Below, piece after piece: positions 1 to 64,000 of a stretch of DNA of 64,000 nucleotides (the first letter of the stretch is position 1; every line of letters starts with the position of its first letter). Below the pieces are notes generated by a model. That model saw nothing but the letters and a program-made list of their open reading frames with translations, ran no database searches and was not told the DNA's origin. A program made the translations under genes and the position numbers. This stretch comes from Rubritalea squalenifaciens DSM 18772 (GTDB lineage: Bacteria > Verrucomicrobiota > Verrucomicrobiia > Verrucomicrobiales > Akkermansiaceae): assembly GCF_900141815.1 (NCBI RefSeq), contig NZ_FQYR01000002.1, positions 969,091 through 1,033,090 of the forward strand. The letters run 5' to 3'.

Positions 1-923
1 ATGGCTTGGTAGTCACCCGCTTTCCAGACTAGGTGAGAGACATCGAATACCAATTCGCTAAGCTCAGTGGTGGGAGTCTCGGGGAGGGTCCATGGAAATT
101 CTCTGCTCGGCAGTTCACGGATGAATTCGGTGCGGTCGAAGGGGATGGAGGAAAAGTGCTCGCCGTTAGATCCGCCGTACTTAATGGCATGGTTCTCAAG
201 CACCTTCATCGGGGTGTGACCGTTTTTTGCATGTACCTCCACTTCTCCTCGAAAGACGCCGACTTCGACAGGTCTGTGATCTCCCGGGATGTGTAGAGCG
301 AATTCGGTGCCGAGATCGATGACTTTGCCTTCTGTGTAGTTGATGGTGAAGCCCTCCGCCCCATCGGGTACGTCGGCTACCACGCGGCCTTGGTTCATGT
401 AGGCTTCGTTGTCGCCAGTGACTTTGAAGCTGGCAGGTCCCTCTATCAGCGCCCGAACTCCGCTTTGGAAAGTGATCTCCACGAGTCCCGAGTCGATGGT
501 GATGGGCCTGCTCTCGTTAGTCAGGTCAATGCTTTCCGGGGCGGAGCCGTTCCAAGTGACACCTATCAGGCTAGTGATGGAGGCTTTGGCATTGCTTGTG
601 CTGGGCTGATCATTGAGTGCAACCGCTGGAGTGGGTGATTCGTTGAATAAAAGTTTTCCGGTGATGAGCCCGGTGCCGAAGAGGAGGACGGCTGCTGCTG
701 CGTACCTTGGCCATAGCTTGACTTTCCTCGGCTGTTTTTGGAATGGTGCGACCTCATTGGAGCTCAGATGTGGAAGATTGGCTTCCACTGCTGTCAATTG
801 CAGGTAGTAATCGAGGTTGGAATCGTTTTCTAACAATTCCTCGAGTCTTGCCATTTCGACTCTGGTAAGAGACTTGGAAAGGCTTTTGCTGGTGAGGTTG
901 ATTAATTCGACAGACGGTTTCAC
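1..923 (-). CDS. FecR-domain anti-sigma-type membrane protein (C-terminus cut by window edge)
   Basis: Reading starts at a GTG 14 bases after the stop of the ECF sigma gene and stays open to the left edge, about 307 codons. The N-terminal ~50 residues resemble the short anti-sigma-like helical region seen in the FecR protein at 15102. One membrane segment lies near residues 73-92 (alanine/leucine-rich, after a basic stretch). A FecR-type beta domain follows (motifs VIDLGTEFALHIPG and GVFRGEVEVHA). In the known family the cytoplasmic N-terminus controls the partner sigma factor and the periplasmic part senses envelope signals. An in-frame ATG at 854 is an alternative start, but it would remove part of the helical domain. 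A C-terminal LamG domain, as in the second copy, would lie outside the window. Confidence 0.8.
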   Translation of the reverse strand, partial: MKPSVELINLTSKSLSKSLTRVEMARLEELLENDSNLDYYLQLTAVEANLPHLSSNEVAPFQKQPRKVKLWPRYAAAAVLLFGTGLITGKLLFNESPTPAVALNDQPSTSNAKASITSLIGVTWNGSAPESIDLTNESRPITIDSGLVEITFQSGVRALIEGPASFKVTGDNEAYMNQGRVVADVPDGAEGFTINYTEGKVIDLGTEFALHIPGDHRPVEVGVFRGEVEVHAKNGHTPMKVLENHAIKYGGSNGEHFSSIPFDRTEFIRELPSREFPWTLPETPTTELSELVFDVSHLVWKAGDYQA

Positions 924-937
924 GATAAAAAACTACT

Positions 938-1489
938 CTACTTGTTAAGCTGCTCCTTGATGCAGTGTGCGAGTTTGACTCGAACTCGGGAAATGGACTT
1001 ATGGATGGAATCTGCTGACTTGCCGATTTCCTTGGCAAATTCCTTGAGCGAGCGTTGCTTGATGTATTTTTCAGAAATGATGCTTTGCTCTTCTTGCTTA
1101 AGCAGAGAGACACAGTGTCTCAGAGCTGTGAGCGTATCATTCTGTTGGCTGAAAGTTTCTTCCGCCCTGGAGGCGATTCTTTGGAAGATGGCTTCATCGA
1201 AGACGACTTCCCCCCTGCGGATGCGATCCCGACGGTGGGCCATGGTCTTGAAGTAGGCTACTCTAAATGCCCAGGCCTTGAAGCTAGTGCCGGGCTTGAA
1301 TTCACTGTGCCTCTGCCAGAGGAAGATATTCGTTTCCTGGATAATATCCTCGATATCCTCCCCCGTACCATTGATTGAGATGATGTACGCCCTGACGTCC
1401 GGTTGGATATCCGCAATCCACTGCTCGACCTGCTCGGAGGAGGCGCTGGGTGTGGTTTGACGATGTTTCGGATGCAATTCCATGGCCAT
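938..1489 (-). CDS. ECF-type RNA polymerase sigma-70 factor
   Basis: 183 residues, usual length for an ECF factor. Region 2 is visible around residues 40-90 (DIEDIIQETNIFLWQ, then FKAWAFRVAYFKTM), and region 4 at residues 130-180 ends in an HTH (SLKEFAKEIGKSADSIHKSI followed by SRVRVKL). This layout is typical of the Rhodopirellula/Verrucomicrobium-type ECF group that is paired with FecR proteins. It would direct core RNA polymerase to a small set of promoters and be held in check by the downstream FecR protein, with which it is clearly co-transcribed. A second ATG two codons in (1483) is an equally possible start. A good housekeeping promoter lies just upstream. The target genes cannot be deduced here. 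Confidence 0.9.
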   Translation of the reverse strand: MAMELHPKHRQTTPSASSEQVEQWIADIQPDVRAYIISINGTGEDIEDIIQETNIFLWQRHSEFKPGTSFKAWAFRVAYFKTMAHRRDRIRRGEVVFDEAIFQRIASRAEETFSQQNDTLTALRHCVSLLKQEEQSIISEKYIKQRSLKEFAKEIGKSADSIHKSISRVRVKLAHCIKEQLNK

Positions 1490-1508
1490 ATTCGGGCGAG
1501 ATCTAAGA

Positions 1509-1538
1509 ACTATACCGTATTGTGGCCAAAACTGACAA
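1509..1538 (-). promoter_or_regulatory. Sigma-70-type promoter of the ECF sigma/FecR operon
   Basis: On the minus strand a TTGTCA -35 (1538-1533) and a TATAGT -10 (1514-1509) are separated by 18 bases. The -10 box ends 19 bases before the ATG at 1489, giving a short leader. Spacing and sequence match the housekeeping consensus well. No start site has been measured. Confidence 0.55.
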
Positions 1539-1554
1539 AGAACATTTCTTTAGG

Positions 1555-1589
1555 AAATAAAACACCCCGACCAAAAATTGATCGAGGTG
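1555..1589 (-). terminator. Rho-independent terminator of the metal-uptake pair
   Basis: On the minus strand a 10-bp stem (1589-1580 with 1572-1563, including two G-U pairs) has a 7-base loop and is followed by TTTTATTT. It lies 28 bases after the stop of the outer-membrane protein gene. Confidence 0.7.
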
Positions 1590-1616
1590 GGAAGTAAGAG
1601 CGAATAGTTGAGAGGC

Positions 1617-2777
1617 TTAGCGTATTTCGTTTCCTTTGCCGAAGTCGAACTGGAATTGAAGCCAGATGCTGTCCTCACCACCGAATTCAGATGAATGGTC
1701 GTGATTGTACTGGAGACGTGCATGGCCGCCTGCGTAATCGTTGAATTCGAAGCTGCGGGTCAGAGCCAGGGAGGCGCGATGGCGCTCGGGTAGTTCTTCT
1801 ACGTGGTCTACGCCTTCAATGTAGCCATAACGAGCACCCAGTTCCCAGTTGTCCATGAAGCCATATCCAATGTGGGTGTGAATGCCCCATTCCTCAGCAG
1901 AGCCGCTGACATCGCCATCCTCGGATGCGAAATCAAATTCACGATATACTGCTTCTACAAGAGTGCGAATGTGCTTACCGCCAGGTTCTAGGCCGTTCTC
2001 CCTCCACATGTACTGTAGGTCTAGACCGTAGATGTCCGTGCTCTTGCCGTAGCCATTGTCGCCAGTCATGAAGCTTGCGCCATAGGTGAACTGGTGGAAG
2101 TCAGTGTGGTTGTATTGTCCCATCCAGCGTACGGTGATGATGTCGTCAGCCAGTGCAGCTTCCTCGCCATGGATTTCCTCATCGTGATCGTCATCATCGT
2201 CGTCATGGTGATCGTCGTGATCTTCATGGTGACCATGCTCGTGGTCATGAGCAATGGCGTCTCCGTAGGCTACAGAAATCATTGAGGTGTGCTCTGTAGG
2301 GAGTCTCCAGGAGAGTTCCGCCGAGTTCGTGAGCAGGCCCTCGTTACCGAGAAAACGGGCGGTGATGAGGTTGGCATCGACAAAGTGCCAGCCGTGTAGG
2401 TGAACATTGTTCTGTGATGTAACACGGTTGAGCAGGCGGCCACCGCGTACTTCAAATCCGCCGGGTAGTTCGCGCAGCTTGATGAAAGCTTCTTCCCATT
2501 CACCGTCGAGCTTATTGTCGAGATCAAGAAAGAGGTTGTAGTTTACGAAGGAGGCAAAATGGTCTCCGTATTGTGTAGCAAATCCTAGCTCGATTCCTTG
2601 CAGGCTGAATTCATCGTTTGGATCGTGGGCGTGACTGGCCAACGCGTCTTCGTCCGTGGAGGAAGCTCCAATGGTGGTGTTAATGTGGGCAAAGGGGTCA
2701 AGCAGGAAGTCACTGGCATGAAGGGGGGAGCACAGAAGTGATCCCAAACCCATCGCTGTGAGGTAGGTCTTATGCAT
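1617..2777 (-). CDS. Putative zinc/metal-related outer-membrane beta-barrel protein, His/Asp-rich
   Basis: 386 residues. An N-terminal signal peptide (about residues 1-21, ending SPLHAS) is followed by alternating beta-strand-like segments and a C-terminus typical of outer-membrane barrels (IWLQFQFDFGKG). Around residues 175-208 there is a very His/Asp/Glu-rich stretch (DHEHGHHEDHDDHH and then a run of Asp), a likely metal-binding surface loop. It sits 46 bases downstream of a ZnuA-like metal-binding protein and ends at a terminator, so the two are probably one operon for metal entry through the outer membrane and periplasm. The metal is inferred to be zinc from the His-rich loop. I do not recognise a named family beyond zinc-regulated outer-membrane proteins. 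Confidence 0.7.
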   Translation of the reverse strand: MHKTYLTAMGLGSLLCSPLHASDFLLDPFAHINTTIGASSTDEDALASHAHDPNDEFSLQGIELGFATQYGDHFASFVNYNLFLDLDNKLDGEWEEAFIKLRELPGGFEVRGGRLLNRVTSQNNVHLHGWHFVDANLITARFLGNEGLLTNSAELSWRLPTEHTSMISVAYGDAIAHDHEHGHHEDHDDHHDDDDDDHDEEIHGEEAALADDIITVRWMGQYNHTDFHQFTYGASFMTGDNGYGKSTDIYGLDLQYMWRENGLEPGGKHIRTLVEAVYREFDFASEDGDVSGSAEEWGIHTHIGYGFMDNWELGARYGYIEGVDHVEELPERHRASLALTRSFEFNDYAGGHARLQYNHDHSSEFGGEDSIWLQFQFDFGKGNEIR

Positions 2778-2823
2778 CTTAGTTATTTGTTATTGTTGTT
2801 GAGGTGAAGGGAGGTAGGAGAAT

Positions 2824-3699
2824 TTAGCGGAGAGCTTTGACGATCGAATTTACGTTGTGCTGGAACATGCCGATGATGGAATTATGGCTATCCGCGTAGA
2901 GTGAGTCGCCCACCTTGGCACCGGATTCCTTCGCGATGCTCTGGATGCTCTTGGTGTTGGCCATTTTCTCGGGAAAAATAGCTTTGACCTTATTACTGCG
3001 GATAGTCGCTACTGCTTCAGCAACGTATTGCGGGGTGGCTGACTGTTCTTTGTTCAAGCCCTGTACGGGGATGGACTTGAAACCGAACTCCTTGCAGAAG
3101 TATCCGTACGCGGCGTGAGCGGTTGCCAGATGGCGCTGGTCGCGTGGAATGCCGGCGATTTGCTTCTTGGCCCAGGTTTTTGTGGAGGAGAGCTGGCTTC
3201 GGTAGGCTTTCGCATTAGCCTTGTAGTGATCCTTGTTTGAGGGGTCTAGCTCCGCAAATTCATCGGCCACGATAGAGGTTGCTCGGCGCCAGTTGTCGAT
3301 GGACTGCCACCAGTGAGGATCAAGTGCTCCATGAGAGTGTTTAGGACAACAGGCGTAAAGCGAGCCTTCGGAGGAAATAGTCAGGGAAGGAATCTTGCGG
3401 CCGACTTCGAGGATGGTCGCTTTGTTGCCCACAATGGACTTCAGGTTCGGAAGGAAAGGTTCCAGATTCTTGCCGTTGACGAGATAGATCTTTGCTCCAT
3501 TGGCTTCCTGCAGAGCGCTTGGAGAAGGGCGAAAGGTATGTGGGTCTCCATTGGGGCCCATCAGGTCGACTACCTCGACCTTGTCTCCGCCTACCTGGCG
3601 TGCGAGATCGGCCAGCAGGGGGGAGAGTGTGGCAACCTTCATTTTGGCGAAGGCGCAGGGTGCTACAATCAGCATACAGAGGAGAGTGATGATCTTCAT
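2824..3699 (-). CDS. Metal ABC transporter substrate-binding protein (ZnuA/TroA family)
   Basis: 291 residues with a signal peptide (residues 1-18, ending CAFA). The family pattern is clear: ATLSPLLADLARQVGGD at the N-terminus, first ligand His54 in GDPHTFRPSP, second His129 in ALDPHWW, a third His in the HLATAHAAYGYF region, and a late acidic ligand near DSLYADSH. The protein captures a divalent metal (zinc or manganese) in the periplasm for an ABC importer. The short segment CCPKHSHG before the second ligand may replace the long His-rich loop of zinc-type members. The membrane and ATPase subunits are not in the window. Repeated TGCAA motifs upstream suggest metal-responsive control. Confidence 0.88.
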   Translation of the reverse strand: MKIITLLCMLIVAPCAFAKMKVATLSPLLADLARQVGGDKVEVVDLMGPNGDPHTFRPSPSALQEANGAKIYLVNGKNLEPFLPNLKSIVGNKATILEVGRKIPSLTISSEGSLYACCPKHSHGALDPHWWQSIDNWRRATSIVADEFAELDPSNKDHYKANAKAYRSQLSSTKTWAKKQIAGIPRDQRHLATAHAAYGYFCKEFGFKSIPVQGLNKEQSATPQYVAEAVATIRSNKVKAIFPEKMANTKSIQSIAKESGAKVGDSLYADSHNSIIGMFQHNVNSIVKALR

Positions 3700-3712
3700 G
3701 GTTCTGTTGGTT

Positions 3713-3762
3713 AATGCAATTCAGTTGCGTTTACAATCCCCAAATGCAACTTTTTTGCAATT
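3713..3762. promoter_or_regulatory. TGCAA-type inverted repeats, candidate metalloregulator operators
   Basis: Two imperfect inverted repeats lie upstream of the ZnuA-like gene: AATGCAAT-tca-GTTGCGTT (3713-3731) and AAATGCAA-5 bases-TTGCAATT (3742-3762, 7 of 8 positions paired). Their left halves start 30 bases apart, about three helical turns. A further GTTGCAG half-site is at 3772. The position before a metal-uptake gene suggests a Fur/Zur-family operator. The assignment is inference; the motif differs from the classical Zur box. Confidence 0.45.
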
Positions 3763-3832
3763 AGCTTCGAAGTTGCAGGCAGGGCTTGCGGTAAAGCGAG
3801 ATGTTGTTCATTGTCGCTCCGTGAGTTCTGAG

Positions 3833-4360
3833 ATGCAAACAGAAAGCCCGGTGGATTGGTCAACTTGGACCGCTGAAATACCTGCGACTTTGATGTTCAT
3901 AGTTCGTGATGGGGAAGTGCTTCTCATTGAAAAGCTGACAGGAATCGGCCAGGGCAAGGTCAATGGCCCCGGAGGAAAGATCGATCCAGGTGAGACGGCC
4001 AGCCAGGCAATTGTCCGTGAGTGCCAGGAAGAACTTCATATCATACCGCTGAATCCGGTGAAGGTGGGAGAGCTCCACTTCGCCATGTCAGACATCCCGG
4101 ACATTCACTGTCATGTCTTCATCGCCTCAGAATTTGAAGGCGAGCCTACCCCGACACGCGAGGCCAATCCGATGTGGACCCCGATCGACGAGGTTCCCTA
4201 TGAAAAGATGTGGGAAGATGACCGCCACTGGCTCCCACAAGTTCTGAACGGTGACATTTTCAACGGACGCTTCCAGTTCGAAAAAGAAGAGATCCTCTGG
4301 CAGGATGTTGTCTTTGGTGAGACTGCCAGAGATCTGTGGAGCGGTGACCGCGTTTGTTAG
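3833..4360 (+). CDS. Nudix hydrolase, MTH1/MutT-like nucleotide-pool sanitiser
   Basis: 175 residues from the ATG at 3833. The Nudix box is complete: GGKIDPGETASQAIVRECQE followed by E-L, matching Gx5Ex7REUxEExGU. The C-terminal part (DEVPYEKMWEDDRHWLPQ, then NGRFQFE) follows the pattern of MTH1-type 8-oxo-dGTP diphosphatases, which remove oxidised purine nucleotides. Longer in-frame readings upstream would run through the promoter region and the divergent ZnuA-like gene and are not credible. The last four bases overlap the stop of the convergent membrane-protein gene. The precise substrate is inferred. Confidence 0.85.
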   Translation: MQTESPVDWSTWTAEIPATLMFIVRDGEVLLIEKLTGIGQGKVNGPGGKIDPGETASQAIVRECQEELHIIPLNPVKVGELHFAMSDIPDIHCHVFIASEFEGEPTPTREANPMWTPIDEVPYEKMWEDDRHWLPQVLNGDIFNGRFQFEKEEILWQDVVFGETARDLWSGDRVC

Positions 4361-5517
4361 AGTTGGAAAGGATCGTTATCAGGCGATTTAGGTGAGAGGT
4401 CACTGGGGAGGTGGTAGCGTTCAGTAATCAGTTTCCACAGCTGCTCGTTATATGGAGTGTAGTCGGGATTTTTCTTATCTAACATAATTTCCATGTAGTA
4501 ACTGTTTAAGCTGTCCTCTTCGTTATCTAAATGAAGATCGTTCAGCCAAATTTCTGTAAACCATTTAGGGTCATCGGGTTTCGAGTGGGCTAGCAGATAA
4601 ATAATGTCACCAGAGTATTCTGGGCCAGGAGGGAAGTAGTGATGTGTAAGGAAGTCTTCTCGGTTAAATTGTGCGGCATAGTCAATCGCTTGACGATAGT
4701 GAGCTTCCTTGAGGAGGTTTGTTAAGGTGGCGTTGCGGTGTGTCTTGAGCTGTAATGGAAAAGTGAAGCTGATGGCGGCGATGACAAATCCGCAAGCTAG
4801 TGCAATGGTTTTTCTAGGCGCCGATTCCTTTTTCCAAGGAAGAGGTTGAGGAGGCTGGCCTTTGCGGAATAGATGAATAATGATCGTGAGAAGGCTAATT
4901 AAGGCGGCCCAGAAGCTGACGATTGTGGTGAAATTGGCAGCATCCCGGATAAATACTTCATGAGGAGAGAGGCGAACCCCGCTCATGATGCCTACGAGCT
5001 CGGTGCCTTTCTTGTAGCTTGCTACCATCATGATGAGGGAGGCCGGGAAGATGATTCGCATAGCGCATCTGAGGAGTGGTTCTCCTCCCAATACCTGTAA
5101 GCTACGGATCATCAGGGCTACACGCCACAGAGACACGATAGCGAGAAAGGCGACATTCCATTTAGTGGCGGTCAGTATATCCGTGAAGCGTTCGACGGGG
5201 ATCCCGTAGAGCCAGGCGCAGGGGGCCGTCATCCAGTACAGGCTGAGGAATGAAAGATAGGAGTTCTTGGCCCCGGGAACGAATGCAAAGCGAAAGCAGC
5301 CCAGTCCAAAGATAAACAGGGATGAGAGTATGGAGGCGAGAAAGGGGCCATAAATCCACTCGAGGTCATGAGTGAATGAGAGGTGGTCGTAGTTTCTGGC
5401 GATGCCTGCCGTAACTACGAGCAGCGCTCCTACTAATAGGCTCCACCATGAACCTGAGATCCGCTGAATGGCGCCTCGATCGCCAATGAGAAAGAGGAAT
5501 GGATCGCGCAGGTTCAT
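4357..5517 (-). CDS. Hypothetical polytopic membrane protein
   Basis: 386 residues with about six or seven hydrophobic segments, for example WSLLVGALLVVTAGIA near residue 27, FLASILSSLFIFGLGCF near 60, a pair near 155-165 and FWAALISLLTIIIHLF near 200, then FVIAAISFTFPLQL near 240. The last ~140 residues are soluble. I recognise no family motif. It is the last gene of an apparent three-gene operon with a membrane protein and a B12-type radical SAM enzyme (12-base gap to the latter), which hints at a membrane-linked function. Its stop overlaps that of the Nudix gene by four bases. Confidence 0.75.
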   Translation of the reverse strand: MNLRDPFLFLIGDRGAIQRISGSWWSLLVGALLVVTAGIARNYDHLSFTHDLEWIYGPFLASILSSLFIFGLGCFRFAFVPGAKNSYLSFLSLYWMTAPCAWLYGIPVERFTDILTATKWNVAFLAIVSLWRVALMIRSLQVLGGEPLLRCAMRIIFPASLIMMVASYKKGTELVGIMSGVRLSPHEVFIRDAANFTTIVSFWAALISLLTIIIHLFRKGQPPQPLPWKKESAPRKTIALACGFVIAAISFTFPLQLKTHRNATLTNLLKEAHYRQAIDYAAQFNREDFLTHHYFPPGPEYSGDIIYLLAHSKPDDPKWFTEIWLNDLHLDNEEDSLNSYYMEIMLDKKNPDYTPYNEQLWKLITERYHLPSDLSPKSPDNDPFQL

Positions 5518-5529
5518 GTTAGATAGATG

Positions 5530-6861
5530 TTATGTTGGTTGTTTCTTAAGCTTGATCTGGCTGCGGAGATGTCGGCGGAAGTTTCGGTAGCGCTCGGCAA
5601 TGAAATCTTCATTGTAGATGCGATGTACGAGATTGAGGTAGCCTGATTTCAAGTCATCGATCGACATGGAGTCCGGCTGGAAGTTGATATCAAAGAGTGT
5701 GCATTTTTCTGAGGCATCATCAACAAGGATTCTACCTTCTTCTGTTAGTCGAGAGTATAGGGGAGTGCCAGGGAAAGGAGTCAGGTAAGTGAGCTGGACG
5801 TCATAGAGGCCAGATGCTTTGACGAATTGATAGACGCTCTCGAAAGATTCGGGGCCGTCGCCGTCCATGCCTAGAATAAAGCAGCCGTTGACGGTGATGC
5901 CGTGTTTCTGGATCGTTTCTACGGCCTTGAGGTATTTGTCCGTCCGGCGGGCCTTCCAGTTCGATTTTTGCTCAACGCCATTCATGGTGTTGAAATTGGG
6001 TGATTCAAAACCGATGAGGATTTGGGCGCAGCCTGCATCGCGCATCATCTTGAGCAGATCTTCATCGTCCGCTACGGAGACATCAGTTTCTGTGAACCAG
6101 CGAACTTGCTCCGGGGCGAGCGCTTTCATGAGCTGTTTGCCATGCCGTTTGTCGGCAAAGGTGTTGTCGTCGGCAAACTCAATGAAGGGTTTGTTGTACA
6201 GAGCCTTGAGGTGGCGTATCTCCCGGATGACTCGTTCGACTGGCTTGGTGCGGAACTTGGGTGAGAGACGCATGGAGGCGGCGCAGAATTCACAGGCGAG
6301 TGGGCAGCCACGCTGAGTTTGTACCGTGAAGCGTGGGTAGCGGTCCGGGTCCAGAAGTTCAAAGCTGGGAGTTGGGGATTCGCTGAAGTCAAAGGCGGGT
6401 CTAAGCCGGGCATCGTAGCGAGGCTTGAGCTGACCTTTTAGAAAGTCCTGAAGCATCTCGCGCCAGATGGGTTCGCCCTCACCGATAGCCAGGCAGTCTA
6501 CATGTTTTTGGGCTTCATCCGGGCAGAGGGTAGCATGAAGGCCGCCGAGGATGACGGTCGTGCCGATTTCCCGGAAGCGCTCAGCCAGGCGGTAGGCTTC
6601 CTTTGAGGTGGCCGTCAGTGTGGACAGGGCAACGATGTCGAACTGGGCTGGAAGGTTGTCGTGGTCCACATCGCGGACCTCGAGGTATTCTACATCAAAC
6701 TCTTCCGGAGTGAGGGCTGCCAGAGTAAGGAGACCAAGAGAGGGAAGCGCCTCTATCTGGCGCGCTCTGCCAGAGAGTGCTGGAAAAGAAAGACCCGCTT
6801 CCAGCAGAGAGCTGTCACAGACGCGAAGGCCGGAAATGGCAATGAGACCTAGTTTGGGCAT
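5530..6861 (-). CDS. B12-binding-domain radical SAM protein
   Basis: 443 residues. The N-terminal ~150 residues form a cobalamin-binding-like Rossmann domain (ALSTLTATSKEAYRLAE, then VILGGLHATLCPDEA). The radical SAM cluster motif CxxxCxxC is at Cys186, Cys190 and Cys193 (RGCPLACEFC). Later elements fit the BchE/HpnJ-type group (EFADDNTF, IGFESPN, GCFILGMDGD, LTYLTPFPGTPLY). Such enzymes perform methylations, cyclisations or lipid and cofactor rearrangements; the substrate cannot be told from sequence. Membrane proteins lie on both sides (10-base and 12-base gaps), so a membrane-lipid or envelope substrate is a reasonable guess. Confidence 0.87.
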   Translation of the reverse strand: MPKLGLIAISGLRVCDSSLLEAGLSFPALSGRARQIEALPSLGLLTLAALTPEEFDVEYLEVRDVDHDNLPAQFDIVALSTLTATSKEAYRLAERFREIGTTVILGGLHATLCPDEAQKHVDCLAIGEGEPIWREMLQDFLKGQLKPRYDARLRPAFDFSESPTPSFELLDPDRYPRFTVQTQRGCPLACEFCAASMRLSPKFRTKPVERVIREIRHLKALYNKPFIEFADDNTFADKRHGKQLMKALAPEQVRWFTETDVSVADDEDLLKMMRDAGCAQILIGFESPNFNTMNGVEQKSNWKARRTDKYLKAVETIQKHGITVNGCFILGMDGDGPESFESVYQFVKASGLYDVQLTYLTPFPGTPLYSRLTEEGRILVDDASEKCTLFDINFQPDSMSIDDLKSGYLNLVHRIYNEDFIAERYRNFRRHLRSQIKLKKQPT

Positions 6862-6870
6862 GGTGAGTTA

Positions 6871-7254
6871 TTAGCTGAAGATGGTAATGAGGATTCCTAC
6901 TGTAGCGGCCGCTACGGGAATGGGGAATAGGTGTCTGGCGGACTTGGTGAAAGCGGTGAGCGTACAGGTGAGTGGCATGCCAAATAACGCAATGGCAAAA
7001 GCATAGGCACCAATGCGTGCTGTGGGTTCTGCTATCCCCAAAGGTGCCAGAGAGAAGCCATAGAAGAGGGTCAGGAGGCCGATGCCGAAAAAGGATATGT
7101 GGCCCAGTCTGAGAAAGCGGCGGGTATGACTACCATAGCCGCCAAGCCAGTTTTCCCGGTGAAAGAAGAGCCCCATAATAGCGCCGGATACTACGCCGAG
7201 GAGCATGCCTGTCCAGCCAAGCTTTAAAGTGAAAAGAGTTGGGTCCATAGCCAT
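6871..7254 (-). CDS. Small hypothetical membrane protein
   Basis: 127 residues with about four transmembrane segments: WTGMLLGVVSGAIMGLFF near residue 14, a pair near 50-70, and AYAFAIALFGMPLTCTLTAF near 85, ending in VAAATVGILITIF. Start may be the second ATG (7248). It is the first gene of the operon with the radical SAM protein, ending 10 bases before its start. No family recognised. Confidence 0.7.
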   Translation of the reverse strand: MAMDPTLFTLKLGWTGMLLGVVSGAIMGLFFHRENWLGGYGSHTRRFLRLGHISFFGIGLLTLFYGFSLAPLGIAEPTARIGAYAFAIALFGMPLTCTLTAFTKSARHLFPIPVAAATVGILITIFS

Positions 7255-7384
7255 CTATCTTATCAGTTTTCTGAACTTTGCAGAATCGATTGCTTCAATG
7301 AAAAAATCGACCAGAGTGATGAATCTCTGCTTTTTGATGGCTTCTGACTTTTTATCCTGAAACCGAGATGTTAGGCTGCGGGAT

Positions 7385-8857
7385 ATGGCTGGATATGTGC
7401 TTTCACTGGATCAGGGAACGACAAGCTCCCGTTCAATACTGTTTGATCAGGACGGACGCCAAGTGGCGCTGAGTCAGAAGCCGTTCAAGCAGTACTTCCC
7501 GCAATCCGGTTGGGTCGAGCACGATGCTGTAGAGATCTGGGAAACCCAGCTCGCCACCATGCAGGAGGTGTTGTCCAAGGCGGGCATCACGGAGAAAGAC
7601 CTGGCTGCGATCGGGATCACCAATCAGCGGGAAACCGTGGTGGTCTGGGATAGGAAAAGTGGTATGCCAATATGTCATGCCATCGTCTGGCAGGACAGGA
7701 GGACCTCTGACCTGTGCCGGCAGATGAAGGATGCGGGGCTTGAGCCAGCCCTCTCCAGTATCACTGGCTTAAAGATAGATCCCTATTTTTCGGCCACCAA
7801 AGTGCAATGGATTCTAGATCATGAGGTAGGAGCCCGTAGCAAGGCAGATAGAGGAGAGCTTTGCATGGGGACTATCGATAGCTGGCTGATTTGGAATCTA
7901 ACCGATGGTGCGCGCCATGTGACGGATGCGACCAATGCCTGCAGGACTTTGCTCTACAACCTTCACAGTGGGGAGTGGGATGAGGATCTGCTAAAAGAGT
8001 TCATGATTCCTGAGTCGATGCTCCCTGAGATCGTCGATTCATCCGGCACTATGGGTGAGTGGAATGGCGTTCCTATTGCCGGGATTGCTGGCGATCAGCA
8101 AGCCGCTTTGTTTGGCCAGGGATGCTATGAGCCAGGCTCTGCAAAGAACACCTATGGAACTGGCTGCTTCATGCTCATGAATACAGGGGAGCGAGCTGTT
8201 GTGAGCGAAAACCAGCTATTGACAACAGTGGCCTGGCAAGTAGCCGGTAAGCGAGAGTATGCTCTGGAGGGTAGCGTTTTCATTGCTGGTGCCTTGTTCC
8301 AGTGGTTGCGTGACGGCCTAGAGCTTGTTGAAGATGTGAGGGAGTTTGATCAACTGGCTGGCTCTGTAGAGAATAGTGGTGGAGTCGTTTTGGTGCCAGC
8401 CTTTGCAGGCTTGGGAGCACCGCATTGGGACCCTTTCGCCAGAGGCACAATGATGGGGCTGAGCCGTGGTGTAACGAAAGCGCATGTCTGTCGCGCCGCC
8501 ATGGAGGCGGTGAGTTTTCAGTCGGCTGAGTTGTTAGAGTGCATGGAGCGTGATGCAGGCATGAAAATGACTGAACTCAGGGTCGATGGTGGAGCCAGTG
8601 TAAGTAACCTTTTGATGCAGACGCAGGCAAACTTGATACAGCGGAATGTGGTGCGGCCTAAACAAGTGGAGACCACTGCCTTTGGTGCCGCTGCCCTAGC
8701 CGGTCTGGGGGTAGGGCTGTGGGAAAGTAAGCAGGCGATCTCTGAGGTGTGGCAGGAAGATAAGAGATTTGCCCCAGGCGACGATCATGAGGGCTATGCC
8801 AAGCTCCGCAAGGACTGGGATAAGGCTGTGGAGCGCTGCAAGGCGTGGGTGGATTAA
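7385..8857 (+). CDS. glpK: Glycerol kinase
   Basis: 490 residues, the normal length. It phosphorylates glycerol to sn-glycerol 3-phosphate with ATP in the cytosol. The FGGY-kinase hallmarks are present: LDQGTTSSRSILFD at the N-terminus, GITNQRETVVVWD near residue 78, the glycerol-binding region around GDQQAALFGQGCYEPGSAKN, TYGTGCFML, and the C-terminal LRVDGGASVSNLLMQTQA. No glpF or glpD is adjacent. The only -10-like element, TAGGCT at 7372-7377, is followed by seven bases and the ATG, but there is no matching -35. Its stop codon overlaps that of the convergent beta-helix gene. Confidence 0.96.
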   Translation: MAGYVLSLDQGTTSSRSILFDQDGRQVALSQKPFKQYFPQSGWVEHDAVEIWETQLATMQEVLSKAGITEKDLAAIGITNQRETVVVWDRKSGMPICHAIVWQDRRTSDLCRQMKDAGLEPALSSITGLKIDPYFSATKVQWILDHEVGARSKADRGELCMGTIDSWLIWNLTDGARHVTDATNACRTLLYNLHSGEWDEDLLKEFMIPESMLPEIVDSSGTMGEWNGVPIAGIAGDQQAALFGQGCYEPGSAKNTYGTGCFMLMNTGERAVVSENQLLTTVAWQVAGKREYALEGSVFIAGALFQWLRDGLELVEDVREFDQLAGSVENSGGVVLVPAFAGLGAPHWDPFARGTMMGLSRGVTKAHVCRAAMEAVSFQSAELLECMERDAGMKMTELRVDGGASVSNLLMQTQANLIQRNVVRPKQVETTAFGAAALAGLGVGLWESKQAISEVWQEDKRFAPGDDHEGYAKLRKDWDKAVERCKAWVD

Positions 8858-10365
8858 TGGGATTTAAAACGCTCTTGCTGTGAACGGAAAAGATTAAGCG
8901 GCTTTACGGGAGTAGAGATGATCTTGAAACCCTTTGTGAGGAGTTCTTTCTCATTGCTCGCTTTCACGCCGACGAAGTTCATGGCCGTAGGACCAAAGTC
9001 TTTATTAATGTAGACGGGTTTTTCAGCACGAATGTTCCAGAAGGTCTGCCAGGCGCCTGAATGACGGCCGATTTTGGCGCCGCCTCCAGAGAAAAGAAAG
9101 CGTCCACCATCGCCCAGATCGATATTGGTAAAGAGATTGGCAAAGGGAGCTTTTTTATGGTGGTCAATGGAAAGGTCGACTCCCTTTCCATCCATAAACA
9201 CATTACCGGAGCTGTGGCTGACGGTAAGATCGTGGATGAACTTGGTTTCAAAGTGAAAATTGCTGAACAGGTTGCAAGTCCCTCCTGCGGTGAGCCCGTG
9301 GTGGCCGGTGGTATCTCCTGTGTAGGCGTTGGTGGCAGGAGTACCCTCAACATTGGGGGCACTAATGGTAAGGTCTTGTATGGTGCAGTGTGAACCGCTG
9401 CAGAAAATGCCGCTATCTGCATTGATGATATTGATATTGCGTACCCAGCAGTCAGAGACGTTGCCTAAATTGATGGCGTTATAGCCTTTCTCTCTAAAGT
9501 GGCCGCCATAGCGGTGGGCGGGAAAGGCAATACTCAGGTTCTCGATTCCGCTGAACTTCACACTAGGGTCATGCTTGGTGATCACGGTGCCCCACTCAGG
9601 GTTGACATCACAGAGCAGACGGCGGTCGAGGTGCAGGGTGTTTCCCTGGATTTTCTTGATGCGGGCTACGATGGAGAACCTGTCTCGCTCGCGCATATTG
9701 TCCAGTTCCCCGGGGTCACCAGCGTAGAGGTGCTTTACGAGTTCCAGGCTCTTGCCGGCGTATTGCCTGATGAGGATTCGGTCACCTTCGTTCATCTTCG
9801 GGGCTTCCTTGAAATTCAGCTGCAGGCTGCCGCGTTTGGCTGTGTGTGAAAGTGAGGGGAGCTTCGGATGCTTGTTACTGCCGCGCAAATCAATGAACCC
9901 TCCACTCCAGGAGTAGCTGGTGGTGGGGGTACCACCGGAATTCTGGGTCGGCTTGGGATCCACTTCTTCCAGGCCTTTGGTGAATAGCAGTATGGTCTTA
10001 TCCTTGGATTCACCTCGCAAGATGGTCTTTGAAGAGGTGATGGGAAGTCTGTCGCTGAGGAGATAGGTGCCCTCAGGAATGAAGATCACCACACTACCTT
10101 TGGTTTGCAGTGCTTTGCGGAATGCCGCGGTGTCATCCTGCTGGTCGTCAGGCTTAGCCCCAAATTCGGCCACGGAGACCAGTTTGAGTGAGCTCAGGTC
10201 GCTGGGGAGATCCGCCCCATCCAGATACCCTGCACGTGAAAAATCTGGCAAAGTGGACTGCGGAGACCACTTTTCCCCCGCCTGGCCCCACAGGGGCGAT
10301 ACCTCTGGCTCAGCATGTACAGAGATAGAGAGGGACAGCAGAGCTAGCGCCTTGAGATAGTGCAT
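8854..10365 (-). CDS. Secreted parallel beta-helix protein, pectate-lyase-3 superfamily
   Basis: 503 residues from the ATG at 10365, which begins a clean signal peptide (MHYLKALALLSLSISVHA); upstream in-frame codons give no signal. The first half has the Pectate_lyase_3-type opening (VAEFGAKPDDQQDDTAAFRKAL, then VVIFIPEGTYLLSD and TILRGESKDKTILLF). The rest shows the short repeating strands of a right-handed beta-helix (WVRNINIINADSGIFC, CTIQDLTISAPNVEG). Relatives bind or cleave acidic polysaccharides; I cannot point to catalytic residues, so activity is uncertain. No carbohydrate-utilisation genes are next to it. Confidence 0.8.
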   Translation of the reverse strand: MHYLKALALLSLSISVHAEPEVSPLWGQAGEKWSPQSTLPDFSRAGYLDGADLPSDLSSLKLVSVAEFGAKPDDQQDDTAAFRKALQTKGSVVIFIPEGTYLLSDRLPITSSKTILRGESKDKTILLFTKGLEEVDPKPTQNSGGTPTTSYSWSGGFIDLRGSNKHPKLPSLSHTAKRGSLQLNFKEAPKMNEGDRILIRQYAGKSLELVKHLYAGDPGELDNMRERDRFSIVARIKKIQGNTLHLDRRLLCDVNPEWGTVITKHDPSVKFSGIENLSIAFPAHRYGGHFREKGYNAINLGNVSDCWVRNINIINADSGIFCSGSHCTIQDLTISAPNVEGTPATNAYTGDTTGHHGLTAGGTCNLFSNFHFETKFIHDLTVSHSSGNVFMDGKGVDLSIDHHKKAPFANLFTNIDLGDGGRFLFSGGGAKIGRHSGAWQTFWNIRAEKPVYINKDFGPTAMNFVGVKASNEKELLTKGFKIISTPVKPLNLFRSQQERFKSH

Positions 10366-10606
10366 TTTGGGCTTACGTGCTAAGGATAGGCGTTTTTTCA
10401 AGAAATCTGTATTATCAATTGTTTGGCTTGCTTGATATTCAATTGGCAGGCGAAGGATCTCCAATTTTCTGATTGTGAATATTGTGTAATACGCTATTCA
10501 TTTAGCGCCTGATGAGGGGAAAGGCGTTGAACGGAATACCTCCGAATTCTGTAAGCCTTGAGTTCTCATTGGGTGACACACACAACATCCGACTCAAATT
10601 AACCCA

Positions 10607-12490
10607 ATGAATTGGCACCTCAATAAACCTCTTCTTTTACTAGCCCCCTGTCTCCTATTTTCCGGCCTCCAAGCGAATGCACAGTGCTATGCGCACGCTG
10701 ATCCTGTGGAGGACTCCTTGTCTGCAAGTCATGTCTTGAGGATTAAAATTACAGCTATCGAGACGATCACTTCTGCCACTGGTAATATCAGCACGGAGTA
10801 CACCTTCCAGACAGTTAAGGCCTTCCAAGGTGAGGCTGATGGTGGGGTCATCGTTATGGACGGGGGTGATAACGGAGTCCTTACCAAAATGGTATCCAAC
10901 TTCAAGAAGCTCGAGAAGCGACAGTATTATGTCTATCTCAAGGAGTTAAGTGAAGGGCGCTACGAACTCATCAAAACTCATGCCAATAAGGTTATCAATG
11001 GGGCCAAGCAAGATGGCCTAGTCGATAAGATTTTGAATCGTGCTAAATGTAAGGATCATAATCACTGCCAGCATGACCATAGTGGCTCTGAGGAGGAAAT
11101 TGCTTTGTCTTTGGAGCAAGAGACGGAGCAGTCTCAAAAATCCGATCTGGGGGCGGTCGTTCCCTCGGGAGTCACTCAATCCAAGGTCTCGGACTCAGGC
11201 TTTCTTGAGACAAGAACAGGTATCCCTACTCGTTTTGTGGCTTCGGATGGTGATAGGGCTTTAACCTATTCTATTGATGCAGAGTACACGCCTTCAGGAT
11301 TTAGTCGTCAGGAAGCAATCGATGCGGTTCATGATGTGGTGACAATTTGGGCATCGGAAACAAATTTGAAGTTTCAGTACTTGGGTGAAGAGGAATTGGG
11401 GAAGTCATCTCTTACCCTTGGTAGTGCAGAGGGGGCGAATGGGCATATCTATATTCAACTTCATGATGAGTATAGTGCCTTAGGTTCCAGTACTCTCGGC
11501 CGTGGAGGTGCTTATATGGCTAGCTACGAAGGGAACGGATCAGGAGGGACAATTAATGGTCTGGAGTTTGATAAAAGAACATTTGGATATTTAAGCATGA
11601 ATACCGATGCTTCAACTAATCAGACACTTAACGGCTTTAAGTCGGTATTATCCCATGAATTGGGGCATTGCTTGGGACTACATCATTCAAGCGAAGATTC
11701 CAAAGAAAAGGACAGCCAGTTGAAGGGCGCGCTGATGTATTACGCGGTAAATTCCAGCACTGCTTCTCCGAATCTACGAGACTATGATCGCGGTTACATC
11801 AATCTTGCATACCCTCAAGGTGAATCTATTCCCTATATAGGCTATACTTATGGCAATGTCATTACGACTTCGACTAAATCTCCTGTTGGGAATACCTTTC
11901 CTCTAGTGATTTCAGGAGCAGATGATGGAGGGGAATCTCTAATCACTGTGAGTAGTTCGAGCGGGGCTTCAGCTACAGTGGATACTGTGGCTCGGACAAT
12001 AACTCTGGTTCCTACAGGTTATTGGAGTACTAATGTACTCGCGGACGAAGACGTTCAATCAGGTAGTGCTTGGGGGCGTTACCGGTACAAAATTAGTAAT
12101 GGAACCCACGTTTCCGGTGTAGGTGGTTTCATTGTCACTGGATATTACGAGGATGCTACCGCTGGCGATGGGATCTCCAGTGATTGGGCTAGCTCTTATG
12201 GAATTAGTGAATTTCCAGATGCTGATCCTGATGGAGATGGGTTTACTAACCGACAGGAGTTTAACCGTGGTACGGATCCAAGTGTTGCTAATCCACCTAT
12301 ACAGGCAACTTTGGATGTGGATGGGGAATTTGCTCAGTTTACTCCGGTTGGACTTGCTGAGACATTAATACTGGAAGCTTCAAATGACCTGACTAATTGG
12401 GATTCTCTTTATTCAATTGGTACCCCAGATACTGTGATTACGACTCTTCCCGTGAACAATTACAAATTCTTCAGGGTTCGCTCTAACTAA
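10607..12490 (+). CDS. Secreted matrixin-type zinc metalloprotease
   Basis: 627 residues. Signal peptide 1-25 (ending LQANA), then a ~110-residue N-terminal domain beginning with Cys that has some likeness to netrin/TIMP-type modules. The catalytic motif HExxHxxGxxH is at His350, His354 and His360 (HELGHCLGLHH), and a Met-turn candidate is Met377 (LMYYAV), as in matrixins (M10). Downstream come a beta-sandwich region, a calcium-binding-like segment (DADPDGDGFTNRQEF, near residue 543), and a C-terminal ~70-residue module ending NNYKFFRVRSN of a kind common in secreted Verrucomicrobia proteins. It probably acts outside the cell. A His-rich stretch (HNHCQHDHSG, near 150) is unusual. Confidence 0.85.
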   Translation: MNWHLNKPLLLLAPCLLFSGLQANAQCYAHADPVEDSLSASHVLRIKITAIETITSATGNISTEYTFQTVKAFQGEADGGVIVMDGGDNGVLTKMVSNFKKLEKRQYYVYLKELSEGRYELIKTHANKVINGAKQDGLVDKILNRAKCKDHNHCQHDHSGSEEEIALSLEQETEQSQKSDLGAVVPSGVTQSKVSDSGFLETRTGIPTRFVASDGDRALTYSIDAEYTPSGFSRQEAIDAVHDVVTIWASETNLKFQYLGEEELGKSSLTLGSAEGANGHIYIQLHDEYSALGSSTLGRGGAYMASYEGNGSGGTINGLEFDKRTFGYLSMNTDASTNQTLNGFKSVLSHELGHCLGLHHSSEDSKEKDSQLKGALMYYAVNSSTASPNLRDYDRGYINLAYPQGESIPYIGYTYGNVITTSTKSPVGNTFPLVISGADDGGESLITVSSSSGASATVDTVARTITLVPTGYWSTNVLADEDVQSGSAWGRYRYKISNGTHVSGVGGFIVTGYYEDATAGDGISSDWASSYGISEFPDADPDGDGFTNRQEFNRGTDPSVANPPIQATLDVDGEFAQFTPVGLAETLILEASNDLTNWDSLYSIGTPDTVITTLPVNNYKFFRVRSN

Positions 12491-12515
12491 GGATTTACTC
12501 TACCAACTCTCATAC

Positions 12516-12550
12516 AAAAACGCCACGGTCATTTGACTGTGGCGTTTTTA
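12516..12550. terminator. Bidirectional Rho-independent terminator
   Basis: A long near-perfect inverted repeat, AAAAACGCCACGGTCA paired with TGACTGTGGCGTTTTT, lies between the metalloprotease gene and the convergent HIT gene. It has a T-run on both strands and so can serve both transcripts. Confidence 0.88.
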
Positions 12551-12574
12551 GTTAGATTCTTTGTTGAGCCATTC

Positions 12575-12913
12575 CTAGCCCGGAGGCCAGGTGAGTTTGC
12601 GGCCTGCGAGTAGGTGCAGGTGCAGGTGGGGAACTTCCTCGCCGCTGTCCGGGCCGTTGTTGATGACGGTGCGGAAGCCGGCCTCGGCAAAGCCTTCTTG
12701 CTTGGCGATCTTTTGCGCAGTCAGTAGAAGGTGACCAAGGGTGGCTTGATCTTCAGGTGCCGCCTCAGCGATGCGTGGGATGGGCTTCTTGGGAATTAGC
12801 AGCAGGTGAGTGGGGGCCTGCGGATTGATGTCACGGAAGCAGAGGCAGAGATCGTCTTCGTAGACGATGTCCGCCGGGATTTCCCGGGCGATGATTTTCT
12901 CGAAGAGGGTCAT
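12575..12913 (-). CDS. HIT (histidine triad) nucleotide-binding protein, HINT type
   Basis: 112 residues, typical HINT length. The nucleotide-binding motif HxHxH is present as HLHLHLL near residue 96, preceded by GPDSGEEVPHLH. The start MTLFEKIIAREIPADIVYED and the segment HLLLIPKKPI are characteristic. Family members hydrolyse purine nucleoside phosphoramidates. Last gene of the prfB operon, 15 bases after the ABM-domain gene. Confidence 0.93.
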   Translation of the reverse strand: MTLFEKIIAREIPADIVYEDDLCLCFRDINPQAPTHLLLIPKKPIPRIAEAAPEDQATLGHLLLTAQKIAKQEGFAEAGFRTVINNGPDSGEEVPHLHLHLLAGRKLTWPPG

Positions 12914-12928
12914 GGTGCTAATGGGGTT

Positions 12929-13207
12929 TTAGTATTTGGTGAGTTCCAGTACCACCACGCTTTCCAGATGGCCGTCCATGGCGGCGAGCCCTGCTGTTAG
13001 GTGAGGTGACTGGAGGTGTTTATCCAAGAGATCTTTGCTGCTCCACTCCTCGTAGAAGACGAAGGTGGCAGGATTGTTGTTATCTCGGTGAAGATCGTAG
13101 GCAATACACCCTTCTTCCTTCAGGGTTGGTGCAATGAACTTCTTGAGTTCGCTCTCGACCAAATCGATGGATTCAGGTTTGGCAATGATGGTGGCAACGA
13201 CGTGCAT
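12929..13207 (-). CDS. Antibiotic biosynthesis monooxygenase (ABM) domain protein
   Basis: 92 residues, a single ABM/YgiN-like ferredoxin-fold domain: VVATIIAKPESIDLVESELK at the start, the GCIAYDLHRD strand, FVFYEEWSSKDLLDKHLQSPH, and the last strand. Relatives act on quinones or are of unknown role. It lies between prfB and the HIT gene (20 and 15 bases), so it is expressed with them, but the combination does not point to a specific substrate. Confidence 0.85.
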   Translation of the reverse strand: MHVVATIIAKPESIDLVESELKKFIAPTLKEEGCIAYDLHRDNNNPATFVFYEEWSSKDLLDKHLQSPHLTAGLAAMDGHLESVVVLELTKY

Positions 13208-13227
13208 GATAGTGATGAGTCTAGATG

Positions 13228-14359
13228 TTAGTCTTCAGATTTCTCGCCCTTCTTCTTTCCTTTGAGCATGGCTTCGATGAAAGGAGTGAGTTCTCCATCC
13301 ATCACAGACTGGATGTTACCAGTTTCCTCACCGGTGCGCAGGTCTTTTACCATCTGGTAGGGCTGAAAGACGTAGGAGCGGATCTGGTTGCCCCAGCCGA
13401 TATCGCCTTTCTCTCCATAGGATCGCTCGGACTCGGCTTTCTGCTTGTCTTCCTCGATCTGGTAGAGCTTGGCTTTGAGGAGCTCCATGGCGAGTTCACG
13501 GTTGCGCAGCTGGGAGCGTTCCTGAGTACAGCGGATGAGAATGTTGGTCGGCTTGTGGCGCAGAATGACCGCAGTTTCCACCTTGTTGACGTTCTGGCCA
13601 CCTGCACCGCCTGAGCGGGCTGTCTGGATGTCCACGTCAGCCGGGTTGATCTCAATGTTGATGTCGTTGTTCATCTCAGGGGTAGCGTCCACCGAGGTGA
13701 ATGAGGTGTGGCGCTTGCCTGCGGAGTCGAACGGGGAAATACGCACGAGGCGGTGTACGCCGCGTTCGTTCTTGAGATAGCCGTAAGCGTACTCGCCCTC
13801 GATCTTGATGGTGGCGGAGGAAATGCCCGCAGTTTCACCCTCTGAGTAATCTATCGTGGATACCTTGTAGCCCTGATCCTCTGCCCAGCGGGTGTACATG
13901 CGCAGCAGCATGGCTGCCCAGTCGCAGGCCTCAGTTCCACCAGCGCCCGAGTTGATCGTGAGATAGCAGCTGGATGCGTCGTTAGGCTTGTCCAGTAGAG
14001 TGATGAGCTCGAATGAGTCGATCTCGCTGTTTATCTTCTCGAATTCGCTGGCAGCTTCCTGAGCGGACTCGGCGTCTTCGTATTCTTTGGCCAAGGCAAT
14101 TAACTCGACGAGATCATCGAGGCGCTTTTCAAAGTCAAGAAAGGGGTTGAGCTTGCGCTTGATGCCATTGGCTTCGTTGACCGTTTCCTGGGCCTTGGTC
14201 GGATTGTCCCAGAAGTTGCCAGAGGTCATTTGCTCGTCGAGTTCCGCAAGCTTGGATTGGAGAGAGGGTACGTCAAAGATACCTCCTGAGTGTAGACAGG
14301 CGGCTCTTGATGGAGCCGGTGTCGACCGCCAGGAGGTCAGCGTTATAGGATTCAGACAT
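13228..14359 (-). CDS. prfB: Peptide chain release factor 2, expressed by programmed +1 frameshift
   Basis: The gene begins at the ATG at 14359. Twenty-eight codons (ending RRYL) run into an in-frame TGA at 14275-14273. A +1 shift on CTT-T continues with Asp-Val-Pro-Ser in the main frame, giving 376 residues. RF2 marks are visible: the SPF stop-codon recognition tripeptide in [10 protein letters not shown], and the GGQ peptidyl-hydrolysis motif in [17 protein letters not shown]2 releases peptides at UGA and UAA. Reading only from the ATG at 14229 would lose the N-terminal helix region. First gene of an operon with ABM and HIT genes. Confidence 0.96.
14272..14287 (-). promoter_or_regulatory. 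prfB programmed +1 frameshift site
   Basis: On the minus strand the sequence is AGGAGGTATCTTTGAC. It has an internal Shine-Dalgarno (AGGAGG), three bases of spacing, the slippery CTT codon and the in-frame TGA followed by C. It nearly equals the classic E. coli site AGGGGGTATCTTTGAC. Low RF2 levels slow termination at the TGA and favour the shift, so the protein regulates its own synthesis. Confidence 0.96.
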
Positions 14360-14544
14360 GCCGCAACGATGTTATGTCGAGCTGAAGATTCAAGTATTTA
14401 TTAGGTGCTGTAGCGGCATCAATGCTAGTATAAGTGTTGGCCGAATTCCCAGCCAAGTGTGTGACGGAGGAAAAATTCAAGCTAGATCAGAAAAAATGCA
14501 AATTCCTGAATTACCTTTTCCGCTCGAGTGACTGTTTAATAGTG

Positions 14545-15096
14545 ATGGGGTTATTCTCTTCCATAAATAGCAATGACGATGTGCTGGTGACGCAGTTGGC
14601 GGCACACCAGTCCGAGTTGCTGGTTTATATTCAATCTCTCATGCCCGGTGATTCCGGGGCACATGATGTGCAGCAACGTACCAATCTGGTTATCTGGAAG
14701 AAGCGGGCTCAGTTCAGAAAAGGGAGCGATTTCAGAGCCTGGGCATTCAGTATCGCTTACTGGGAGGTAAAGGCCTACCGCAAAGAGTGTTCTAGAAAGT
14801 CGTGGTTAGTGGTGGATGACACGCTGGTGGATAAGTTGACCCGTACGATGAGTGAGACGGTCACGGAGAACCCGATGAAGGAGCTTAGGACCGATTTGGA
14901 GTTGTGTATCCAGAAGCTGGAGGTTGGTGATCAGGAGTTGGTTACCCACCGGTATTATTCAGATAAGCCGCTGAAGGATTATGCGGAGGAAGTCGGGAGG
15001 CCTGTGGCTTCGGTAAAAATGTCTTTGTGCAGGATCAGGGCAGCGCTCAAGCGCTGTATTGAGTACCGGCGTGCGGTGAACCCAGCGGGAAGTTAA
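14545..15096 (+). CDS. ECF-type RNA polymerase sigma-70 factor
   Basis: 183 residues from the ATG at 14545 (MGLFSSINSNDDVLVTQ). An upstream in-frame ATG at 14434 would add 37 residues of low-quality sequence without family likeness. Region 2 is around VIWKKRAQFRKGSDFRAWAF and region 4 around LKDYAEEVGRPVASVKMSLC, ending in RIRAALKRC. Same length and type as the factor at 938-1489. It is followed after five bases by a FecR-LamG gene and then a PEP-CTERM protein, so these probably form one sigma/anti-sigma/target module. Confidence 0.88.
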   Translation: MGLFSSINSNDDVLVTQLAAHQSELLVYIQSLMPGDSGAHDVQQRTNLVIWKKRAQFRKGSDFRAWAFSIAYWEVKAYRKECSRKSWLVVDDTLVDKLTRTMSETVTENPMKELRTDLELCIQKLEVGDQELVTHRYYSDKPLKDYAEEVGRPVASVKMSLCRIRAALKRCIEYRRAVNPAGS

Positions 15097-15101
15097 GTGG
15101 T

Positions 15102-16676
15102 ATGACTCAGGTGCAGTTAGAGACGAGAATCCAGGAGGCTCTGGACGGCGTGATTAGCGAGGAGAACTGGTTGGCACTGCAGGACGAGATGGCTCGTTCT
15201 GACGAGGCCTGCAGGACGTACTGTCGTTATGTCCAGTTGCATGGACTACTTGGCCAGAGGTCCAGGGGTCTACAAGCTTTGACCTTCCAAGGGCCGGTCA
15301 TTCCCATGCATGAACTGGTGACCGGGCGCCGCCGCAAAGCCTTCGTGATGGCGATTGGGCTGGCGGCTGTTTTGCTAGTGATGGCGGCCGTGGTGATGAA
15401 TATGGTCTTTGTGAACCAAGGCCCTGAAATGGTCTTCAAGGTTTCTCCTGGTACGCAGTATGAACTTACGCACCTTGATAGTGAGGAGCCTCCTACGGGG
15501 ATGGCCTTGACAAGAGGATCCGTGCTGAAGCTTCAGCAAGGAGTCGTTGAGCTAAGCTTTGAGAGCGGAGTGATGGCAATTGTCTCGGGCCCAGGTGAAT
15601 TGAGCCTGGATGATGACAATCAGCTGACTCTGAAGCGTGGTAAGGCTTGGTTCGATGTCCCTCGGAAAGCCAAAGGATTCAGAGTGAATACTGAGGAACT
15701 TTGTGTGGTAGACCTTGGGACGCAATTCGGTGTCTATGCAAACGCTGAGGGCGAGGATGAGGTGCATCTCTTTAAAGGGATCGTGGAGGTGAATTCCATC
15801 GAGAAGCCCACGGTGACGCAGGCGCTGACAGAGGGTGGTTTGAAAGTAAGTGAGCAGGGTGACTTAGTTTCAGTGGAGGTGAACGAGGCGCTGTTCCTTA
15901 CCGAACTTCCAGACTCATTGCCCTATTTGCACTGGTCCTTCGATGGTGAAGGAGATGAGAGATTCTTGGCGCAAGGGTCTGCAGCACCAGCGGAGAATTT
16001 GGTGACCCGTGAGTACGCTGCACAGCAGGATACAGGCATACGGATGGTTCCTGGAAAGTTTGGCCAAGCGATCGCTGCTGATGGTCTGGGTTCGTACGTC
16101 GCTTCTGAATGGCGAGGAATCCCTGGTGGCAATCCTCGGACCTTAGCCTACTGGATTAGGCTGCCCAAGGGAGAGAGATATATTAACCCTGTTGTGGGCT
16201 GGGGGCGCCGCAATGTAAACGGGTCTATGGAGACGGGGTCCTTCTTTTCCTTCGTTGAGAGCATGAGATGGGGTGTCGTCTGTGGAGTGGAAGTCGGCTG
16301 GTACTGGATGAAGGGTCAGACAAATCTTCAGGATGAGGAATGGCATCATGTCGCCCATGTCTTTACAGGGAAGAACAAGGCAGATGGTACACCGGATATC
16401 GTGACCTATGTAGATGGGAGGGAAGAATCAATGACCCGTTATCTGGCGGGGGGGAGAGAGTATGGCGATGTACACATTGAAGTGAATACCATCACAGACC
16501 CGACTGAATCAGTGCCTTTACAGATTTTTACCCAGTTGTGGGGAGACCGAAAGCAGGGAAAAGCATATACGGCCAAGCCTGAGTTGGATGAGCTGTTTAT
16601 TTTCGAGGCAGCACTGATGCCGTCGGAGATCAAAAAACTCTATCGCTTCAACAACTATCAGGGGGACTCCAAGTAA
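15102..16676 (+). CDS. FecR-LamG membrane protein, probable anti-sigma partner
   Basis: 524 residues. A cytoplasmic anti-sigma-like helical region (1-75) is followed by one transmembrane segment at about 81-104. A FecR beta domain spans about 115-230 (VELSFESGVMAIVSGPGEL, VVDLGTQFGVYANAEG, VHLFKGIVEVN). A concanavalin-type LamG domain covers about 285-520 (HWSFDGEGDERF, YVASEWRGIPGG, EWHHVAHVF, LDELFIFEAALMPSEI). The LamG part suggests that the periplasmic side recognises a glycan. It follows the sigma factor by five bases and is probably translated with it. Confidence 0.88.
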   Translation: MTQVQLETRIQEALDGVISEENWLALQDEMARSDEACRTYCRYVQLHGLLGQRSRGLQALTFQGPVIPMHELVTGRRRKAFVMAIGLAAVLLVMAAVVMNMVFVNQGPEMVFKVSPGTQYELTHLDSEEPPTGMALTRGSVLKLQQGVVELSFESGVMAIVSGPGELSLDDDNQLTLKRGKAWFDVPRKAKGFRVNTEELCVVDLGTQFGVYANAEGEDEVHLFKGIVEVNSIEKPTVTQALTEGGLKVSEQGDLVSVEVNEALFLTELPDSLPYLHWSFDGEGDERFLAQGSAAPAENLVTREYAAQQDTGIRMVPGKFGQAIAADGLGSYVASEWRGIPGGNPRTLAYWIRLPKGERYINPVVGWGRRNVNGSMETGSFFSFVESMRWGVVCGVEVGWYWMKGQTNLQDEEWHHVAHVFTGKNKADGTPDIVTYVDGREESMTRYLAGGREYGDVHIEVNTITDPTESVPLQIFTQLWGDRKQGKAYTAKPELDELFIFEAALMPSEIKKLYRFNNYQGDSK

Positions 16677-16745
16677 GCGACCTCCAATGACTCATACAAT
16701 TTTCCTCTCTCTGTTGAGAGGGAGGATACCCAAAAACACAGACAA

Positions 16746-17513
16746 ATGAAAACACATACGCAAACACTACTCGCCGTGGCAGCGATGACCTGCTCGGGCT
16801 ATGCCGCGACAACTCTAACAAACCAAGTGCTCGTGAACTTTGGTGGATCAATTAGTGGTAACGACTATACGCTTGGCTCTGGCGAGGTAGATACCACTGG
16901 TAGCTTCACAGGTTTTGGTTCGCCAGTTGTCTCAAGCGGTGAGGCTGATCTTACGGGTGGCAGCACGCATCAAGGATTTAACTTTGACCCCACATCACTA
17001 GGGTCTCTAACATCCCAGAACTGGGTGGTAGAAACGAGAGTGAGCTTTGATGCTTTCAATACTGGCCAGAGGACGATCCTCGATGTGAACGGAGATACTG
17101 ATTTCCGTATCAATAACGGAGGTTCTCTTCTAGAGATGGTCTACTGGGACGGAGGCCAGGTAGGTTCACAGACAGCAGCTCTGCCAGGTACAGGAGAGTT
17201 TATACACATTGCTATGGTGTGGGATGCTGCCGCTTCAAGTCTTACTGGCTATGTAGATGGAGTCGCCATTGGAACGATTGACAACAACGCCTTTGCTACT
17301 CCAGACGCGAACAATGTCAGCTTTGGCTACTTCGGTCGTAATGGCTTCGATAACCGCGGTATCGATGGGCAGCTGGATAGTGTGGCTTTTTCCACCTTCA
17401 CAGGCAGCTTTGACGCGAATACGGATTTCCAAATCGCAGCGGTGCCTGAGCCTTCCACAAGTATGTTGGTAGGTTTGTCCGGAATGTTAGTGCTGCTGAG
17501 ACGCAGACGTTAG
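16746..17513 (+). CDS. LamG-like secreted protein with PEP-CTERM sorting tail
   Basis: 255 residues: signal peptide (residues 1-20, ending GYAA), a LamG-like beta-sandwich (NWVVETRVSFDAF, FIHIAMVWDAAASSLTGYVD, IDGQLDSVAFSTF), and a C-terminal sorting signal made of VPEPS, a hydrophobic helix (MLVGLSGMLVLL) and RRRR. PEP-CTERM proteins are cut and handled by exosortase during export to the surface; no exosortase gene is in the window. It lies 69 bases after the FecR-LamG gene and ends at a terminator, so it may be a direct target of the adjacent sigma factor. Confidence 0.87.
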   Translation: MKTHTQTLLAVAAMTCSGYAATTLTNQVLVNFGGSISGNDYTLGSGEVDTTGSFTGFGSPVVSSGEADLTGGSTHQGFNFDPTSLGSLTSQNWVVETRVSFDAFNTGQRTILDVNGDTDFRINNGGSLLEMVYWDGGQVGSQTAALPGTGEFIHIAMVWDAAASSLTGYVDGVAIGTIDNNAFATPDANNVSFGYFGRNGFDNRGIDGQLDSVAFSTFTGSFDANTDFQIAAVPEPSTSMLVGLSGMLVLLRRRR

Positions 17514-17547
17514 GTCTGCAAGATTGCTCACTCACGCAGACTCGCTT

Positions 17548-17588
17548 GGCGTTCTCAGTAAGCAAAAGCTTACTGGGGGCGCTTTTTT
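17548..17588 (+). terminator. Rho-independent terminator
   Basis: An inverted repeat with core CAGTAAGC-AAAA-GCTTACTG and an outer GCG/CGC clamp is followed by six T residues. It closes the sigma/FecR/PEP-CTERM unit. The stop codon of the convergent rfbB lies inside the T-run. Confidence 0.85.
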
Positions 17589-18534
17589 ATGCCAGTTTGC
17601 TTTCGATTTCTTTGACCACGGCCGCAAAGGAGGTGTCAAAGTCATGAATGGGCTGCCAGCCGAGTAGCTCACGGGCTTTGCTGGCGTCGAGGGCGTAGCG
17701 CCTGTCGTGACCGGGACGGTCATCAGTGTAGGAGATGAGCTCGCGAGGTTTTCCAAGAATATCCAGAACCCGTTCCGCGATTTCCTGGTTGGCGATCTCT
17801 TTATTGGCGCCAATATTCAGAACGGTACCAGCTGGCGCCTTAAGAGCAGTCGCAATGAGTGCGGAACAGTGGTCCTCTACATGGATCCAGTCACGGACCT
17901 GCTGGCCGTCACCGTAGAGCGGCAGGGGCAGCTCTTGGATCGCTTTCTGGATCAGAAGTGGGATGAGTTTTTCCGGGTACTGATGGCTGCCGTAGTTGTT
18001 TGAGCAGCGCGTGATGACCACGTCCTGCTGGTAGGTGGTATGCGCTGCCAGGCTGAGAAGGTCCCCGGAGGCCTTGGAGGCGGAGTAAGGGGATGATGGG
18101 GCGAGTGGGGATTCTTCGGTGAAGATTCCAGGGGCTTCTATGGAGCCGTAGACTTCGTCGGTGGAGATTTGGATCATTGGCACGTTTTTGTGACGGCAAA
18201 TCTCCAGCAGGTTCTCGGTCCCTACAATATTGGTATTGATGAAGTCTTCAGGCTTTTCAATAGAGCGGTCTACGTGGGACTCGGCGGCGAGGTTGAAGAC
18301 GCACGTAGGGTGGGTCTGATTGAAGACCAAATTGAGACAAGCCTTACTGACGATGTCGATATGGTGAAAATCGATACGAGGATCCACAGGCAGGTTGTCT
18401 TTGGAGCCTGCGTAGGTTAATTTATCTACGATCGTGAGCTTCTCTACGTCCGGGTGCTGGAGTAGCAACCTGCATAAGGTGGAGCCAATAAAGCCAGCTC
18501 CTCCGGTGACGAGTGGATGGGATAGAGAGCGCAT
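17587..18534 (-). CDS. rfbB: dTDP-glucose 4,6-dehydratase
   Basis: 315 residues, SDR fold. NAD-binding GxxGxxG is in TGGAGFIGSTLC; NLAAESHVDRSIE and the active-site region STDEVYGSI with YSASK (Tyr/Lys pair) match RmlB, and the C-terminal part has YGDGQQVRDWIHVEDH. It converts dTDP-glucose to dTDP-4-keto-6-deoxyglucose, a precursor of rhamnose and other deoxysugars. rfbA, rfbC and rfbD are not adjacent. It starts 12 bases after the BlaR1-like gene and seems co-transcribed with it, which is an unusual pairing. Slightly short against the ~350 of most RmlB. Confidence 0.9.
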   Translation of the reverse strand: MRSLSHPLVTGGAGFIGSTLCRLLLQHPDVEKLTIVDKLTYAGSKDNLPVDPRIDFHHIDIVSKACLNLVFNQTHPTCVFNLAAESHVDRSIEKPEDFINTNIVGTENLLEICRHKNVPMIQISTDEVYGSIEAPGIFTEESPLAPSSPYSASKASGDLLSLAAHTTYQQDVVITRCSNNYGSHQYPEKLIPLLIQKAIQELPLPLYGDGQQVRDWIHVEDHCSALIATALKAPAGTVLNIGANKEIANQEIAERVLDILGKPRELISYTDDRPGHDRRYALDASKARELLGWQPIHDFDTSFAAVVKEIESKLA

Positions 18535-18546
18535 GATGGCTGTGGC

Positions 18547-19551
18547 TTAGTTAGCCGGGAATGGGTCTGCAGTGAGACGCATTTGTACCTCTTGTGGATT
18601 ATACGGGTCTTCCACTTGGATGGCTCTGGGGATCTCCATAGCGCGGGGAGCCTCTGGGCGTACCAAAGTAAAAGCCAGAGTGGAGCCCGCTGTCACAGTC
18701 AGGAGAAGACCTACGAGTAGAGGACTTTGGGAAATGTTTCCGGAGAGAAGTTGGTCGACACGCCTGCGCAGTGGGGCTTGCCCTGCCATCGCAAGAGCCA
18801 GTGCCGTGTGTTTCTGGTTTGCAGCCGCCTGAGCTACATCACAGAGTGCGAGGATGTATTTCTTGGCGTCGGCGCCACGGGAAATGATGTGGGCGTCGCA
18901 GGCGAATTCGCACTCGCTAATCAGGCGTTTTTTGAGAATCCATACCAGAGGGTTGAACCAATGGATGGCGCAGGTAAGGTGCGCTGCCATGGAGAGCCAG
19001 AGATCACGGCGGCTGACATGACCGAGCTCGTGTAGAAGCACCATGCGTGTGGTGTCGCTCGACCAGTTGCGTGCTGATTCAGGCAGAAGGATAGTCGGTT
19101 TGATCAATCCGGTGACGATGGGGGACTTGATCTGCTTGGAGTAGCGTACTCTCGTAGATTGCTTGAGTCCGAGGAGTTGGATGCACTCTGCGTGAAGCTC
19201 GGTAATCTCCTTTGAGTCCACGGCAACGGAGCTTTTAATCCAGCGGTGGATGGCAAAGCGGTTGAGGAGGATGCGGCCAATCAGCAGGGACGCGATGCAG
19301 CCCCATGCCATGGGGAGAAGCATGCTGGCATTCTGAAAGCTGCCTACTGCGGCTGTACTTGCTGGGACTTCAGTCATCCATGGGACAGTCACCTTGTACT
19401 TAGGAAGCATGATGAGAAGCGGAGAGGCCAAGATCAGGAGAAACATTCCCGAAGTTAGCTTCGAAGACCGTGCTGGGTTCATACGGCCCAGCCACACGCT
19501 AAGGAGCAGTGCGAGTACGGACAGAATAGTACTGATGAGAATAAAGGTCAC
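18547..19551 (-). CDS. BlaR1/MecR1-type M56 membrane metallopeptidase
   Basis: 334 residues. Hydrophobic segments at the N-terminus (about 2-20, 34-50, 75-95) precede the zinc-peptidase motif HELGH at His174-His178 and the downstream acidic region ISECEFACDAHII. A late membrane segment (LLVGLLLTVTAGSTLAFTLV) comes near residue 290. In the known systems the M56 protease inactivates the BlaI repressor after a signal. There is no penicillin-binding sensor domain here, only ~30 residues after the last helix, so the signal differs from beta-lactam sensing. It follows the BlaI gene by 17 bases. Confidence 0.87.
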   Translation of the reverse strand: MTFILISTILSVLALLLSVWLGRMNPARSSKLTSGMFLLILASPLLIMLPKYKVTVPWMTEVPASTAAVGSFQNASMLLPMAWGCIASLLIGRILLNRFAIHRWIKSSVAVDSKEITELHAECIQLLGLKQSTRVRYSKQIKSPIVTGLIKPTILLPESARNWSSDTTRMVLLHELGHVSRRDLWLSMAAHLTCAIHWFNPLVWILKKRLISECEFACDAHIISRGADAKKYILALCDVAQAAANQKHTALALAMAGQAPLRRRVDQLLSGNISQSPLLVGLLLTVTAGSTLAFTLVRPEAPRAMEIPRAIQVEDPYNPQEVQMRLTADPFPAN

Positions 19552-19568
19552 GGTGAGTCTCTGGCTGA

Positions 19569-19946
19569 CTAGGACTTATCTTCTACTAGACGGCGGATGT
19601 CTTCAATTTCTTTCTGAGACAGCTCCTGGTCTTCGTCTTCCAGTAACGCTGCTACGAGATTCTGGGGCTTACCCTCGAAGAATGTAGAGAGCAGGTTCTG
19701 GATGGCGGACTTCCGGGCTTTTTTCTCCGTGATCGCCGGTTTGTAGATGTAGCGGCGGGATTCCTTGCCGTGTTTCACCATGCCTTTGGTTTCCAAGGTG
19801 GCGAGGAGTGCTCTCACAGCGGAATAGGATGGAGGGTCAGGAAGATTTTCCTGCACTTCCTTTGCTGACGCTTGGCCGAGGCGATAGATGATGTCCATAA
19901 TCTGCCGCTCGCGACGCGAGAGCTGGCCTTTTTCCAGTCTGTTCAT
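19569..19946 (-). CDS. BlaI/MecI/CopY-family transcriptional repressor
   Basis: 125 residues from the ATG at 19946; a GTG at 19964 could add six. Winged-helix pattern is clear: LSRRERQIMDIIYRLGQASA, VQENLPDPPSYSAVRALLAT, LETKGMVKHGKESRRYIY, then the helical dimerisation tail. It should repress its own operon and perhaps the divergent lipoprotein gene by binding dyads in the shared upstream region. Paired with the M56 protease, as in the bla and mec systems. Confidence 0.92.
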   Translation of the reverse strand: MNRLEKGQLSRRERQIMDIIYRLGQASAKEVQENLPDPPSYSAVRALLATLETKGMVKHGKESRRYIYKPAITEKKARKSAIQNLLSTFFEGKPQNLVAALLEDEDQELSQKEIEDIRRLVEDKS

Positions 19947-19964
19947 AAACGCCAACTTAGCCAC

Positions 19965-20005
19965 TGCTGGAAATACTGCAATTCAAAAATGCTGGAATTG
20001 CAGCA
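19965..20005. promoter_or_regulatory. Two TGCTGGAA-type dyads, candidate BlaI operators
   Basis: TGCTGGAAATACTGCA (19965-19980) and TGCTGGAATTGCAGCA (19990-20005) lie in the gap between blaI and the divergent lipoprotein gene. The second differs from its own reverse complement at only two of 16 positions. A third partial copy (AATGCTG, 20031-20037) is nearer the lipoprotein gene. Location and symmetry fit operators of the adjacent repressor. Confidence 0.6.
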
Positions 20006-20051
20006 TAAAAAAGGTTGACGGTATATTTGAAATGCTGTTTTTATAGCGTTA

Positions 20052-20879
20052 ATGAAGCGTTTCGAGGTGAGTCATGTGATCAAGGTGCTGTGTGCTGGAC
20101 TGCTAGTCGTATTGGCGAGTTGTAGTGCACCGGTGGCACCAGCGCCCTATGCTGCCAGTATGGAGGTGGGGACAGCCGATACAGCAAGGGCTCGCCCGGC
20201 GAGCTATGCTCAAAAAAGGACTCATGCCGAGCCGAGGCCCGGCTTGGGGACCAGCTGGGGCAATGAGGTCGAGTCGCCGATCAGCTACACGAACTTCAAA
20301 CGCAGTTCAGACAAACCAAATGCCGTAGAGAAAATCCTCTACAATGATGCAGAAGGGGTGGATGCGATGGCTGGGCCAGACACGCGCACGAACAACGGTC
20401 TAGTGAAGGCCAAGGGGGGATTAGTCGAATGGGGGATCAAGAGTGGCTGGGGTTACAGTAAGAACGTCTATGGCAGGGGCAACCGGTTTGTCGTTGGCAG
20501 CATGGGCAAGAACTACTCCCTGGTGGTGAAAAACCTGAGTAATTCCCGCTTGGAAATCGTTCTTAGTGTGGATGGCCTGGATGTGATGGATGGAAAGCCT
20601 GCTTCCTTTGCCAAGCGCGGCTACATAGTTTCTCCCGGCCATACGCTCACTGTGGATGGTTTTCGCACGAGTGAAGATGCTGTAGCAGCTTTCAAGTTTT
20701 CCACGGTAGGCGCTTCGTATAGCAACTTGCGTCATAATACGACCCGCAATGTGGGGGTCATTGGCATGGCTGTATTTACCGAGAAAGGTGTCGACCCTTG
20801 GAAGTGGAGTAAGAGGGAGCTGGAGCGCAGGCGTAATGCTTCTCCTTTTGCTGAGGCGCCCCCAGTGCGCGCCAGATAA
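20052..20879 (+). CDS. Hypothetical lipoprotein
   Basis: 275 residues. A lipoprotein signal is present: hydrophobic stretch then lipobox LASC near residue 24, giving a lipid-anchored Cys. The following ~60 residues are low in structure; residues ~115-240 look like a single beta-rich domain (SLVVKNLSNSRLEIVLSVDG, GYIVSPGHTLTVDGF). The C-terminus is basic. I recognise no family. It faces blaI across a 105-base gap that holds candidate BlaI operators, so it may be part of that regulon. A TTGACG at 20015 lacks a well-spaced -10. Confidence 0.75.
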   Translation: MKRFEVSHVIKVLCAGLLVVLASCSAPVAPAPYAASMEVGTADTARARPASYAQKRTHAEPRPGLGTSWGNEVESPISYTNFKRSSDKPNAVEKILYNDAEGVDAMAGPDTRTNNGLVKAKGGLVEWGIKSGWGYSKNVYGRGNRFVVGSMGKNYSLVVKNLSNSRLEIVLSVDGLDVMDGKPASFAKRGYIVSPGHTLTVDGFRTSEDAVAAFKFSTVGASYSNLRHNTTRNVGVIGMAVFTEKGVDPWKWSKRELERRRNASPFAEAPPVRAR

Positions 20880-20913
20880 AGAATTTCGTCAAGTAAGTGT
20901 GAACTAGAAACAA

Positions 20914-20945
20914 GAGAACCATCAGGCATTCCTGATGGTTCTTTT
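20914..20945 (+). terminator. Rho-independent terminator
   Basis: GAACCATCAGG-CATT-CCTGATGGTTC is a perfect 11-bp stem followed by TTTT. It closes the lipoprotein gene and may partly serve the convergent HTH gene. Confidence 0.88.
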
Positions 20946-20975
20946 CGTATAAAGGGGGCTAGCTTATTGGTGCTT

Positions 20976-21305
20976 CTACAGCTTAGATTTCAGGGCTGCG
21001 TATTCCTTGCGCAACTTATCAAGCTCTTCTTCTTGCTTGGCCATTGCCTTGTGGATATCGCCAAGACGCTTGAGGACCCTGGAAATGTCGGCATCTGTCT
21101 TTTTGCGGCGGGGTGATGGGGATCCCGCATCTTTGAGCCAGTTGCCGATGGTAAGCTGAGAAACATTGTATTCGCGGGATGCTGCTGCAGCCCCGCCACG
21201 GCCGTTTTCGGCATTATGTCTGTCTACGAAGGTAAGGATTTCAGCCTTTTCTTTTGTAGAATAACGTTTGCCTCGACTCACACTGTTCACTTTTGCTTTC
21301 GCCAT
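20976..21305 (-). CDS. Orphan HTH (transposase-like fold) DNA-binding protein with coiled coil
   Basis: 109 residues. The N-terminal half is a homeodomain-like HTH of the type found in IS3/IS911 OrfA proteins (KRYSTKEKAEILTFVDRH, then ASREYNVSQLTIGNWLKD). A basic linker follows, then a ~35-residue coiled coil (LGDIHKAMAKQEEELDKLRK). No transposase partner, terminal inverted repeats or target duplication is visible nearby, so it looks like a domesticated regulator and not an active element. Paired TAACTAGTT sites upstream may be its operators. Confidence 0.7.
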   Translation of the reverse strand: MAKAKVNSVSRGKRYSTKEKAEILTFVDRHNAENGRGGAAAASREYNVSQLTIGNWLKDAGSPSPRRKKTDADISRVLKRLGDIHKAMAKQEEELDKLRKEYAALKSKL

Positions 21306-21662
21306 ACCAAGATTATCTAATCATCTGATAAGATTTTTCAAGTTCTAACTAGTTAATAATATGCAACTTGTTTTGAGTCTATTGTGTTTATAACTAGTTT
21401 ATATGTAGTATGTAGTGTTTGTTGGTGTTCCTTCTCAATGGATCTATAAGTAAAGTATCTGGATGCAGCGTATATAGAGTAAGCGCGTTCTCTTTTAGTT
21501 CATTGTTAGATTACAAGGCTTATCAGGTATAGATGTACGTTCAGCCGATTGAATGAGTGCTAGGAAAAGAAAAGATTCTACAGCCAAGGTGGCTATAGAA
21601 TCTAAAGTGTTAGAAAGAGGAGAGTTGGGGATATTGCTTTCTGGAGCAGATAGGTAAACGCT
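21306..21662. other. AT-rich intergenic region with repeated TAACTAGTT sites
   Basis: About 350 bases without a credible gene. It holds TTATC-9-GATAA (21313-21331), a palindrome TAACTAGTTA (21346-21355) and a second TAACTAGTT (21391-21399) 45 bases further on, all close to the start of the HTH gene. The right end contains the sdaA terminator. The segment between about 21400 and 21560 shows nothing I can interpret. Confidence 0.5.
21563..21603 (-). terminator. Rho-independent terminator of sdaA
   Basis: On the minus strand AGATTCTA and AGCCA pair with TGGCT and TAGAATCT around one mismatch, followed by TTTTCTTTTC. Lies about 60 bases after the sdaA stop. Confidence 0.75.
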
Positions 21663-21664
21663 CT

Positions 21665-23044
21665 TCAGCATTCGACCACATTGACCGCGAGGCCGCCACG
21701 TGCCGTTTCCTTATACTTTTCCTGCATGTCTCGTCCTGTGTCTCTCATGGTGCGGATGACCTTATCTAGCGAGACAAAGTGTGTACCGTCGCCGTTCATC
21801 GCCATGCGGGCCGCGTTGATTGCTTTTACGGATGCCATCGCATTGCGCTCAATGCATGGGATTTGAACCAGGCCGCCGATCGGGTCACAGGTAAGTCCAA
21901 GGTTGTGCTCCATGCCGATTTCGGCCGCATTCTCGACTTGTTCAGCGGTGCCGCCCAGGTATTCCACGAGAGCACCGGCCGCCATGGAGCAAGCCACGCC
22001 GACTTCTCCCTGGCAGCCGACATCAGCTCCGGAGATGGAAGCGTTCTTCTTATAGAGAATGGCGATGGCTCCCGCGGTGAGTAGGAAGCGGTGGACACCG
22101 TCCTTGTGTGGAGATTGCTTGAAACGGGTGGCGTAATGGAGCACTGCCGGGATAATGCCAGCTGCACCATTGGTTGGCGCCGTAACAACACGGCCGCCAC
22201 CTGCGTTTTCCTCGTTAACCGCCAGTGCGTAGAGGCCGACCCAATCGAGAACGGAAAGAGGATCCGATAGGGTGGATTCAGCGCGGGTGGTAAGCTGAGT
22301 ATGTACGGCCTTGGCGCGGCGTTTTACTTTGAGTCCGCCGGGGAGCTGGCCTTCATTGTTGATGCCATTGCGGACGCATTCTTGCATCGTTGCCCAGATT
22401 TTATCGAGAGCGGCACGTGTTTCCTTTTCGGGGCGTAGCGCGTTCTCATTGGCTAGCATGATCTCAGAGATCGAGCAGCCGAGGGACTGGGAGATTTCCA
22501 AGAGGTCATCCGCGTTATCAAAGGGGTGAGGTCCTGGAATGGTGTTGCCTTTCTTGGGAGGGTTCTTGAGCTCTTCCTCAGTAGAGATGAAGCCGCCGCC
22601 CATGGAATAGATGATTTCCTCGCTGACTACATTGCCCTCAGCGTCGCGGGCGGAGAAATGCATGCCGTTCGGGTGAAGCGGGAGTGGCTGAAGGCGGTGG
22701 AAATCAAGGTCTTCCTTGGGGTTAAAGGTAATGGTTTTGCCGCCTGGAATGGTGATCTGCTGTGTTTGCTCGAGCTCGGCAAGGCGTGATTCCATGGTTT
22801 CTACGGCAATGGAGTCAGGCATTTCGCCCATGAATCCAAAGATGAGGGCTGTTCCGGTGCCGTGGCCTTTACCGGTAGCGGCCAGGGAACCATAGAGGTC
22901 GCAGCGGACATTGGCTACCTTGTCAGTCAGACCTTGGCCCTTGAGTGAGTTGACGAATTCACAGGCTGCTTTCATCGGTCCCACGGTGTGGGAAGATGAA
23001 GGGCCGATACCGATACTGAAAAGGTCTAGAATGGAGATGTGCAT
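21665..23044 (-). CDS. sdaA: L-serine ammonia-lyase (iron-sulfur, single chain)
   Basis: 459 residues, the single-polypeptide E. coli-type length. The beta domain opens with [18 protein letters not shown]. The alpha domain has [19 protein letters not shown] and the cysteines [12 protein letters not shown] that hold the oxygen-sensitive 4Fe-4S cluster. It deaminates L-serine to pyruvate and ammonia. It stands alone with its own terminator. No serine transporter is adjacent. Confidence 0.95.
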
Positions 23045-23166
23045 GGTGTGGGAAATGCTTTGCGGAGGCTCATGGAGATCAGGGCGCTCCCTGGCGCGAG
23101 AGAACTAGCATGAGAATGTAGAGTTTAACACTAAGAATTATAGCGGATAGAGAGAAATGAGAGGGG

Positions 23167-23211
23167 TAAAAAAAGAACCGCCTTCACCTGTGATACAAGG
23201 TGAAGGCGGTT
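23167..23211 (-). terminator. Rho-independent terminator of the glyoxalase gene
   Basis: AACCGCCTTCACCT pairs perfectly with AGGTGAAGGCGGTT over 14 bp around an 8-base loop. On the minus strand it is followed by CTTTTTTTACC. Confidence 0.9.
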
Positions 23212-23236
23212 GAAAGTAGCTGTGATAAGCGAAGTC

Positions 23237-23617
23237 CTACTTGTTTGGAAGGATTTCGACCTCGTATCCATCGGGGTCCGTCACGAAGGCCATTTGACGG
23301 TTGGCTGGGTCGGCGAATTTCGTGCGCCAGTCGCCAGGCCAGATTTCGATGCCATCATTCTCCAGCTTGTCACAGTAGGCGATCACGTCATCGACGCCCA
23401 CGCAGGTGTGCATGAGGTCCTCTGGGAACTCTACCTTATATTCCGGTGAGTAGGTGAGTTCCAAAAAGTGCTCGGATCCTGGGAGGTGCAGGAAGGCGAG
23501 CTGGTTGCCCTGAGGGGATGTCTTCTGGTCACCGAGCTCAAAGCCGAGTTTGGTGTAGAAGTCGATGGATTGCTCCGGATTGGAAACGCGGATGCGGGTG
23601 TGAAGAAATTTGATCAT
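23237..23617 (-). CDS. VOC-family glyoxalase I-like protein
   Basis: 126 residues with the two beta-alpha-beta-beta-beta modules of glyoxalase I. The four metal-ligand positions are filled: His near residue 6 (FLHTRIRV), Glu near 54 (HFLELTYSP), His near 70 (LMHTCVGV) and Glu near 121 (GYEVEIL). The pattern LGFELGDQK and FVTDPDGYEVE fits lactoylglutathione lyase, which detoxifies methylglyoxal. Its length is close to the short nickel-dependent bacterial enzymes. gloA is likely but other VOC enzymes cannot be excluded. Confidence 0.82.
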   Translation of the reverse strand: MIKFLHTRIRVSNPEQSIDFYTKLGFELGDQKTSPQGNQLAFLHLPGSEHFLELTYSPEYKVEFPEDLMHTCVGVDDVIAYCDKLENDGIEIWPGDWRTKFADPANRQMAFVTDPDGYEVEILPNK

Positions 23618-23654
23618 AGTGTACGGTTGTTGGTCGTTTCAGCTAGTTAGTGAG

Positions 23655-23945
23655 TTATTCCGGGATCTCGTGGTCCTCCAGTAGGCGGAAGGTGTCACGG
23701 TTCTTGCGGATGTAAAGGGGCTCGCCCTCGTCGCCTGCCTCCCAGCCATTCTCAAGACCGAAGTCGATAATGTCCGGGATCCATTTTAGGTTGAATAGCT
23801 TGGGGACCTGGGCGATGAGCATTTGGGAGCCGGGGATTTCAGCTGCCTCGATGCGTACTTCCGTCCCCTTTGGAGTGGAGTATGCAATCCAGCGGTACTG
23901 GACGTCATCGAGACACATGACTTTGGAGCCTTTGCGTGGGATCAT
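23655..23945 (-). CDS. Small hypothetical protein
   Basis: 96 residues, acidic, no signal or membrane segment. Alternates short strands (RWIAYSTPKGTEVRIEAAEI) with one helix-like segment (WIPDIIDFGLENGW). Precedes the glyoxalase gene by 37 bases on the same strand. No family recognised; coding judged from length, composition and clean fit between neighbours. Confidence 0.6.
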   Translation of the reverse strand: MIPRKGSKVMCLDDVQYRWIAYSTPKGTEVRIEAAEIPGSQMLIAQVPKLFNLKWIPDIIDFGLENGWEAGDEGEPLYIRKNRDTFRLLEDHEIPE

Positions 23946-24004
23946 AATCTATTTTAGGTAATGGATGATAAAATCAGAACGGGGGAATTCAAGTGATTGC
24001 GGGA

Positions 24005-24307
24005 TTACTGCCAGGGTTTCTTGCTGTTCCGTGCATCGCGCATGCCGAGGATGAAGCCCCAGATGCAGAGAGGTATGGTCGAGAACAGGGAGAGGCCAAT
24101 GATAGATGCTGCCGTAATCATGAGCACGGTGCGGATGGTTCCCCAGGCGGATTCTGTGTCTCCGCCTACGAGAGCTAATACCACAAAGGCAGCAAATACC
24201 ATGGAGCGCGACCAGCGCACGATCTTATTGATATGAGTAAAGCGGTCCTCTCGGACGGGAGGGGATGGCTTTGGTGGTGCCTCTGGTGCTTGATAGGGAT
24301 TAGTCAC
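24005..24307 (-). CDS. Small hypothetical membrane protein
   Basis: 100 residues. A Pro-rich cytoplasmic N-terminus (NPYQAPEAPPKPSPP, a start common in small Verrucomicrobia/Planctomycetes membrane proteins) is followed by two hydrophobic segments (SMVFAAFVVLALVGG and VLMITAASIIGLSLFSTI with LCIWGFIL) and a basic tail. It begins nine bases after the thyA stop and so is probably co-transcribed. Function unknown. Confidence 0.6.
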   Translation of the reverse strand: MTNPYQAPEAPPKPSPPVREDRFTHINKIVRWSRSMVFAAFVVLALVGGDTESAWGTIRTVLMITAASIIGLSLFSTIPLCIWGFILGMRDARNSKKPWQ

Positions 24308-24316
24308 GGAGCCAGA

Positions 24317-25132
24317 CTAGACGGATACTTCAGCCTTGATGTGCGGATGGGGATCGTAGTTCTCGAGGCGGAAGTCCTCGAAGGTGAAAGCATCGATGTC
24401 CTTGATCTCCGGGTTGACCCACATAGTGGGAAGCTCGCGTGGCTCGCGGGTGAGCTGGAGTCGGGCTTGGTCCAGATGATTCTTGTAGAGGTGAAGGTCT
24501 CCAAAGGTATGGATGAAATCACGCGGGGTGTAGTCCAGCACCTGGGCGATCATCATGGTAAAGAGAGCGTAGGAGGCGATATTGAAAGGGACGCCAAGGA
24601 AAAGATCCGCAGAGCGCTGATAGAGCTGGCAGGAAAGGCCGGGCTTTTCTCCGGGAGCTGAGGGCTCGTGAACGTAGAACTGGAATAGCAGGTGGCAGGG
24701 AGGCAGGGCCATTTCATCGACCTTGCCCACGTTCCAGGCGGAAACGAGGTGGCGGCGTGAGTGTGGCTTGTTTTTCAGGTCGTCTATGAGGCGGGCGACC
24801 TGATCGATGGTGGAGCCGTCTTCCTTGGCCCAGGCGCGCCACTGCTGGCCGTAGACGGGGCCCAAGTCACCATTTTCGTCTGCCCATTCATCCCAGATGC
24901 GTACGCCGTTTTCCTTCAAGTAGGAAATGTTGGTGTCCCCTTTGAGGAACCAGAGCAGCTCATGGATGATGGAGCGCAGGTGCAGCTTTTTGGTGGTCAG
25001 GCAGGGAAATCCTTTGCGGAGATCGTAGCGGGCCTGTCGACCAAAGACGGAGAGGGTGCCGGTGCCGGTACGGTCATGGCGTTCTTCGCCATTTTCCAGA
25101 ACGTCTCTGAGAAGGTCGAGGTATTGCTGCAT
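24317..25132 (-). CDS. thyA: Thymidylate synthase
   Basis: 271 residues from the ATG at 25132 ([15 protein letters not shown]). Upstream in-frame codons overlap the ArfB-like gene and have no family likeness. Family motifs: [27 protein letters not shown], the catalytic Cys in [26 protein letters not shown] and [13 protein letters not shown]. It methylates dUMP to dTMP using methylene-tetrahydrofolate. folA is not adjacent. Lies 43 bases after the ArfB-like gene. Confidence 0.97.
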
Positions 25133-25175
25133 GGCGGTACTTTGGAGGCAAGGCTGCGGTGAGGAAAGCCAAATT

Positions 25176-25580
25176 TCAGTCGTAACGCCCGGGTGGTTTG
25201 CGGAGATTCTTTTTCTGGGCGTGTTTTGATTTGTCATCGAGCATCCGGTTCTTGGCGCGGCGTGAGCGGCGGCGCTTCTGGCGGCGGATTTTTTCCCGTT
25301 CCTGCTGGCGTGCTGATTTCTTGCCGAGTTGGATTTCCTCAATCCGGTCACAAAGTTCTTTTCTGGCAATGAAGCGGTTGAGTTCTCGCGATCGCTCAGC
25401 CTGGCATTTGATCTCGATACCAGATGGCTCGTGCTTGAGATAGACGCAGGATGAGGTCTTGTTGATTTTTTGCCCGCCATGGCCGGAACCACGGATGAAT
25501 TTCTCAGTCAGATCATCTACTGAGATGCCGAGTTTCGCCATGCGCTCTTCTAGCGCTGTCCATTTATCCGGGTTGGGCAT
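25176..25580 (-). CDS. Class I release-factor-domain ribosome rescue protein (ArfB-like)
   Basis: 134 residues. It has the peptidyl-hydrolysis domain only: [20 protein letters not shown] carries GGQ, and there is no codon-recognition domain. The C-terminal ~50 residues are extremely Lys/Arg-rich ([20 protein letters not shown] and onwards), as expected for the tail that enters the mRNA channel. ArfB-type proteins free ribosomes stalled at mRNA ends. The spacing and tail also recall mitochondrial C12orf65-like factors, so the exact subgroup is open. Confidence 0.85.
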
Positions 25581-25637
25581 GGGGGTATCCTAACATGGAT
25601 AGACACGTCCATGTCAGGATAGTTTGGGAAATCTGCT

Positions 25638-26819
25638 TCAGTTGATCCAGAAAGACATGGGGAGGAAGTTCTGGCCGAAGGTCTCATTGAGTTGTCTCCA
25701 GAAGTCTCCCTGAGTGACTTCACCTTCCTCAATATAGGGGGCAGCGGCTTCTCCGGTAAGCCACAGAATCAAGTCCGTGTGCTTGGATTCATCGAAAGCA
25801 CGTTTTAGGTTAATGCCTTTACCAGGGAATCGCCAGTGAGGGATGAGCTTTTTTCCTTCCAGAATGGCTTCCCATTCATTGAGGAAGTCGTCCCAGCCTT
25901 TAACCATCTCTTCTGTAATTGGGACTCCAATGACTGATTTCTGTTTGGGGGAGGGCAGCCACTCACGCTGGTCATCCGTTTCAGCAAGAATGGCTTTCCA
26001 CATTTCCCGGCTGTTTTTAGCCATATTGAGGAAGTGTTGGCGTGAGCTTTTCAGTCGCTCAGGTTCAGTGACTGTGAGGGACAGTTGGTGGAAAAAGGAA
26101 ATGGCGTCCGCGATTGAAGGTTCGATGGAGCCTTTGTTAGGGAGGTGTGGCAGGGAACTTTTGTAGTTACTGTAGAAATTGCGGGCGTAGACATCAAAGG
26201 GTGAGGAAAAGTCATGCGCCAGGATGAAATCGGTTGTGGCGAGCATGATCTGGGTGTAGCCCCTTAGCCAGAGCAGGTCTCCACGGTCAAAATGAACCAA
26301 ACCGTTCGGTAGCTCGTTCCCGTCTTCTAGTTCTTCTCCCTGCCATTGCATGAAGAAGGAGATGAGGGATTCAGACGGCACATATTTGCCGTCCTTGTTC
26401 ACATCGATCCGTATGCGAGTCAGGTCCAGTGGAAGGTTGAATTCCGTGCCATCTTCTTCTGCTAGGTGAGCCTCTATCTCGTGGAGACTTTCATGGAAAT
26501 CAGAAATGATCGTGCGAAATTTTTTATAATCGATGCTTTCTGCATCAGGATTTTCAGGGATGGGCAGGGACAAACCTAGACCAGCATCAAGGTCTGGCTG
26601 ATTGATGAGGCCGAACCTGTAATTTTCCTGCGCTACCTTTTCCAGTGCGCCTGCCAGAGTGCAGATTGATTTCGTGAATCGAGCTTGGTTGGTCTTTGCG
26701 CTGCCGTAGGTGCTGGTGGCTTGCGCGAAATTGCCCTGTTCCAATAGGGTTTGCAGTTCCTCTGCGGGGCTTAGGCTGATTGAGGCTAAGGTTGCTAGGG
26801 AGAAAATCAGTGTTTTCAT
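25638..26819 (-). CDS. Hypothetical secreted protein
   Basis: 393 residues with a signal peptide (MKTLIFSLATLASISLSPAE). The rest is mainly helical and acidic. One calcium-loop-like segment (DVNKDGKYVPSESLISF, near residue 140) is seen. Around residue 190 comes LLWLRGYTQIMLATTDFILAHDF. I recognise no family. It lies alone, 57 bases upstream of the ArfB-like gene. Confidence 0.7.
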   Translation of the reverse strand: MKTLIFSLATLASISLSPAEELQTLLEQGNFAQATSTYGSAKTNQARFTKSICTLAGALEKVAQENYRFGLINQPDLDAGLGLSLPIPENPDAESIDYKKFRTIISDFHESLHEIEAHLAEEDGTEFNLPLDLTRIRIDVNKDGKYVPSESLISFFMQWQGEELEDGNELPNGLVHFDRGDLLWLRGYTQIMLATTDFILAHDFSSPFDVYARNFYSNYKSSLPHLPNKGSIEPSIADAISFFHQLSLTVTEPERLKSSRQHFLNMAKNSREMWKAILAETDDQREWLPSPKQKSVIGVPITEEMVKGWDDFLNEWEAILEGKKLIPHWRFPGKGINLKRAFDESKHTDLILWLTGEAAAPYIEEGEVTQGDFWRQLNETFGQNFLPMSFWIN

Positions 26820-26907
26820 GGTTCGTGTAGTTATACAGGAATTGGAAGGATAGCGGCATTTAAAATAGTTATCTTTTCATTGAGTGAGTAGATGATGAGC
26901 ATCCCGC

Positions 26908-26935
26908 TTGACTAGTGTCGCCGCTGGCGTACGGT
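26908..26935 (+). promoter_or_regulatory. dapA promoter of leaderless type
   Basis: TTGACT (26908-26913), 16 bases, TACGGT (26930-26935), then seven bases GCGCAGC and the ATG at 26943. A normal distance from -10 to start site would put transcription at the start codon. The same layout is seen at maf and grpE. Confidence 0.6.
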
Positions 26936-26942
26936 GCGCAGC

Positions 26943-27821
26943 ATGTTTGCTGGCACACATACTGCAATTATCACTCCTTTTCGCGATGGCCAAGTCGACG
27001 AGGAGGCATTTCGTCAACTGATAGAAAAGCAGATCGAAGCTGGAGTCGAGGGTATCGTGCCCGTCGGCACCACAGGTGAGTCTCCGACTCTCGATCCAGA
27101 GGAGCACCTGGAGGTGATCCGCATCGCTGTCGATGCAGTCAAAGGCCGCATCAAGGTGATTGCTGGTACCGGAGCGAACTCTACGTCTGAAGCCATTGAG
27201 CTGACCGAAGCCGCTGAGAAGCTTGGCGTGGACGGCTCTCTGCAAGTGACTCCTTATTACAACAAGCCTTCACAGGAAGGACTCTACCGTCACTTCAAAG
27301 CGGTGGCTGAAAGCACCACTCTCCCGATCATGCTCTACAGCGTGCCTGGTCGTTCCGTGGTTGAAATCGCTCCAGAGACAGCTGGTAGACTGGCTGCTGA
27401 CTGCGATAATATCGTGGCGATCAAAGAGGCTGGCGGTAAAGTCGAGCGTGTGGATGAGCTCAAGGCCGCACTGCCAGAAGGTTTTGAAATTCTCTCCGGT
27501 GATGATCCGATCACTCTGGAAATGATGAAGCGTGGTGCCTGCGGTGCCGTCTCTGTAGCTTCCAATATTATTCCTGGACCTGTTTCAGAAATGATTCGCG
27601 CCATGAATGCGGGCGATGTAGCCAAGGCGGAAGAACTTCAGGAGAAGTATTCCTGCCTGCTCAACGATCTGATGGCCATTGACACCAATCCAGTTCCTGT
27701 TAAGGCCGCTGCGGCTCTGATGGGCTACTGCACTGAGGAAATCAGGCTTCCTATGGTCGCTCTGGAAGGCGATAAGCTTGAGCAAGTTCGCGTTCTTCTC
27801 AGCGATTACAATCTGATCTAG
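26943..27821 (+). CDS. dapA: 4-hydroxy-tetrahydrodipicolinate synthase
   Basis: 292 residues from the ATG at 26943, the same length as the E. coli enzyme; a GTG three codons earlier overlaps the -10 region and is less likely. Motifs: GTHTAIITPFRDGQVDEEAF, GTTGESPTL, YYNKPSQEGLYRHF with the catalytic Tyr, YSVPGRSVVEI and the Schiff-base Lys in VAIKEAGG. It condenses pyruvate with aspartate semialdehyde, the first step to lysine and diaminopimelate. dapB follows after 33 bases. Confidence 0.97.
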   Translation: MFAGTHTAIITPFRDGQVDEEAFRQLIEKQIEAGVEGIVPVGTTGESPTLDPEEHLEVIRIAVDAVKGRIKVIAGTGANSTSEAIELTEAAEKLGVDGSLQVTPYYNKPSQEGLYRHFKAVAESTTLPIMLYSVPGRSVVEIAPETAGRLAADCDNIVAIKEAGGKVERVDELKAALPEGFEILSGDDPITLEMMKRGACGAVSVASNIIPGPVSEMIRAMNAGDVAKAEELQEKYSCLLNDLMAIDTNPVPVKAAAALMGYCTEEIRLPMVALEGDKLEQVRVLLSDYNLI

Positions 27822-27854
27822 ACTCAGTCCGTATAACTTTACCTAAACAAGACG

Positions 27855-28592
27855 ATGACCAAACTACTGATTTTAGGGCGCTCTGGAAGAATGGGGCAGG
27901 CTCTCATAGAAGCAGCTACTGCTGACAGTGGCAGTGAAGTCGCCAAGACTCATGACCATGGTGAGAACCTGATCAATGCTTTCGATGGTGTTGATGCTGC
28001 CATTGATTTTACGGTCCATAATTTTACCGAGAGCGTGCTTGATGCAGCTCTTGAGACCAATACTCCACTGGTGATCGGTACCACGGGTCATACGGATGAA
28101 GAGAAGGCGAAAATCATTGAGGCTTCCAAGAAGCTACCGATCGTGTTTGCCGCCAACTATTCTATCGGTGTGAACACTCTGTTTTACCTTACTCAGAAAG
28201 CAGCTCAGATCCTCGGGAATGACCGTTTTGATATTGAGGTGACTGAAATGCATCACAAGCACAAGATCGACTCTCCTTCCGGTACTGCCCGCAGGCTGCT
28301 GGAAATCCTCAATGAGGAAACCAATACCTCCTATGAGGATGATGTGGCACATGGCCGTGTGGGGAACATTGGTCCTCGTCCACCGAAGGAGATCGGTATG
28401 CACACTCTGCGTGGTGGTGACGTCGTGGGAGATCACACCGTCATGTTTGCCGCTGATGGGGAGCGTGTAGAGCTCACTCACAAGGCGTCCAGCCGACTGA
28501 CTTTTGCATCCGGCGCTGTTCGGGCATCCATTTGGTTGCAGGGACGTGCCCCTGGTCTGTATGACATGCAGGATGTGTTAGGTCTGAAGTAA
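27855..28592 (+). CDS. dapB: 4-hydroxy-tetrahydrodipicolinate reductase
   Basis: 245 residues. NAD(P)-binding LGRSGRMGQALIEA starts the protein; FSGVDAAIDF-like and IGTTGHTDEE segments follow; the substrate loop EMHHKHKIDSPSGTA carries the catalytic His-His-Lys pattern. It reduces the DapA product in the diaminopimelate pathway, so dapA and dapB here serve lysine and peptidoglycan synthesis. No Shine-Dalgarno sequence is visible before its ATG. Confidence 0.97.
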   Translation: MTKLLILGRSGRMGQALIEAATADSGSEVAKTHDHGENLINAFDGVDAAIDFTVHNFTESVLDAALETNTPLVIGTTGHTDEEKAKIIEASKKLPIVFAANYSIGVNTLFYLTQKAAQILGNDRFDIEVTEMHHKHKIDSPSGTARRLLEILNEETNTSYEDDVAHGRVGNIGPRPPKEIGMHTLRGGDVVGDHTVMFAADGERVELTHKASSRLTFASGAVRASIWLQGRAPGLYDMQDVLGLK

Positions 28593-28630
28593 CAGGCCCG
28601 TATACTCCCCCCAACTCTATCCTTCAAACT

Positions 28631-29140
28631 ATGGCTACCCGTGTCGGAATCGCATTGGGCTCAAACTTGGGCAATCGTCTTACGCATCTGCGTACGGCGC
28701 GGGACTTAGTGCGCAAGCTGGTGGACCCTGAGTCCTTGTATCTTCAATCGCCGATCTATCAGAGCGAGCCAGTCCTCTGTCCCAATGATTCTCCTGACTT
28801 TTTCAATGCGGTTATCGAGATTGACTACATTGGGACTCCGCACCAACTCCTGAGCCAGACCCAGGGGATTGAATTCCACATGGGACGTGAGCCCTCTCCG
28901 GTAGAGAATGCGCCGCGCGTGATCGACATCGATATTCTCTACTTCGGAGACGAGAGGCTTGATGGTGACATTTTGACGGTGCCTCATCCTCGATTGATTG
29001 AGCGCTTGTTTGTCATTCAGCCCTTGAATGACATTAGGCCAAACCTGGTTCTGCCGGGCGATGATGCGACGATCTCCGAGCACATGCGCTATTTGGATTC
29101 CGATGAGCGTCCGCTTACACTCGTACAATCGGTTTGGTAG
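28631..29140 (+). CDS. folK: HPPK, 6-hydroxymethyl-7,8-dihydropterin pyrophosphokinase
   Basis: 169 residues. Opening VGIALGSNLGNRLTHLRTA, then QSPIYQSEPV, DFFNAVIEIDY, the ATP/pterin motif RVIDIDILYFGDE, and VPHPRLIERLFVIQPL are all HPPK hallmarks. It transfers pyrophosphate from ATP to the pterin in folate synthesis. Lies between dapB (38 bases) and panB (22 bases), so one operon is likely. Confidence 0.95.
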   Translation: MATRVGIALGSNLGNRLTHLRTARDLVRKLVDPESLYLQSPIYQSEPVLCPNDSPDFFNAVIEIDYIGTPHQLLSQTQGIEFHMGREPSPVENAPRVIDIDILYFGDERLDGDILTVPHPRLIERLFVIQPLNDIRPNLVLPGDDATISEHMRYLDSDERPLTLVQSVW

Positions 29141-29162
29141 AGTATATTCTAGATACAAAGCT

Positions 29163-29954
29163 ATGAAAGAGCATCAAAGTAAAGCGGCGCGGATCAAGTC
29201 CATGAAGGGCAAGCAGTCGGTTGTTTCTCTGACGGGCTATGACTATGCCACAGGTAGGTTGCTTGATGAGGCGGGGGTGGATTTGATTTTGGTGGGGGAC
29301 TCTCTGGGTATGGTGGTACTGGGGTTCCCAGATACCACGCATGTGACCATGGATCACATGCTGCACCATGTGGCAGCCGTGGCCAGAGGGGCGAAAATGG
29401 CTCTGATTGTGGGAGATCTGCCGATTCATTCCTACGATACTCCTGAGCAGGCCGTGGAAAATGCCAAGCGTCTGCATGAAGCGGGTGCTGATGCTGTGAA
29501 GCTGGAGGGCGGTGTGCGCCAGCAAGCGAAGGTGAAAGCGATTGTGGATGCCGGGATACCAGTGCTCGGGCACATGGGTATGCTGCCTCAGCGTGTTCTC
29601 GAAGAGGGAGGCTACAAGAAGAAAGGCAAGAGCGAGAGCGAGGCTGAAGCGATTCTCGAGGGTTGTCTGGCGCTTCAAGAGGCCGGTGTATTCGGCATTG
29701 TTTTGGAAAGTGTTGTGGGGAGTGCTGCGATGATGCTTACCGAGAAGCTTTCCGTGCCCACCATTGGCATCGGTTGTGGAAACGCAAATTGTGATGGTGA
29801 GGTGGCGGTGATCACCGATATTGTGGGAGCCTATCCTTGGTTTGTGCCTCCTTTCGCGACCGTGCGTGCCAATGTGGCCGCCGATACCAAGGCGGCAGCG
29901 ATTGCCTACGCGGATGCGGTTCGCTCAGGTGAGGGCGCTGCGAGGCATGTGTGA
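29163..29954 (+). CDS. panB: 3-methyl-2-oxobutanoate hydroxymethyltransferase
   Basis: 263 residues from the ATG at 29163; the longer in-frame reading overlaps folK. Motifs: VVSLTGYDYATGRLLDEAGV, LVGDSLGMVVLGF, TTHVTMDHMLHH, DLPIHSYDTPEQA, AVKLEGG, PVLGHMGMLPQ. It adds a hydroxymethyl group from methylene-tetrahydrofolate to ketoisovalerate, first step of pantothenate synthesis. The link with folK is shared folate chemistry. TAGATA lies seven bases before the ATG but without a clear -35. Confidence 0.96.
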   Translation: MKEHQSKAARIKSMKGKQSVVSLTGYDYATGRLLDEAGVDLILVGDSLGMVVLGFPDTTHVTMDHMLHHVAAVARGAKMALIVGDLPIHSYDTPEQAVENAKRLHEAGADAVKLEGGVRQQAKVKAIVDAGIPVLGHMGMLPQRVLEEGGYKKKGKSESEAEAILEGCLALQEAGVFGIVLESVVGSAAMMLTEKLSVPTIGIGCGNANCDGEVAVITDIVGAYPWFVPPFATVRANVAADTKAAAIAYADAVRSGEGAARHV

Positions 29955-30054
29955 GTGCTAACTTGAAAAGATAAGGAGACGAACTAGTTCTCTTTTATTC
30001 GCTTGGGGAGTTATTAATCACGCTCATTACTGACAGAAATCTGTGTGCTAGTTT

Positions 30055-30082
30055 TTGACATTTGGCGCGTTGCGGAGACAAT
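30055..30082 (+). promoter_or_regulatory. Aminotransferase promoter of leaderless type
   Basis: Perfect TTGACA (30055-30060), 16 bases, GACAAT (30077-30082), then eight bases and the ATG at 30091. The predicted start site falls at or within two bases of the start codon. Confidence 0.55.
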
Positions 30083-30090
30083 GCGCGCCT

Positions 30091-31170
30091 ATGCCGAAGC
30101 CAAAACTTTTCATTCCGGGGCCGGTAGACATCGCGCCGGAAACCTATGCCGCCATGGCAGAGCCGATGATCGGCCACCGTGGTAAAGATTTCGAAGAGCT
30201 CTATGCTGACATTCAGCCAGACCTCAAGAAGATCGCTGGAACCTCCCGTAACCTTTACCTGTCTACTTCCTCCGCCTGGGGTGTGATGGAAGCAGCTATC
30301 CGCAACCTTGTTCAGAAGAAGGTCCTTAACCTTTGCTGCGGAGCTTTCTCCGACAAATGGTACGGCGTGGCGAAAAGCTGTGGCAAGGATGCTGAGAAGA
30401 TCCAGGTCGAGTGGGGTGAAGCCATCGACCCTGAAGCTGTCCGTGCCAAGCTGGCCGAAGGCGGTTTTGATACCGTGACTTTGGTGCACAACGAAACATC
30501 CACTGGCGTGATGAATCCGCTTAAGGAGATCGCGGAAGTGGTGAAAAGCTTTGATGACGTATTGCTCGTCGTCGACACGGTTTCCTCATTCTCTGCCGTT
30601 CCTACTCCAATGGACGAGCTTGGTATCGATGTGCTTCTTGCCGGTGTGCAGAAGGCGCTCGCATTGCCTCCGGGTCTCGCTGTCTTTGGTGTTTCCGAGG
30701 CTGCCCTGGAGCGTGCTCGTACTACAGAAGGGCGTGGCTACTACTTCGACTTCCTCGAATTTGAAAAGGCGGACGCAGCCAACAACACTCCGTCCACACC
30801 GAGTATCGCGCTTCTCTATGCTCTTCGCGAAAAGGTTCACTCCATCGTTGAGGAAGGCCTTGAGAACCGCTACGCGCGCCACGAAAAGCTCAATGCGATG
30901 CTTCGTGAGTGGGGTGCCAAGCACGGTTTCGAGAACTTCGCGCCAGAAGGTCATGAGTCTAAGACCCTGGTCTGCTTCAAGAATAACAAGGATATAGATG
31001 TCTCAGCTTTCGTGAAAGCCGTGCGTGAGAAGCACAACCTGCTGATCAACGGTGGTTACGGCAAGGTGAAGGGCCTGACATTCCGTCTCTCCAATATGGG
31101 TAACGAGACTGAAGAGAGCATCCAGGAGCTGATCAATGCTCTGGATGATGTGATCCCGGACTTCCTCTAG
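30091..31170 (+). CDS. Class V PLP aminotransferase (serine-pyruvate/alanine-glyoxylate type)
   Basis: 359 residues from the ATG at 30091 (MPKPKLFIPGPVDIAPE). The opening IPGPVDIAPETYAAMAEPMIGHRGKDF is typical of the alanine-glyoxylate/serine-pyruvate branch. Other marks: STSSAWGVMEAAIRNL, HNETSTGVMNPL, VVDTVSSF with the PLP Asp, and the Schiff-base Lys in AGVQKALALPPGLAVF. The family transfers amino groups between serine or alanine and glyoxylate or hydroxypyruvate; a role in serine synthesis is possible. It has its own promoter and terminator. Confidence 0.9.
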   Translation: MPKPKLFIPGPVDIAPETYAAMAEPMIGHRGKDFEELYADIQPDLKKIAGTSRNLYLSTSSAWGVMEAAIRNLVQKKVLNLCCGAFSDKWYGVAKSCGKDAEKIQVEWGEAIDPEAVRAKLAEGGFDTVTLVHNETSTGVMNPLKEIAEVVKSFDDVLLVVDTVSSFSAVPTPMDELGIDVLLAGVQKALALPPGLAVFGVSEAALERARTTEGRGYYFDFLEFEKADAANNTPSTPSIALLYALREKVHSIVEEGLENRYARHEKLNAMLREWGAKHGFENFAPEGHESKTLVCFKNNKDIDVSAFVKAVREKHNLLINGGYGKVKGLTFRLSNMGNETEESIQELINALDDVIPDFL

Positions 31171-31206
31171 TTTCCTTGCTGCTACGCAGAAACAACAGAA
31201 TAATGA

Positions 31207-31237
31207 AAACGCTCCGCAGTAATGTGGGGCGTTTTTT
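31207..31237 (+). terminator. Rho-independent terminator
   Basis: AACGCTCC pairs with GGGGCGTT (8 bp, one G-U) around a 10-base loop, followed by six T residues. Closes the aminotransferase gene. Confidence 0.82.
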
Positions 31238-31269
31238 GTGTTTGAGGAGGTGAATGAACAGCTAGGAGG

Positions 31270-31298
31270 TTGACGCTATGAAGGGTTCACGCTAAGAC
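31270..31298 (+). promoter_or_regulatory. Promoter of the papain/caspase operon, leaderless type
   Basis: TTGACG (31270-31275), 17 bases, TAAGAC (31293-31298), then eight bases and the ATG at 31307. The arrangement matches the other leaderless-type promoters in the window. Confidence 0.5.
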
Positions 31299-31306
31299 GT
31301 TTTCCC

Positions 31307-32779
31307 ATGAACCTACCCCCTTCGTTGTTGCTTACACCCAAGGTACAGAGATCTGTAAGCCTATGCATCACTCTAACCTCATGTTTGTTGCTGTCGGCCG
31401 GATCGTTGTTTGGCCAGGTCCAGAAGCTTGGGGCCATTGTGGATTTGGAGGAGGACGCGCAGCAACCTCAGCTTAGTCGAATCGCAAAAAGAAGTCTCGA
31501 AGATTTGCCAAGCCGCGTGGACCTCAGGCCGTATTGCCCAGTTCCGGGTGATCAGGGGAATCATGGTACATGCACCGCATGGTCCAGCGCCTACCATGGG
31601 AGGACGATTCTTGAGGCAATTTCAGCGGATAGGCGTTCTAAGAGTGAGAATACTAAAGAAGCATTCTCCCCCTCATTCGTCTACAACCAGATTCGGAGTA
31701 CTGGAGGATGTGACCAGGGGACAAGCGTTCCCAGCGCTCTCTCACTGATGAAGCGCAAAGGAGCTTTGAAGGCACAGGTACTGAAATTTAACTGTAGCTT
31801 CACGGCTTGGGACAAGTACCGTGATATCACCGAGCCCTATAAGATATACGGTTATCTCAAGCTTCACGAGCCGTTCAGTAATAACAAAGTTCTTCCAGTA
31901 AAGAAGGCCCTGGCTGAGAAACAGCCTGTGCTTTGCAGCATGCATCTTGAAAAGAGCTTTCACCAACCGAAAAATGGTCGGTATGTCCCCAGTTCCTCAG
32001 AGCGACAAGTTGTCATCGATTTCAACTTCATGCGTGATGGCAAATACAAGGGGCATGCTATGTGTGTGGTGGGCTATGATGACAAGGTGGGAAGGAATGG
32101 AGCTTTTCTGCTGATCAACTCTTGGGGGACTTCATGGGGGAACGGTGGCTATTGCTGGGTGGAGTATGAGGACTATGCGCGCTTCGTGGTGCAGTCCTAC
32201 TCGATGGTGAATCCTCCGAGTTATGATGATAATCTATCAGGGGCAATCGTCATGGAGACGGAGAAAGGCCAGCGTATGACAGTGAAGCACAATCCTGCTA
32301 AACAAGCATACACCCTAGATGAGAACTGGCTGGCAGGAACTCGCTTCAGGCTCTATCTGGAGAACCAATCTCCAGTGCACCTCTATGCCTTCGGCTTTGA
32401 TGAATCTGGTCAGGCCTCGGCCGTATTTCCATACGCCCCTCGGGTGTCCTCATTGATCCCTTACAAAAAAAACTACGTGCCTATTCCTGATGAGGAACAC
32501 TTCATCGAGATTGAGGATACGCCTGGGAGAAATGAGCTGTGTGTTCTCTATTCTAACAAAGAGGTGGATTTGGATAAGCTGATCAAGGCTATCAATGTTC
32601 GGGGGAAGGCAATTGTGCAAAAAGACCTCTCTATAGATGTCGTGATTCGCGAAGAGTTGAATAAGTTGGGCATCACTCCCGTCCCAACTAATCAAATTCA
32701 GTATATCAATAACGAGGTACGCTTCACTTCCAAGAGGCTCAAAGAGCAGTGTGTGCCTCTGGTCATTCGTTTCCGATAA
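31307..32779 (+). CDS. Secreted papain-family (C1A) cysteine protease with DUF4384-like C-terminus
   Basis: 490 residues. An N-terminal hydrophobic segment (SLCITLTSCLLLSAGSLFG, to about residue 36) is a likely signal peptide. The C1 peptidase domain spans about 65-305: oxyanion Gln83 and nucleophile Cys89 in GDQGNHGTCTAWS, His250 in GHAMCVVGYDD, and Asn271 in LINSWGTSWGNGGY. All four catalytic positions are intact. Residues ~310-490 resemble DUF4384 (FRLYLENQSPVHLYAFGFDE, AVFPYAP, GRNELCVLYSNK), a module more often fused to caspase-like proteases. The caspase-fusion gene follows after 39 bases, so the two probably act together in the envelope. Confidence 0.87.
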   Translation: MNLPPSLLLTPKVQRSVSLCITLTSCLLLSAGSLFGQVQKLGAIVDLEEDAQQPQLSRIAKRSLEDLPSRVDLRPYCPVPGDQGNHGTCTAWSSAYHGRTILEAISADRRSKSENTKEAFSPSFVYNQIRSTGGCDQGTSVPSALSLMKRKGALKAQVLKFNCSFTAWDKYRDITEPYKIYGYLKLHEPFSNNKVLPVKKALAEKQPVLCSMHLEKSFHQPKNGRYVPSSSERQVVIDFNFMRDGKYKGHAMCVVGYDDKVGRNGAFLLINSWGTSWGNGGYCWVEYEDYARFVVQSYSMVNPPSYDDNLSGAIVMETEKGQRMTVKHNPAKQAYTLDENWLAGTRFRLYLENQSPVHLYAFGFDESGQASAVFPYAPRVSSLIPYKKNYVPIPDEEHFIEIEDTPGRNELCVLYSNKEVDLDKLIKAINVRGKAIVQKDLSIDVVIREELNKLGITPVPTNQIQYINNEVRFTSKRLKEQCVPLVIRFR

Positions 32780-32818
32780 AAGATTTTTCAAACTTACTAC
32801 CCTTACCCACCCAATACC

Positions 32819-35800
32819 ATGAAAGTAAAAGCACTGATTCTGGCAACTGCGTTGTCATGGCTAGGCAGTACTCTCGGGGCACTCTCACAGAGCCTCAACT
32901 TCTCAGATCCTTCGGCCTATAAAGACTATAGCTCAAGCACCTTGTTAGAGGTGACAAGTATGCGGGGAGACCGTGCGAATATTCGCTATTTTCTCGCAGC
33001 TCATCGAGGCAATGATGTAGAGGGGCTTCTATGCAAAGCGTGGGTGCTGTCCCGTAATGGCCGAGATCCAGAGGCCGTCGAGCTGTATACGAAGGTGATT
33101 CAGGACCCTAGGGCGAAAGGGTGGATGAAGTGTCTGGCTGCGCTTAACCGTGCCGCGACAGCTGGAGATGATGATCCCAAAATTGTAGAGTATCGTACTG
33201 AAGCAGTCAAAGTCTGCTATGAAGAAGGGGAGTTGTCTTATCTTTCCTCGATCGATTGCAGTCAGGAGTACTGGAATGTTAATTTGAAGCTGAAGCAGCA
33301 AAATCCAGCATTGGTGAAAGAGCTGTTGGCCAGCTATAAGCTCGCCGAAGCTCGTTATCACACCTACACCACCAAAAACTACAAAGAGGCCAAGCGCCTG
33401 ATTGATGAGATCTGGCGTATCGATATGGCCAAGTGGCCGAATCGCTTTGACTTTAGCCTGCTGATGCAGCTGAGGGGGAATTCAAAACTGTATCCAGAAG
33501 CCAAGTATGCCCAGCGCATGACTAGGGAGCCGCTGATTCATCGTTTCCTTGGAGAAATTGAGCGCGCGACCATGCAAAAGCAGGATAAGCTGAGAGCAAT
33601 GCAGGTCTGCGAGTGGGCTTCATCCTATGCCCAAATGTTGTATGATCTGGATACACGCTCAGGAAGCATGAGTATGCCCGCCTTCCAGATTCTCTATCAA
33701 TCTTTTGGCGGTGGCGTGCTGCGCTCAGACCCGTCTGGGAAAGCGCTGGCTTTACTCAATAATCTCTGGTTCCAGCCCTATGACGGGACTCAATTGAGAA
33801 GTAATGAGGCGCGTAGACAGAAGAAATTGGTGCCGTCTTACCGTCTCAAAGAGCTGGTAAAGTTCTCTTCTCGCGAGCCGAGTGTGCCTGACTGGAAATG
33901 GTATCGCGAGCGTGCCATACTCTGTGCCAGGGTGGGAGATCTGGAGAGCGCGAATCGACTTTTTCAAAAATCGGCAGCTGCGACCTTTGCCTATGATGAG
34001 CGCCGATCAGTTATCGTGGACTGGGCCACTTATTATCTGGGGCCTGCAAGGCATGACTATAGCTTGGCGTTCCAGGCTTTTGACTCGATAGAGGCAATGC
34101 CTGATATGACTGACAAGGCAAAGGCTCTGGTTAATACTGCCCGTGCGCAGTTGTATTTCAATATTGGTGATATGGGCAAGGCGAGGGCTGCTGCCGAGAG
34201 TGCACGCCAGTCTGATGGAGTTTCCAAGAAATGGGTCAATGATTTCCTGTATCAAGTCGGAGTCATGGAGCGTGTGGTCGATCACAAGAAGCGTTACGAG
34301 GAATCGAATCCAGTGATTGCTAACTGGAAGGGGCAGTTTGGTCGTCAGGGTGTATCCATGCAGCTCAACTTTGCGACTGGTTCGGCGGAGCTGCCTGGTG
34401 ATGCTGCCTCCAGGCTTCGCCCGCTTCTCGATATTTTTAATAATCCCAAGTACGAAAGTCTCGTGTTCAGAATTGAGGGACACACTGATAGTCGTGGCGG
34501 GGATAAAATCAACGAGCCTCTGTCTAAGAAACGTGCTAAGAGTCTCGTGAACTATTTGGCTAACAATTACCAGATTCCACTCCGACGTATGGAGTGGGAC
34601 GGTTATGGATCTAGAAGGCCTGTGGCCTCAAACCTGAGTGAGAGAGGTAGAGCTCTCAATAGGCGTGTGGAGCTGAACCTCATGGGGGATTCCAGTCGCC
34701 CTGATCTCGTGGCTACAGGTGTTCTCAAAAACAATATCACAGCAACGAGCCCTGATGGAAAGCTATTGATCGCGACCAATGGTGATGTCTGGGATACCCA
34801 ACAGTGGGTGAAGCTGTATTCCATTGATGCGAGTTACTCCAGTATGTCCTTCTCGCCGGATAGTAGATACATCTTTGTCTGCCAAAGTAGCAATGATGCT
34901 GAGGTCGGCATGCTGGTAGAAGCCAGCACAGGTGTTCTGGTGGACTTTGTGCCGAATTACTCAGCCCATTCATCGCTGATTAGATCTGCTTGGTCGCCTG
35001 ATTCACGTTACGTGGCTTATTCCTCTGTCCAGCACTGCCATATTTATGATGTCCATGCACGCCGAGTCGTAAGATCGATCACCTATTCAGGTGGCGGTAA
35101 TTGCTCCCGTATTTGTTTCGCGAAGGGTGGGAGCCACATCGCCATGCTGCCGAAGACTGGCTATGGCTGGGTTTACTTGGCAGATGTGAATACTGGTCAG
35201 GTAGAAGAAATTCACGTTCCTGAGATTCAATACGCTCATGACATGACATCATCGAGCGATGCCAGCTATGTCTATATCAGCTGTGATCCAGGATATATTT
35301 TGGATTGGGACACACTGAGGGAGGCAAAGCCAAGACTGCAGTCATTCTGGTATGAAGCGATACGCAGAGGGAAGCGTTTTTGCCCAAGCCCGATGTCCGT
35401 TCACCCAAGCAATCCTCACTTGGTTGCCGGTGGGGGGATCCACTCAGGTAATTGGGGTTATGTAGATTTCGAGCGCGGAACGACCAATTTTGCGAAATCA
35501 GAGGCAGGCTCTTTCAAGATGCGAACTTTCTGGGGGGAGAATGGTGAGGAATTGATCACCAGTGGCGGCTGGAAAGCCAATAGCAAATCCCGCTACGCCT
35601 ATGACCGACCAGGTCTCTATACCACCAGATACGTGCCAGGAAGATCGCTCTCTAACCAAGACCTGACTTTTGTCACGGGTGAGGCGTCTGAGATTGATTC
35701 TATTTACGCCTTCGAGAAGCTTCACATGATCGCTGTCATTGGCGGTGAAGGGGTGAGTCTCTGGGACATCAAGACCGGGAGACAGGTCCACCGCTGGAGT

Positions 35801-37882
35801 GATGCTTTGGCTTACTCGAGTGCAGGGCATGTTCATGCAGAAGGTGAACTTTATGGGGTGATCAATAATCCTGTGACTGCTGAGAGTATCTTGGTGAAGT
35901 ATGATCTGGTCAATTACCGCCGAACCGAACTTGGGCGCTACAAAGACCGCTTGATTAGCAAAATCGAAGCTGGAGAGACTACATTGGCGGTCGGATATAG
36001 TAATTATTGGACCAAGGAGCGGCGGGCTGAACCTGACCTCACTATCATGCTGTTGGATAAAAATAGTGGTCAGGAAAAAACACGGATACGCGTACCGGCT
36101 GCTACCAGATCACTCCAGTATGGGCAGATCTTCTATCCTGGGTTTGAGAGTATGGCGCTCTCTGCTGATGAGAAGAAAGTGGTCTTCTCCAGTAAGTGGG
36201 GCGACGGCTACGGTCATGGCACCGTCATCTCCAAAAAGCTCAGGCTCTGGGATGTGGGCAAAGGCACGGTAAAAGTCGTGACTGAAACCTCCAGTTCCAA
36301 TGGCATTGATTATGTAGGCTTCAGAGACTTGAACACCGTCGAGGTCTCAACCAATGAATACTCCAACAGTCTCTATAAGATTGATATCAATACAGGAGAT
36401 TGGGGGGATGCTATTCCGCGAAGCGAGCGTACACCGAAGAGTTCTTATGTGCCACTCGATGAAGCTTTCACCGATCTGAACCTGAAAGTGAGCTCCATCT
36501 ACAGCCGTGGTGAAATTTCCTTTGTGCGCCGTGATACAGGTGAGGCTGTGGTAACCATCCTCTACAAAGGAGACGAATGGATTGCCTACAATAAGGCTGG
36601 TTACTTCACGGCTTCTCAGGGAGGAGTAGATCGAGTGTACTGGAGAGTGGGGAGCCGCATGCTACCGATGGCAGCTCTTCGTGACAAATACGAGAACCCG
36701 ACTTTGATTGCTCACAGCTTGGACTCTATCTTTGCCAAGAAGGTGGTGAAGAAGGAGGTGGTGAGACCTAAGATTGACCCGGATCTGTTCCAGATTCCAT
36801 ACGAGATCAAGGTGCTCTCAGGCAATGGTACCTCGACTCAGGATCAGACCTACAAGATGCGCGTGGAAATCAAGAGCCTCACTCAGAGTGCTCCAGAGCC
36901 ACTGCTCGAGTGGACGATTAATGGTCGCAAGGCCCGTGGCTTTAAAGTGGTTCCAGCCAAAGTGGAGAACAGCCGCTTTATTGCTGAAGAGACCTTCAAC
37001 TTGAGTGAAGGAACAAACGTGATCACTGTAGCGATTCGCTATAAGAATGCCACAGTCATGCCGCAGACCGTTACCGTGACACGCGAGGTGAGGAAAGTGA
37101 GCCCCAAAGTGAAGGTGGCTAATACGCACCTTTGGTTCTTTGGAGTTGGTGTCAAAGATTACGCCAAGCCTGAGCAGAACCTAGACTTTGCTGACCGCGA
37201 TATCGAGGAAATGGCCAAGATGTTTAAATCCCAAGAAGGCAAACTCTTCAAGGAAGTCCATGTGAAGACGCTGACTAACAAGGAGGCGACTGTACGAAAT
37301 ATCAAGATCGAGATGAATCGCTTCCTCAAGCAGGCTTCCTCTGAAGATTTGATCATCATTCAGCTTGCTGGCCACGGTGTGGTGAGCAGCGATCAGGAGC
37401 TTTACTTCATGGCACACGATAGTGATATGAAGGAGGCCTTTACGGGCCTTGAGTTGAAAGACTTCTCAGATTTCTTGGAGAGGCTCCCACCCAGCCAGAA
37501 GGCACTTGTCTTGCTGGATATCTGCCACGCAGGACAGATCGGCCAAAAGCGTCGAGGCGGTGGGTTGACATCGGAAGATGCAGTCAAGGTGTTAGAGGAT
37601 GGTACGGGTACTGTCGTGCTGGCCTCTTCCACCGGACGTGAGTCTTCATTCGAAGATAAGTCATACCGTGGCGGCCATGGTGCCTTCACTGCTGCCTTGC
37701 TTGATGGTCTGGAAGGCATGGCTGACAAGAAGGCGGGTAACAGTGACGGCTGGGTTTATCTTACCGAGTTGACCAGCTACGTGGCTCGTGCTGTTCCTCA
37801 GATGACTGGGGGCGCACAGCATCCTATCGCTCCTAAAATGGAGAACTTGCGGGACTTCCCTCTGGGGCAATCCAGCAAGTAG
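32819..37882 (+). CDS. Giant secreted OmpA - beta-propeller - metacaspase fusion protein
   Basis: 1687 residues. Signal peptide (about 1-24). Residues ~40-500 are helical and TPR-like. An OmpA C-terminal peptidoglycan-binding domain lies at about 514-622 (RIEGHTDSRGGDKINEPLSK, then RAKSLVNYL and GRALNRRVELNL). A WD40/TolB-like propeller covers about 634-1200 (SMSFSPDSRYIFV, SAWSPDSRYVAYSS). A linker common in WD40-caspase proteins is near 1250 (GDEWIAYNKAGYFTASQGG), an Ig-like domain near 1325-1425, and a C14 caspase/metacaspase domain at about 1435-1687 with the His1519 (QLAGHGV) and Cys1569 (LLDICHAGQ) dyad and Asp1567 in the metacaspase S1 position. It would be a peptidoglycan-anchored protease of the periplasm or outer membrane. 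Substrate and trigger are unknown. Confidence 0.87.
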   Translation: MKVKALILATALSWLGSTLGALSQSLNFSDPSAYKDYSSSTLLEVTSMRGDRANIRYFLAAHRGNDVEGLLCKAWVLSRNGRDPEAVELYTKVIQDPRAKGWMKCLAALNRAATAGDDDPKIVEYRTEAVKVCYEEGELSYLSSIDCSQEYWNVNLKLKQQNPALVKELLASYKLAEARYHTYTTKNYKEAKRLIDEIWRIDMAKWPNRFDFSLLMQLRGNSKLYPEAKYAQRMTREPLIHRFLGEIERATMQKQDKLRAMQVCEWASSYAQMLYDLDTRSGSMSMPAFQILYQSFGGGVLRSDPSGKALALLNNLWFQPYDGTQLRSNEARRQKKLVPSYRLKELVKFSSREPSVPDWKWYRERAILCARVGDLESANRLFQKSAAATFAYDERRSVIVDWATYYLGPARHDYSLAFQAFDSIEAMPDMTDKAKALVNTARAQLYFNIGDMGKARAAAESARQSDGVSKKWVNDFLYQVGVMERVVDHKKRYEESNPVIANWKGQFGRQGVSMQLNFATGSAELPGDAASRLRPLLDIFNNPKYESLVFRIEGHTDSRGGDKINEPLSKKRAKSLVNYLANNYQIPLRRMEWDGYGSRRPVASNLSERGRALNRRVELNLMGDSSRPDLVATGVLKNNITATSPDGKLLIATNGDVWDTQQWVKLYSIDASYSSMSFSPDSRYIFVCQSSNDAEVGMLVEASTGVLVDFVPNYSAHSSLIRSAWSPDSRYVAYSSVQHCHIYDVHARRVVRSITYSGGGNCSRICFAKGGSHIAMLPKTGYGWVYLADVNTGQVEEIHVPEIQYAHDMTSSSDASYVYISCDPGYILDWDTLREAKPRLQSFWYEAIRRGKRFCPSPMSVHPSNPHLVAGGGIHSGNWGYVDFERGTTNFAKSEAGSFKMRTFWGENGEELITSGGWKANSKSRYAYDRPGLYTTRYVPGRSLSNQDLTFVTGEASEIDSIYAFEKLHMIAVIGGEGVSLWDIKTGRQVHRWSDALAYSSAGHVHAEGELYGVINNPVTAESILVKYDLVNYRRTELGRYKDRLISKIEAGETTLAVGYSNYWTKERRAEPDLTIMLLDKNSGQEKTRIRVPAATRSLQYGQIFYPGFESMALSADEKKVVFSSKWGDGYGHGTVISKKLRLWDVGKGTVKVVTETSSSNGIDYVGFRDLNTVEVSTNEYSNSLYKIDINTGDWGDAIPRSERTPKSSYVPLDEAFTDLNLKVSSIYSRGEISFVRRDTGEAVVTILYKGDEWIAYNKAGYFTASQGGVDRVYWRVGSRMLPMAALRDKYENPTLIAHSLDSIFAKKVVKKEVVRPKIDPDLFQIPYEIKVLSGNGTSTQDQTYKMRVEIKSLTQSAPEPLLEWTINGRKARGFKVVPAKVENSRFIAEETFNLSEGTNVITVAIRYKNATVMPQTVTVTREVRKVSPKVKVANTHLWFFGVGVKDYAKPEQNLDFADRDIEEMAKMFKSQEGKLFKEVHVKTLTNKEATVRNIKIEMNRFLKQASSEDLIIIQLAGHGVVSSDQELYFMAHDSDMKEAFTGLELKDFSDFLERLPPSQKALVLLDICHAGQIGQKRRGGGLTSEDAVKVLEDGTGTVVLASSTGRESSFEDKSYRGGHGAFTAALLDGLEGMADKKAGNSDGWVYLTELTSYVARAVPQMTGGAQHPIAPKMENLRDFPLGQSSK

Positions 37883-37900
37883 AGTCACTTTATAAGATTG

Positions 37901-37928
37901 AAAGCTCCACCATCTGGTGGAGCTTTTT
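37901..37928 (+). terminator. Rho-independent terminator
   Basis: AAAGCTCCACC-ATCT-GGTGGAGCTTT is a perfect 11-bp stem followed by further T residues. Closes the papain/caspase operon; the reverse strand has a weaker T-run that may help the convergent gene. Confidence 0.9.
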
Positions 37929-37947
37929 TATTTGCGGGTGAGTCTGT

Positions 37948-39987
37948 TTAGTTGGGTAAACTGAATACAGTCAGTACTGCTGCGTGATCAGAAGGCCAGG
38001 GGAAGTCGAGCTGAGGGTGGGTGCGGATGATTTCTGAATCCAAGATCTTGCAGCCTTTGTGATAGATGAAGTCAATACGCGCATATTGTAGATGACCGTA
38101 GATGACTGCGAAACTGCCGTCAGGGCGTAACACCTCGTCAGGATGAATCTCACGAAATGAGTCGGAAAAGCCGTATTGCTGCATCACTTGTGAGGTTGGA
38201 AAGGCAACCGGGCCGTAGCCACCGTGAAATTTTGCGGCTGCTTTGGTCCAGTCCAGGTGGCTGCACGAATTGAAATCTCCTCCTAGGATCATAGGCAGAT
38301 TTCTAGATGAATTGTTAGGAAGCAGGTCAGACTCAATGATGGCCTTTGCCTCCTTGGTGGATAGCTTGGAGTCTTCGTTGACCCAATGCTTGGTGTCTTC
38401 TCCAGGGCTTAGGTAGGATCCTTCACTATACTCGGTGTAACGTAACCACCAGTCTGCGAGGAGAAACTTCTTCCCATTGGGGAGGGAGACCTCTGCGACC
38501 AAGGATTGAAACTTAGACTGCTGGCTGGGCAGAGGCTTGATCGGGAAGCGGCTGAGGATCGAGAGGTTGGCCTTTTTGTCTGGTGTATAGAGGTGATAAC
38601 CAAGCTCTTTGGCGAGCATTTCTTGGGATCCGTAACTCTCTTGTAGGGTGATGATGTCAGCCTGGCTTGCTTTGATGAGTTCAAGAATGCGTTTGGGTCC
38701 ATCGGGTCCGAGATGCTTGCCACCATGCCAGATGTTCCAGTTAAGCATCCGCAGAGTATCGCCAGAGTCAGAGGTGGGAGATTGTATTTTGTTAGGTCGA
38801 GATGCTGTGTCTTTGGCGAAGTCTACGCTCTCGCCTGAGATAGATAGAGAGCGGATGGAGGCTTTGAGGTCTCTGCCGGGCTGGGCTTTGTCCGATATGT
38901 CGGCAGAGAGAGTCAGGTAGTGGATCCCGGGGGAGAATTTCGGAGCTTCGCCTGGAGACCAAGAGAAGGTGATGGAGTCATCGGAAGCGAGCTTGGCTGT
39001 CTTGAGAAGCGCAGCACCACTGATGGCAGCTTGGCCACTGGAATGGTGTAGATAGAGCTGTTTGATGTTCTTGTGGCCATCAATGTGCAACTGTAGCTTG
39101 TCTAGTTTTCCGATGTCTGATCCCCCCTCTACAATGAGGCGAAGCGTGCCCAGTGGAACAGCCTTGCTGCCAGCAGGAATAGGCCACTCGCTTCGGATCT
39201 CGGTAGCATCAAATAAGAAGCCACGCTCAGAAACTTTGCTCAGATCCGGATGCTTCTGGGTGATCGTGATGGCGTGAGGGTCATTGCCATAATATTGAAG
39301 GCGGCCATTTCTGGCGTGGAAGTAGAGTGGTGCCCTGCCTACTCGGTTGAGCGCCATTTCTGGATTCATGTCATCGAAGGACCAGTAGCCATAGAGGCTC
39401 TCGCGTTGAGGGTGCTTCGCTGTAGGTATCTCAGCCTTCCATTGTTTCAGGGTGGTGGCATCAAGAGCTGCTTTCCAGACGCGTACGTCATCAATGCCGC
39501 CGCCAAAGACGGACTTGGGATCAACATGGTTCCCGATGGAAGATGGAAGGATAGATAGTGAGGAGTCAGATATGGCAGCCTGTGCTCCATCAATGAATAG
39601 ACGGGTCTGGTTCCCATCGCAACTCATGGCCACGTGATGCCAAGCTTTATCGAGTGCTTGCTTTGCTTTCAGATTGGCTGCCTTACTACAGAGTATGCCG
39701 TTTTCGAGCTCCAGGGCGATTTCATGTACACCTTGGATCTTGGCATAGCGGCCAGAGGCGATGAGGACTTCTGATGGCTTCCAGTGGTCTTCATCTCCTT
39801 TGATCCACATCTCGACCGTCCACGGGGGGCGTACGACATCAAGACCGGTATTGATTTCATCATCTTTGCCATCGAGCCAGACGGCTTTTCGTTCACGGGC
39901 TTGGGCTGGTGAGCTGTGTGCTAGGGCCAGGCAGCATAAGCAAGCCACGGGGCCACTGAGGTGTTTGGATAAATTGATAGAGAGCAT
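37948..39987 (-). CDS. Secreted LamG - endonuclease/exonuclease/phosphatase-family protein
   Basis: 679 residues from the ATG at 39987, which opens a signal peptide (to about residue 30, ending SSPAQA); a longer reading starts 18 codons earlier without a signal. A LamG domain spans about 35-200 (PWTVEMWIKGDEDHWK, KAWHHVAMSCDG, GGIDDVRVWKAALD). A beta-sandwich region is in the middle, and an EEP domain covers about 415-679 with its hallmarks: Asn in MLNWNIWHGG, Glu in ITLQESYGSQ, GGDFNS, and the late Asp/His in PSDHAAVLTVF. EEP enzymes cleave phosphodiesters in nucleic acids or phospholipids; which one is not clear. LamG suggests attachment to a glycan. Confidence 0.84.
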   Translation of the reverse strand: MLSINLSKHLSGPVACLCCLALAHSSPAQARERKAVWLDGKDDEINTGLDVVRPPWTVEMWIKGDEDHWKPSEVLIASGRYAKIQGVHEIALELENGILCSKAANLKAKQALDKAWHHVAMSCDGNQTRLFIDGAQAAISDSSLSILPSSIGNHVDPKSVFGGGIDDVRVWKAALDATTLKQWKAEIPTAKHPQRESLYGYWSFDDMNPEMALNRVGRAPLYFHARNGRLQYYGNDPHAITITQKHPDLSKVSERGFLFDATEIRSEWPIPAGSKAVPLGTLRLIVEGGSDIGKLDKLQLHIDGHKNIKQLYLHHSSGQAAISGAALLKTAKLASDDSITFSWSPGEAPKFSPGIHYLTLSADISDKAQPGRDLKASIRSLSISGESVDFAKDTASRPNKIQSPTSDSGDTLRMLNWNIWHGGKHLGPDGPKRILELIKASQADIITLQESYGSQEMLAKELGYHLYTPDKKANLSILSRFPIKPLPSQQSKFQSLVAEVSLPNGKKFLLADWWLRYTEYSEGSYLSPGEDTKHWVNEDSKLSTKEAKAIIESDLLPNNSSRNLPMILGGDFNSCSHLDWTKAAAKFHGGYGPVAFPTSQVMQQYGFSDSFREIHPDEVLRPDGSFAVIYGHLQYARIDFIYHKGCKILDSEIIRTHPQLDFPWPSDHAAVLTVFSLPN

Positions 39988-40116
39988 GAGTGGTAGTGTG
40001 GTGGTGTGGTGGTGACCACGGAATCGTGAATCACTACTCATTCTACGCGGCTCGTGGGGTCAAACAATCGGCAAGATCGATGAATCACATGGCATAATCC
40101 GTCGCAATAGAATAGG

Positions 40117-41070
40117 TCACTTGAGGATACGGCTGACAGTGTAGCCTTGCTCCCGGAGTAGCTTGAGAATATTCCTCTCTCTTTCCAAAAAATGAGCACA
40201 ACCAGCGATAATGAAGTGGGACTGGTCTGGGTGTGAGCGAAACTTCTTGTTGATGCTTTTGACCATCACTTGGTCGCGCCTGTCCATTTCACGGTCCAAT
40301 TTTTCGGTGAGCTCTTTGGAGGTGACTTGGTGGGGCTCCATACGTTTGTTAAACTCATCCATAGCCTTCTTGGTGCCTAGCAAGTAGGCCTCTGTTATTT
40401 CCTGATCCAGAGTCTTACCGCGTGAACGTGCCGCGTTTTGCATGGCCAAATATTCTCGTAGAGCCTGTCGAACCTCCAAAACGCTGAGCTCTTTGTACCC
40501 GTCCATGGAGTCTCCATCGGGCTCTAGTGCCCAATTAGGCTTGGAGAGCTTGGTGGCCCGTTTGGCGAGATGTTCATCCATGAAGGTGTGGTGGCTCAAT
40601 AGGCTCTCCATGCAGGGAAGAGTGAGGACAAGAAACCAGGTTTGCTTGGTCTCATAAAAGGAGATGTCGAGATCTGGGCTAATGGTATTGAGCTCTTTGC
40701 TGACGTCTTTGTAGAGGTCGAGTCCTAGATCTGCTTTAAGGTTAAATTGGCTCTTTCTGGTGATGTTTGGCTCATCTTTCTGTTCAGCTTCTTGAGGATT
40801 ATTCTCAAAAGTTACCTCTGTGGCCAGAGTGTCTGCCTGGAGAAAGGCCCTCTCGGCAGCCGGATGTAACTTAAGTAGTCGTGGGTCACCTAGGTGCACT
40901 GAGCCAAGCAGGTAGCTCGGCTTCTTGAGGCCATTGCCCTCCACTTTCCAGAGGAACGGCTTTAATGGGTGTTTGAGCTTACTGAAGTCGACTTTCTCCT
41001 CGACCTGCTGTGCTCCAACATAAGCAATGTTGATGAGGAATGCGCAAGTGATAAAGAGGAAGCGTTTCAT
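40117..41070 (-). CDS. TraB/GumN-family protein
   Basis: 317 residues with a signal peptide (residues 1-20, ending YVGA). The family motif appears at the N-terminus (SYLLGSVHLGDPRLLKLHPA, followed by LATEVTF), and the paired C-terminal motif is HFIIAGCAHFLERERNILKLL. Bacterial members are proposed metallo-hydrolases or haem-related proteins of the envelope, but the activity is not settled. It starts only five bases after the stop of the YmdB-type gene, so they share a transcript. Confidence 0.85.
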   Translation of the reverse strand: MKRFLFITCAFLINIAYVGAQQVEEKVDFSKLKHPLKPFLWKVEGNGLKKPSYLLGSVHLGDPRLLKLHPAAERAFLQADTLATEVTFENNPQEAEQKDEPNITRKSQFNLKADLGLDLYKDVSKELNTISPDLDISFYETKQTWFLVLTLPCMESLLSHHTFMDEHLAKRATKLSKPNWALEPDGDSMDGYKELSVLEVRQALREYLAMQNAARSRGKTLDQEITEAYLLGTKKAMDEFNKRMEPHQVTSKELTEKLDREMDRRDQVMVKSINKKFRSHPDQSHFIIAGCAHFLERERNILKLLREQGYTVSRILK

Positions 41071-41075
41071 GCAGT

Positions 41076-41873
41076 TTACATTTCTGATGGTTCAAGCAGG
41101 CGGCTGTAGCGCTCGATCTTGGTGGCGTGTCCGGTGGCCGGGTCGACATCTACGATACAGCCGCAAAGACGCACGGGTCCTTTGGCGACAGGGAAGCGTG
41201 TTGGCAAGCTGGACTTGAAGCGGAAGACGACGGATTCCACAGTCCGTCCGAGTACGGAAATTTCTGGGCCGCACATACCGGCATCGGTCAGGTGGGCGGT
41301 ACCTTTGGGGAGAATACGTTCGTCAGCCGTCTGGACGTGGGTGTGTGTGCCTACGACGGCAGAGGCTTTGCCATCTAGATGGAAACCCATGGCGATGGTT
41401 TCGCTGGTGGTTTCCGCATGGAAGTCGAGGAAGATGATTTTGACCCCGTCTGCGAGGAGCTTGTCGATGGTGTCCTCAAGCACTGTGAACGGGTTCTCCA
41501 GACTCTGGGCCATGAAGGTACGACCCTGGGCATTCAGGACGGCAATTTTTCCGAAGTCCGAGTCTTGGACCACAAGCCCTTCCCCGGGAGCGTCACCCGG
41601 GTAATTGATCGGGCGCAGAAGGTTGGGTTGGTCTTTGATGTAGTCGGCAAGTTCTCTCTGATCCCAGACGTGGTCGCCCGTCGTGATTACATCGGCCCCC
41701 GCCTTGAACAATTCAGAGGCGATCTTTTGGTTGATGCCGCGGCCACCTGCTGAATTCTCGCCATTGACGATACAGAAATCGATCGCATGGTCTTGTTTGA
41801 TAGAGGCCAGATGCTTGATAACGGCTTTTCTGCCGGGTTCTCCGACAATATCGCCTAAAAAAAGAATGCGCAT
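41076..41873 (-). CDS. YmdB-type metallophosphoesterase (TIGR00282 family)
   Basis: 265 residues, the usual size. The dinuclear metal-site motifs are evident: FLGDIVGEPGRKAV, VNGENSAGGRGI, TTGDHVWDQRE, LDFHAETTSE and VGTHTHVQTADERIL. In Bacillus the homologue is a 2',3'-cAMP phosphodiesterase that affects sporulation and biofilm formation; the role in this organism is unknown. Followed by the TraB/GumN gene. Confidence 0.93.
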   Translation of the reverse strand: MRILFLGDIVGEPGRKAVIKHLASIKQDHAIDFCIVNGENSAGGRGINQKIASELFKAGADVITTGDHVWDQRELADYIKDQPNLLRPINYPGDAPGEGLVVQDSDFGKIAVLNAQGRTFMAQSLENPFTVLEDTIDKLLADGVKIIFLDFHAETTSETIAMGFHLDGKASAVVGTHTHVQTADERILPKGTAHLTDAGMCGPEISVLGRTVESVVFRFKSSLPTRFPVAKGPVRLCGCIVDVDPATGHATKIERYSRLLEPSEM

Positions 41874-41996
41874 TTCGTGACTTGGTCTTAGTTTGGGTGT
41901 GTAGTCCGTATCGGGCTGCTTGGTGACGAAGTTTAGCCAAGCATAGACAAGTCACAGAAACCAGCTAGAAACGTTATCGCGCGTTCAATAAATCCC

Positions 41997-43397
41997 ATGA
42001 ATAAATCCGGAAGAAACCTAGCCCTCGAAGTGCCGCTGATCATTTTTGCTATTGGCGTGGCCTTTGTGGTGCAGATGCTCATGACGCCGAGTAAGGATCC
42101 TACGGTTCCACATTTCGCTGAGGTGGAAAAGCAGGAAAAGGATCAAGAAGTGATGAATGTCCCGGTGCCCAAGGTGGATAAAGAGGGGGAGATTCCCCCG
42201 CTGAAGATTCCGTTGACCTACAGCGAGGAACTCTCCGATCTTGGGGAGAAACCAGATTGGACTAAGCTGGATCCCTATCAGGAAGCAATCAGGAAGGACG
42301 AGTTTCTCCACTTGCTGACGGAGGTCTTTACGGTGGGAGATACCTGGAAAAACTGGATTGCCATTGGTGAAGACTCTGCGGTGATCCGCACGGACAATCA
42401 GGATGAGAGTCAGAAATATGAATTGTTTTTCCAGAAGGAAGGTGAGTCCAAGAAGGTGCCACGCTACTGGCGAACACGTGAGGAACTCGCCGATACTCCG
42501 AGTGACAGGCCACTGGCGGGTTTGCGGATTGCCATTGATCCTGGCCACATTGGTGGCAACTATGCCGCGCTGGAGCAACGGAGATTCTTGCTGAATGAAA
42601 ATGCCGCGCCTGTCCAAGAGGGGGACATGACTCTCACGGTGGCGAATACTCTCAAAGACCAGTTGGAGGCTTTAGGGGCTATTGTGAATCTGGTTAGAGA
42701 GAAGACCGAGCCAGTAAATCCTTTCCGGGTAGAGCAATACCAGGACTACGCCTATTCAAAGCTGGAGCACAACAAGGGACTCTCAACTCAAGAGTCCGTG
42801 AAACGGGAAGCTGACCGTATGTTCTATCGAGTCGGTGAGATCAGAGCCAGAGCAAGACTCGTCAATTACGCCTTCAAGCCTGATCTCGTGCTCTGTATCC
42901 ATTTCAATGCGGATGCTCAGCCTGACCCAGCGAACCCTGTCTTATTCGAGCAAGAGCATTTCCACATGCTGCTGAATGGGGCCTACACTGCAGGTGAGGT
43001 GGAGCATGAGGATGAGCGCTTCATCATGATCTTGAAAATCCTCCAAGGCATTCACCAGGAGGAAGCTAAATTAGCTCATGCGGCAGCGAACGCCTTTGTC
43101 CAAGAGGCTGGCCTGCCACCCTATCAGTACGAACCAAATTCGACACGTGCGGTTAATGTGGACGGTAACCCTTATCTGTGGGCGCGTAATCTGATAGCGA
43201 ACCGACTTTATGAATGTCCGGTGCTTTTTTATGAACCGTATCTGATGAATGGTAAGGATTCTTATGCAAGAATGCAGATGGGGGATTATGATGGTCTGCG
43301 CTATGTGAACGGGCAACTACGCCGATCTATCTATCGAGAGTATGTGGATGCGGTTACAGAAGGCCTAGTGGAATATTATACTGAACATACCAAGTAA
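41997..43397 (+). CDS. N-acetylmuramoyl-L-alanine amidase (Amidase_3)
   Basis: 466 residues. An N-terminal membrane anchor (LEVPLIIFAIGVAFVVQML) is followed by a ~150-residue linker region and the zinc amidase domain from about residue 175: LRIAIDPGHIGGNYA with the first His, the Glu of QEGDMTLTVA, and VLCIHFNADAQ with the last His. The domain continues to the end (LYECPVLFYEPYLMNG). It should cleave the bond between muramic acid and the stem peptide in the periplasm during cell separation or wall turnover. The next gene starts one base after its stop. Confidence 0.88.
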   Translation: MNKSGRNLALEVPLIIFAIGVAFVVQMLMTPSKDPTVPHFAEVEKQEKDQEVMNVPVPKVDKEGEIPPLKIPLTYSEELSDLGEKPDWTKLDPYQEAIRKDEFLHLLTEVFTVGDTWKNWIAIGEDSAVIRTDNQDESQKYELFFQKEGESKKVPRYWRTREELADTPSDRPLAGLRIAIDPGHIGGNYAALEQRRFLLNENAAPVQEGDMTLTVANTLKDQLEALGAIVNLVREKTEPVNPFRVEQYQDYAYSKLEHNKGLSTQESVKREADRMFYRVGEIRARARLVNYAFKPDLVLCIHFNADAQPDPANPVLFEQEHFHMLLNGAYTAGEVEHEDERFIMILKILQGIHQEEAKLAHAAANAFVQEAGLPPYQYEPNSTRAVNVDGNPYLWARNLIANRLYECPVLFYEPYLMNGKDSYARMQMGDYDGLRYVNGQLRRSIYREYVDAVTEGLVEYYTEHTK

Positions 43398-43398
43398 G

Positions 43399-44235
43399 AT
43401 GAAGCACCTGTTGTTAGTAGGAAACGGATTTGTGGGTAAGGTGGCGGCGGATCTCTTCCGAGACTACGGCTGGAAAGTGACTACGGTTTCTCGCAGTGGT
43501 AATGCAGATGAGGTGGCTGATGTGTCTAATCCAGAATCTTTGAGGGCATTGAAGGAGCGGATCGAGATTCCCACGCACCTCCTTCATTGCGCTAGTGCTG
43601 GAGGGGGAGGAGTGGATAGCTATCGATTTGTTTATCTGAATGGATGCAAGAATCTGGTAGAGATTTTCTCCGGTTTGCCCCTGCTGTTTACCTCCAGTAC
43701 CTCGGTTTATGGTCAGACGGATGGTTCTGTAGTGACTGAGGAGAGTCCCGCGGAGCCGGGACGTGAGACCGGAGATCTTTTGCGTGAGGCCGAACAGGTT
43801 GTTTTGGACGCCGGAGGGATTGTAGTGCGTCTAGCAGGGGTTTATGGCAATGGACGCTCTTATCTGCTGAAGCGCTTCCTGACTGGAGAGGCGGTCATGG
43901 AGGAAGATGGCAATCGCTGGATGAACCATACCCATCATCAGGATGCGGCCAGTGGGTGCTATCATTTGTTGGCGGCTGGGACCGAAGTATACGGGAAGAT
44001 TTTCAATCTCTGTGACTCGCGTCCGATGAGGCAGCGCCAAGTCTATAGTTATCTGGCGGACCATTTTGACAGACCCATGCCACCCAGCGGGCCGCGCAAT
44101 ACCAATCTCAAGCGAGGGTGGTCTGATAAGGCTGTCTGTAACGGGCGCATGCTTAAGCTAGGGTGGAAACCCAAATATCCTTGCTTCTTGGATGCGGTGG
44201 ATGAGGTGGCAAAAAGTTTGGGGGTGAGTGTTTAG
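43399..44235 (+). CDS. NAD-dependent epimerase/dehydratase-family (SDR) protein, YeeZ-like
   Basis: 278 residues. The start LLLVGNGFVGKVAADLFRDYG is a GxGxxG Rossmann motif. LLFTSSTSVYGQ followed by the REAEQVVLDAG region fits extended SDRs, though the usual YxxxK is not obvious. The overall pattern is nearest to YeeZ-type proteins of unknown substrate. Packed tightly: one base after the amidase stop and directly followed by the next start. Confidence 0.8.
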   Translation: MKHLLLVGNGFVGKVAADLFRDYGWKVTTVSRSGNADEVADVSNPESLRALKERIEIPTHLLHCASAGGGGVDSYRFVYLNGCKNLVEIFSGLPLLFTSSTSVYGQTDGSVVTEESPAEPGRETGDLLREAEQVVLDAGGIVVRLAGVYGNGRSYLLKRFLTGEAVMEEDGNRWMNHTHHQDAASGCYHLLAAGTEVYGKIFNLCDSRPMRQRQVYSYLADHFDRPMPPSGPRNTNLKRGWSDKAVCNGRMLKLGWKPKYPCFLDAVDEVAKSLGVSV

Positions 44236-44607
44236 ATGGCCAAGAGATTCAAGAAGCAAGAAAGCGAGGTGCTGCACTACGCCTACCTTCGGCGCCGGGT
44301 GCACTCAAGCTGGAAGATCACGCTGATGGTGGCTCTGGGAGGCTCGATTGTCTTCTGGAGTGCTGGCTTGGTGAACGGCTGGGCGGCCTTGGGGCTCATT
44401 CTGGCGGTGTTTCTCGTCAGACCGGTCGCTGAGATCATGTTCTCCAGAGTATTTTTCTGCCCTCGTTGTGGTGGGGATATTTTTCTGGATGTCTGTCAGG
44501 TGGAATCACGTGGGTCCGGGGTAGAGCAGGGAGTGGTGTGTTCCTTTTGCAGGGTCGAAGTCACTCATTATGTGAGCAAGGAAGGCGATGTCGTGGATAT
44601 TGACTGA
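44236..44607 (+). CDS. Small membrane protein with zinc-ribbon
   Basis: 123 residues. Two hydrophobic segments (ITLMVALGGSIVFWSAGLV and AALGLILAVFLVRPV) precede a C-terminal zinc-ribbon with two Cys pairs, CPRCGG and, ~27 residues later, CSFC. Its ATG directly follows the stop codon of the SDR gene. The stop of this gene overlaps the -35 of the maf promoter. Function unknown. Confidence 0.7.
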   Translation: MAKRFKKQESEVLHYAYLRRRVHSSWKITLMVALGGSIVFWSAGLVNGWAALGLILAVFLVRPVAEIMFSRVFFCPRCGGDIFLDVCQVESRGSGVEQGVVCSFCRVEVTHYVSKEGDVVDID

Positions 44608-44627
44608 GGTGCCTCAGCCGCTATGGT
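44600..44627 (+). promoter_or_regulatory. maf promoter of leaderless type
   Basis: TTGACT (44600-44605), 16 bases, TATGGT (44622-44627), then GCGGAGC and the ATG at 44635. The layout and even the seven bases before the ATG closely match dapA (GCGCAGC). The -35 overlaps the end of the zinc-ribbon gene. Confidence 0.62.
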
Positions 44628-44634
44628 GCGGAGC

Positions 44635-45207
44635 ATGAAGAAGCTGATACTTGCATCTGGATCGCCGCGACGAAAAGAACTGCTCGGTGAGCTAGGTTAC
44701 CAATTCGAGGTAGTGCTTTCCCCAGCAGAGGAAGTGCATGACCACGAGATGGAACTGGTAGAGCTGTGTGAGCTGAATGGGGCTCTTAAGGGGAGAGCGG
44801 TGCTGGAGATGCATCCAGATGCTGTGGTGCTGGCGGGTGATACCCTAGTATATATTGATGAAACTCCTCTCGGAAAACCGAAGTCTGAGCAAGAGGCTGT
44901 AGAAATGCTGCGCCGGCTCTCGGGCAAAGAGCACTCAGTGTGTTCCGGGATGTGCCTTTGTGAGCATGGAAGAGAGGTGAGATTTCATGAAGTGACCAAG
45001 GTCCTGTTCAAGGAACTCGATGATGAAACGATCCGTGAATACATGCGCAAGGTCGATGTGATGGATAAGGCTGGGGCCTATGCGGTCCAGGAGCATGGAG
45101 AAATGATTATCGAAAAACTGATAGGAGATTACTCCAATGTCGTAGGTATGCCTCAGAAGCTGGTGGACGAAAGATTGCGTGCTTTCGGATTGAAGCCAGG
45201 CGCATAA
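44635..45207 (+). CDS. maf: Maf-family nucleoside triphosphate pyrophosphatase
   Basis: 190 residues from the ATG at 44635. Marks: LILASGSPRRKELLGELGY, VLAGDTLVYIDETPLGKPKS, SGKEHSVCSGMCL, DVMDKAGAYAVQEHG and IGDYSNVVGMPQKLV. Maf proteins hydrolyse dTTP, UTP or modified nucleotides and can influence septum formation. The Ser-Arg-Arg and QEHG features are intermediate, so I do not assign YhdE or YceF type. Confidence 0.93.
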   Translation: MKKLILASGSPRRKELLGELGYQFEVVLSPAEEVHDHEMELVELCELNGALKGRAVLEMHPDAVVLAGDTLVYIDETPLGKPKSEQEAVEMLRRLSGKEHSVCSGMCLCEHGREVRFHEVTKVLFKELDDETIREYMRKVDVMDKAGAYAVQEHGEMIIEKLIGDYSNVVGMPQKLVDERLRAFGLKPGA

Positions 45208-45218
45208 CTGCTAGAAAT

Positions 45219-46214
45219 ATGAATGTGATGGAGGAGGAACATCGATATCCTTTGTTGTTTAACCCGAATGCTCGTAGTCAGAAGGGTAAACGTGCTTTGA
45301 GTTTTATCATGGAGCACGCGAAGGATTTTGTCCTCTATGCCACCAGAGATATAGATGATGCGCGCAACTTGGCATCAAAGTTTGCTGACAAGGGGGAACC
45401 TGTAGTTTTGGCTGCCGGTGGCGACGGTACTTTGAATGCTGTCGTTCAGGGTTTAGCTGGGTCGGATACGGCTCTTGGAGTGCTTCCTGCGGGCACAATG
45501 AATGTGTTTGCCCGTGAAATTGGTATCCCTGTTCCTAATTTACAGAGTTCCAACTTGAACAAGGCGATGGAAGTCATTCGTGCAGGAAATATGCGCGAGG
45601 TCGATTTGTTTGAGTCCAATGGCAAGCCCTTCGTTCAGATGGCGGGTGTAGGCTTTGACGCGCAGGTTATCGAAGAGACGACCAATGAGTCGAAGAAGGT
45701 TTTTGGGCCGCTGGCGTACTTGATGTCTGCGGTGAAGTTGCTTGGTGATACCCCTCCGAAAATGAGGGTGATCTTTAAGGATGGTAGAGAGATTGATGGT
45801 GTGGCTGTCTTGGTCGGCAACGGGTCTCTCTATGGAGGTCAGGTGAAGCTCTTCCCCAAAGCTGATAACTGTGATGACATGTTAGACCTGATTGTCTTCA
45901 AGGAGTCGGGCTACAAGTTTGTCTTGGACTCGCTGAAGGGACTGGCCGGAGTCTTGGACTTGGTGGGTTCATCTGTGGAGTACCTGCATGCAGACGACTT
46001 CAAGGTAGTTTCTGATAGGGAAGTCCCTGTTGAGGTGGATGGGGAATATGTCGGGCGTTGCCACACAGTGGAGTTCACTCCTGCCTCCAAGAAGCTCAAG
46101 GTGCTGGCTCCCAAAGAACCGGTGGGTGGCCTGGCTCAGCTCTGGAAGAACTGGCAGAACATTCCCCGCAAGCTGGCGGGTGAGCGCGAGCAAAAGACCC
46201 ACGATGATGCATAG
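45219..46214 (+). CDS. YegS/diacylglycerol kinase-family lipid kinase
   Basis: 331 residues. The N-terminal catalytic domain has LLFNPNARSQKGKRAL, the glycine-rich ATP loop AAGGDGTLNAVVQGL, and LGVLPAGTMNVFAREIGIP. The C-terminal beta domain has GVGFDAQVIEETTNE and VEVDGEYVG. It should phosphorylate a membrane lipid such as diacylglycerol or phosphatidylglycerol. Eleven bases downstream of maf. Confidence 0.9.
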   Translation: MNVMEEEHRYPLLFNPNARSQKGKRALSFIMEHAKDFVLYATRDIDDARNLASKFADKGEPVVLAAGGDGTLNAVVQGLAGSDTALGVLPAGTMNVFAREIGIPVPNLQSSNLNKAMEVIRAGNMREVDLFESNGKPFVQMAGVGFDAQVIEETTNESKKVFGPLAYLMSAVKLLGDTPPKMRVIFKDGREIDGVAVLVGNGSLYGGQVKLFPKADNCDDMLDLIVFKESGYKFVLDSLKGLAGVLDLVGSSVEYLHADDFKVVSDREVPVEVDGEYVGRCHTVEFTPASKKLKVLAPKEPVGGLAQLWKNWQNIPRKLAGEREQKTHDDA

Positions 46215-46274
46215 TCTTGGCTGAGCGGTGGGTATTGGTTTGATTTTGGCCGCATTTGAGTTCAGTATAGTACT

Positions 46275-46745
46275 ATGAAAAGTCTCGTCGTTTTCCTGTC
46301 TCTCTTTGTCGCTGTGTTAGGTGTTTCCCAAGCGGATGATCTGGATCTGAAGAAGTACCCCCAACCTGAAAAAGGCTATACGCGACAGGTGATCATCCTG
46401 CCTAAGCTGGAGAAGGAAGAAACGCATAAAGTGCAGCTGCTGATTGGCAAGAAGGCTATGGTCGATAGTGCCAATATGGCCAGGATGATGGGCGACATCA
46501 AAGAGGAGACTCTGAAGGGCTGGGGCTTTCCCATGTACAAGTTTGAGTCAGACGGACGCATTATCCAGACTCGCCGTGGCGGTGGTAAGATGGAGGAACG
46601 GTTCGTGGATGCACTTCATGATTACCTGATTCGCTACAATAGCAAACTTCCTATCGTGGTTTACGTGCCAGAAGGGTTTCTGGTCAAATACCGGGTATGG
46701 AGCATCGGGGATGAAGAGATCTATGCTAAGGAAGTGAACGAATAG
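46275..46745 (+). CDS. Ecotin-family serine protease inhibitor
   Basis: 156 residues with a signal peptide (residues 1-20, ending VSQA). The family signature is strong: YPQPEKGYTRQVIILPKLEK at the start, HKVQLLIGKKAMVD, LKGWGFPMYKFES, then YNSKLPIVVYVPEGFLVKYR. Ecotin is a periplasmic dimer that blocks trypsin-fold proteases. Two departures from E. coli ecotin: both cysteines of the Cys50-Cys87 disulfide are missing (VDS in place of VDC; GGG in the second site), and the reactive loop reads QTRRGG, so the P1 residue appears to be Arg instead of Met. Seventeen bases before the DUF502 gene. Confidence 0.9.
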   Translation: MKSLVVFLSLFVAVLGVSQADDLDLKKYPQPEKGYTRQVIILPKLEKEETHKVQLLIGKKAMVDSANMARMMGDIKEETLKGWGFPMYKFESDGRIIQTRRGGGKMEERFVDALHDYLIRYNSKLPIVVYVPEGFLVKYRVWSIGDEEIYAKEVNE

Positions 46746-46762
46746 ACGTTTGTAGAGCACAC

Positions 46763-47539
46763 ATGAATAAAGATCCTGAAAAGCATCATACCTTTGATGG
46801 TCCATCCATGGATCAGGTCAAGAATACTGGCCGCAGTCTGCTGGCAGGTCTGGCTGCATTGGTGCCTTTCATAGGCACGATCTGGCTGCTGGTGATCGTG
46901 TACCGTATCATGCTCAAGGCTGGAGACCTGATGATCTTGGGGGTGATGAAGTTTGTGAGTCTGCTCATAGGCCAACCCAAAGCCTACGAAACCTGGCACG
47001 TCGATTTCTATGGCTCGAATTTGCTGCGCTTCCTACTACCGATCATTCTGACGGCTTTGGTGGGGATCGCCGTGCTCAACAAGCCCGGCAAGCGTGTCCT
47101 TCACTGGATGAACGAGCTGGTGCAGAAGATCCCCGTCATAGGATTTATCTACTCAGCCTTGGTGCAGTTCGTCGACGCGGTGAGAGGTCTAGGGGATGAC
47201 CGTAAATTCAAGAGCGTAGTCTATATCGAGTATCCAAGTCCAGGATGCCGCCTGATCGGCTTTGTGACAGGAAATTTCCATGATGAACAAAAGGGGAATG
47301 ATGTGACCTCTGTCTTCATTCCCACTAGCCCAAACCCCATGACGGGTTTCATGCTCATCGTGGACGATGACAAGGTGATCCCCTGTGATATGAGCATCGA
47401 GAGGGCTACCAAAATGATTCTGTCAGCAGGATTGGTGACGCCGGATCACTTGGGCGACGCGGTCAGAGTGAATGACGCGCCTCCTCCAAAGGTGGAAGAA
47501 GGCGCGCCAGAAAAGGAAGATACTTCCTCTGGGGCCTAG
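46763..47539 (+). CDS. DUF502-family membrane protein
   Basis: 258 residues. Two transmembrane regions (LLAGLAALVPFIGTIWLLVIVY near residue 27 and LLRFLLPIILTALVGIAVL near 88) precede the conserved cytoplasmic part: KIPVIGFIYSALVQFVDAV, KSVVYIEYPSPGCRLIGFVTG, SVFIPTSPNPMTGFMLIV, and SIERATKMILSAGLV. This matches DUF502 well. Its function is not known. Its last four bases overlap the stop of the convergent outer-membrane gene. Confidence 0.9.
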   Translation: MNKDPEKHHTFDGPSMDQVKNTGRSLLAGLAALVPFIGTIWLLVIVYRIMLKAGDLMILGVMKFVSLLIGQPKAYETWHVDFYGSNLLRFLLPIILTALVGIAVLNKPGKRVLHWMNELVQKIPVIGFIYSALVQFVDAVRGLGDDRKFKSVVYIEYPSPGCRLIGFVTGNFHDEQKGNDVTSVFIPTSPNPMTGFMLIVDDDKVIPCDMSIERATKMILSAGLVTPDHLGDAVRVNDAPPPKVEEGAPEKEDTSSGA

Positions 47540-48591
47540 AAGGCTTTCTGCCAGCCAAGCATCACGCTGAACTCGCGGTTCATGCCGATGCCGTTGGCTT
47601 CTTGATAGATTGGGATGAGCGCCTCTACCGCTAGGCGATGGCCTTTGAAGCTTCCTTCCTGGAAGATGAAGTTAGCGCCAAGGCCAGCTTCCAGCACATG
47701 ACCGCCGTAGTTTTCTTGGAAATGCTGAGGGGCCGAGTGATGGTGCATGCCGTTATAATGGCCCTGGATGTCTTCTTGATAACTGTAGTTCAAACGGGCG
47801 GAGAGACTCAGTGACTCTGTGACAGGCGTGGCGATCCATGAGGTCAGGCTGTAGCTGTCACCATAGGCAAAGCCACTCTCATTGTCTTCCTCAAGAACGG
47901 TGCGGGTGCTTGCCTGCACACCCCAGGAGAAGGTTTCGAGGTGTTGCTGGTAGGTCAGCCCGAGGATGCCATCCCAGGTGCCTCCGCCAAGCTGCATGCC
48001 GTAAGGTAGGTACATACCATCCTGTTTTTCATCCACGTCAGCAGTGGGGAGTACGAGACCGAGTGTCAGGTGCAGGCTCTGGGTGTTATCCGAGTAGAGG
48101 CTGTAGAGGGCAGTGAGGGAGGTGTCTCCAAGGCCTTCACTGGAGTGGCTGCCGCTGTGGCTCATGGAATGCATGGAGTGCATGCCGCCCATCATCATGG
48201 GAGCCATGTCCATATCCATGTCTTTGCGGACGTAGTTAAACATGCTCATCAGGGTGAGTTTGTCGGTAGGGGCATACATGATGCCGAGCATGTGCATCTG
48301 CATGTCCATGCTGGTGCCCGCTCCCGTGTAGCCTCTGTCGTAGACCTCGCTGGAGGTGAGGGAGTTGTTGCCGTCACGGTGGCCATCCATGGCCATGAAC
48401 ATATAGCGGTAGGAGAACATCCATTCCCCCTGTTTGTGGACGTGGTCACCCATGACTCCGATAGGGGCGTGGGCGTCTGGGCGGGCGGATGTCTGAACCG
48501 GAATGCAGCAGCTCAGAGGATTCTTGCTGTCTTGGGCGTGAGCGGCAGTAACGAGGGTGGTAGCGAGGGCTACCATAGCGATTTGTTTCAT
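47536..48591 (-). CDS. Met/His-rich outer-membrane protein, probably metal-related
   Basis: 351 residues with a signal peptide (residues 1-19, ending AAHA) and then CC in NPLSCCIPVQ. The body has the alternating pattern of an outer-membrane barrel of the transporter type with C-terminal strand EFSVMLGWQKAF. Residues ~100-150 are very rich in Met, His and Ser (MDMQMHMLGIMYAP; DMDMAPMMMGGMHSMHSMSH), and there is a second His group (HYNGMHHHSAPQHF, near 275). Such Met/His clusters usually bind copper or silver, so copper handling is inferred. The gene is preceded by five consecutive hairpins and an upstream gene with a CxxC motif. Confidence 0.72.
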   Translation of the reverse strand: MKQIAMVALATTLVTAAHAQDSKNPLSCCIPVQTSARPDAHAPIGVMGDHVHKQGEWMFSYRYMFMAMDGHRDGNNSLTSSEVYDRGYTGAGTSMDMQMHMLGIMYAPTDKLTLMSMFNYVRKDMDMDMAPMMMGGMHSMHSMSHSGSHSSEGLGDTSLTALYSLYSDNTQSLHLTLGLVLPTADVDEKQDGMYLPYGMQLGGGTWDGILGLTYQQHLETFSWGVQASTRTVLEEDNESGFAYGDSYSLTSWIATPVTESLSLSARLNYSYQEDIQGHYNGMHHHSAPQHFQENYGGHVLEAGLGANFIFQEGSFKGHRLAVEALIPIYQEANGIGMNREFSVMLGWQKAF

Positions 48592-48621
48592 TTCTCTTAA
48601 TTAAATAGATAGGATTCCGCA

Positions 48622-48742
48622 GTGCCTGAGAAGTAGGCACACGGTTGCGCAAGTGCGCGGGTGTGGATGCTTGGTCCACGGTCAGATTCATCATGAGCCT
48701 CAGAAAGTGGCTCAAAGATGGAGTTTCAGGCTCTAGGCCTGA
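48622..48742 (-). promoter_or_regulatory. Five-hairpin leader region, candidate structured RNA
   Basis: Within 121 bases lie five separate inverted repeats: 48622-48640 (GTGCCT/AGGCAC, 6 bp), 48647-48658 (GCGC/GCGC, 4 bp), 48663-48679 (GTGGA/TCCAC, 5 bp), 48694-48714 (TGAGCC/GGCTCA, 6 bp) and 48726-48742 (TCAGGC/GCCTGA, 6 bp). They lie just upstream of the Met/His-rich outer-membrane gene on its strand. None is followed by a T-run, so simple termination is unlikely. A regulatory leader or an mRNA-processing element is possible. Confidence 0.45.
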
Positions 48743-48768
48743 TGGGGCTGTTGATTAGCTGTGATGAA

Positions 48769-49158
48769 TCAGACGAAATCCGGAGGAGGAAATGGAAGTT
48801 CTGGCTGGAACTGATTTAGCAGAAGCAAATCAATTCTCAGGAAGGGGAGACGAGTGGCGCTGGGGGGCGTGAGTTTGGCAGGGCGGCTGGTCGCAGAGAC
48901 CGCCTTGGCAAGTGGAGTGAGTTCAGGCACAGGGGCCTCCTTGCGCTTTTTCTCTGCCTCATGCTTGGCAATGCTCTTACAGTGCTCACAAGGCTCTTCA
49001 CCGCTGAAGGTGGAGTCCACGGCATCGGCAACGCCTCTCTCAGGGATACGCTCGTTGAGCATGTTGGCCCAGGCCCAGATTTGGTACGTCACCGTAGGTC
49101 CTTCAACCAAGGTGAAGGCTGCGATCAAGCACAGTAATCTTGTCGCGAGGAAGCGCAT
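48769..49158 (-). CDS. Small secreted or membrane-anchored CxxC protein
   Basis: 129 residues. An N-terminal hydrophobic segment (ATRLLCLIAAFTLVEGPTVTY) is followed by a conserved-looking CEHCKSIAKHEAEKKRKEA stretch with a CxxC pair and adjacent His, then a Pro-rich tail ending FPPPDFV. CxxC plus His could bind a metal. It lies upstream of the Met/His-rich outer-membrane gene on the same strand. No family recognised. Confidence 0.6.
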   Translation of the reverse strand: MRFLATRLLCLIAAFTLVEGPTVTYQIWAWANMLNERIPERGVADAVDSTFSGEEPCEHCKSIAKHEAEKKRKEAPVPELTPLAKAVSATSRPAKLTPPSATRLPFLRIDLLLLNQFQPELPFPPPDFV

Positions 49159-49239
49159 CTGACTGCGAAGTAGGGGCTAGCTGTGAGACGAACAAGTCTT
49201 TTTGGTAACATTTCGTAGGGAATATGCATTTTATGGGGG

Positions 49240-49267
49240 TTGACGTTGGCCCTTCAGTGGGTATGAG
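49240..49267 (+). promoter_or_regulatory. grpE promoter of leaderless type
   Basis: TTGACG (49240-49245), 16 bases, TATGAG (49262-49267), then seven bases and the ATG at 49275. This matches the dapA and maf layout. No CIRCE element or sigma-32-type box is visible nearby. Confidence 0.55.
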
Positions 49268-49274
49268 TTTCGCC

Positions 49275-49919
49275 ATGCAGAAGGATAATTCCCAAGTATC
49301 TGAAGAGGAACTCGTAGATGAGTCCGTGGAGCAGGAGACTTCCGGCCAGACGGTCGATGACTCTGGTAAAACTTTGGATGAGATCAACGAGGAGATTGAG
49401 AAGGAGCTCGAGGAAGCTATCGAGCAAGAGGAGCAGGATGAGGTCGTGACTCTCGAAGCGGAAGTTCTGAAGTGGAAGGAAGCCGCTCTCCGCTCTGCCG
49501 CCGATCTAGAAAATTTCCGCAAGCGTATGGCCCGCGAAAAGCAGGATTCCATCCGCTACGGCAATCAGCGCCTCATTGAAGAGCTTCTCCCGGTGCTCGA
49601 TAACTTTGCGATGGGTATGCAAGCTGCAGAGAAAGACAGCGGCTCCATGATCTACATGGGTATGCAGATGGTGCAGAAGCAGCTGGAAGGCTTCCTAGAA
49701 GGTCAAGGTGTCCAGGAGGTGCCTGTCATCGTAGGAAGTGATTTCGATCCGAACCTGCATGATGCGATGAGCCAAGAAGTCAGCGCTGAGCTGGAGGAAG
49801 GCAAAATTCTTCGTGTAATGCGTAAGGGTTACAAGATGGGTGACCGTTTGGTACGTCCAGCCAATGTGGTGGTTTCCAAAGGGGCTGAAGAATCTCAAGA
49901 AGAGGAGGCTGCTCAGTAA
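49275..49919 (+). CDS. grpE: GrpE, nucleotide exchange factor for DnaK
   Basis: 214 residues from the ATG at 49275; earlier in-frame ATGs (49224, 49263) would overlap the candidate promoter. A long acidic N-terminus with a coiled coil (residues ~30-80) leads to the GrpE core: [35 protein letters not shown] and the C-terminal [26 protein letters not shown]. It promotes ADP release from DnaK. Its stop overlaps the dnaJ start (TAATG). dnaK is not between them or elsewhere in the window. Confidence 0.93.
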
Positions 49920-51073
49920 TGGCTAAGGCGGATTACTACGACTTGCTTGGCGTCTCCAGAGATGCAGACGCAGCGACGATCAAGAAGGCTTACCGTAAGC
50001 TGGCGATCAAATACCATCCGGACAAAAACCCGGACGATGCCGAGGCTGAGGCCAAGTTCAAGGAAATCGGTGAGGCCTACGAGGTGCTCAGTGATGAGGA
50101 CAAGCGCGCTGCTTATGATCGCTACGGTCACGCTGCCTTCGAAGGTGGCATGGGCGGCGGTGGCGGCGGCTATGGTGGCTTCCACGATGCCTCAGATATT
50201 TTCTCCCAAGTCTTCGGCGGTGCCTTCGGTGGCGGTTTCGAAGAGTTCTTCGGCGGTGGTGGTGGAAGACGCGGTGGTCGCCGTGGCTCCATGAAGCAGC
50301 CGGGTAGCGATCTGCGCTATGATCTCCAGATCACTCTGGAGGAAGCCGCTCAAGGAGTTGAGAAGGAGCTTGAGATCGAAAAGGATGTCACCTGCCGCAA
50401 GTGTAGTGGTAAGGGCTCCAACAATAGCTCTGGGGTCAAGACATGTACGACCTGTGGTGGACAAGGTGTGGTGACTCGTCAGGCTGGCATTTTTGTACAG
50501 CAGACCACCTGTCCTGAATGCCGTGGTGCAGGTGAGACGATTTCAGATCCATGTGACTCCTGTCATGGACAAGGCAAGGTGGAAGAAAAGACACGTATCA
50601 AGATCCGCATCCCTGCAGGTGTGGATACCGGGACGCGCCTGCGCTCCTCTGGCAATGGTGATGCTGGTCTGAGAGGTGGCCCAGCGGGTGATCTTTATGT
50701 GTTCATCAACGTCAAGGAGCACGATGTCTTCGAGCGCGATGGTGCCGACCTCCACTGTGAAGTGCCTATGCCATTCAATGTGGCTGCTCTCGGCGGTGAA
50801 CTGAAGGTGCCTACTCTGGAGGGCAAGTCCTCCATCAAGATCCCGGCGGGCACTCAGGGGGGGACTACCTTCCGCCTCCGTGGTAAAGGTATCACAGATC
50901 TCTCATCCGGCTATAAGGGTGACTTGCATGTGACCGTGCAGGTGGAAGTGCCTACCAAGCTGAATTCTGATCAGAAGGACAAGCTGAGAGCGTTCACCGA
51001 GTCTATCGGTGAAGAAAACTCTCCGATGCAGGAATCCTTCTTCGAGAAAGCGAAGAAATTCTTCGATTTCTAA
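49919..51073 (+). CDS. dnaJ: Chaperone DnaJ (type I Hsp40)
   Basis: 384 residues with all parts of a class I J-protein: J domain 1-70 with HPD ([11 protein letters not shown]), Gly/Phe-rich linker (~75-135), a zinc-finger region with four CxxCxGxG repeats ([32 protein letters not shown]), and the two client-binding beta domains. It delivers unfolded proteins to DnaK and stimulates its ATPase. Translationally coupled to grpE by a one-base stop/start overlap. Confidence 0.98.
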
Positions 51074-51108
51074 GATCTGGAATTTCAGAGAACCAAACCA
51101 TTTTAGAG

Positions 51109-51138
51109 TAGCTGCCTGCGAGTCAGGCAGCTATTTTT
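51109..51138 (+). terminator. Rho-independent terminator between dnaJ and rsmE
   Basis: TAGCTGCCTG-CGAGT-CAGGCAGCTA is a perfect 10-bp stem followed by TTTTTT. It ends the grpE-dnaJ unit. It stops only about five bases before the rsmE ATG. Confidence 0.88.
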
Positions 51139-51143
51139 TCGCC

Positions 51144-51875
51144 ATGAACTCACTGAACCGCTATTATCTGCCGGCCTCCGAATGGTCAGGCGATATCCTT
51201 ACCCTGGAAGGGGACGAGGCGCATCACTGCGTGCGCGTGCTCAGGCAGAAGGCTGGTGATGAGGTGATCGTCTTTGATGGCGAGGGGCGCAGTGTGCAGG
51301 GCGTGATCAGCTCTGCTTCCAAAGAGGCGGTCGTCATAGAAAAGCAGGGTGAAGAAAAGCTTTCTCCTCGCGGATTGCAGCTGTCCTTGTGTCAGTCGAT
51401 TCCCAAAGGCGGGAATATGGAGCTCATCGTTCAGAAGGCGGTGGAGCTTGGTGTCAGCTCTATCCAACCGCTGGTAACTGAAAATACAGTGGTTAAAGCG
51501 GATGAGAAGAAGCGCCAGAAATGGCAGCGCGTAGCCCTGGAAGCCTGCAAGCAATGTGGCCAAGATTGGATGCCAGAGGTGGCTGAGATCAGGAAGTTTC
51601 CAGACTGGTTAGCGAATAGCCAGAGATCCAGTCTGAGTATTGTAGCTGCGCTGGACCCACGCAGCCGTGAAATGGCCACAGTTCTGAATGATGCCTCAGC
51701 TACTGGGGATGTAGAACTTTTAATCGGGCCAGAAGGGGACTTTTCCCAGCCTGAGTATGATGCTGCCATCAGCGGAGGCTTTGAGCCTGTGTCGCTGGGT
51801 AACATCGTCTTGCGGGTAGAGACAGCCACCTTGTACTGCCTGAGTGTGCTGCGTTATGCCTGTGGACGGGTGTGA
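51144..51875 (+). CDS. rsmE: 16S rRNA (uracil-1498-N3)-methyltransferase
   Basis: 243 residues from the ATG at 51144 (MNSLNRYYLPASEWSGD); a longer in-frame reading overlaps dnaJ. An N-terminal PUA-like domain (LEGDEAHHCVRVLRQKAGDEVIVFDG) is followed by the SPOUT fold with LCQSIPKGGNMELIVQKAVELGV, ACKQCGQDWMPEV, and the SAM-binding knot LLIGPEGDFSQPEYDAA followed by SLGNIVLRVETA. It methylates U1498 of 16S rRNA. Confidence 0.94.
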   Translation: MNSLNRYYLPASEWSGDILTLEGDEAHHCVRVLRQKAGDEVIVFDGEGRSVQGVISSASKEAVVIEKQGEEKLSPRGLQLSLCQSIPKGGNMELIVQKAVELGVSSIQPLVTENTVVKADEKKRQKWQRVALEACKQCGQDWMPEVAEIRKFPDWLANSQRSSLSIVAALDPRSREMATVLNDASATGDVELLIGPEGDFSQPEYDAAISGGFEPVSLGNIVLRVETATLYCLSVLRYACGRV

Positions 51876-51945
51876 ATCCGTGCTTGCTTGATGATAGCTA
51901 GGGGAAGACACTGCTGGCTAAACAAACCTAACGAAAGACAGTCTT

Positions 51946-53748
51946 TTGAAATTTGGTAAATATAGGAAGTTGCTGATGCCGATGAAGTGGAAGTTCATCG
52001 GAGCCGTGCTGGCTGGTGTAGTCGCCGGTGTGGTCAGCTCGTTTGGACTTCCGTTTATGTCTGAGGCGGTTTTTCCGTTGATCTTTGTTGATGAGAGTGG
52101 GGCGACCCAGCCTCCTCCGGAGTGGCTCAAAGAAGCGGTGATGTATGTGACCGGCGGTGAGCTGACTCAGCAAATGATTCTGGTAGCAGCCTGTTTGATG
52201 CTTCCACTCGTCTTCTTAGTGAGAGGGGTCATGATGTTCCTGAATACCTACTTTTTGACGGATGTTGGGTTGAGAGTGGTTGAGCAACTCAGGTTGAGAG
52301 CATTCAATCGCTTGCAGTATTTGTCTCTGGCTTTCCATAAGAAGCATCGCGAAGGGGATCTGCTAAGCAGGGTCATGGCGGATACCGCAGCCATGCAGAA
52401 GGCTGTGGTTCGTGTGATGGCTGATCTCGTGATTCAGCCAGCTACGCTGATTGGTGCGGTCTGGTATCTTGTTATGGCAGCTCTCAGCAACCAGGGAGCG
52501 ATGTTCATGCTGCTGGCCTTGAGTTCTCTGCCTTTATTAGTGCTTCCTCTGCGTGCGATCGGTAGTCAGATCGTCAAGAGATCTCGCAAGACGCAGAAGC
52601 AATCAGGCGGCTTGTCTGCGGTGCTCAGTGAAAATTTGTCCAGTCAGCAAGAAATTCGTGCCTATAATCTACAAGCCAGTCAATCTGAGCAGTTCGAGCA
52701 AAACACTGACAAGCTTATCAAGCTCCAGTTGAAGACGGTGAAGTACAACCGCCTCATGGGGCCGATGGTGGAGATCGTCTCTGCTGTGGCAATCAGTTTT
52801 GCGATCTATCTCGGAGCTCAGGAGGGAATGACCCTAAAGGTCTTCTTGCCTATGGTGATGGCTCTGTACCTTTGCTATGATCCGATCAAGAAACTTGGTG
52901 TTATCCACGGTCAGCTAAAGCAAGCTGAAGCCTCGTTAGAGAGAATTGAGGAAATTACCGAGAGTTCTGAGGAATTGATCGATCCCGCCAGTCCGAAGCA
53001 CTTTGGAGATGTGCGAGGTCTGGTGGAGTTCAAGGATGTACGTTTTGGATATGGGGATGAGCCGGTACTCAACCATATCAGTGTCAAGGTGGAGCCAGGT
53101 GAGGCGGTTGCCTTGGTCGGGCCAAGTGGAGCGGGTAAATCCACTTTCATTAGCCTGATCGCGCGCTTCTATGATGTGAACGAGGGATCCTTAACCGTGG
53201 AAGGTTTGGATGTACGCGAGGTGCTGAAGCACGACCTACGTAGCAACATCGCTCTGGTCTCTCAGCATCCACTTCTGTTCCGAGGCAGCATTGCGGACAA
53301 CATCGCCGTGGGGAAACCTGGTGCTAACCGCGATGAGATCGAGAAGGCAGCTAAGCTCGCTCAGGCGCATGAATTCATTATGTCCATGCCGGATGGATAC
53401 GACACCCTTCTTGGTGAGCGCGGTGAAGGCTTGTCTGGTGGTCAAAGACAGCGTGTGGCGATCGCGCGTGCCTTCTTGAAAGACGCGCTTATCCTCATCC
53501 TGGATGAAGCGACTAGTGCTTTGGATACCGAGAGTGAGGCTCAGATTCAGAAGTCCCTAGTGGAACTTTCGAAGGGCAGAACGACTTTCATGATCGCACA
53601 CCGCTTTAGTTCCATCAGGCATGCCAGCCGTATTCTTGTCTTCCACAAAGGAGCCGAGGGTGGCGAAATCATTGCAGACGGAACTCATGCAGAGTTGTTC
53701 CAGAGTTGCGATCTCTATCGCGACCTTTACGAGAAACAGCTGAGCTAA
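51946..53748 (+). CDS. MsbA-like ABC exporter (fused membrane and ATPase domains)
   Basis: 600 residues from a TTG at 51946; ATG at 51976 is the alternative. Six membrane helices occupy residues 1-330 (FIGAVLAGVVAGVVSSFGL, MILVAACLMLPLVFLV, and others). The ATPase has Walker A GPSGAGKST, Q-loop SQHPLLF, signature LSGGQRQRVAIARA, Walker B LILILDEATSALD and the switch His in MIAHRFSSIRHA. Architecture and length match MsbA-type lipid A or lipid-linked glycan flippases. Its place at the edge of the glycan region supports a role in exporting a lipid-linked precursor; other substrates are possible. Confidence 0.87.
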   Translation: MKFGKYRKLLMPMKWKFIGAVLAGVVAGVVSSFGLPFMSEAVFPLIFVDESGATQPPPEWLKEAVMYVTGGELTQQMILVAACLMLPLVFLVRGVMMFLNTYFLTDVGLRVVEQLRLRAFNRLQYLSLAFHKKHREGDLLSRVMADTAAMQKAVVRVMADLVIQPATLIGAVWYLVMAALSNQGAMFMLLALSSLPLLVLPLRAIGSQIVKRSRKTQKQSGGLSAVLSENLSSQQEIRAYNLQASQSEQFEQNTDKLIKLQLKTVKYNRLMGPMVEIVSAVAISFAIYLGAQEGMTLKVFLPMVMALYLCYDPIKKLGVIHGQLKQAEASLERIEEITESSEELIDPASPKHFGDVRGLVEFKDVRFGYGDEPVLNHISVKVEPGEAVALVGPSGAGKSTFISLIARFYDVNEGSLTVEGLDVREVLKHDLRSNIALVSQHPLLFRGSIADNIAVGKPGANRDEIEKAAKLAQAHEFIMSMPDGYDTLLGERGEGLSGGQRQRVAIARAFLKDALILILDEATSALDTESEAQIQKSLVELSKGRTTFMIAHRFSSIRHASRILVFHKGAEGGEIIADGTHAELFQSCDLYRDLYEKQLS

Positions 53749-53751
53749 GGC

Positions 53752-54798
53752 TTATGCCAATGATCGCAGGTAGTCTGTGAGCTGAGTAGCTTCACGCTGG
53801 ATCGTGTAGTGCTGCTCCACATGCTTGCGGCCATTCACGCCAAGTTGAAGCAGTCGCTCTGGATCTGCCATCATGAGGTCCAGTTTCTCTCGGGTCGCAT
53901 GTACATCTCCACAAGGGACGCAGTAGCCCAGGGAATCATCAGTAATGATGTCTTTCCATGCTCCCGCTTCGGAGGCGATGACAGCGGTGCCTGAGGCCAT
54001 GGCTTCCAATACGGTGAGGCCGAAACCCTCATTGCGTGACAAGGCTGCGACGATCGACATGGAGCGAAACAGGATAGGCAGGCGCTCGAATGGCTGCTTG
54101 CCGATGAACATGAGTCGCTCTCCTACCCCAGCATTCTCGGCTTTGGCCTTCTGTTCGTCGACAAAAGCTTTGTTGGAAGGGGTGATCTCTCCGCCGATGA
54201 TGACGGTAAAGTCAGGGTGTTTCTCTAGCAGAGGCAGGACGGCATCCACGAGGACATCGATCCCTTTCTGGTGACGAACCCTGCCAAAGATGCCGATGCC
54301 ATACTTGCCTGGATAGCCAAGCTCTTGCCATGCCTTGGCCTTTTCTGCGGCAGGTGAATAGATAGACTCATCAATGCCGTGAGGGACGATGATGTCTGGC
54401 TTGCGTTCTAGATAGGAGGCGGCTGCGGAGCAGGTGGAGATAATGCCATCCACCTGCGAGATGAGGTACTTGGTGAGACCTGAGTGATGGCGCTGGGCCG
54501 TCGAGGTGAAGGCGATCTTGAGTTTGGCCCCAAAGAGCTTCTTGAGCAGCAGGGCCTGAATCATCTCGTCATTGCGGCGCGCATGAAAGACACGCGAGCG
54601 TCCGTCCGGGAGAGGCTTGCGGCACAGCTTGGCTGTTTGCCAAAAGTTTAGGACAGGGGTGTCTTTTGCCAGGTGGTGTGGACCCATCACCGCTGTTGGG
54701 ATTAGGTCCTTCTGGACTGAGAGCACTTGCAGCATCGTCGAAGTCACGCCCGAAAAGCGCTTGTTGGAATTACCAAGGATGAGTTCGATGTCTGCCAT
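53752..54798 (-). CDS. Glycosyltransferase family 4-type protein
   Basis: 348 residues from the ATG at 54798 (MADIELILGNSNKRFSGVTS). GT-B fold marks: SGVTSTMLQVL at the N-terminus, IIVPHGIDESIYSP, GIFGRVRHQKGIDVLVDA, and the nucleotide-sugar motif SRNEGFGLTVLEAMASGTAVIASEAGAW (E-x7-E type). It should add a sugar with retention of configuration, probably in LPS or capsule assembly. Convergent with the ABC exporter, three bases between stops. Confidence 0.88.
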   Translation of the reverse strand: MADIELILGNSNKRFSGVTSTMLQVLSVQKDLIPTAVMGPHHLAKDTPVLNFWQTAKLCRKPLPDGRSRVFHARRNDEMIQALLLKKLFGAKLKIAFTSTAQRHHSGLTKYLISQVDGIISTCSAAASYLERKPDIIVPHGIDESIYSPAAEKAKAWQELGYPGKYGIGIFGRVRHQKGIDVLVDAVLPLLEKHPDFTVIIGGEITPSNKAFVDEQKAKAENAGVGERLMFIGKQPFERLPILFRSMSIVAALSRNEGFGLTVLEAMASGTAVIASEAGAWKDIITDDSLGYCVPCGDVHATREKLDLMMADPERLLQLGVNGRKHVEQHYTIQREATQLTDYLRSLA

Positions 54799-54974
54799 AG
54801 GGTGATGCGTGGATCTTGAGCTTATTCTTCGTGAAAAGGAAGGCAAAGGCGACAGAAACTTTCAAGTGGCTCGTTTGAGATATGTGAAGAAAATGCCTCA
54901 AAGTGGAGATCGTGGACGGAACTGTATTTGGTCACGTTTGAGGTTCATTTTGCTAAGTAATTGGTATCAGCTAG

Positions 54975-56024
54975 ATGCATAAGATGACCGCAGTCAGTGA
55001 TAGCCGGGAATTGGCTCGTAAAGTCGTGATTCTCGATGAGGGAAGCACGGGTCATGTCGTGCAATCTCGTGGATTGGCGAAGGAGTTGTCCAAAAGACTG
55101 CCTGTTGAGGTCCTGGAATATAGAATTCCATGTCGGTTGCCTCGGAAATTCGCACGTTCACTAGGAAAGCGCTTACTGGATAGCCCTCTCTGGAAATGTG
55201 GGGTGGGCTGGATTCATCCACTCAAAGGGATCGATCTGCAGTCCTGTGATGTTTTGGTGGCAAGTGGGCCGCACGCCCTGAATGCTCTGCGCTATTTGGG
55301 GAGGCTGGGGAATTGCCCAACGGTATTCGTACAAGGCACTCTGAATATTCCCGAGGGGCAGATGGACCTGATCGTGCGACCAGATGAAGGTGAGGAGCGT
55401 TCAGACTATGTCTTCATCCCGGTGCTTTTTACCGAGATCGACCCAAACGAGTTGACCGCAAATCAAGAGTCGCTGCAGGCGAAGTATGGCACGGATGAAA
55501 AGCTCAAAGCTCTCTTCATCGGCAATAGCTCGGCCAAGATTGTCTTTGAAGATAGGGACTGGGATGATCTGGCTGAGTTTGTGAACCGCAGCTGGAGCCT
55601 GGATGGGGTGCGCTGGCTGATTTCTACTTCCTACCGGACTGGTGGCGAGCTTGAGCGCAGGCTCAGAAATAGGCTGAACCCGGCAGCGATCGCCAAAGCA
55701 GTCTGGTATAGCGAGATGCCTGAAAAAATTACCAAGGAATATCTCTCCTTGGCGTGTGAGGTCTATGTGACCATGGACAGCCTGACGATGGCAACCGAGG
55801 CTGTATGCTCTGGCAAACCATGTTACTTGTATAGCTCTCAATCAGCGATGAAGCTGAATGAAAATACTCATGTTCGCTACATTAGAGGACTCGTTGAGAA
55901 TGGTTACGCCCAAGTATTTGATGGAGGAACTCAGCCGGCTGAGCTTGAAAGTCTGAATGGCCATGAGCCCGATTATTCAGAGGCCGTGAACCTTATTTTA
56001 CAACGCATCGGATGGCGCCAATGA
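54975..56024 (+). CDS. ELM1-like (DUF1022-type) GT-B protein
   Basis: 349 residues. Resembles the ELM1/GtrOC1-like family of predicted GT-B glycosyltransferases: ILDEGSTGHVVQSRGLAKEL, VLVASGPHALNALRYLG, LKALFIGNSS, RWLISTSYRTGGELERRL, and YVTMDSLTMATEAVCSGKPCYLY. Bacterial relatives lie in LPS regions, and the exact reaction is not known. Its TGA overlaps the next gene's ATG (ATGA), so both are translated together. Confidence 0.78.
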   Translation: MHKMTAVSDSRELARKVVILDEGSTGHVVQSRGLAKELSKRLPVEVLEYRIPCRLPRKFARSLGKRLLDSPLWKCGVGWIHPLKGIDLQSCDVLVASGPHALNALRYLGRLGNCPTVFVQGTLNIPEGQMDLIVRPDEGEERSDYVFIPVLFTEIDPNELTANQESLQAKYGTDEKLKALFIGNSSAKIVFEDRDWDDLAEFVNRSWSLDGVRWLISTSYRTGGELERRLRNRLNPAAIAKAVWYSEMPEKITKEYLSLACEVYVTMDSLTMATEAVCSGKPCYLYSSQSAMKLNENTHVRYIRGLVENGYAQVFDGGTQPAELESLNGHEPDYSEAVNLILQRIGWRQ

Positions 56025-57037
56025 ATGGGCAACAATGGCATACTATCGGAGTCTCTCATTCACCCCTGGTGACGAGAGTTTTTAAGGCGGCTATGCAGGT
56101 TCAGAAGGTTTCTAGAGAGGACTGGACCTTGTTAGGGAGGAGGTCTGTTTTTTCGAAGGAAAGCCCGTACAGCCTCGATGATTTAACAGATGCCATGGAG
56201 GCGGCCTACAAGCGTGTCGATAGGCGTGCTTATCGTAAGGCGAAAGAGGATCTCACAGAGATGCTTTGCAGGTATGCGCCTGATGGCTATGAGGTGGCAT
56301 TACCCCATGCGAATCAAATCATCTACCAGGAGATCATCTCGCACCCTTTGTGTAGGGGGTATTACTTGTTAGAGGAGGGCTTTACCTCGATGAACTGGCG
56401 ACACTATAACCAGCGGAAACTGACATGGGAGAAAGCTCTAAAATATCGTCTTCGTAGTATGGTGACTGGGTCACGCTTTGATAGTCGACGTCCGATGTTT
56501 GATATGGATGACCAGCTGTACCGCGGATGTTTTACAGTGTCAGATTCTGCATTCAAGAATGTGGGGGGAAGACGAGATGTTTCTGAGGGGCTTGCGACGT
56601 TGGGTAATCGGGGAGATGACGCCAAAAGGCGCGTCTATGTGGTTTTAGATTCATCCTATTGTAATCAAGGTATCTCGTGGGAAAATTATCGGGATGCCCT
56701 TGTCCAGGTATTGAACCGTAGTGATCGAGAAGAAGTAATGGTCAAATTTCACTTCGCGGATGCTCGGAGGGTGGAAAGGTTCGGGGAATTACAAAAGGCT
56801 CTAAAGCTCCGTAAATTGGCATTACTGGATTCGTGCTATTGTATTGAAGATGCATTGATGAGAGAGGATCTTGTGCTATTTGGACTGAGTTCTTTAGGGT
56901 ATTATGCACAGTTGTTAGGTTGTGAGGTGGAAACATTCTGTCACAAGATTCAAGGATTCGATCTTGAGAGTTGGGTGAATCAAGGGTGGCTTCCCCGTGA
57001 GGTGATAGGGTCTCCTATTTTTGAAGAAACTAATTAG
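56021..57037 (+). CDS. Putative sialyl/polysialyltransferase-like glycosyltransferase
   Basis: 338 residues, starting with the ATG that overlaps the upstream stop; an ATG nine bases earlier is possible. The layout recalls the polysialyltransferase/GT52-like superfamily: LPHANQIIYQEIIS, then an acidic-acidic-Gly motif (YYLLEEGFTSM), a later strand EVMVKFHFAD where the family usually has an HP motif, and FGLSSLGYYAQLLG in place of the Ser/Thr pair. These fit but are weak. Lower GC and codon choice than the housekeeping genes. Confidence 0.5.
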   Translation: MNGQQWHTIGVSHSPLVTRVFKAAMQVQKVSREDWTLLGRRSVFSKESPYSLDDLTDAMEAAYKRVDRRAYRKAKEDLTEMLCRYAPDGYEVALPHANQIIYQEIISHPLCRGYYLLEEGFTSMNWRHYNQRKLTWEKALKYRLRSMVTGSRFDSRRPMFDMDDQLYRGCFTVSDSAFKNVGGRRDVSEGLATLGNRGDDAKRRVYVVLDSSYCNQGISWENYRDALVQVLNRSDREEVMVKFHFADARRVERFGELQKALKLRKLALLDSCYCIEDALMREDLVLFGLSSLGYYAQLLGCEVETFCHKIQGFDLESWVNQGWLPREVIGSPIFEETN

Positions 57038-57043
57038 TCTAAC

Positions 57044-58099
57044 TCAAGGCTGTGTGTTGGATGCAATCGCCTCATCAAGTAGCCGACGCCACATCCTCCA
57101 GTCGAAGAGCTCACTAACGGAACACTGCTCTTGAATGACAAAATTGAGATAATCATAGTATCGGGAGGGTAGTTCCTTCCGCTTGCAGCGTTCAAAAAAT
57201 TCCTTGAGTGAAGTTCCAAAGGGAGAATTTTCTCTCGTGTAGAGAAGTGATCCCAGAGTGAATACATTCTTCTCAAGGAGCATGGATTCGTGAATTGCAT
57301 TGGAGTTAATGGAAATGACTCCCATACAATTAGGGGTTCTAGCAAGGTCTCGGAAGCTCAGACGTGGATCAATAGAATGACTGATGCAATCTTTCCTCTG
57401 GAGTTTAAGGGAAATATCTCTGGCTCTGGGGTGAGGGCAGAATATGAAGGTGTCATCAGGCGATGCACGGTTTGTATCCAAATAGTCAGCAATGGCCTGC
57501 GCTACTTTTTGTGAGCTGTTCTCCTGATTGTAAAACTGAGTAAAATCTGTATCAGAGTATTTGAGATTGAAGTCATCTCCAGTTTGTAGCGCGACCAAGT
57601 AGAAGTGATCCGGCAGCCCCAGGCTTCTGAAAATCTCAGGCGTGCAGTGATCGTATAGCTCAGAGGATAAATCTCGTGCTTCTTTCACGTCGTCGATGGT
57701 AATAAACTGAGGCAGCTTGGGTTCGTCGAGGGTGAAGAGCTTTTTGCGGCGTGAGTTAGATCCTTGTGTGCAGATTTGATAGCCTGATCTCGGTAGCCAG
57801 CCATGTTCTCCAATGATTCTCACAGGTGCTAGGCTTTTGCTTTTTCCTGCCCAAGTGATTTCTATGTCCTGCTGAATGTCATCAAACTTTTTATGATGTC
57901 TTCCAAGCATTTGGATGAATGCTGCGAAGAAGATGTAGCGTGAGTATTGCTCAGGCTTGTGGAAGTCATTGAATCCAGAGAATAAGCGTTGGTGGTCGGC
58001 TATTATGAAGTTTGGCGCAAAGGGCAGCCGCCCGTCATGGTAGAATGCGCAGGCGTTCTTCTCTAGTTTCTTGAAGTAGTGTCCTAAAAGTAGGCTCAT
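57044..58099 (-). CDS. Capsule-biosynthesis (KpsC/KpsS-like) glycosyltransferase
   Basis: 351 residues. It shows features of the Capsule_synth/beta-Kdo transferase family: IIGEHGWLPRSGYQICTQGS (the E-x-G-W-x-P motif), TFIFCPHPRARDISL, and GVISINSNAIHESMLLEKNVFTLGSLLY (the S-x-N-S element before a small-residue turn). KpsC and KpsS build the Kdo linker on phospholipid for capsule export. Together with the WaaZ-like and WaaP-like genes this suggests Kdo-containing glycan assembly. Convergent with the previous gene, six bases between stops. Confidence 0.75.
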   Translation of the reverse strand: MSLLLGHYFKKLEKNACAFYHDGRLPFAPNFIIADHQRLFSGFNDFHKPEQYSRYIFFAAFIQMLGRHHKKFDDIQQDIEITWAGKSKSLAPVRIIGEHGWLPRSGYQICTQGSNSRRKKLFTLDEPKLPQFITIDDVKEARDLSSELYDHCTPEIFRSLGLPDHFYLVALQTGDDFNLKYSDTDFTQFYNQENSSQKVAQAIADYLDTNRASPDDTFIFCPHPRARDISLKLQRKDCISHSIDPRLSFRDLARTPNCMGVISINSNAIHESMLLEKNVFTLGSLLYTRENSPFGTSLKEFFERCKRKELPSRYYDYLNFVIQEQCSVSELFDWRMWRRLLDEAIASNTQP

Positions 58100-58265
58100 T
58101 GTGTTTAATATTCGGTATCGTATCGGTAAAAGTACCTAATTTCTGCCTTCATACGCTTGAAGGCGATCACTAAAGTTTGTCAGAAGTGTAGCATTTCTCT
58201 TCTCTTTCCGGAAAGTGTTCAGGCGTATCAGTGGAGCTTGAAGTCGTATCGTCGGCATAGCAGAC

Positions 58266-59228
58266 ATGAGTAATCCATTTTTTAGCACAAGTATTGGGCC
58301 TGAGATTTCTCGTCGTAAGAAACTAGCTGCAGTTTTTGGTCGTGGCTTTGCACGTAGTTTTGTGCAGAGAAAGGTGTGGGCATATCCCTACAGGCACATG
58401 CGTGGATTTGATCATCAGCGGTACTACGAACGACAGGAAGACGGGAGTTGGTTAATAGGTGGAGGTGGTATGGAACTCGTGAAAACTCAGACTCTTTCCG
58501 ACTGGGGATTTAGGTTGAAGAGAAAAGTTTTGTTAGTCGCCTCGGGGCCCAGTGCAAAAGATTATGAATGGAATAATCTGGAAGACAGATCTATCGTGGC
58601 AGTTAATGGGTCAATAGAGTTCTTGCGCACGATCGGATTGATTCCCGATTACTGGGTGACAAGTGATCCTAATTTTAACCGCACAGGGGCTGAGCACTTT
58701 CGTAAGAATCCCGATGTGCCATTAGCTCTTACGCTTCGTGGTTTGGAGGCCCTTATCCACGATTGCCCTGAAGCTGTAGTGAGTAGACCCCTTTGTGTCA
58801 TTGAACGAGTGAATCAATGGTATGGCTCAGCCTCGATGACTCAAGCTGAATTTGGCCGAGTCAATCAAGAGTCGGGGGAGCCTTTTGTATTGCCAGATGG
58901 AGATACAGAGAAGTTAAAGATCGGCTGGAGTCATCGACCTGAATGGGGTATTTTCTCGGGATGTACGGTTGTATTTGCCGCTCTGCAGATACTAGTGAGA
59001 TTGGGCGCCACAGATATTAAAATCGTCGGTATGGATCTCGGCGGTGCAGAGCGCAACTATGCTGAAGGCGAGAACAAAAGACCTTCAGGTTTAGACAGCC
59101 ATCGTGACCGGATCATATTGCCATCATTCAAAGTGATGGGCGAAGCTCTGGCTCACAGTGGAGTCAGAATTCGAAACCTCTCTACAGTCTGCCCGATTCA
59201 GGGAGATCTCGTGCCGGGTCACTTTTAG
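58266..59228 (+). CDS. WaaZ/DUF115-like protein, predicted LPS-core transferase
   Basis: 320 residues. The core motifs KVLLVASGPSAKDYEWNNLE, SIVAVNGSIEFLRTIGLIPDYWVTSDPN and GIFSGCTVVFAALQILVRLG followed by IKIVGMDLGG match WaaZ and DUF115/MptE-like proteins; the fold is shared with GT42 sialyltransferases. WaaZ adds a third Kdo to LPS core. The family also includes pterin and flagellin-related enzymes, so the reaction is inferred from context. Confidence 0.72.
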   Translation: MSNPFFSTSIGPEISRRKKLAAVFGRGFARSFVQRKVWAYPYRHMRGFDHQRYYERQEDGSWLIGGGGMELVKTQTLSDWGFRLKRKVLLVASGPSAKDYEWNNLEDRSIVAVNGSIEFLRTIGLIPDYWVTSDPNFNRTGAEHFRKNPDVPLALTLRGLEALIHDCPEAVVSRPLCVIERVNQWYGSASMTQAEFGRVNQESGEPFVLPDGDTEKLKIGWSHRPEWGIFSGCTVVFAALQILVRLGATDIKIVGMDLGGAERNYAEGENKRPSGLDSHRDRIILPSFKVMGEALAHSGVRIRNLSTVCPIQGDLVPGHF

Positions 59229-59276
59229 ACTCTAACATTTATTGCTAGCAGCTAGCTCTTAGAGCTGAAATTCAAC

Positions 59277-60527
59277 TCACGCCATCACAGGTTCTTTTTC
59301 AGTATCTGAGCTAGACTCTTTCTGACCGTCTCGCTGTGGTCGAATATGGAGGCCCTCATCACCTCTTCGTGGAATTAGCCTCCTATCCTTAAAGAGATCC
59401 ATGATGAAGTGCTTCACACGCGATAGGGCAAAGGAGATAGGGGGGAAATTAAACTTCTCCTGAATGCCGAAGTTGACAAGTTCGATAGATGTAGTCCTGC
59501 GTTCGAACAGGAACTGACGGATATACTTCTTTCTAACCTTCTTATAGGCCTTCAGGTCGAAACAGCTGGAGTAATCATCAAGCTTTCCTGCTATTTCAAG
59601 GGTGATCAGAGTGATATTGCATTTGCGACATGCGCCGCAGTTAATCGGGGGACCGAGATGTTTGATTTCTGTACAAACATCGAGTGTGCTGTGGGTGATG
59701 GGAAGGGAGGGGAGTTGAAGTGTCTTTTCAACTCGAGTGTATTCGTTGCCAACAGCAAATGCTTCAAGGCTCTCTGTTGAGAGAAGCGGTAGGGATATGG
59801 CGTCGCAACACGCCATGAACTTCGATTTACCAACAAAGAGAGTATCGTAAGGGTAGGAAGAGGCGCACATAAAGGAGCCAATGCCATTCTGAAGGAGTAA
59901 AGCTACTGCAGCATTTCGGATCGTGTCGGTAGAGTTGAACCTCAAGCCGGAACCGTAAAACTCAAAAAAGTTTGAATTCACCTTAATAATAGGAAGATCC
60001 AGCTGTTTTGCGATTGCGTTGACTCGCTCGTAGCGGATGTGAAACAATTTCTCGGCCTCTTTCGTTTTGCCATGAGAGCCTACATTGTTAAAGGTGAGAT
60101 GGGTTAACTTAAGGTGACTAGGGATGTCCTCAAAGTGATAGTCGTGGAGAACGCTATAAGAGTCGATGCCTCCAGAAAATCCTGCCAATACGCCACTTCC
60201 GCCGTAATTTTTGTCGCTCAGAGTAGATGCGGTAATGTTTACCTTCTTGAGTGCCGGGAGCATTTGATAGACGATAAGCTGGTAGGAGAGCATGAGGTTA
60301 TGCCAAAGCTTTCCAGATATGGCTCCTTCGATATGGATGTCCTCGCCCCGTTTCATTGCCGGAAGTAATACTGCAAGTAGAGCTGCGTCGTATGAGTCAG
60401 CAACGAGATCCATGTATTCCGCAGGGACATTGAACCAGAGCTTATTCGGTAAGCTCTCAGACTCGATATTAAAGGAAATCGTGGCTAGGTCATTCTCTAG
60501 CGTCACTTGGCGGTTACTGATGATCAT
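59277..60527 (-). CDS. PP-loop ATP pyrophosphatase-family protein
   Basis: 416 residues. The PP-loop SGGxDS is present as VLAGFSGGIDSYSVLHDYHF near residue 118. Near residue 298 a Cys cluster, NCGACRKCNITLI, could bind zinc or an iron-sulfur centre, as in QueC and some thiolation enzymes. The first ~110 residues are a separate beta-rich domain; the last ~60 are basic and probably disordered. Family members activate a carbonyl or base by adenylation before amidation or thiolation. In glycan loci relatives amidate sugars (WbpG type). The substrate is not known. Confidence 0.75.
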   Translation of the reverse strand: MIISNRQVTLENDLATISFNIESESLPNKLWFNVPAEYMDLVADSYDAALLAVLLPAMKRGEDIHIEGAISGKLWHNLMLSYQLIVYQMLPALKKVNITASTLSDKNYGGSGVLAGFSGGIDSYSVLHDYHFEDIPSHLKLTHLTFNNVGSHGKTKEAEKLFHIRYERVNAIAKQLDLPIIKVNSNFFEFYGSGLRFNSTDTIRNAAVALLLQNGIGSFMCASSYPYDTLFVGKSKFMACCDAISLPLLSTESLEAFAVGNEYTRVEKTLQLPSLPITHSTLDVCTEIKHLGPPINCGACRKCNITLITLEIAGKLDDYSSCFDLKAYKKVRKKYIRQFLFERRTTSIELVNFGIQEKFNFPPISFALSRVKHFIMDLFKDRRLIPRRGDEGLHIRPQRDGQKESSSDTEKEPVMA

Positions 60528-60643
60528 AAAATATGGGAGGTATCGACAGGGACAGGATTTGCTAAATTAGTTATGAGCTTATTGCAAGAGTGAATACTTT
60601 TTGTAGTGACATGAATAAGAGTAGCCGCTGAACTGACCTTCAT

Positions 60644-61057
60644 ATGGTTATAGAATCAGCAATCCGAGGTGTGAAGGAGTGGCTAGAGAGCTTTGCGTCC
60701 TGTGTGAGAAATCGAGATTTTGAAGCAGGGGAGGCTATGTTTTTAGATGATTCCACAGGGTTTGGTACCTGGACCAAAGCCATGAAAGGTCTACAGATGC
60801 TTCGCGAAGAGCAGTGGGAGAAGGTGTGGAGAAGCACGAAAGGATTTCATTTCGACATAGAGGAAGGATCTCTCCTGTTTTCTGACGAGCAAGCTCCAAA
60901 ACAGTGTGTCGCTACGGTGACATGGAGTTCCATAGGTTTGGGTGTTAATGGTGAGTTTGAGCGCTCGGGCTGCGCTACGATTGTGCTAGTCTGTAGAGAA
61001 GGAATTTGGTCCGCTCAGCATACGCATTTCTCTCAAACACCTCAGGGTAAGCTGTAG
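60644..61057 (+). CDS. SnoaL-like / NTF2-fold protein
   Basis: 137 residues, one SnoaL/DUF4440-like cone-shaped domain: VKEWLESFASCVRNRDFEAGEAMF, FGTWTKAMKGLQMLREEQWEKVW and the beta-strands CVATVTWSSIGLG, GCATIVLVCREGIWSAQHTHFS. Such domains are enzymes or binding proteins of many kinds; the substrate is not predictable. Its stop is two bases before the ATP-grasp gene, suggesting a shared pathway. Confidence 0.75.
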   Translation: MVIESAIRGVKEWLESFASCVRNRDFEAGEAMFLDDSTGFGTWTKAMKGLQMLREEQWEKVWRSTKGFHFDIEEGSLLFSDEQAPKQCVATVTWSSIGLGVNGEFERSGCATIVLVCREGIWSAQHTHFSQTPQGKL

Positions 61058-61059
61058 AG

Positions 61060-61971
61060 ATGAAGAAGGTTAATGTCATCTTGGTCCCAGATTTGAAGCA
61101 CCACAAGGTTGGGGATTTCCTTGAGATAGCACAGCGTGTTAGGGGTAAATGTACCGATGTGGTGCCCTATGTGATGACCTCGAAATCTTTCTGGGCTAAG
61201 AAGTGGTGGTGGGCACTACGTCCTAGTTTCTATGCGGCAACAAGGTGCTTTCCGAAATTAAAGCCTGTTAGGGGAGCGTTTTTTCATGGGGCTTGTCTAA
61301 CCAAAGAGCAGCAATATGAGGAGTTGGATAAAGCAGGAGTAGAGACCTTGAAGTGGTCACCACTCACGAAGACAACGGTATTAGACCCTGCTGAGTGGGG
61401 TGATTTTTTAGTCATCAAGCCTGAGGGGGGCAAGAGAGGGCGTGGGGTGAAAGTGGTGAAGACGCGTAAAGTGAAGTGGAAGGAAGAAATGCAGGATGGA
61501 GAGCGTCTGGTAATACAGCAATTTGCCTATACAGGCTCGGAGCCAACGTCATATAGGGTACTTACCTTTTTTGGGAGGCCCCTGTTCTGCATGAAGAGTG
61601 TCAATGTAGCCTGTGGTAATAAGTTAGAGCAGGTCGAATCTACGAAAGACTTTGCGGGCCACAACATCGTTGCTACCGCGAGAGAGGGGGAGACAACTTT
61701 GGCGAAGGATGAGGAGGTGATGGCCTTTGCTAGTAGAGTGACAGAGGTGTTCGCAGATATACCTGTTCTGGGGATCGATGTGATCAGGGATGTAAGGACA
61801 GGTAAACTGTTTTGCGTGGAAGTGAATCCTTACGGTCAAACTTGGCATTTTTCCTCTGAGCTAGGCATACAGCTACAGGAGAAAATAGGACAAGCATTTG
61901 AGGAGCAATTCGGAGCTTTTGATATCGCCGCTGAGGTCTTGATAGAAAAGGCTCGTGCTATGGCAAAATAG
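61060..61971 (+). CDS. ATP-grasp-family ligase
   Basis: 303 residues. ATP-grasp elements: DFLVIKPEGGKRGRGVKVVKT (lysine and glycine-rich loop), RLVIQQFAYTGSEPTSYRVLTFF, DIPVLGIDVIRDVRTGKLFCVEVNPYGQTWHF with the acidic metal ligands. Such enzymes join a carboxylate to an amine or thiol through an acyl phosphate. Translationally close to the NTF2-fold protein. A peptide or amide decoration of a surface glycan would fit the context but is not shown. Confidence 0.83.
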   Translation: MKKVNVILVPDLKHHKVGDFLEIAQRVRGKCTDVVPYVMTSKSFWAKKWWWALRPSFYAATRCFPKLKPVRGAFFHGACLTKEQQYEELDKAGVETLKWSPLTKTTVLDPAEWGDFLVIKPEGGKRGRGVKVVKTRKVKWKEEMQDGERLVIQQFAYTGSEPTSYRVLTFFGRPLFCMKSVNVACGNKLEQVESTKDFAGHNIVATAREGETTLAKDEEVMAFASRVTEVFADIPVLGIDVIRDVRTGKLFCVEVNPYGQTWHFSSELGIQLQEKIGQAFEEQFGAFDIAAEVLIEKARAMAK

Positions 61972-62078
61972 CTGGTCCATGTACCATACAAATGGGGATG
62001 AGAAAGCTACCTGTATTCACAGGCTGAGAGCCCATAGGGTTTCCGCACCACCTTAAGGTATCGTTTAGTCATCAGGAG

Positions 62079-63020
62079 TTAAACCCTGAGCGTTTTGACC
62101 CATTGTTTTAGGTTGGACCTAAAGCTCTCCTCGTTCTTATCAAACCAGGACCTGGCTTTTTCTCCAATAAGAGTGAGCTTTTCCTCGGGAGATTTGATCA
62201 AATTGGCTATGGCCGCCTCCAGCTCTCTTGGGTCGGCGTAATAGTTGGTGCCCAGATGGCGAGGCTCGGTGTGATTGAATGGTACGAGAACGCCTCTACG
62301 GTTGTCGACTAGTTCATTCATCGGTGGCGCATGGGTCGTCACTGTGACGGCTGAGACTGACATGGCCTCGGCGATGTAATGCCCCCAGCCCTCAGAGCGG
62401 GAGGGGCAGAGATGAATGCCGTGTTTGTTTTGCAGCATCTGAAGCTCGTTATCTTCAAGGTATTTGGTGATGAGCTTCACGTTGTCAGGCACTTGCTCCG
62501 GGGCATTCTGACGGTGCTGTACCAAGGTCAATTGTGGCCATTCTGGGTGCTTGGCCCAGATGCTGAGTAAGGTTTCTGTGCCCTTGAGTGTGGAGCGGCC
62601 AGCCAAATGGAAAAATCTCCGGTAATTTGGGGCTACTTTAGTGAGGTTTCTATCCTCGGAGGTGAAGCCGATGAAGCATGTCTTGGCATGCAGTTGGTCA
62701 AAAATGGTTTTTGCGTGCTGGGTTTTACAGAGGACTTGGTCGATGCCATTGAGCAAGCGCACTTGTCTGAGAGGGTACCTTTCCTGGTTCGGGATGAGGA
62801 AGTTCTTTTTGGCCGAAGATAGCCAGCGGGGAAAGACCCGCTCCATGAAGATATTGACGTGAAATTTCGTCGGAGCCGGTATCCAGCGATGGTAGGCGGG
62901 AATGCCCCTTGCAGGACTGAGGGTAACCTTGGCGCCGAAACTGTGCAGTACATCACGAACGAGCATCACGTCTCGGTCGAGTCCTACTCCATTGGTGCGG
63001 GCGATCAGGTTAAAGTGCAT
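62079..63020 (-). CDS. Glycosyltransferase family 4-type protein
   Basis: 313 residues, GT-B C-terminal half clear: FHLAGRSTLKGTETLLSIWA, LITKYLEDNELQMLQNKHGIHLCPSRSEGWGHYIAEAMSV followed by ELVDNRRGVLVPF. The E-x-G-x-G-x7-E type motif at SEGWGHYIAEAMS is the nucleotide-sugar site. The N-terminal domain is short. It starts 15 bases after the kinase-like gene and overlaps its operon. Confidence 0.85.
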   Translation of the reverse strand: MHFNLIARTNGVGLDRDVMLVRDVLHSFGAKVTLSPARGIPAYHRWIPAPTKFHVNIFMERVFPRWLSSAKKNFLIPNQERYPLRQVRLLNGIDQVLCKTQHAKTIFDQLHAKTCFIGFTSEDRNLTKVAPNYRRFFHLAGRSTLKGTETLLSIWAKHPEWPQLTLVQHRQNAPEQVPDNVKLITKYLEDNELQMLQNKHGIHLCPSRSEGWGHYIAEAMSVSAVTVTTHAPPMNELVDNRRGVLVPFNHTEPRHLGTNYYADPRELEAAIANLIKSPEEKLTLIGEKARSWFDKNEESFRSNLKQWVKTLRV

Positions 63021-63034
63021 AATGTCAGCTGTTC

Positions 63035-63703
63035 CTATACAGGTGAAAGTGAGTTCAATATCTTGTTCAAACGTTGTCTATCTTTTTCCCGCTCATTATA
63101 GCAGTTCAAATAGAGATCTATGAATTCTTGAACGCCTGAGGTTTGGAGTTTTGAGGTGTCCTCTTTATATCTCAATGGTGTGGAAAGGTTGGCGGCCCTC
63201 CTAATGAGAGGGATTTTTCCTGAGAAGAACTTGGTGCTGGTGAAATCAATCAGGCCAAAATGGTTGTCTGATATTTGAATCACGTTGCCAAAATGGATGG
63301 CTTTAAAGAGAATGCCTTTTTCATGGAGGGAGTAGAAGTACTCAGCCAGCCTCTCCAAGTTGACTTGATCTGGCTGAGTAGCCAAGAGGTCGCGGATGCT
63401 GGTACCATCCAGCATTTTGTAGCGTACTACATGGATGGATTCTCCGTCGACTTGCTGGAAATCGAGAATGGTTGGAACGATCACGTCTCTCTCAGCCAAA
63501 AGCTTGGCATTCTGGACAAACCGGTGAGCGTAGGGCTTGAAGCGGGAGGAGGAAAATAGCTTAGGCTTTTTGGCCCATACCTTGGAGACTGTCGAATCCG
63601 GGTGGATGACGATCGCTGGATGCCCGTGTTTCATGCCAATAGCCTCACCATTGGTGATAGTGTGCTGATAAGCTTTTTGGCTGATCATTGAGGGGGAGTT
63701 CAT
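63035..63703 (-). CDS. WaaP-like lipopolysaccharide kinase
   Basis: 222 residues. A protein-kinase-like fold of the Kdo/heptose kinase type: Lys in STVSKVWAKK, a helix with RFVQNAKLLAERDV, hinge VRYKMLDGTSIRDLL, catalytic loop GILFKAIHFGNVI (usual D replaced by A-I-H-F-G-N; the His-x-Gly-Asn remains) and metal-binding Asp in FGLIDFTST. It would phosphorylate a sugar of the LPS core or a linked lipid. The catalytic Asp position holds Ala, so activity is not certain. Confidence 0.72.
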   Translation of the reverse strand: MNSPSMISQKAYQHTITNGEAIGMKHGHPAIVIHPDSTVSKVWAKKPKLFSSSRFKPYAHRFVQNAKLLAERDVIVPTILDFQQVDGESIHVVRYKMLDGTSIRDLLATQPDQVNLERLAEYFYSLHEKGILFKAIHFGNVIQISDNHFGLIDFTSTKFFSGKIPLIRRAANLSTPLRYKEDTSKLQTSGVQEFIDLYLNCYNEREKDRQRLNKILNSLSPV

Positions 63704-63747
63704 AGTAACTGATAGTGGGTCAACGTTTTTGAGAGGGCGAGAGAAAT

Positions 63748-64000
63748 CTACTCGAGTTGCGATGACTGCTCTTCAGTAGAAAAAATCGTTTCAAAAAGAG
63801 GTGCTAGCTTGCGTGCTCCATATTGTGAGATGTGGTCTTTGTCCCTATAGAGGGAATGTCCATTCTCAGCCATGTAGCAGGTTTTGCTATTGCGGGTAAA
63901 GAAGGGTGTAGGGTCGATAATGGTGATGTTAGGATGGATGTATTTTTCGAACATGGTGTTAGGAAACTGCTGTAATGCCAAATGGTCTGTTAGTGGAGTT
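63748..64000 (-). CDS. SGNH-type acyltransferase, C-terminal part (cut by window edge)
   Basis: About 83 codons are open to the right edge. The end NGHSLYRDKDHISQYGARKLAPLF carries the C-terminal Asp-x-x-His of an SGNH-hydrolase domain, as found after the membrane domain of OafA-type O-acetyltransferases. The rest of the protein lies outside the window. It would acetylate a sugar of the surface glycan. Confidence 0.7.
   Translation of the reverse strand, partial: TPLTDHLALQQFPNTMFEKYIHPNITIIDPTPFFTRNSKTCYMAENGHSLYRDKDHISQYGARKLAPLFETIFSTEEQSSQLE

Follow-up and report, generated by a model that had tools for sequence, protein, structure and literature searches.

Bacterial caspase homologues are mainly discussed as cytoplasmic or membrane-spanning death proteases whose triggers are unknown. 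Their commonest partner domain is WD40, reported for 73 putative bacterial metacaspases (10.9%; PMC3501461). The cited passages of the same 2012 survey place operons with several metacaspases (three at most) only in Alpha- and Deltaproteobacteria, Bacteroidetes and Cyanobacteria, and count proteolysis domains in 23 metacaspase operons and OmpA in 14; loose links of these kinds have therefore been seen before. A 2016 survey called the Verrucomicrobia metacaspase-deprived (PMC4933709).

Other described systems share parts of the architecture considered here. NLR-like STAND/NACHT-WD40-caspase conflict systems join a propeller sensor to a caspase, and some related iSTAND systems carry peptidoglycan-associating domains, OmpA among them (PMC7159879). 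Secreted YARHG-caspase proteins, with an example from Bradyrhizobium, combine an exported C14 domain with a proposed peptidoglycan-binding domain (PMC3355149). The type IX secretion protein PorE and other TPR/propeller/OmpA envelope proteins join OmpA to repeats.

The locus described here lies in a 64,000-nt stretch of the Rubritalea squalenifaciens DSM 18772 genome (hereafter the window) and encodes a papain-like (C1A) peptidase with a DUF4384 domain, followed by a giant protein with OmpA, WD40-like propeller and C14 caspase domains. By its C14 domain with a His-Cys dyad and its WD40-like repeats, the pair appears to belong with the prokaryotic WD40-caspase homologues (orthocaspases/metacaspases), as an extracytoplasmic form with a dedicated papain-like partner. 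Unlike the known cytoplasmic or membrane-spanning WD40-caspases, those of this module are predicted to be exported, carry C14 at the C-terminal end and have a C1A-DUF4384 gene attached; in Rubritalea an OmpA domain is fused as well. In contrast to the operons of the 2012 survey, up to four caspases stand in tandem, and the host phylum, Verrucomicrobiota, is one that earlier surveys called metacaspase-poor. Compared with the STAND/NACHT systems, the giant protein contains no NTPase domain (Pfam scan, E <= 1), and all 18 module proteins scored have export-signal-like N-termini, whereas those systems are cytoplasmic. The YARHG-caspases use a different wall-binding domain and have no propeller-OmpA order, nor do the cited passages on them report a papain-like partner. 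The NCBIfam PorE model reaches only 31.3 bits in the giant protein (cut-off 600), and PorE lacks a caspase.

Known defence and secretion systems were both rejected as identifications: PADLOC returned only ZorB models, matching via OmpA, and a caspase model matched over 2-157 of 453, and NCBIfam gave domain-level matches only. Full-text literature searches on caspase homologues and DUF4384 yielded no description of the C1A/caspase pair or its layout, in line with the preliminary description, which knew of none. For caspases, export, WD40 repeats and operon links to OmpA are each known in kind; as far as we have searched, both the exported module with its own C1A-DUF4384 gene and the fusion of OmpA, propeller and caspase are new.

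Locus organization

Both open reading frames were found exactly as first described (Table 1). We predict that they form a two-gene transcription unit, given the 39-nt gap between them and the hairpins that flank them. These are the two strongest terminator-like hairpins of the region; the regional total (8 found, 5.7 +/- 2.2 expected from shuffles) shows no excess, so the terminator argument rests on the two long stems. The upstream hairpin would mark where a separate unit begins. No promoter-like site was seen between it and the C1A gene.

Table 1. Features of the C1A/caspase locus (positions in the window; residues of the respective protein)
Feature	Position	Strand	Residues	Remarks
Terminator-like hairpin	31205..31236	+		14 pairs; 3' of upstream aminotransferase gene; longest of 8 in region
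C1A papain-like peptidase gene with DUF4384	31307..32779	+	490 aa	Export-signal-like N-terminus
C1A domain			about 67-300	Gln83, Cys89, His250, Asn271
DUF4384 domain			about 343-418	
Intergenic gap	32780..32818	+		39 nt, without terminator
OmpA/WD40-like/C14 gene (giant protein)	32819..37882	+	1687 aa	Export-signal-like N-terminus
N-terminal helical region, weakly TPR-like	32894..34348	+	26-510	TPR_2 9.5e-5, below cut-off
OmpA C-terminal-type domain	34349..34693	+	511-625	Asp557, Arg572
WD40-like propeller region	34694..36418	+	626-1200	Pfam 641-929, beyond by eye
C14 caspase domain	37127..37879	+	1437-1687	His1519, Cys1569, Asp1461, Asp1567
Terminator-like hairpin	37900..37927	+		12 pairs; 3' of caspase gene

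Two minimal open reading frames precede the C1A start codon (31254-31265 and 31278-31295), each placed right after an AGGAGG, while the start codon itself has no AGGAGG immediately upstream; this arrangement may be due to chance. Downstream, on the opposite strand, lie genes for an exported endonuclease/phosphatase-family protein with a LamG domain (37948-40041) and for a TraB/PrgY/gumN-family protein (40117-41070).

The C1A-DUF4384 protein

The papain-like and DUF4384 assignments are firm, with Pfam matches above the cut-offs for Peptidase_C1 (7.2e-12; 46.3 bits, cut-off 20.7) and DUF4384 (9.6e-8; 32.4 bits, cut-off 27). The catalytic set reported in the preliminary description is intact: all four residues are present in papain order, are kept in the closest relative, G058 (see below), and are invariant in 12/12 aligned C1A sequences. 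A profile of the C1A family matches many papain structures at the sequence level, the best solved match being PDB 3ois (7.2e-22, spanning the catalytic domain). We take this structure to be xylellain; the PDB entry itself reads 'Cysteine protease'. Compared with xylellain-type peptidases, the window protein adds a DUF4384 domain after the C1A domain and a caspase gene as neighbour. An AlphaFold prediction of this protein with one relative had a mean pLDDT of 43.0, too low to interpret.

Ahead of the C1A domain, 10/10 of the proteins from outside Rubritalea carry the motif Pro-Tyr-Lys-Ala, and the two Rubritalea proteins have basic residues near the same position. The claim that DUF4384 is usually fused to caspases proved too strong: the domain is found on some caspases, 23/473 cyanobacterial orthocaspases among them (PMC8283722), and kinases are also combined with it (PMC6426788).

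The OmpA-propeller-caspase protein

For the giant protein, Pfam scored C14 (2e-14, residues 1443-1670) and OmpA (1.6e-13, residues 518-615) above their cut-offs, and these two calls are firm. The propeller assignment is good but indirect: the best of the beta-propeller matches over residues 641-929 has an E-value of 1.1e-7, none reaches a curated cut-off, and WD-type motifs read by eye continue to about residue 1200. The helical repeats, seen as a TPR-like region, are a weak call. Overall, the architecture first proposed is confirmed, firmly for OmpA and C14, less directly for the propeller and weakly for the N-terminal repeats. Among the matches listed, the N-terminal helical region occurs only in the window and G058; across 189 genomes of the order, a sample that does not include G058, only the window's own genome had it.

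The caspase domain retains the His-Cys dyad noted earlier, His1519 and Cys1569 being kept in G058 and the dyad in 32/32 aligned C14 sequences. Its profile matches metacaspase structures with E-values of 0.0005-0.07, and the NCBIfam EACC1-associated caspase model stays below its cut-off (93 bits against 140). Asp1461 and Asp1567, presumably the acidic specificity-pocket residues of metacaspases, are likewise invariant (32/32). All 30 C14 sequences from outside Rubritalea have Arg-Gly at Cys+12; the window caspase has KRR at 1577-1579, a candidate processing site, and KRR is present in both Rubritalea sequences. For residues 629-1687 modelled with one relative, AlphaFold gave a mean pLDDT of 44.0, too low to interpret.

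Both window proteins begin with basic residues followed by a hydrophobic stretch. Their best 11-residue hydropathy values (C1A protein 2.39, giant 2.06) exceed those of seven cytosolic controls from the window (0.74-1.52), and 18/18 module proteins scored by the same hydropathy test, which is not a signal-peptide program, have export-signal-like N-termini. The secretion claimed for both proteins is supported to that extent.

Solved OmpA domains of the peptidoglycan type align with the entire OmpA domain of the giant protein, and the alignment covers Asp557 and Arg572. The spacing of these residues (15) equals that in PDB 3td3 and others, and both are conserved in G058, whose OmpA domain is 55% identical. 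We take them to be the equivalents of D271 and R286, the diaminopimelate site of A. baumannii OmpA. We infer that the domain fastens the giant protein to peptidoglycan. The preliminary description had made such anchoring depend on peptidoglycan-binding residues, and these are kept; as a general part of the module the anchor falls away, since, of the C14 loci examined in this class, the window and G058 alone have OmpA fused to C14.

Exported caspases with wall targeting nevertheless seem to recur, in G318, of the same order (OmpA gene, YARHG), and in G008, of the window's family, whose C14 protein has a YARHG match just below the cut-off (26.9 against 27). YARHG is a proposed peptidoglycan binder (PMC3355149). 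The G318 locus (L157, 4328-14944) is a one-strand cluster dividing the building blocks of the window differently: it encodes a DUF4384 cytochrome, an OmpA protein, an exported WD40-C14 protein, a C14-FGE-sulfatase protein, an M15 carboxypeptidase and a C14-YARHG protein, with the OmpA gene 39 nt upstream of the exported WD40-C14 gene.

Distribution of the gene pair

A search of 97 family genomes gave a single further full-length relative of the C1A protein, in G058 (CAKZNV010000036.1, an uncultured Rubritalea sp. of the window's genus). The same holds for the giant protein among the matches listed; the others listed were to the OmpA part, to C14 alone in G008, and two weak partial C1A matches. 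A contig profile search with the propeller-caspase alignment also found the G058 record as sole relative. In G058 the genes are adjacent and in the same order, their products being 47% (C1A) and 43% (giant) identical to those of the window, and the flanks differ.

With a profile built from these two C1A sequences, 387 genomes of the phylum yielded long relatives in G129, G138, G174 and G177. A six-row C1A profile then separated six full-length genes (675-841 bits) from the next match (95 bits) in 384 genomes of the class; five were those known before and the sixth was in G658. Extending the search to the families of G174 (200 genomes), G138 (43) and G658 (10) added G831, G817, G757, G698 and G867. 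The resulting sample comprises 12 C1A-DUF4384 genes from 8 genera and 4 families of one class, three of them from one genus.

The C1A genes were found without use of C14. All 12 full-length genes, window included, have WD40-C14 genes on the same strand; 11/12 are directly adjacent to C14, and in G174 the two are one gene apart, with a 497-aa open reading frame between them. The adjacency that the preliminary description proposed to check in Verrucomicrobiota thus holds, within one gene, for 12/12. The C1A gene lies upstream of the C14 genes everywhere except in G177. C14 genes number one per locus in the window and G058, two in G129, G177, G658 and G757, three in G174, at least three in G867, and four in G138, G831, G817 and G698.

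Near C1A genes without DUF4384, C14 was found in none of 16 fetched control loci, drawn from a larger set of C1A matches (66 and 29 genomes in two scans) and partly on short contigs (7.8-13.9 kb) with partial neighbourhoods. On the basis of these C1A-only loci, chance adjacency was rejected. The C14 profile picks up unrelated C14 domains elsewhere at 40-138 bits; above 300 bits, it marks among the 384 class genomes exactly the six with C1A-DUF4384 (14 genes; next match 134), and since it was built from those genomes and G058, the height of the scores follows by construction, while the absence elsewhere does not. That the two window genes belong together is supported by these comparisons.

Presence is patchy, with the pair in 2/12 genomes of the genus and in 6/200, 3/43 and 1/10 genomes of three other families. 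Outside the phylum, a plasmid collection was scanned and 2 of the 18 plasmid records with a C1A match were opened. One, a Persicobacter plasmid (Bacteroidota; NZ_AP025295.1, L120 14782-16311), has a C1A gene whose product aligns with 88% of the query at 28.5% identity and matches DUF4384 weakly (17 bits), without C14 in the 31 kb seen; the pairing is therefore not universal.

Caspase conservation and kinship

Compared with its G058 counterpart, the giant protein of the window shows 72% identity in the caspase domain and 38% in the rest (30% in the N-terminal region, 40% and 31% in the propeller halves); for DapA, identity between these genomes is 70%. The same contrast holds in all 105 pairs of 15 module proteins, in which identity is higher over the last 255 residues than elsewhere. 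It is extreme within one genome, where G174_1 and G174_3 share 93.3% of the caspase and 35.4% of the remainder, sensor identities being slightly lowered by the translation of G138_3, G138_4 and G174_3 from the upstream stop. This pattern fits a constant effector with variable sensors, and its direction could also result from ordinary purifying selection on the enzyme with loose constraint on the repeats.

Recent gene conversion was considered for the 93% caspase identity in G174 and found no support in four-fold-site matches: G174_1 and G174_3 match at 80/122 sites in the caspase and at 46/96 in eleven sensor windows to residue 637, and the more diverged pair G174_1/G174_2 matches at 53/85 in the last three windows. 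An old conversion event in the G174 pair is possible.

The window and G058 caspases fall outside the clade of the other 30 module caspases. In a first C14 tree (56 rows, very long branches), they group with non-module caspases at 97% SH-aLRT. In a second (46 rows, ten long rows including L157 having been dropped after the first), that grouping has 90/66, branches are still long, and the AU test does not reject a single clade uniting them with the module caspases (p-AU 0.213); two partial rows are absent from both trees. This leaves two readings: a module caspase that has diverged far in Rubritalea, or a C1A gene that took another caspase partner there.

Proposed function and alternative readings

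The export-like N-termini, the intact cysteine-protease residues, the two-gene unit and the recurring, patchy pairing lead us to read the two genes as one extracytoplasmic proteolytic module, in which a wall-bound sensor-caspase would act with a shared papain-like executor. We assign this reading a probability of roughly 40%. The OmpA domain would tether the giant protein to peptidoglycan, and the long propeller part, whose fast divergence contrasts with the fixed caspase, would be the sensor. An Arg/Lys preference of the caspase is suggested by the two invariant aspartates together with the specificity reported for the caspase-homologue family (PMC5756287). We hypothesize that the caspase activates itself by a cut at a basic site shortly after the catalytic cysteine, at the Arg of Cys+12 or the KRR of Rubritalea, by analogy with orthocaspase MaOC1, for which autocatalysis at Arg219 is described (PMC7475262). 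The active caspase may then process the papain-like enzyme in its short, basic N-terminal stretch, or be processed by it, as suggested by Pro-Tyr-Lys-Ala and the nearby basic residues in Rubritalea. As the sole component common to arrays of up to four caspases, the papain-like enzyme could be a common executor that degrades envelope proteins, and in Rubritalea a single wall-bound caspase would stand in place of the array. The basic processing sites in both proteins hint at such a relay; its direction and outcome are guesses. Recurrence of this kind of pair in distant relatives hints at a cell-envelope system of sensors and proteases that has not been described before.

Against the module reading stand the tree position of the Rubritalea caspases, apart from the clade that the other module caspases form, the different placing of the candidate processing sites in Rubritalea and the rest, the Persicobacter C1A gene without C14, and the lack of a promoter-like site between the upstream hairpin and the C1A gene. 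Ordinary constraint alone can also yield a conserved enzyme with diverged repeats. In another reading, the proteins are an immune or self/non-self receptor system of the envelope; the propellers would recognise molecules of invaders or non-kin, such as phage tails, effectors or proteins of neighbours, and the proteases would kill or seal off the cell, much as NLR-WD40-caspase systems do, but outside the cytoplasm and without an NTPase. The patchy presence, the variable sensors on a constant effector in arrays of up to four, and the exported TPR-CHAT protein, another caspase-fold protease, of the G177 island speak for it, and a role as death-factor receptors has been proposed for extracellular WD40 parts of caspase homologues (PMC7475262). 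However, the module has no NTPase, nuclease or pore gene, and PADLOC offers nothing beyond the caspase and OmpA-mediated ZorB models; we consider this reading rather unlikely. The more specific idea of an extracytoplasmic counterpart of NLR-caspase immunity, with rapidly diversifying WD40-type receptors outside the membrane, near-constant caspases, one shared papain-like executor and, in Rubritalea, a receptor bolted down by OmpA to guard the wall, is speculative and we would not expect it to be right.

Patchy distribution is in turn what a housekeeping role fits poorly. Constitutive trimming or clearance of exported proteins by the pair, with propellers as substrate receptors, would agree with exported proteases, one bearing a wall-type OmpA domain (both predicted), and with the G318 cluster, where OmpA, exported WD40-C14, the DUF4384 cytochrome and the M15 enzyme, a D-Ala-D-Ala carboxypeptidase, lie together. 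Such maturation or quality control predicts wide and stable presence, though, whereas the unit is rare, and fast sensor divergence is less expected; we consider it somewhat improbable. Digestion of environmental protein for nutrition, for which the predicted export of both proteins and the exported endonuclease/phosphatase-family neighbour could be adduced, is highly improbable, as a wall-anchoring domain and caspase-type restricted specificity are ill-suited to it and the flanking genes differ in G058 and other loci. The genes might also be neighbours by chance, or hitch-hike on one mobile island without joint function. Since the Rubritalea caspase does not group firmly with the others, the pairing could have arisen more than once; yet its presence in 12/12 cases, across 8 genera and 4 families and amid differing flanks, makes chance or hitch-hiking very unlikely, and a pairing that arose twice would favour function over chance.

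If the module reading is right, exported and apparently wall-bound caspases with one second protease would offer a defined two-to-five-gene system for testing trigger, cascade order and outcome. The pattern of constant effector and variable sensors, if functional, would amount to receptor-like recognition outside the bacterial membrane.

Other features of the related loci

In G177 (L072, 3999-9348), genes for the exported TPR-CHAT protein (CHAT 7.8e-53) and for an exported WD40-like protein lie by the module on the same strand. G363, of the window's family, has three neighbouring large C14 open reading frames (L152, 473-14555; 1326-1408 aa), and the one scanned with Pfam has ankyrin repeats after C14. 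In G138 (L070, 4223-8068), an N-terminal part resembling, by eye, a right-handed beta-helix is fused to WD40-C14, and in G174 (L071, 8729-10222) the same beta-helix-like part, with no Pfam match at 0.01, forms a separate gene.
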